Assembly (NCBI GenBank): GCA_902767285.1
Contig: CACXHC010000185.1
Span: forward strand, 1-11,330
Source of the DNA: an uncultured Ruminococcus sp.
GTDB taxonomy: Bacteria > Bacillota > Clostridia > Oscillospirales > Acutalibacteraceae
DNA length: 11,330 nucleotides
Reading direction: 5' to 3'
Shown piece after piece: positions 1 to 11,330 of the stretch (the stretch's first letter is position 1; each line of letters starts with the position of its first letter). Under the pieces are notes generated by a model. The model made no database searches. It was not told where the DNA came from and saw nothing but the letters and a program-made list of their open reading frames with translations. Made by a program: the position numbers and the translations under genes.

Positions 1-36
1 GAAAAAAAAGAAGCAAAAAAAACTTTTACTATATAA
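1..36 (+). CDS. Possible C-terminal tail of a converging gene (partial)
   Basis: Frame 1 is open from the window edge and reads EKKEAKKTFTI before a TAA stop at 34-36. A lysine-rich, charged tail followed about 35 nt later by a strong hairpin (72-109) fits the end of a plus-strand gene converging on the operon. Only 11 codons are visible and the stretch is simple A-rich sequence, so this could equally be non-coding. No function can be proposed. Confidence 0.2.
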   Translation, partial: EKKEAKKTFTI

Positions 37-71
37 ATTTTTCGCTTTTCAATTAATTTTTTATAAACTGA

Positions 72-109
72 AACAAATCCGACTGCACAAGTACGCAGTC
101 GGATTTGTT
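72..109. terminator. 15-bp perfect hairpin, probable bidirectional terminator
   Basis: AACAAATCCGACTGC (72-86) pairs perfectly with GCAGTCGGATTTGTT (95-109) around an 8-nt loop. It has the classic form of a GC-core, A/T-flanked terminator stem. On the minus strand the stem's own GGATTTGTTT end and then TCAGTTTAT form a weak U-rich tract; on the plus strand the trailing tract is poor. It lies between the operon end and a possible converging gene, so it may serve as a second terminator for the operon, a terminator for the left-hand gene, or both. Confidence 0.6.
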
Positions 110-202
110 GCTGTGTTTTGTAGCAAACATTATTCCGTAAGATTACTGTGATGGATAGCATACTAAACTTACTCTACCATAAAAAAGTTTTTTGGAAAGG
201 GT

Positions 203-238
203 TTGGGAAAACCTTTTTTTCAAAAAAGGTTTTCCCAA
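203..238 (-). terminator. 17-bp perfect palindromic hairpin after the operon's last gene
   Basis: The arm at 203-219 (TTGGGAAAACC plus a T run) is exactly complementary to 222-238 (an A run plus GGTTTTCCCAA), leaving a 2-nt centre, so in RNA some A-U pairs open to form the loop. It begins 33 nt downstream of the EAL gene's stop. On the minus strand the stem is followed by AAACCCTTTCC and then AAAAAACTTTTTT (181-193), itself a small palindrome ending in a T run. This is the best candidate for the operon's terminator. The length and symmetry also resemble dispersed palindromic intergenic repeats. Confidence 0.65.
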
Positions 239-270
239 GGAAGCCAATTTTTCACAGCACCTTTTGCTTA

Positions 271-2235
271 TTAAGAATTAACAGGTATCTTGATTCTATT
301 GTTTTCAAGTTCAAGATACGAAATAAAATCCTTTTCGCAAATAGGTTTGCTGAAATAATATCCCTGTATAAGATTTCCGCCCGATGTTTCGGTACGTTTA
401 AGCTGCTCAGAAGTCTCGACGCCCTCTTGAACAACGTTATAACCCAAGCTTCGGATAATTCGTATCAAATTATCAAGCAGGCAAGCACTTTTTTCGTTAT
501 TGTCAGATTCCCAAAGCAGAGATTTATCTATTTTAACGTTTTTGTAGCTTCCGTTCATAAACTGTATTAGATTTGAATACCCTGTTCCGAAATCGTCTAA
601 AGAGAAAGAGTATCCAATATCACGCATTTTTTTTATGGTTTGTTCAACCATTGGAGTATCTTTTATAGACGCAGATTCCGTAATTTCAAGATTTATAGCC
701 TCAACGGGAATATCGTATTTATTTCGTATTTTTTCAAAACTCTCAACAAGGTCATCGAATATAAATTGATGTAGTGACAAATTTATTTCGATATATTTGA
801 TTCCCATACTTTCGTAGTCAACACTTTTTAAAAAACGGCAGACATCTTCAAAAACCAAAAGACCTATATCTCTTATTATACCGCACTGTTCGGCTATGGG
901 AATATATATTTCGGGAGAAATTTTTCTCAATTCGTCACTGTCTATACGGAGTAATGCTTCTGCGGCAACAGTTCGCTTTTCCTCCACAGACCATATCGGC
1001 TGATACCATACACGAAGAAGTTTTGATTTTATTGCATCACGCAGAGCCTGTTCGATTTTTCTGTTGCGGCGGTTTGCAAAAAGTTCGTTGTACGGAACCA
1101 ATCTCGAACCCAAATTTGTTTTGCGATACCCCGATGCCAAAATTTCCGTTATCTCCTCAAGCGTTGATACATCTTCTGGAACACGAATAATGCTCACAGC
1201 AACTTCCAAAAGAAAATAAGCATCTCCGTTTTTCCATTCCTTGCCGAATCGTTCCAAAATCTCCTCGGCAGTATCCTCGGCGGGCTTGTCATCTGTTCCG
1301 TTATACAAAATTGCGAAATCGTTGCTCCTATAATTATATAGAATTTCTTCCGAGGAAATAGACGTTAACCATCCCGAAATCTGCATAAGCAGACTGTCGA
1401 TTTCCCTGTTGTTAAAGAGTTTTGATATTAAATCTATATCGGTTAATTTAACAAGTACAATTCTGAAACTTTGGTTAGTTTCCACAAGTTTACGGCAATT
1501 ATCGACCAAAGCAACACGATTCAACGCTCCCGTAGTTTGGTCAATATAACCGCTCCTTTCCTCAATCATCATCATCATGCCGGCAATTGTGAGCGATTCG
1601 GCGAAAACCTCGACTATGATATTCGAGTTTACAGCCTGCAATATTACGCCTATGCCCGAAAGAGTCAAAAGACCGCCTATTACATGACTGTCGTATTTTG
1701 AAATAGCTCTTTTGTATTTGAAAAAAAACACAAATCCCGAAACAAAATAAGCCGTTCCAACAATGTAGTTAAAAGTTATGAGAGAACCTCTGTGATAAAC
1801 AAAATTTTCGTCCATGTAGAACACAAATCCGGTGAAACTGTTTGTAAGAACCAGCAATTCGCAAATCACAAAGGGGAAAGAAAACAATATATAGAAATTT
1901 TTTGACCTTTTGGCACTTGAGCCATTGACATGCATAACATACAATGTGAAGCATACCGGCAATATATTGTGAAAAAAGAAATATAATGCGTGAAGAAGAT
2001 ATTGCCAAAATACAACTTTCTCTGAAGCGATATTTTGAAGATATGCCCCTATAACCGATGTTGCAGATGATATAATTGTTGATATAAGCATAAACAAAAA
2101 TATAAAATGCTGATTCATAAAATTGCTTTTTATATTTTTAGATATTCGATATTGTCTTTTTTTGGCAGTTGTAACGTATACCATACATAATGCAGACAGA
2201 ATCAGTGCCGCCGGTTCAAAATTGATGTAATTCAT
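271..2235 (-). CDS. 7TM protein with degenerate GGDEF and intact EAL domain (c-di-GMP phosphodiesterase)
   Basis: This 654-aa membrane protein probably hydrolyses cyclic-di-GMP to pGpG. Seven hydrophobic segments (about residues 5-22, 43-64, 75-101, 113-131, 150-172, 185-201, 207-223) form a sensor-like 7TM region. A GGDEF-like domain follows (about 233-370); its signature has become RSNDF (303-307), so it is probably not a cyclase and may be regulatory. The EAL domain (about 390-640) keeps the expected catalytic and metal-binding residues: E426 in EALLR, N485, E517, D547-D548 in DDFGTG, K568, E604 in EGVET and Q624 in QGYYFSKP. The start at 2235 is chosen because AAAGGAG (2247-2253) lies 11 nt upstream; an in-frame ATG at 2268 lies upstream of this site and has no site of its own. 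It is the last gene of the operon, 78 nt after the GGDEF gene. The 7TM ligand cannot be inferred. Confidence 0.93.
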   Translation of the reverse strand: MNYINFEPAALILSALCMVYVTTAKKRQYRISKNIKSNFMNQHFIFLFMLISTIISSATSVIGAYLQNIASEKVVFWQYLLHALYFFFHNILPVCFTLYVMHVNGSSAKRSKNFYILFSFPFVICELLVLTNSFTGFVFYMDENFVYHRGSLITFNYIVGTAYFVSGFVFFFKYKRAISKYDSHVIGGLLTLSGIGVILQAVNSNIIVEVFAESLTIAGMMMMIEERSGYIDQTTGALNRVALVDNCRKLVETNQSFRIVLVKLTDIDLISKLFNNREIDSLLMQISGWLTSISSEEILYNYRSNDFAILYNGTDDKPAEDTAEEILERFGKEWKNGDAYFLLEVAVSIIRVPEDVSTLEEITEILASGYRKTNLGSRLVPYNELFANRRNRKIEQALRDAIKSKLLRVWYQPIWSVEEKRTVAAEALLRIDSDELRKISPEIYIPIAEQCGIIRDIGLLVFEDVCRFLKSVDYESMGIKYIEINLSLHQFIFDDLVESFEKIRNKYDIPVEAINLEITESASIKDTPMVEQTIKKMRDIGYSFSLDDFGTGYSNLIQFMNGSYKNVKIDKSLLWESDNNEKSACLLDNLIRIIRSLGYNVVQEGVETSEQLKRTETSGGNLIQGYYFSKPICEKDFISYLELENNRIKIPVNS

Positions 2236-2246
2236 AAAATGAAAAT

Positions 2247-2253
2247 CTCCTTT
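2247..2253 (-). promoter_or_regulatory. Ribosome binding site AAAGGAG of the EAL gene (decides the start)
   Basis: Minus-strand AAAGGAG sits 11 nt before the ATG at 2235 and inside the longer reading frame that opens at 2268. This supports the shorter 654-aa product over the 665-aa one. Confidence 0.75.
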
Positions 2254-2313
2254 CGGAAAAATATACATGAAATTCGAAAGATTCTCGGCGGTTTCGAGTG
2301 TATTTCAAAAAAA

Positions 2314-5300
2314 TCAATCTATTTGTTCGTTGACATCATACAATTTATAATGTGATTTTCCGTGACGCTTTACATAATAAAGCATTTGGTCGGCTCTGTT
2401 AAGTGCGAGTTCAAAATCTTCTTTCGAGCCGCCTTTAAATGAGGCAATACCTATCGAACATGATATTTTTCTGTTATCCGGAATAGTAATTTCCATGTTA
2501 AGTTTCTTTTTAATTTTATCAACAAAGCCGTCCTGAATTTCAAAATAGATTTGTTCCGCAAACCGCACGCCGTCCTGTTCTGATTGGTCATAAAGAAGAA
2601 TAATAAATTCGTCTCCGCCGTATCTCACTGCAAGACCTTTCTCCAAAGTCATTCTTTTAAATATCTCGGCAAAAGTAACAAGAACCAAGTCTCCTACTTC
2701 GTGTCCGAAAGTATCGTTATAATACTTAAAATTATCCAAATCAAGATAAATAAGTATATTATTGATATTGCGACTTTGAGCATAAATAAATTCGGCTTGC
2801 TTGCTCAATCCGCTTCTGTTGGTGATGCCTGTAAGATGGTCGGTTATAGCCGATTGTTCGAGCTGTTGATTCATTCTCTTTATCATAACTCGGTTGTCGA
2901 TTCTTCTCATCATTTCGCAGAATTGACTAAACGCAAATTTTAAAATCATCAGCTCATCACTGCCGAAAATATAACGACCGCTTACGGTTTGACGCTTAAT
3001 TTTAATAATGCCAATAAACACGTTTTCAGTGCCGGATTGTTCCAAAATAGGTATTCCGATAATTGTCATAATATTTCGTTCTCCAAAATATTTCATAATG
3101 GGGGAGAACTGTATGAAATTTTTATCAACACGATTTGTAAGAAATGCTTGTTTATAAGTTTTGAAAAATTCGAAAACCTTGTCGGCATCTTCCGCCGAAA
3201 TATGACGGTCATGTTCTTCGGAATCCTGCATTATTTCGAGATTGCCGTCTTTGCGTCTGAAAATGATAATGTCATCAAGATTGTAGCTGTTTTTTATAAC
3301 AGCCGATGTATTTTGATAAAGATCGTTGACACCTATATTTTCACGACTTATGGCTTCCTGTAAAACCGTAAGAAATTTGATGTCTTTTTCTTTTCGTGTA
3401 AGTTTTATATGAGTGCCTGACTGTTTGGCTATCTGAAGCATACGTTCTACCGGATATACATTTTGCTGACGGACAATAGGCTCGGTAATGCGTACACCGT
3501 GTTCGGAAAAATACTGAAGTCGAGTTTTTTGACGCTGGAGTTTTTCTTTTTCGCAGAAACTAATTGCCTCAGCAATCGTCTTGTCCGCTTTATCTTTGAG
3601 TCCCTGTTTAAAATAAAGATTTGCTTGTTCGAATGCAAAAACGGATACCAAATAAAATCTTGAACTCGATGTTCTTTTAAGAATAATGTAAGCCTCATCG
3701 AACTCCTTTTGTGCGAGTTCAAGTTTATTCTCGTAATTATACAGCATACCTTTGATTATATGATATATCAAAAAATCCTCGTCCCAATTTCCCTCGTTGT
3801 TTTCCTGAAGGATTCTCAGCATATAATCGACTATTACTTCCATTTTGCTCATAAAATAGTAAGTGTTATAATACTCTCTCTGATAATAACAACCTATTGC
3901 GATAAGACCGTATAATTTTGTTGTACTGCATGCTCTTATGGATCTGTATCCAAATTCTTTTAGCATTTTAAGTATTAACTGAACTGTTTCTATTGCAGAG
4001 TTGTAATCTTCGGCAACAAAGTTATTCATAACCAAATTATATAGAGAGTTCATAACATCATCAGGTTCTTCGAGATCGGTGAGAGTGAGAACACTTCTAA
4101 ACAGATACTCGTGAGCTTTCTCGAATTTTTCCATTACAATGCTGTTATAAGACAAGCCGGCGAGCATGTGAGCTTCTCTCAGCGGATTGGGTCTTCTCAA
4201 AACAGCAAGACGTTTTTTGTACATTTCTCGTACAAACTCATGATGACTTGAACGTGAATACAATATGATATTTTTCATATAAGCATTCATAAGAAAATTA
4301 TCGTTGCCGATTTGTGTACCTGCTTCGATGCCCAAATTAAAGTAATATGGTTCTTTTGTTCCTGCCGCTATACTATCGATTGATTCTTCATCGTTTTCAA
4401 AACCGAAAACATAAAAATATGCCAATACATTTTTAAAACCATAAAATTGAGTTTTTTGAATAAACTCGTCATCTATTTTTTTAGTAAAATCGTACTCAAA
4501 AATATCTTTTCCTATACTGCAATAAGCCGACCACAACAAGATTTCAGCTTTATAAGCCAAAAGGCTGTCACCAATTTCGTCAGCTATTTTGATACATTTT
4601 TCACAACACTCCTCAACGAACTTTGTCTGAGATTTTATCATTCTTGCTCTTGCACAGACATAATAATACCTGTAACGAACATACAAATTTTGGTTTAAAT
4701 GACAATTCATGTCAAAAAGTTTATCGCAATTAACAAGAGCATAGTCAACAAGACCGAGATCCATATCAACAAGTGCAAAAATCTGCAAGAAATTTATATA
4801 CTCTTCATCGGTAAGCGAAACAGTTTTCTCGTCAACACGATTCATTATATCATTCAAATAATAATATGCGTCGTGAAGCGAAAAAGTAAAATACATATTT
4901 TTTATTTTGCCATAATACTCATGCTGTAAATTTTTATCGAACCAAAAATCGTCGTGAACGTCCATTGTTTTTTCGCTGTCGAGGCTGCCCCACTCAAGTT
5001 GAAGATTCTGATTTTCAACCAAGCTGAACAAATTGTTCCAAACGTCTTTTTTGTAATCATCTATAATGAACTCATCATTATACATCAATATTGCGTGAAT
5101 ATTTAAAGATTGCTCGACAATAGCATTAAAAAGACATATCGTGCTGTACGGTGCCAAATGAAATTTTGACAAAATAAGAACCAAATGATGTTCTTTGGAA
5201 ATATAATCAAGAATACTGATTATACTTTGTTGCATTCTATGACTTTCGTATTTTATTTCAAAATACAGCACATCTTCTCTTCTTGAGCAGTCATCATCAC

Positions 5301-5619
5301 GAATAAAAGTTGCCAGCGGTTCAATTTGCATAGAGTAGACGTTTGATTCTTTCAAAAAATCCTCAACAGACAGTTGGTCTTTATAATAAGTATTATAGCA
5401 TTCTTTTATCCATTGTAGAAACGGAGCAAAGGTGCTGTGCATAACGTGCATTTCATATTCATGATACAAAAATACTTTATCGCTTGTTTCATCAACATCG
5501 GCGAGAATCTCATTTTTTGTTATATCTAACGTATTGTAATGTTTTATAAAAATAACATTACTGTCCTTTTTTTCAACGTAAGAGGCTATAACATTTTGAA
5601 CATACGTTTTAAAATTCAT
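2314..5619 (-). CDS. Diguanylate cyclase with ATPase-relic, TPR-like, GAF-like and GGDEF domains
   Basis: This 1101-aa protein has no membrane segment and probably makes cyclic-di-GMP from two GTP in the cytoplasm. Residues 20-215 look like a decayed AAA_16/STAND ATPase: the P-loop position reads LDITKNEIL, without its glycines, and the Walker B position reads LVLILSKFH, without its acidic pair. Residues about 240-700 are helical TPR-like repeats of the kind found in MalT-type proteins. Residues about 745-905 resemble a GAF domain. The GGDEF domain (about 920-1095) has DHLTGITNR, DLDNFKYYNDTFGHEVGD and an intact RYGGDEF (999-1005). The inhibitory RxxD site expected just before it is absent (LEKG). 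The start at 5619 has only a weak AAGG site; a much stronger site upstream leads to an in-frame ATG GTA TAA (see 5644-5682). It is the third operon gene. The GGDEF assignment is secure; the ATPase and GAF calls are by eye. Confidence 0.93.
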   Translation of the reverse strand: MNFKTYVQNVIASYVEKKDSNVIFIKHYNTLDITKNEILADVDETSDKVFLYHEYEMHVMHSTFAPFLQWIKECYNTYYKDQLSVEDFLKESNVYSMQIEPLATFIRDDDCSRREDVLYFEIKYESHRMQQSIISILDYISKEHHLVLILSKFHLAPYSTICLFNAIVEQSLNIHAILMYNDEFIIDDYKKDVWNNLFSLVENQNLQLEWGSLDSEKTMDVHDDFWFDKNLQHEYYGKIKNMYFTFSLHDAYYYLNDIMNRVDEKTVSLTDEEYINFLQIFALVDMDLGLVDYALVNCDKLFDMNCHLNQNLYVRYRYYYVCARARMIKSQTKFVEECCEKCIKIADEIGDSLLAYKAEILLWSAYCSIGKDIFEYDFTKKIDDEFIQKTQFYGFKNVLAYFYVFGFENDEESIDSIAAGTKEPYYFNLGIEAGTQIGNDNFLMNAYMKNIILYSRSSHHEFVREMYKKRLAVLRRPNPLREAHMLAGLSYNSIVMEKFEKAHEYLFRSVLTLTDLEEPDDVMNSLYNLVMNNFVAEDYNSAIETVQLILKMLKEFGYRSIRACSTTKLYGLIAIGCYYQREYYNTYYFMSKMEVIVDYMLRILQENNEGNWDEDFLIYHIIKGMLYNYENKLELAQKEFDEAYIILKRTSSSRFYLVSVFAFEQANLYFKQGLKDKADKTIAEAISFCEKEKLQRQKTRLQYFSEHGVRITEPIVRQQNVYPVERMLQIAKQSGTHIKLTRKEKDIKFLTVLQEAISRENIGVNDLYQNTSAVIKNSYNLDDIIIFRRKDGNLEIMQDSEEHDRHISAEDADKVFEFFKTYKQAFLTNRVDKNFIQFSPIMKYFGERNIMTIIGIPILEQSGTENVFIGIIKIKRQTVSGRYIFGSDELMILKFAFSQFCEMMRRIDNRVMIKRMNQQLEQSAITDHLTGITNRSGLSKQAEFIYAQSRNINNILIYLDLDNFKYYNDTFGHEVGDLVLVTFAEIFKRMTLEKGLAVRYGGDEFIILLYDQSEQDGVRFAEQIYFEIQDGFVDKIKKKLNMEITIPDNRKISCSIGIASFKGGSKEDFELALNRADQMLYYVKRHGKSHYKLYDVNEQID

Positions 5620-5643
5620 ACTATACCTTGCACAATATAAAAT

Positions 5644-5682
5644 TTATACCATGCTTCTCCTTTCCGAAAAAAATTGGTATAA
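5644..5682 (-). promoter_or_regulatory. Strong RBS and in-frame two-codon mini-ORF within a hairpin, leader of the GGDEF gene
   Basis: On the minus strand, TTATACCA (5682-5675) and TGGTATAA (5651-5644) form a perfect 8-bp inverted repeat with a 23-nt loop. The loop contains the strong ribosome binding site AAAGGAG (5657-5663). Four nucleotides after it comes ATG GTA TAA (5652-5644), most of which is the second arm of the stem. This ATG is exactly 33 nt, or 11 codons, upstream of and in frame with the start used at 5619. The layout suggests either an ancestral start lost to a stop at codon 3, or a leader mini-ORF controlling translation by reinitiation. The repeat and frames are seen directly; regulation is inferred. 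Confidence 0.5.
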
Positions 5683-5709
5683 CATTATTTTGGAGAAAAC
5701 AAATAATGT
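5682..5709 (-). promoter_or_regulatory. AT-rich 9-bp hairpin just after the BMP gene stop
   Basis: ACATTATTT (5682-5690) pairs perfectly with AAATAATGT (5701-5709) across a 10-nt loop, starting 2 nt after the stop of the binding-protein gene. In the minus-strand transcript it is followed after 8 nt by a run of seven Ts (5667-5673). The stem is weak because it is all A-T except one pair, so it is at most an inefficient terminator, an attenuator or a processing/stability element between operon genes. It abuts the next hairpin at 5682. Confidence 0.4.
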
Positions 5710-5711
5710 AA

Positions 5712-6965
5712 TTACTCTTCGATTATAACTATATCATTAATAATATAATGAAATGACGGTGCCGATTGGTAGCGACACTCTTTGTAAACAGTGTTCAAAT
5801 CGCAAACATCATTTTCATTATTTGGATTCTTTCCTTGATAGTCCCCATAAAAAACGGAACATATATCTTTTTTAAATTCGTTTATACTTTCGTCTATTAT
5901 ATCTTCGCTTCCATCAGGTGCAACAGCACGATTCAAGTCAAGCATTTTGACCCAGCCTTCATTAAATCCCCCGCCTGAGTCGTTGCCGTGAATACTGCCC
6001 TCCACATTTTTTTTTATTTTTTTGTTTGTGATGACCGCCTCGACCGCTGAACAAATATACGGCGACCAGTCTATTCTCGCTCCGACAAGCGTTGAGTTTG
6101 GTGCATTGTACAACATATCTTGATTATAGCTTATATGATACACCGCATGTCCTACCTTAGTATTTTCGCAGGCGACGGCAGTACCGCTCGTATCCGTATC
6201 TTGAGATATTATTATGCAGCCTTCTTCAATCAGCAGATTTGCAGTTCTGTATTCTTCCGAATAATTTGACCATGAGTTTGTATATCTTACTTTTATTTTA
6301 GCACTTTCGCACTCACGTATTGCACCGAGTACAAAAGCGGTATAGTCCGTAATAACTTCGGAATTTGGATATGCGGCAACAAATCCCAGCCATGCTTCTT
6401 CATCAGTTATTTCACCGTTATCTATCATTTGTTTAAGCTGAAAACCGGCGACTCTGCCCGAAATATACCATCCCTCGTAAATTCTTCCCATAAATGTATG
6501 ATAATTTTTTAATAGCGGCTCTTCGTTTGCATTTGAACAAGTTGCCTGACAAAACTCCGTTTTGGGGTGAGATTGGGCAAATTTTTTCAAATCATCTCCA
6601 AATTCGTAGCTGTTTGAAAAAATGATGTCGCAGTTTTCCTCCATAAGTTCATTCAGAACTTGTTCGGCATATAACTCGGGAACATTACTTTTTACAACAA
6701 CATTCACTTTAGAACCGAATTTTAATTCAAGTATATCTACCACACGCAGAAAGTCTTCACTGTGAGAAGTGCTTTCATCTCCGTTGCACATAAAACCGAC
6801 CGTAACGGATTCTTTCTCATTTACAACAAAAACTCCCAAATAATGAAGAACACAGCACAGCGAAACAGTACAAGCAACCGTTATGAGTAAAGGAATAAGC
6901 GAATTTTTTTCAATTTTTATATCATCATATATTATATTTACAATCTTTTTAAGATTTGTTTTCAT
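5712..6965 (-). CDS. Membrane-anchored BMP/PnrA-family substrate-binding protein
   Basis: This 417-aa protein belongs to the basic membrane protein (BMP, PF02608) family. Known members bind purine nucleosides outside the cell for ABC importers. Family-like stretches include VTVGFMCNGDES (54-65), CDIIFSNSYEFGDDL (112-126), NYHTFMGRIYEGWYISGRVA (154-173), WLGFVAAYPNSEVITDY (192-208) and the later IIISQDTDTSGTAVACEN (251-268). A basic N-tail of about 22 residues and one hydrophobic segment (about 23-47) anchor it. A convincing lipobox is not evident (TVAC at 29-32 is a poor match). No ABC permease or ATPase lies nearby, so a sensory rather than import role is likely. The start at 6965 is favoured because AAAGGAG (6978-6984) lies 12 nt upstream; the ATG at 6977 directly abuts it and 6992 is upstream of it. 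It overlaps the HD-GYP gene by 17 nt, implying coupled translation. Ligand unknown; a nucleoside is a family-based guess. Confidence 0.88.
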   Translation of the reverse strand: MKTNLKKIVNIIYDDIKIEKNSLIPLLITVACTVSLCCVLHYLGVFVVNEKESVTVGFMCNGDESTSHSEDFLRVVDILELKFGSKVNVVVKSNVPELYAEQVLNELMEENCDIIFSNSYEFGDDLKKFAQSHPKTEFCQATCSNANEEPLLKNYHTFMGRIYEGWYISGRVAGFQLKQMIDNGEITDEEAWLGFVAAYPNSEVITDYTAFVLGAIRECESAKIKVRYTNSWSNYSEEYRTANLLIEEGCIIISQDTDTSGTAVACENTKVGHAVYHISYNQDMLYNAPNSTLVGARIDWSPYICSAVEAVITNKKIKKNVEGSIHGNDSGGGFNEGWVKMLDLNRAVAPDGSEDIIDESINEFKKDICSVFYGDYQGKNPNNENDVCDLNTVYKECRYQSAPSFHYIINDIVIIEE

Positions 6966-9900
6966 TATTGCCGTCATCTCCTTTCTCTTCATCTTTGCTG
7001 TAAAGTTTTTCTATATTTATTTCACCGCTTTCGATAAGACCAAGGAAAATATCAAGCAATTCGGGATCAAACTGTGTCCCTCTGCCGTTGCGAAGTTCAT
7101 TCATAACGTAATCGAAATCCTGACGCTTTCTGTAAATACGATTAGCAGTCATAGCATCGAAGGCATCGGCGATAGCAATAATACGTCCGTACAGCGGAAT
7201 ATCTTTTCCCGAAAGATGGTCGGGATAACCTTTGCCGTCATACCTTTCGTGATGATACCTCGCACCGTCATCGGCATGCTTAACGAGCGTGAACTCTTTC
7301 AAGATTTCGGCACCACGCATTACATGAGTTTTCATAATTTTGTATTCTTCATAAGTCAGTCGAGAAGGTTTATTCAAAATGGCATCGGGAATGCCTATTT
7401 TACCTATATCATGAAGCAAAGCGGATTTTCTGATATTTTCGAGTTCTTCTTCATCGAATCCGCATTTCTCGGCTATTTTGACAGTGTACTCCGAAACACG
7501 CTGAGAATGTTGACTTGTGCGAACGTCTTTTGCGTCCACAGTTTTAGCAATAGCAAGAATAGTTTCGTTGCCAAGCTTAACTTGCTGAAGTGCAAGTGAC
7601 AATTTGGCTTGTTGAATTTCGAGAGTTCTCTGCATTTGCATTCTTGTTATAAACCAAGTAAGCCAGCCTATGAATAACCCTCCGAAAGCAATCATGTATA
7701 CAATAAACCATTTATTGTCGTAAATAGCCCTTTCTTTTTCGAAACTGTATGAACATTCTTCCAGACTTTTTCCAGTTTCGGGGTCGAGTATTGCCAAACG
7801 GAATTCGTATTCTCCGGCAGGGAGATTTGTATACACTATATGCGAAAGCTCGGTTTGCGAAACGCTTTTCCACGAGTCGTCAAGCCCTTCGAGCTTATAA
7901 GAAATAGTTGGATTTTCAAGAGTATAGTTGACTATTTCGGGAACCAGCTCTATACTTTTAACATCTTTTTCGATTATAATACCGGTTCTGTTTTTACTCA
8001 AAAAAGATTTTCCATCCAAAAGTATTTCCGGAATCATTAATCTGTAAAAACGGCGTTTTGTTTTGTAAGCATCTAAATTAACGCTGAAAACACCTCTGTC
8101 AGTTGAAAAATAGGCATTTTTATTTTCGTCTATGGCATTCCAAGCGTTAGATGTCAAAGAACCAATCAAACCAACTTTCGAGTTAAGCACAATATAGTCG
8201 AGATTTCTTCCCGAAATAAGATTTTCTCTTTGACACACATAAATTCCGGAACTTCCCGTAACAAATATATCGCCGTCATCATCAAGAATCAAATCAAAGT
8301 TATTCGAATAAGGAAAATTTTTAAACTCATTTATTTTATCATTTTTAAGGTAGCACAATCCGTTGCCCGTGGAAACAAAAACATCATTTTTATTTAAATC
8401 TCCGACCATTCGAAGAATAACATCGGAGGTAAGTCCGTCATCTCTTGTATAATTTTTTACGACTTTTTTGTCTTTTATTACGGCAATACCGTTGCCATCA
8501 GTACCGGCAAGCACAGTTCCATCGGGATATTCGTATATACAAAGAACTTCTGCGGCACCCATATCCTCACCAAAAATAAGACGTCCGGTAATTTGTTCGT
8601 CTTTAATGAAATACAGACCCAAATCTCCTCCCACAATAACAGAACCGTCACTCAACTCCATACAAACACGAACCCGAGAGCCTATGCCGTATTGTTCGCC
8701 GTCAAATCTGACTATATCTCCGTTGCTTTTTACTTTTATTAAGCCTTTGCTGTAACTGCATATCCACAAATTATTAGAAGAATCTTTTATAATACAGCGA
8801 ACTCTCGTATCTGAAAGTAATTTAGTAAGCTCATTTTCCACGATTTTTTTATTTGCTGTATCTATTATTGAAAGCCCTCCGTCCATTCCGATATATATAT
8901 AATTATCCTTAAGAGCAGTAGTATTTACAACTTGCTGTTCGAGTCCGTACTCGGCGAAAATATCGGTAAAAGGGGAGGCGGAAAGCTGCATAAGTCCCAT
9001 TCTTGACGATGCTATCCACAGATTGCCTTGATAATCCACCACCATTTTTTCGAGTGAATAATTAAAACCTTCGGTTTCAAGATGTTCAAAATTCTTTCTT
9101 TGATGTATTGTACCAACGCCGTTATCCGAAAGCACCCAAACAACATCATTATCAGATATATAAATATTATTGAGTCCGGAAAGCGATTCACAATTTATAT
9201 TTTCAGAACACTCGGCACTTTTTTCGCCTACATTATATATTAATACATGACCGTCGGCAGTACCTGCAAAAAGTTCTCCGCTTTTGCCGAAAGTACAGCA
9301 AGTAAATTTGACATCGGTATCGTCAGAGATTATTTCATAGACAACATCGCCTTCTCTGAGAATATATATCTTCCCCGACCCGGTAGTAACGGCAACGTTG
9401 CCGTTATCATCGGCAGATGATGATTTTGCAAACAAAACGTCGTCCAAAGTTTTTATTATATGGATACCTGTTTCGAGCCGAGCCACAGCCATTTTGTCGG
9501 AAGTTCCGATATAATAAAGCCCATCTGAGCTTTGAGTAATACTGCGAACCGAATTATTCGGCAAACCTGTATAGTCATTTGAAGAAGCCATAATTTTTTC
9601 ATGGATTGAAAGAACAACACCGTTGTCATTTGTACCAATCCACAATCTGCTTTCGGTATCAACAAAAAGACAGTTTACGTTTTTTACGGAATCAAATTCG
9701 TCCATGTGTCGAAAAGTATTTCCGTTATATCTGTACAAACCCGAGTAACTGCCCGCCCACAGAATACCGTCTTTAGTTTGAACAACATCGTTTGCATGAC
9801 CGCATGAAAGACCGTTGTCACCGTTATAAATTTTTCGTATATATGACGAACTTTCGGAATCCGAAATATTGTCTGCACTTGCATGAATATTTATTTCACA

Positions 9901-10563
9901 TAAGAAAGACAGAGCGGCGGGAATCAAAAACAGTGCAGTTATACTTTTTATGGCAGATAAAGTTTTATTTCTGTCATTTGCCGAAATTTTCTTTTTATCT
10001 GCGATTTTTGATTTTTTCGCATGAATGGACTGTATTACATAAAATACACCAACAATTGAAACGAGCTTATCTGTAAATTCGAGATACAATTGACCTATAA
10101 ATGCCGCAAGATTTTTAGGCATACCGTTGACCATAAAAAAATCTCTAACACCGTCACCGAGAACGTTACCTGTATCTGTATCGAAATATATTGCATTTAG
10201 TATTGTAGAAAAAATCACCGAAACAATTGTAACAATTCCGGTAATGGACATAGCATGAAACAGCGTATCAAAAAATTTTCGGCGAGCTGCTATTCCCACG
10301 CAAAGACCGACTATAATTCCCGACAAACAATAAATAACCGGTTTGTTATTCCAAAAAGACATAATAATGCTTGATGTAAAACCCACAACAGCACCGCATA
10401 TAGGTCCAAAAATATATGCGGCGAAAATCGTACCGAACGAATCCATCATAGCAGGAACAGAATATAAATCTGTAAAAATATCTCCGCCCACGTTTAAGGC
10501 AATACATATCAAAGTTATTACAGAAACTTTAACGGCTAATCCAAAACGGCTTTTTCCGGTCAT
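6949..10563 (-). CDS. Propeller/Y_Y_Y sensor with C-terminal HD-GYP phosphodiesterase domain
   Basis: This 1204-aa protein is built as a one-component transmembrane sensor. Residues 8-225 hold about six hydrophobic segments; the part with DSFGTIFAAYIFGPICGAVV (41-60) resembles an ECF-transporter S component. Residues about 240-830 contain roughly 14 Reg_prop repeats (ILWAGSYSGLYRYNG, RLWIGTNDNGV, NLWICSYSKGLIKV and others), enough for two seven-blade propellers outside the cell. A Y_Y_Y domain (about 845-940) includes YKLEGLDDSWK and YTNLPAGEYEFRL. A TM helix (952-973) and a short helical linker lead to HD-GYP (about 1000-1180). Its metal and catalytic residues are present: H1019, H1051-D1052 with K1055 (HDIGK), H1080, H1104-H1105, DGKGYP (1109-1114) and D1133. 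HD-GYP enzymes hydrolyse c-di-GMP or related dinucleotides. AAGAGGA (10571-10577), with GAGG 8 nt upstream, supports the start at 10563 over an in-frame ATG at 10626. First operon gene. The propeller ligand is unknown. Confidence 0.93.
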   Translation of the reverse strand: MTGKSRFGLAVKVSVITLICIALNVGGDIFTDLYSVPAMMDSFGTIFAAYIFGPICGAVVGFTSSIIMSFWNNKPVIYCLSGIIVGLCVGIAARRKFFDTLFHAMSITGIVTIVSVIFSTILNAIYFDTDTGNVLGDGVRDFFMVNGMPKNLAAFIGQLYLEFTDKLVSIVGVFYVIQSIHAKKSKIADKKKISANDRNKTLSAIKSITALFLIPAALSFLCEINIHASADNISDSESSSYIRKIYNGDNGLSCGHANDVVQTKDGILWAGSYSGLYRYNGNTFRHMDEFDSVKNVNCLFVDTESRLWIGTNDNGVVLSIHEKIMASSNDYTGLPNNSVRSITQSSDGLYYIGTSDKMAVARLETGIHIIKTLDDVLFAKSSSADDNGNVAVTTGSGKIYILREGDVVYEIISDDTDVKFTCCTFGKSGELFAGTADGHVLIYNVGEKSAECSENINCESLSGLNNIYISDNDVVWVLSDNGVGTIHQRKNFEHLETEGFNYSLEKMVVDYQGNLWIASSRMGLMQLSASPFTDIFAEYGLEQQVVNTTALKDNYIYIGMDGGLSIIDTANKKIVENELTKLLSDTRVRCIIKDSSNNLWICSYSKGLIKVKSNGDIVRFDGEQYGIGSRVRVCMELSDGSVIVGGDLGLYFIKDEQITGRLIFGEDMGAAEVLCIYEYPDGTVLAGTDGNGIAVIKDKKVVKNYTRDDGLTSDVILRMVGDLNKNDVFVSTGNGLCYLKNDKINEFKNFPYSNNFDLILDDDGDIFVTGSSGIYVCQRENLISGRNLDYIVLNSKVGLIGSLTSNAWNAIDENKNAYFSTDRGVFSVNLDAYKTKRRFYRLMIPEILLDGKSFLSKNRTGIIIEKDVKSIELVPEIVNYTLENPTISYKLEGLDDSWKSVSQTELSHIVYTNLPAGEYEFRLAILDPETGKSLEECSYSFEKERAIYDNKWFIVYMIAFGGLFIGWLTWFITRMQMQRTLEIQQAKLSLALQQVKLGNETILAIAKTVDAKDVRTSQHSQRVSEYTVKIAEKCGFDEEELENIRKSALLHDIGKIGIPDAILNKPSRLTYEEYKIMKTHVMRGAEILKEFTLVKHADDGARYHHERYDGKGYPDHLSGKDIPLYGRIIAIADAFDAMTANRIYRKRQDFDYVMNELRNGRGTQFDPELLDIFLGLIESGEINIEKLYSKDEEKGDDGNNENKS
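6978..6984 (-). promoter_or_regulatory. Ribosome binding site AAAGGAG of the BMP gene, inside the upstream gene
   Basis: Minus-strand AAAGGAG lies within the last codons of the HD-GYP gene. The ATG at 6977 touches it with no spacer, whereas the ATG at 6965 is 12 nt away, so 6965 is the likelier start. Confidence 0.65.
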
Positions 10564-10643
10564 AAAATATTCCTCTTTTACAAAATAATTGTTCACAGTA
10601 CGGTGTAACGGCACATCAAATGCCATACATATATATACAGTAT

Positions 10644-10672
10644 ATTATAGCATATTTTGGTTAAATTCACAA
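10644..10672 (-). promoter_or_regulatory. SigA-type promoter of the four-gene c-di-GMP operon
   Basis: On the minus strand TTGTGA (10672-10667) is followed after exactly 17 nt by TATAAT (10649-10644), a perfect -10. Transcription would begin near 10637, giving a leader of about 74 nt before the ATG at 10563. No c-di-GMP riboswitch or other recognised structured RNA is visible in that leader; there is only a short GGCA/TGCC inverted repeat (about 10609-10623). No comparably clear promoter was seen between the four genes. Confidence 0.65.
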
Positions 10673-10812
10673 TAGCCTACAACTGCTGTATCTGACAAAA
10701 AATCATCACATATTTTGAACAAAATACTCAAATATATTTTAAGATAACAGTCATCAAATATCTGTTTGACTAAAATTGCGATAAATTACTCCTGTAAAAA
10801 ATCAATTATATG
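10673..10812. other. Divergent intergenic region with repeats, no gene
   Basis: Together with both promoters this belongs to a gene-free stretch of about 314 nt (10564-10877). It is very AT-rich. It holds a perfect inverted repeat TATTTTG-AA-CAAAATA (10711-10726) and a near-identical direct repeat TCATCACATAT (10703-10713) and TCATCAAATAT (10751-10761), 48 nt apart. These could be protein binding sites between the divergent promoters. No RNA gene or conserved small ORF is seen. Confidence 0.4.
10711..10726. repeat. Inverted repeat TATTTTG-AA-CAAAATA, candidate operator
   Basis: The two 7-nt arms are perfectly complementary and flank a 2-nt spacer. It sits about 40 nt upstream of the operon's -35 box and about 90 nt upstream of the regulator's -35 box, so it could bind a regulator acting on either. 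A/T-only composition makes chance occurrence likely. Confidence 0.25.
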
Positions 10813-10841
10813 TTGATATTATATCAAAAAAAAGGTATAAT
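10813..10841 (+). promoter_or_regulatory. Near-consensus SigA promoter of the XRE gene with overlapping palindrome
   Basis: TTGATA (10813-10818) and TATAAT (10836-10841) are separated by 17 nt, the ideal arrangement. Transcription would begin near 10848, about 30 nt before the start codon. The -35 box is part of a perfect 15-nt palindrome, TTGATAT-T-ATATCAA (10813-10827). Overlap of -35 by a palindrome is the usual position of an operator for a repressor, probably the XRE protein itself. Confidence 0.75.
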
Positions 10842-10915
10842 GACAACATAAATTTTTTATGTTTAGGAGATTTGATTATGGCAAGTATAGGAGAGCAAAT
10901 CAAAAAATATCGAAT

Positions 10916-10922
10916 AAAAAAG
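10916..10922 (+). other. A AAA AAG slippery heptamer at the first frame break
   Basis: In the frame of the ATG at 10878 the codons are ATA AAA AAG GAT, so A AAA AAG is positioned exactly as in the E. coli dnaX -1 frameshift site. A one-base backward slip gives KKGYTQEKL, the expected HTH sequence. An AGGAG lies about 22 nt upstream, farther than the usual stimulator distance, and no strong downstream stem was noticed, so programmed frameshifting is possible but not favoured. Confidence 0.4.
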
Positions 10923-11089
10923 GATACACTCAGGAAAAACTTGGAAGCATAATCGGAGTTACTACACAGGCAGTTTCAAAGTGGGAGAGAGGGAGTGTTC
11001 CGGATGCAGAAATGATCCCTTTTATAGCAGATGCCCTTGATGTAGATATTAACTCTCTTTACGGAAGAGAAGAACAGGATATTCAGGTA

Positions 11090-11096
11090 TTTTTTT
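11090..11096 (+). other. Seven-T run at the second frame break
   Basis: The HTH frame reads GTA TTT TTT TAC and soon meets a stop after ARGFSTGI (TGA at 11147-11149). Removing one T gives GTA TTT TTT ACC and joins the coding frame that continues to the window end. This is opposite in sign to the first break, so the two together restore frame. It marks an indel, assembly error or polymerase slippage point. Confidence 0.6.
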
Positions 11097-11330
11097 ACCA
11101 AAAGACTGAGCCGGCTTCCTCAGCAAGAGGCTTTTCAACTGGCATTTGATACCTGCTGGTCGATATTTTTCGGACTTGTCGGCGATTCCGATTTTACTGA
11201 TGATTTTACCGATACATTCATAGGCCGTTCCGACATACACAAAGAAAAATCTCAAGATTACTATTTAACTATAAATGAGCAAATTAAAAAAATGCACAAA
11301 AATAAAGACAACGACTCGAAAATGAGTTAC

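Follow-up and report, generated by a model that had tools for sequence, protein, structure and literature searches.

Genetic organization of the locus

The window, that is the whole stretch of 11,330 nucleotides analysed here, contains four long open reading frames, all on the minus strand, which encode in order an HD-GYP protein, a BMP-family protein, a GGDEF protein and an EAL protein (ORF scan). The ORFs and their Pfam matches confirmed the genes, order, strand, overlap and short gaps that the first-pass annotation had reported, and we found the catalytic motifs intact: HDIGK, HHE and GYP in gene 1, GGDEF in gene 3, EALLR and DDFGTG in gene 4. The features, identified from ORFs and Pfam unless indicated, are the following:

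10644..10672, minus strand: promoter-like site before gene 1, TTGTGA-17-TATAAT with TG before the second hexamer (consensus match only)
6949..10563 (alternative start 10626), minus strand: gene 1, HD-GYP protein, 1204 aa from ATG 10563
6949..6965, minus strand: overlap of genes 1 and 2, 17 bp (44 bp with ATG 6992), with a ribosome-binding-like AAAGGAG within gene 1
5712..6965 (alternative start 6992), minus strand: gene 2, solo BMP-family (PF02608) binding protein with an N-terminal hydrophobic anchor
2314..5619, minus strand: gene 3, long N-terminal region with weak TPR matches and an intact GGDEF domain
271..2268, minus strand: gene 4, HisKA_7TM-like membrane region (under the cut-off), degenerate GGDEF and intact EAL domains
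72..109, no strand assigned: 15-bp hairpin past gene 4 (terminator scan)

For gene 1 we preferred the start at 10563 to that at 10626 because AGAGGA stands upstream, and for gene 2 the AAAGGAG upstream of ATG 6965 favours this start, hence the overlap of 17 bp. Genes 2 and 3 are separated by 92 bp and genes 3 and 4 by 45 bp; the terminator scan of the window listed no minus-strand terminator in either gap. The hairpin past gene 4 was listed for the plus strand only, because a complete run of T is missing on its minus side. The promoter-like site (10672-10644) scores 10/12, and since the window contains 66 such sites against 42 in shuffled sequences, a single promoter for all four genes is only plausible.

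Gene 1 is a predicted membrane phosphodiesterase

The gene 1 product consists, in order, of an ECF-S-like membrane domain, a linker helix, propellers, a Y_Y_Y domain, a long helix, probably a transmembrane segment plus a coiled coil, and the HD-GYP domain. Pfam detected HD_5 (3e-37) together with Reg_prop and Y_Y_Y, and listed no kinase or regulator output domain. The N-terminal part matched ECF_S_CD3073 with an E-value of 1.3e-17 and 64 bits, far below the curated cut-off of 180, and 5TM-5TMR_LYT with 17.4 bits (cut-off 24.6); the structure model of the protein has a pTM of 0.56. The HD-GYP signature, HDxGK plus HHE..DG.GY, is present in all 70 complete gene 1 relatives, 50 of which were aligned with the window protein (alignment A3). 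The final P of GYP is present in 54 of the 70 domains, as in the window, and missing in 16. Judging from these motifs, gene 1 is predicted to encode a membrane phosphodiesterase that degrades c-di-GMP. Two of the relatives (L123, L183) carry gene 1 as two separate ORFs, and in three others (L142, L188, L191) the beginning of the gene is truncated.

Genes 1 and 2 form a conserved pair

We defined the module as a gene 1-type gene and a BMP gene next to each other. A single-sequence BMP search of the genome contigs found no relatives; the gene 1 alignment did find related loci, 116 in total, of which 80 were kept and 36 left out. A BMP gene lies next to gene 1 on the same strand in 75 of the 80; four others reach the contig end and one lacks it. 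Of the 76 kept loci that extend far enough downstream, 75 thus have the BMP gene after gene 1, a count in which BMP-less loci could be under-sampled since the search alignment was built only from BMP-linked members. In the exception (L182), the two ORFs that come after gene 1, of 687 and 652 aa, match none of the query domains. The two genes overlap in 55 of the 75 loci, in 30 of them by 4 bp. The pair occurs in many gut bacteria, the genomes bearing the labels Bacillota, Chloroflexota or Spirochaetota, and a BMP remnant is present in one place where gene 1 was not found.

In a tree of module and distant BMPs, the latter taken from 28 of 41 places (L044, L058 and L077 were left out deliberately, L078 fell below the score limit, and in nine an antisense ORF hid the BMP ORF), the module BMPs form one clade. 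The coupling of the BMP protein to the HD-GYP protein proposed by the first-pass annotation is borne out by this single clade and by the 75 of 76 loci, and on the latter count we rejected a chance neighbourhood. A correlation of distances can also come from shared inheritance.

A second survey, of 398 genomes sampled from a larger group, gave 27 places besides the window; 19 of them were opened, the other eight being short stand-alone ECF-S-like ORFs. Twelve of the 19 have the propeller without the ECF-S-like part and four the ECF-S-like part without the propeller; two (L239, L240) are cut off upstream and do have the BMP gene, and L245 shows an HD-GYP match alone. After two propeller-only places (L235, L236) with too little room downstream were set aside, we observed the BMP gene in 0/10 testable loci without the ECF-S-like domain and 0/4 without the propeller, a contrast that is confounded with descent, as the BMP-less relatives come from different subfamilies.

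Genes 3 and 4 are not part of the conserved unit

Gene 3 matches Pfam GGDEF at 1.3e-32 and gene 4 matches EAL at 1.7e-53, with a weak second match to GGDEF; its GGDEF-like part reads SNDF and is degenerate. No GGDEF or EAL gene was found after the pair in the five genus-mates that have it (L032-L036), two of which show only near neighbours, the sequence downstream of the BMP gene being 585 bases long in L035 and about 1.2 kb in L032. Any GGDEF/EAL match within 4 kb downstream was detected in 4 of the 73 complete module loci, 49 of which have at least 3 kb of room. In sister genomes the orthologues of genes 3 and 4 sit elsewhere: those of gene 3 lie apart from the pair in all seven places opened, and in one genome (G003) the two orthologues are divergent neighbours. 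For gene 4, five of the six places in genus-mates were opened (the partial G009:C287 was left out), and in G017 and G019 a different HD-GYP gene follows the orthologue on the same strand at a distance of about 1 kb. On the evidence of the genus-mates, the 73 module loci and the orthologue places, we rejected the conserved four-gene operon that had been proposed: within the loci searched, the order of the foursome is unique to this genome. The conserved unit is genes 1 and 2, and genes 3 and 4 look like a local addition beside the pair.

The BMP protein is not linked to importer genes

Gene 2 matches Pfam Bmp at 1.5e-23 (83.7 bits, curated cut-off 24.1), and this is the only Bmp-family match in the window's genome. 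The four-gene run contains no ABC importer ATPase or permease gene beside it; such genes flank the BMP gene in 0/6 genus loci, and an ABC ATPase motif occurs within 4 kb in 2 of 73 module loci, where the ORFs carrying it are 266 and 243 aa long. The genome has a single BPD_transp_2 permease, flanked on one side by an ATPase-like ORF and on the other by a different binding-protein-like ORF, both named by reading the ORFs. The absence of importer genes noted at first pass therefore holds. In 38 of 41 places a distant relative lies ahead of a gene for a transporter ATPase, the other three places running out of contig; an association of BMP relatives with importers thus applies to the distant relatives and not to the module clade.

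A lipobox was found in 2 of 73 module BMPs, versus at least 24 of 30 distant BMP ORFs, a lower bound since the six negatives include mis-called starts; inspection by eye detected none in the N-terminus of the window BMP. In view of its absence from 71 of 73 module BMPs, of the permease located elsewhere and of a transporter ATPase gene beside the distant relatives but in none of the six genus loci, we rejected an importer role for the window protein.

Fold and binding pocket of the BMP protein, with a probable purine-base ligand

By structure comparison, the fold of the window BMP is nearest that of the guanine binder AtzT (6pi5), and its ligand is therefore predicted to be likelier a purine base than a nucleoside. 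PnrA and other nucleoside-binding BMPs show lower similarity to it than AtzT, and Med (2hqb) is among the structure matches. We aligned the window BMP with 60 of the 73 complete module BMPs (alignment A2; 31 distant ORFs entered the pocket table) and read the pocket at AtzT positions 45, 97, 165, 194, 218 and 220. The pattern YSEWHD occurs in 31 of 61 rows; position 218 is usually H and position 220 usually D, whereas AtzT has N at both. The window reads HSEWDD, departing from the commonest pattern at two of the six positions, and the two Chloroflexi rows of the alignment read NTELNG, so the ligand may differ or binding may be lost.

Discussion

We propose that the binding protein gates the HD-GYP phosphodiesterase, the two forming a conserved receptor that resembles NspS-MbaA and is built from other protein families; we give this reading a probability of about two in three. 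Its basis, observed by computation, is the architecture, the catalytic motifs, the co-conservation, the single BMP clade and the absence of lipobox and importer genes; from it we infer ligand class, topology, physical contact, response direction and co-transcription. The BMP protein would be held outside the cell membrane by an uncleaved N-terminal helix and would bind a small ligand, likely an adenine- or guanine-type purine base. Depending on the ligand, it would dock on the propeller/Y_Y_Y part of gene 1, possibly also on the ECF-S-like membrane part, and the final long helix would relay the change to the HD-GYP domain in the cytoplasm, altering c-di-GMP breakdown. The overlapping genes would keep the two partners in step. 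In this genome, a diguanylate cyclase and an EAL phosphodiesterase, whose sister-species counterparts are located elsewhere, lie downstream and are perhaps co-transcribed.

It is rather unlikely that the BMP protein instead passes its ligand on to the ECF-S-like domain of gene 1 and that this domain, together with the cell's shared ECF energising module, acts as a transporter-receptor, with HD-GYP reporting uptake. The genome does encode a CbiQ-family protein (E 1.1e-50), which we take to be of the EcfT family, and in the loci opened the BMP gene accompanies gene 1 forms with the ECF-S-like domain, or truncated ahead of it, and not forms lacking it. However, the match of this domain at 1.3e-17 stays far under its curated cut-off (64 against 180 bits), the BMP gene is missing beside the four ECF-S-like/HD-GYP proteins that lack a propeller, and known ECF S components bind their ligand without a binding protein. 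Less likely still is a circuit evolved as an entire four-gene operon, with one signal acting on a cyclase and two phosphodiesterases: the common strand, the short gaps with no terminator-like site listed on the minus strand, the position of the gene 4 orthologue before another HD-GYP gene in G017 and G019, and the fact that orthologues of genes 3 and 4 mostly share the same genomes within the genus would fit it, but the foursome occurs in no other locus examined, gene 3 orthologues lie apart from the pair in 7/7 places, and genes 3 and 4 diverge in G003.

A purine importer with the BMP protein as its binder and with permeases encoded elsewhere seems very improbable; the protein does share fold and pocket with relatives linked to importers, but the sole BPD_transp_2 permease sits with another binding protein and ATPase, the lipobox is missing in nearly all module BMPs and the link to gene 1 is tight. 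We give hardly any credit to hitch-hiking without a functional link, given the 75 of 76 loci under three phylum labels and the BMP remnant found where gene 1 was not.

The gated two-protein receptor that we favour can be compared with known systems. In NspS-MbaA of Vibrio cholerae, also present in Sinorhizobium, a binding protein in the periplasm associates with a membrane-bound c-di-GMP enzyme and thereby controls it (PMC8967002). As there, in the window and the module loci a binding-protein gene without transporter genes adjoins a c-di-GMP enzyme gene; NspS-MbaA pairs a polyamine binder with a GGDEF-EAL enzyme, whereas here a PF02608 binder is paired with an HD-GYP enzyme, with propeller and ECF-S-like parts in the enzyme, a membrane-anchored binder and overlapping genes. 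AtzT and 3s99 are BMP-type proteins that bind purine bases; the module BMPs differ in being helix-anchored, solo and tied to HD-GYP proteins. The outer domain fold of gene 1 is shared with the Bacteroides hybrid two-component sensors BT4663 and BT3049, whose output is a kinase plus DNA-binding part; unlike them, gene 1 has an HD-GYP output and an ECF-S-like N-terminal part. PnrA-type proteins are importer lipoproteins with a nucleoside pocket (PMC12892991), and Med of Bacillus, a BMP-like regulator of comK, is described in the same paper as a PnrA-like protein in a regulatory role. A literature search, mostly of papers outside subscription, found no account of a BMP/HD-GYP pair of this kind.

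More tentatively, a binder from a purine importer may have become detached, anchored and joined to an ECF-S-like/propeller/HD-GYP protein, giving a widespread undescribed class of receptors by which outside purine bases set c-di-GMP breakdown, perhaps via the ECF-S-like domain, while a Chloroflexi branch with an altered pocket hears another ligand; we consider this possible but doubtful.

The ligands of c-di-GMP enzymes are unidentified in most studied species (PMC8967002). The pair names a likely sensor subunit, and the solved relative gives a short list of ligands. If the proposal is true, purine bases would join the known inputs of c-di-GMP signalling; the words purine, guanine and nucleobase are absent from the main text of the review PMC8846402, as far as it was accessible. 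A part of an importer would also have been taken over as a receptor subunit by bacteria of rumen and gut, a setting in which attachment to fibre or release from it may matter.

Organization of the window genes

The gene order proposed in the first-pass annotation was confirmed, with four ORFs on the minus strand and a divergent regulator gene upstream of them.

10859..11149, plus strand: HTH_3 regulator gene (96 aa), upstream of gene 1
10563 or 10626..6949, minus strand: gene 1, HD-GYP protein
6965 or 6992..5712, minus strand: gene 2, BMP protein
5619..2314, minus strand: gene 3, GGDEF protein
2268..271, minus strand: gene 4, EAL protein

Gene 1 matches HD_5, Reg_prop and Y_Y_Y in Pfam; its N-terminus matches 5TM-5TMR_LYT below the cut-off, and it also matches the NCBIfam model ECF_S_CD3073, again under the cut-off. 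For gene 2, Bmp (PF02608) is the only Pfam match and no NCBIfam match was obtained. Gene 3 ends at its C-terminus with an intact GGDEF domain, and gene 4 has a membrane region and two domains, a GGDEF that is degenerate (SNDF) and an EAL that is intact. Counted from the first ATG of gene 2, the overlap with gene 1 is 44 bp; an AAAGGAG sequence favours the ATG at 6965 and thus a 17-bp overlap. A site scan of the window listed no minus-strand terminator-like site in the gaps between genes 2 and 3 and genes 3 and 4, and listed the hairpin past gene 4 as terminator-like on the plus strand only. The genes may be co-transcribed. Promoter-like sites were observed on both strands between the HTH_3 gene and gene 1, and this regulator could control the operon.

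Gene 1 and the BMP gene form a conserved pair

We used an alignment of the N-terminal part of gene 1 to scan titled genome records and kept the best 80 of 116 loci. Among these 80, which include the loci of five genus-mates (L112, L113, L114, L125 and L127), a BMP gene comes next, in the same orientation, in 75; the contig ends before it in four, and it is missing in one (L182). Assuming the first possible start codon, the median gap in the 75 loci is -4 bp, with an overlap in 55 and one of exactly 4 bp in 30. Record titles name rumen and gut Lachnospiraceae, Ruminococcus, other Clostridia, Anaerolineaceae/Flexilinea, Treponema and others, labels that may be wrong since many records are metagenome bins; L161 and L186 come from a single genome. 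Gene 1 is in two ORFs in L123 and L183, either by an assembly frame change or by a real break, and its start is cut off in L142, L188 and L191. The BMPs linked to gene 1 form one clade, without a lipobox in 71 of 73. Those of the Chloroflexi-labelled loci L145 and L161 differ markedly in their pocket pattern, which reads NTELNG, and may therefore bind another ligand.

A BMP protein search of 118 related genomes, our own included, gave a match in 46, and we examined all 47 BMP places outside the window (a second small G001 piece falls inside L037). In the loci of five genus-mates (L032-L036, recovered in the survey above as L112, L113, L114, L125 and L127), the partner that the BMP gene overlaps likewise combines ECF-S-like, propeller and HD-GYP parts. 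Gene 1 is present in six of the 22 genus genomes, the same six that have a full BMP match. The sixth genus locus, L037, contains a BMP remnant (6747-7382), whose middle is missing and whose start and end pieces persist in different frames; no gene 1 was detected at the locus or elsewhere in this genome, which is 77% complete.

To this pair, genes 3 and 4 are not constantly attached, and conservation of the four-gene unit was not borne out. No GGDEF or EAL gene follows the BMP gene in L032-L036, where the sequence ends 585 bases (L035) and about 1.2 kb (L032) past it. Only 4 of 73 complete module BMP genes, those paired with gene 1, have a GGDEF or EAL match within 4 kb downstream, with at least 3 kb of room in 49. 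Full-length gene 3 orthologues (52-75% identity) occur in G003, G006, G007 (two), G009, G017 and G019, and gene 4 orthologues (59-64%) in G001, G003, G007, G009 (partial), G017 and G019; in the places opened (7/7 and 5/6, respectively), none lies beside the pair or forms a gene 3-gene 4 operon. In G003 the two orthologues are divergent neighbours. Some clustering is favoured by G017 and G019 (L223 and L226), where about 1 kb separates the gene 4 orthologue from an HD-GYP gene other than gene 1 that follows it in the same orientation, with another GGDEF/EAL gene ahead of the orthologue in G019, and by G009, where the gene 3 orthologue faces a GGDEF/EAL gene. Our own genome has five GGDEF, three HD_5 and two EAL matches. 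Because GGDEF number divides the 22 genus genomes sharply (2 to 15 matches in the six module genomes, one in 13 of the 16 others), co-occurrence of the four genes within the genus may reflect a c-di-GMP-rich lineage.

The BMP gene accompanies the full gene 1 architecture, with no importer found for it

A family search, with a match in 25 of 398 genomes, also brought up partial relatives of gene 1; we opened 19 of the places found. In twelve the propeller is present but the ECF-S-like part is not, and no BMP was found in the ten with downstream room. In four family genomes (L241-L244), the ECF-S-like domain is fused to HD-GYP without a propeller, and none of these loci has a BMP. A BMP adjoins two cut-off loci with a module-type C-terminal part (L239 and L240). 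In the loci examined, the BMP thus accompanies the full architecture; descent may also explain this contrast, since the full and partial groups are separate subfamilies.

That BMP relatives lie mainly beside ABC importer genes proved true of the distant set but not of the module BMPs. Of the 41 places outside the genus, 38 carry an ORF with ABC ATPase motifs no more than 2.5 kb downstream and the other three have at most 1728 bases of contig left, whereas such a motif follows within 4 kb in 2 of 73 complete module BMP genes. In L062, an ORF of BMP type (1289-2683) differs at its N-terminus; its contig is short, and the remaining 1.3 kb hold no ATPase ORF. Our own genome has one Bmp hit, two CbiQ hits and one BPD_transp_2 permease, which, from reading the ORFs, sits in its own apparent binding-protein/permease/ATPase cluster. 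The two-permease, BMP-fed type of importer seen next to many of the distant relatives did not turn up in our assembly (97.07% complete, 323 contigs).

A putative ligand-reporting pair

The structure model of gene 1 (mean pLDDT 83.0) has a pTM of 0.56, so the placement of its domains is uncertain. In the model, seven or eight N-terminal helices are followed by roughly 600 residues folded as strands and, at Y_Y_Y, by another domain of strands; a single helix some 60 residues long then leads to the HD-GYP domain. The nearest structures to the outer part are the Bacteroides sensors BT3049 and BT4663; these relatives and the helices suggest that the sensor lies outside and HD-GYP inside. The catalytic residues checked are retained in all 70 complete gene 1 relatives. 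The P of GYP is kept in 54 and replaced in 16 (L128, L129, L135 and 13 further loci), which retain the other signature residues checked.

This anatomy fits a binding protein that would report its ligand to a membrane phosphodiesterase, gene 1. Our analysis establishes the pairing, the single BMP clade, the missing lipobox and importer, the intact catalytic motifs and the fold, while the nature of the ligand, docking of the BMP protein on gene 1, the sign of the effect and co-transcription are inferred parts of this proposal. NspS-MbaA, as described in PMC8967002, is the functional precedent. The two pairs are alike in their way of working, but both proteins here belong to other families, so ours is not a member of the NspS-MbaA family. 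The parts of the pair are of known kinds, and our literature searches gave no match for their combination.
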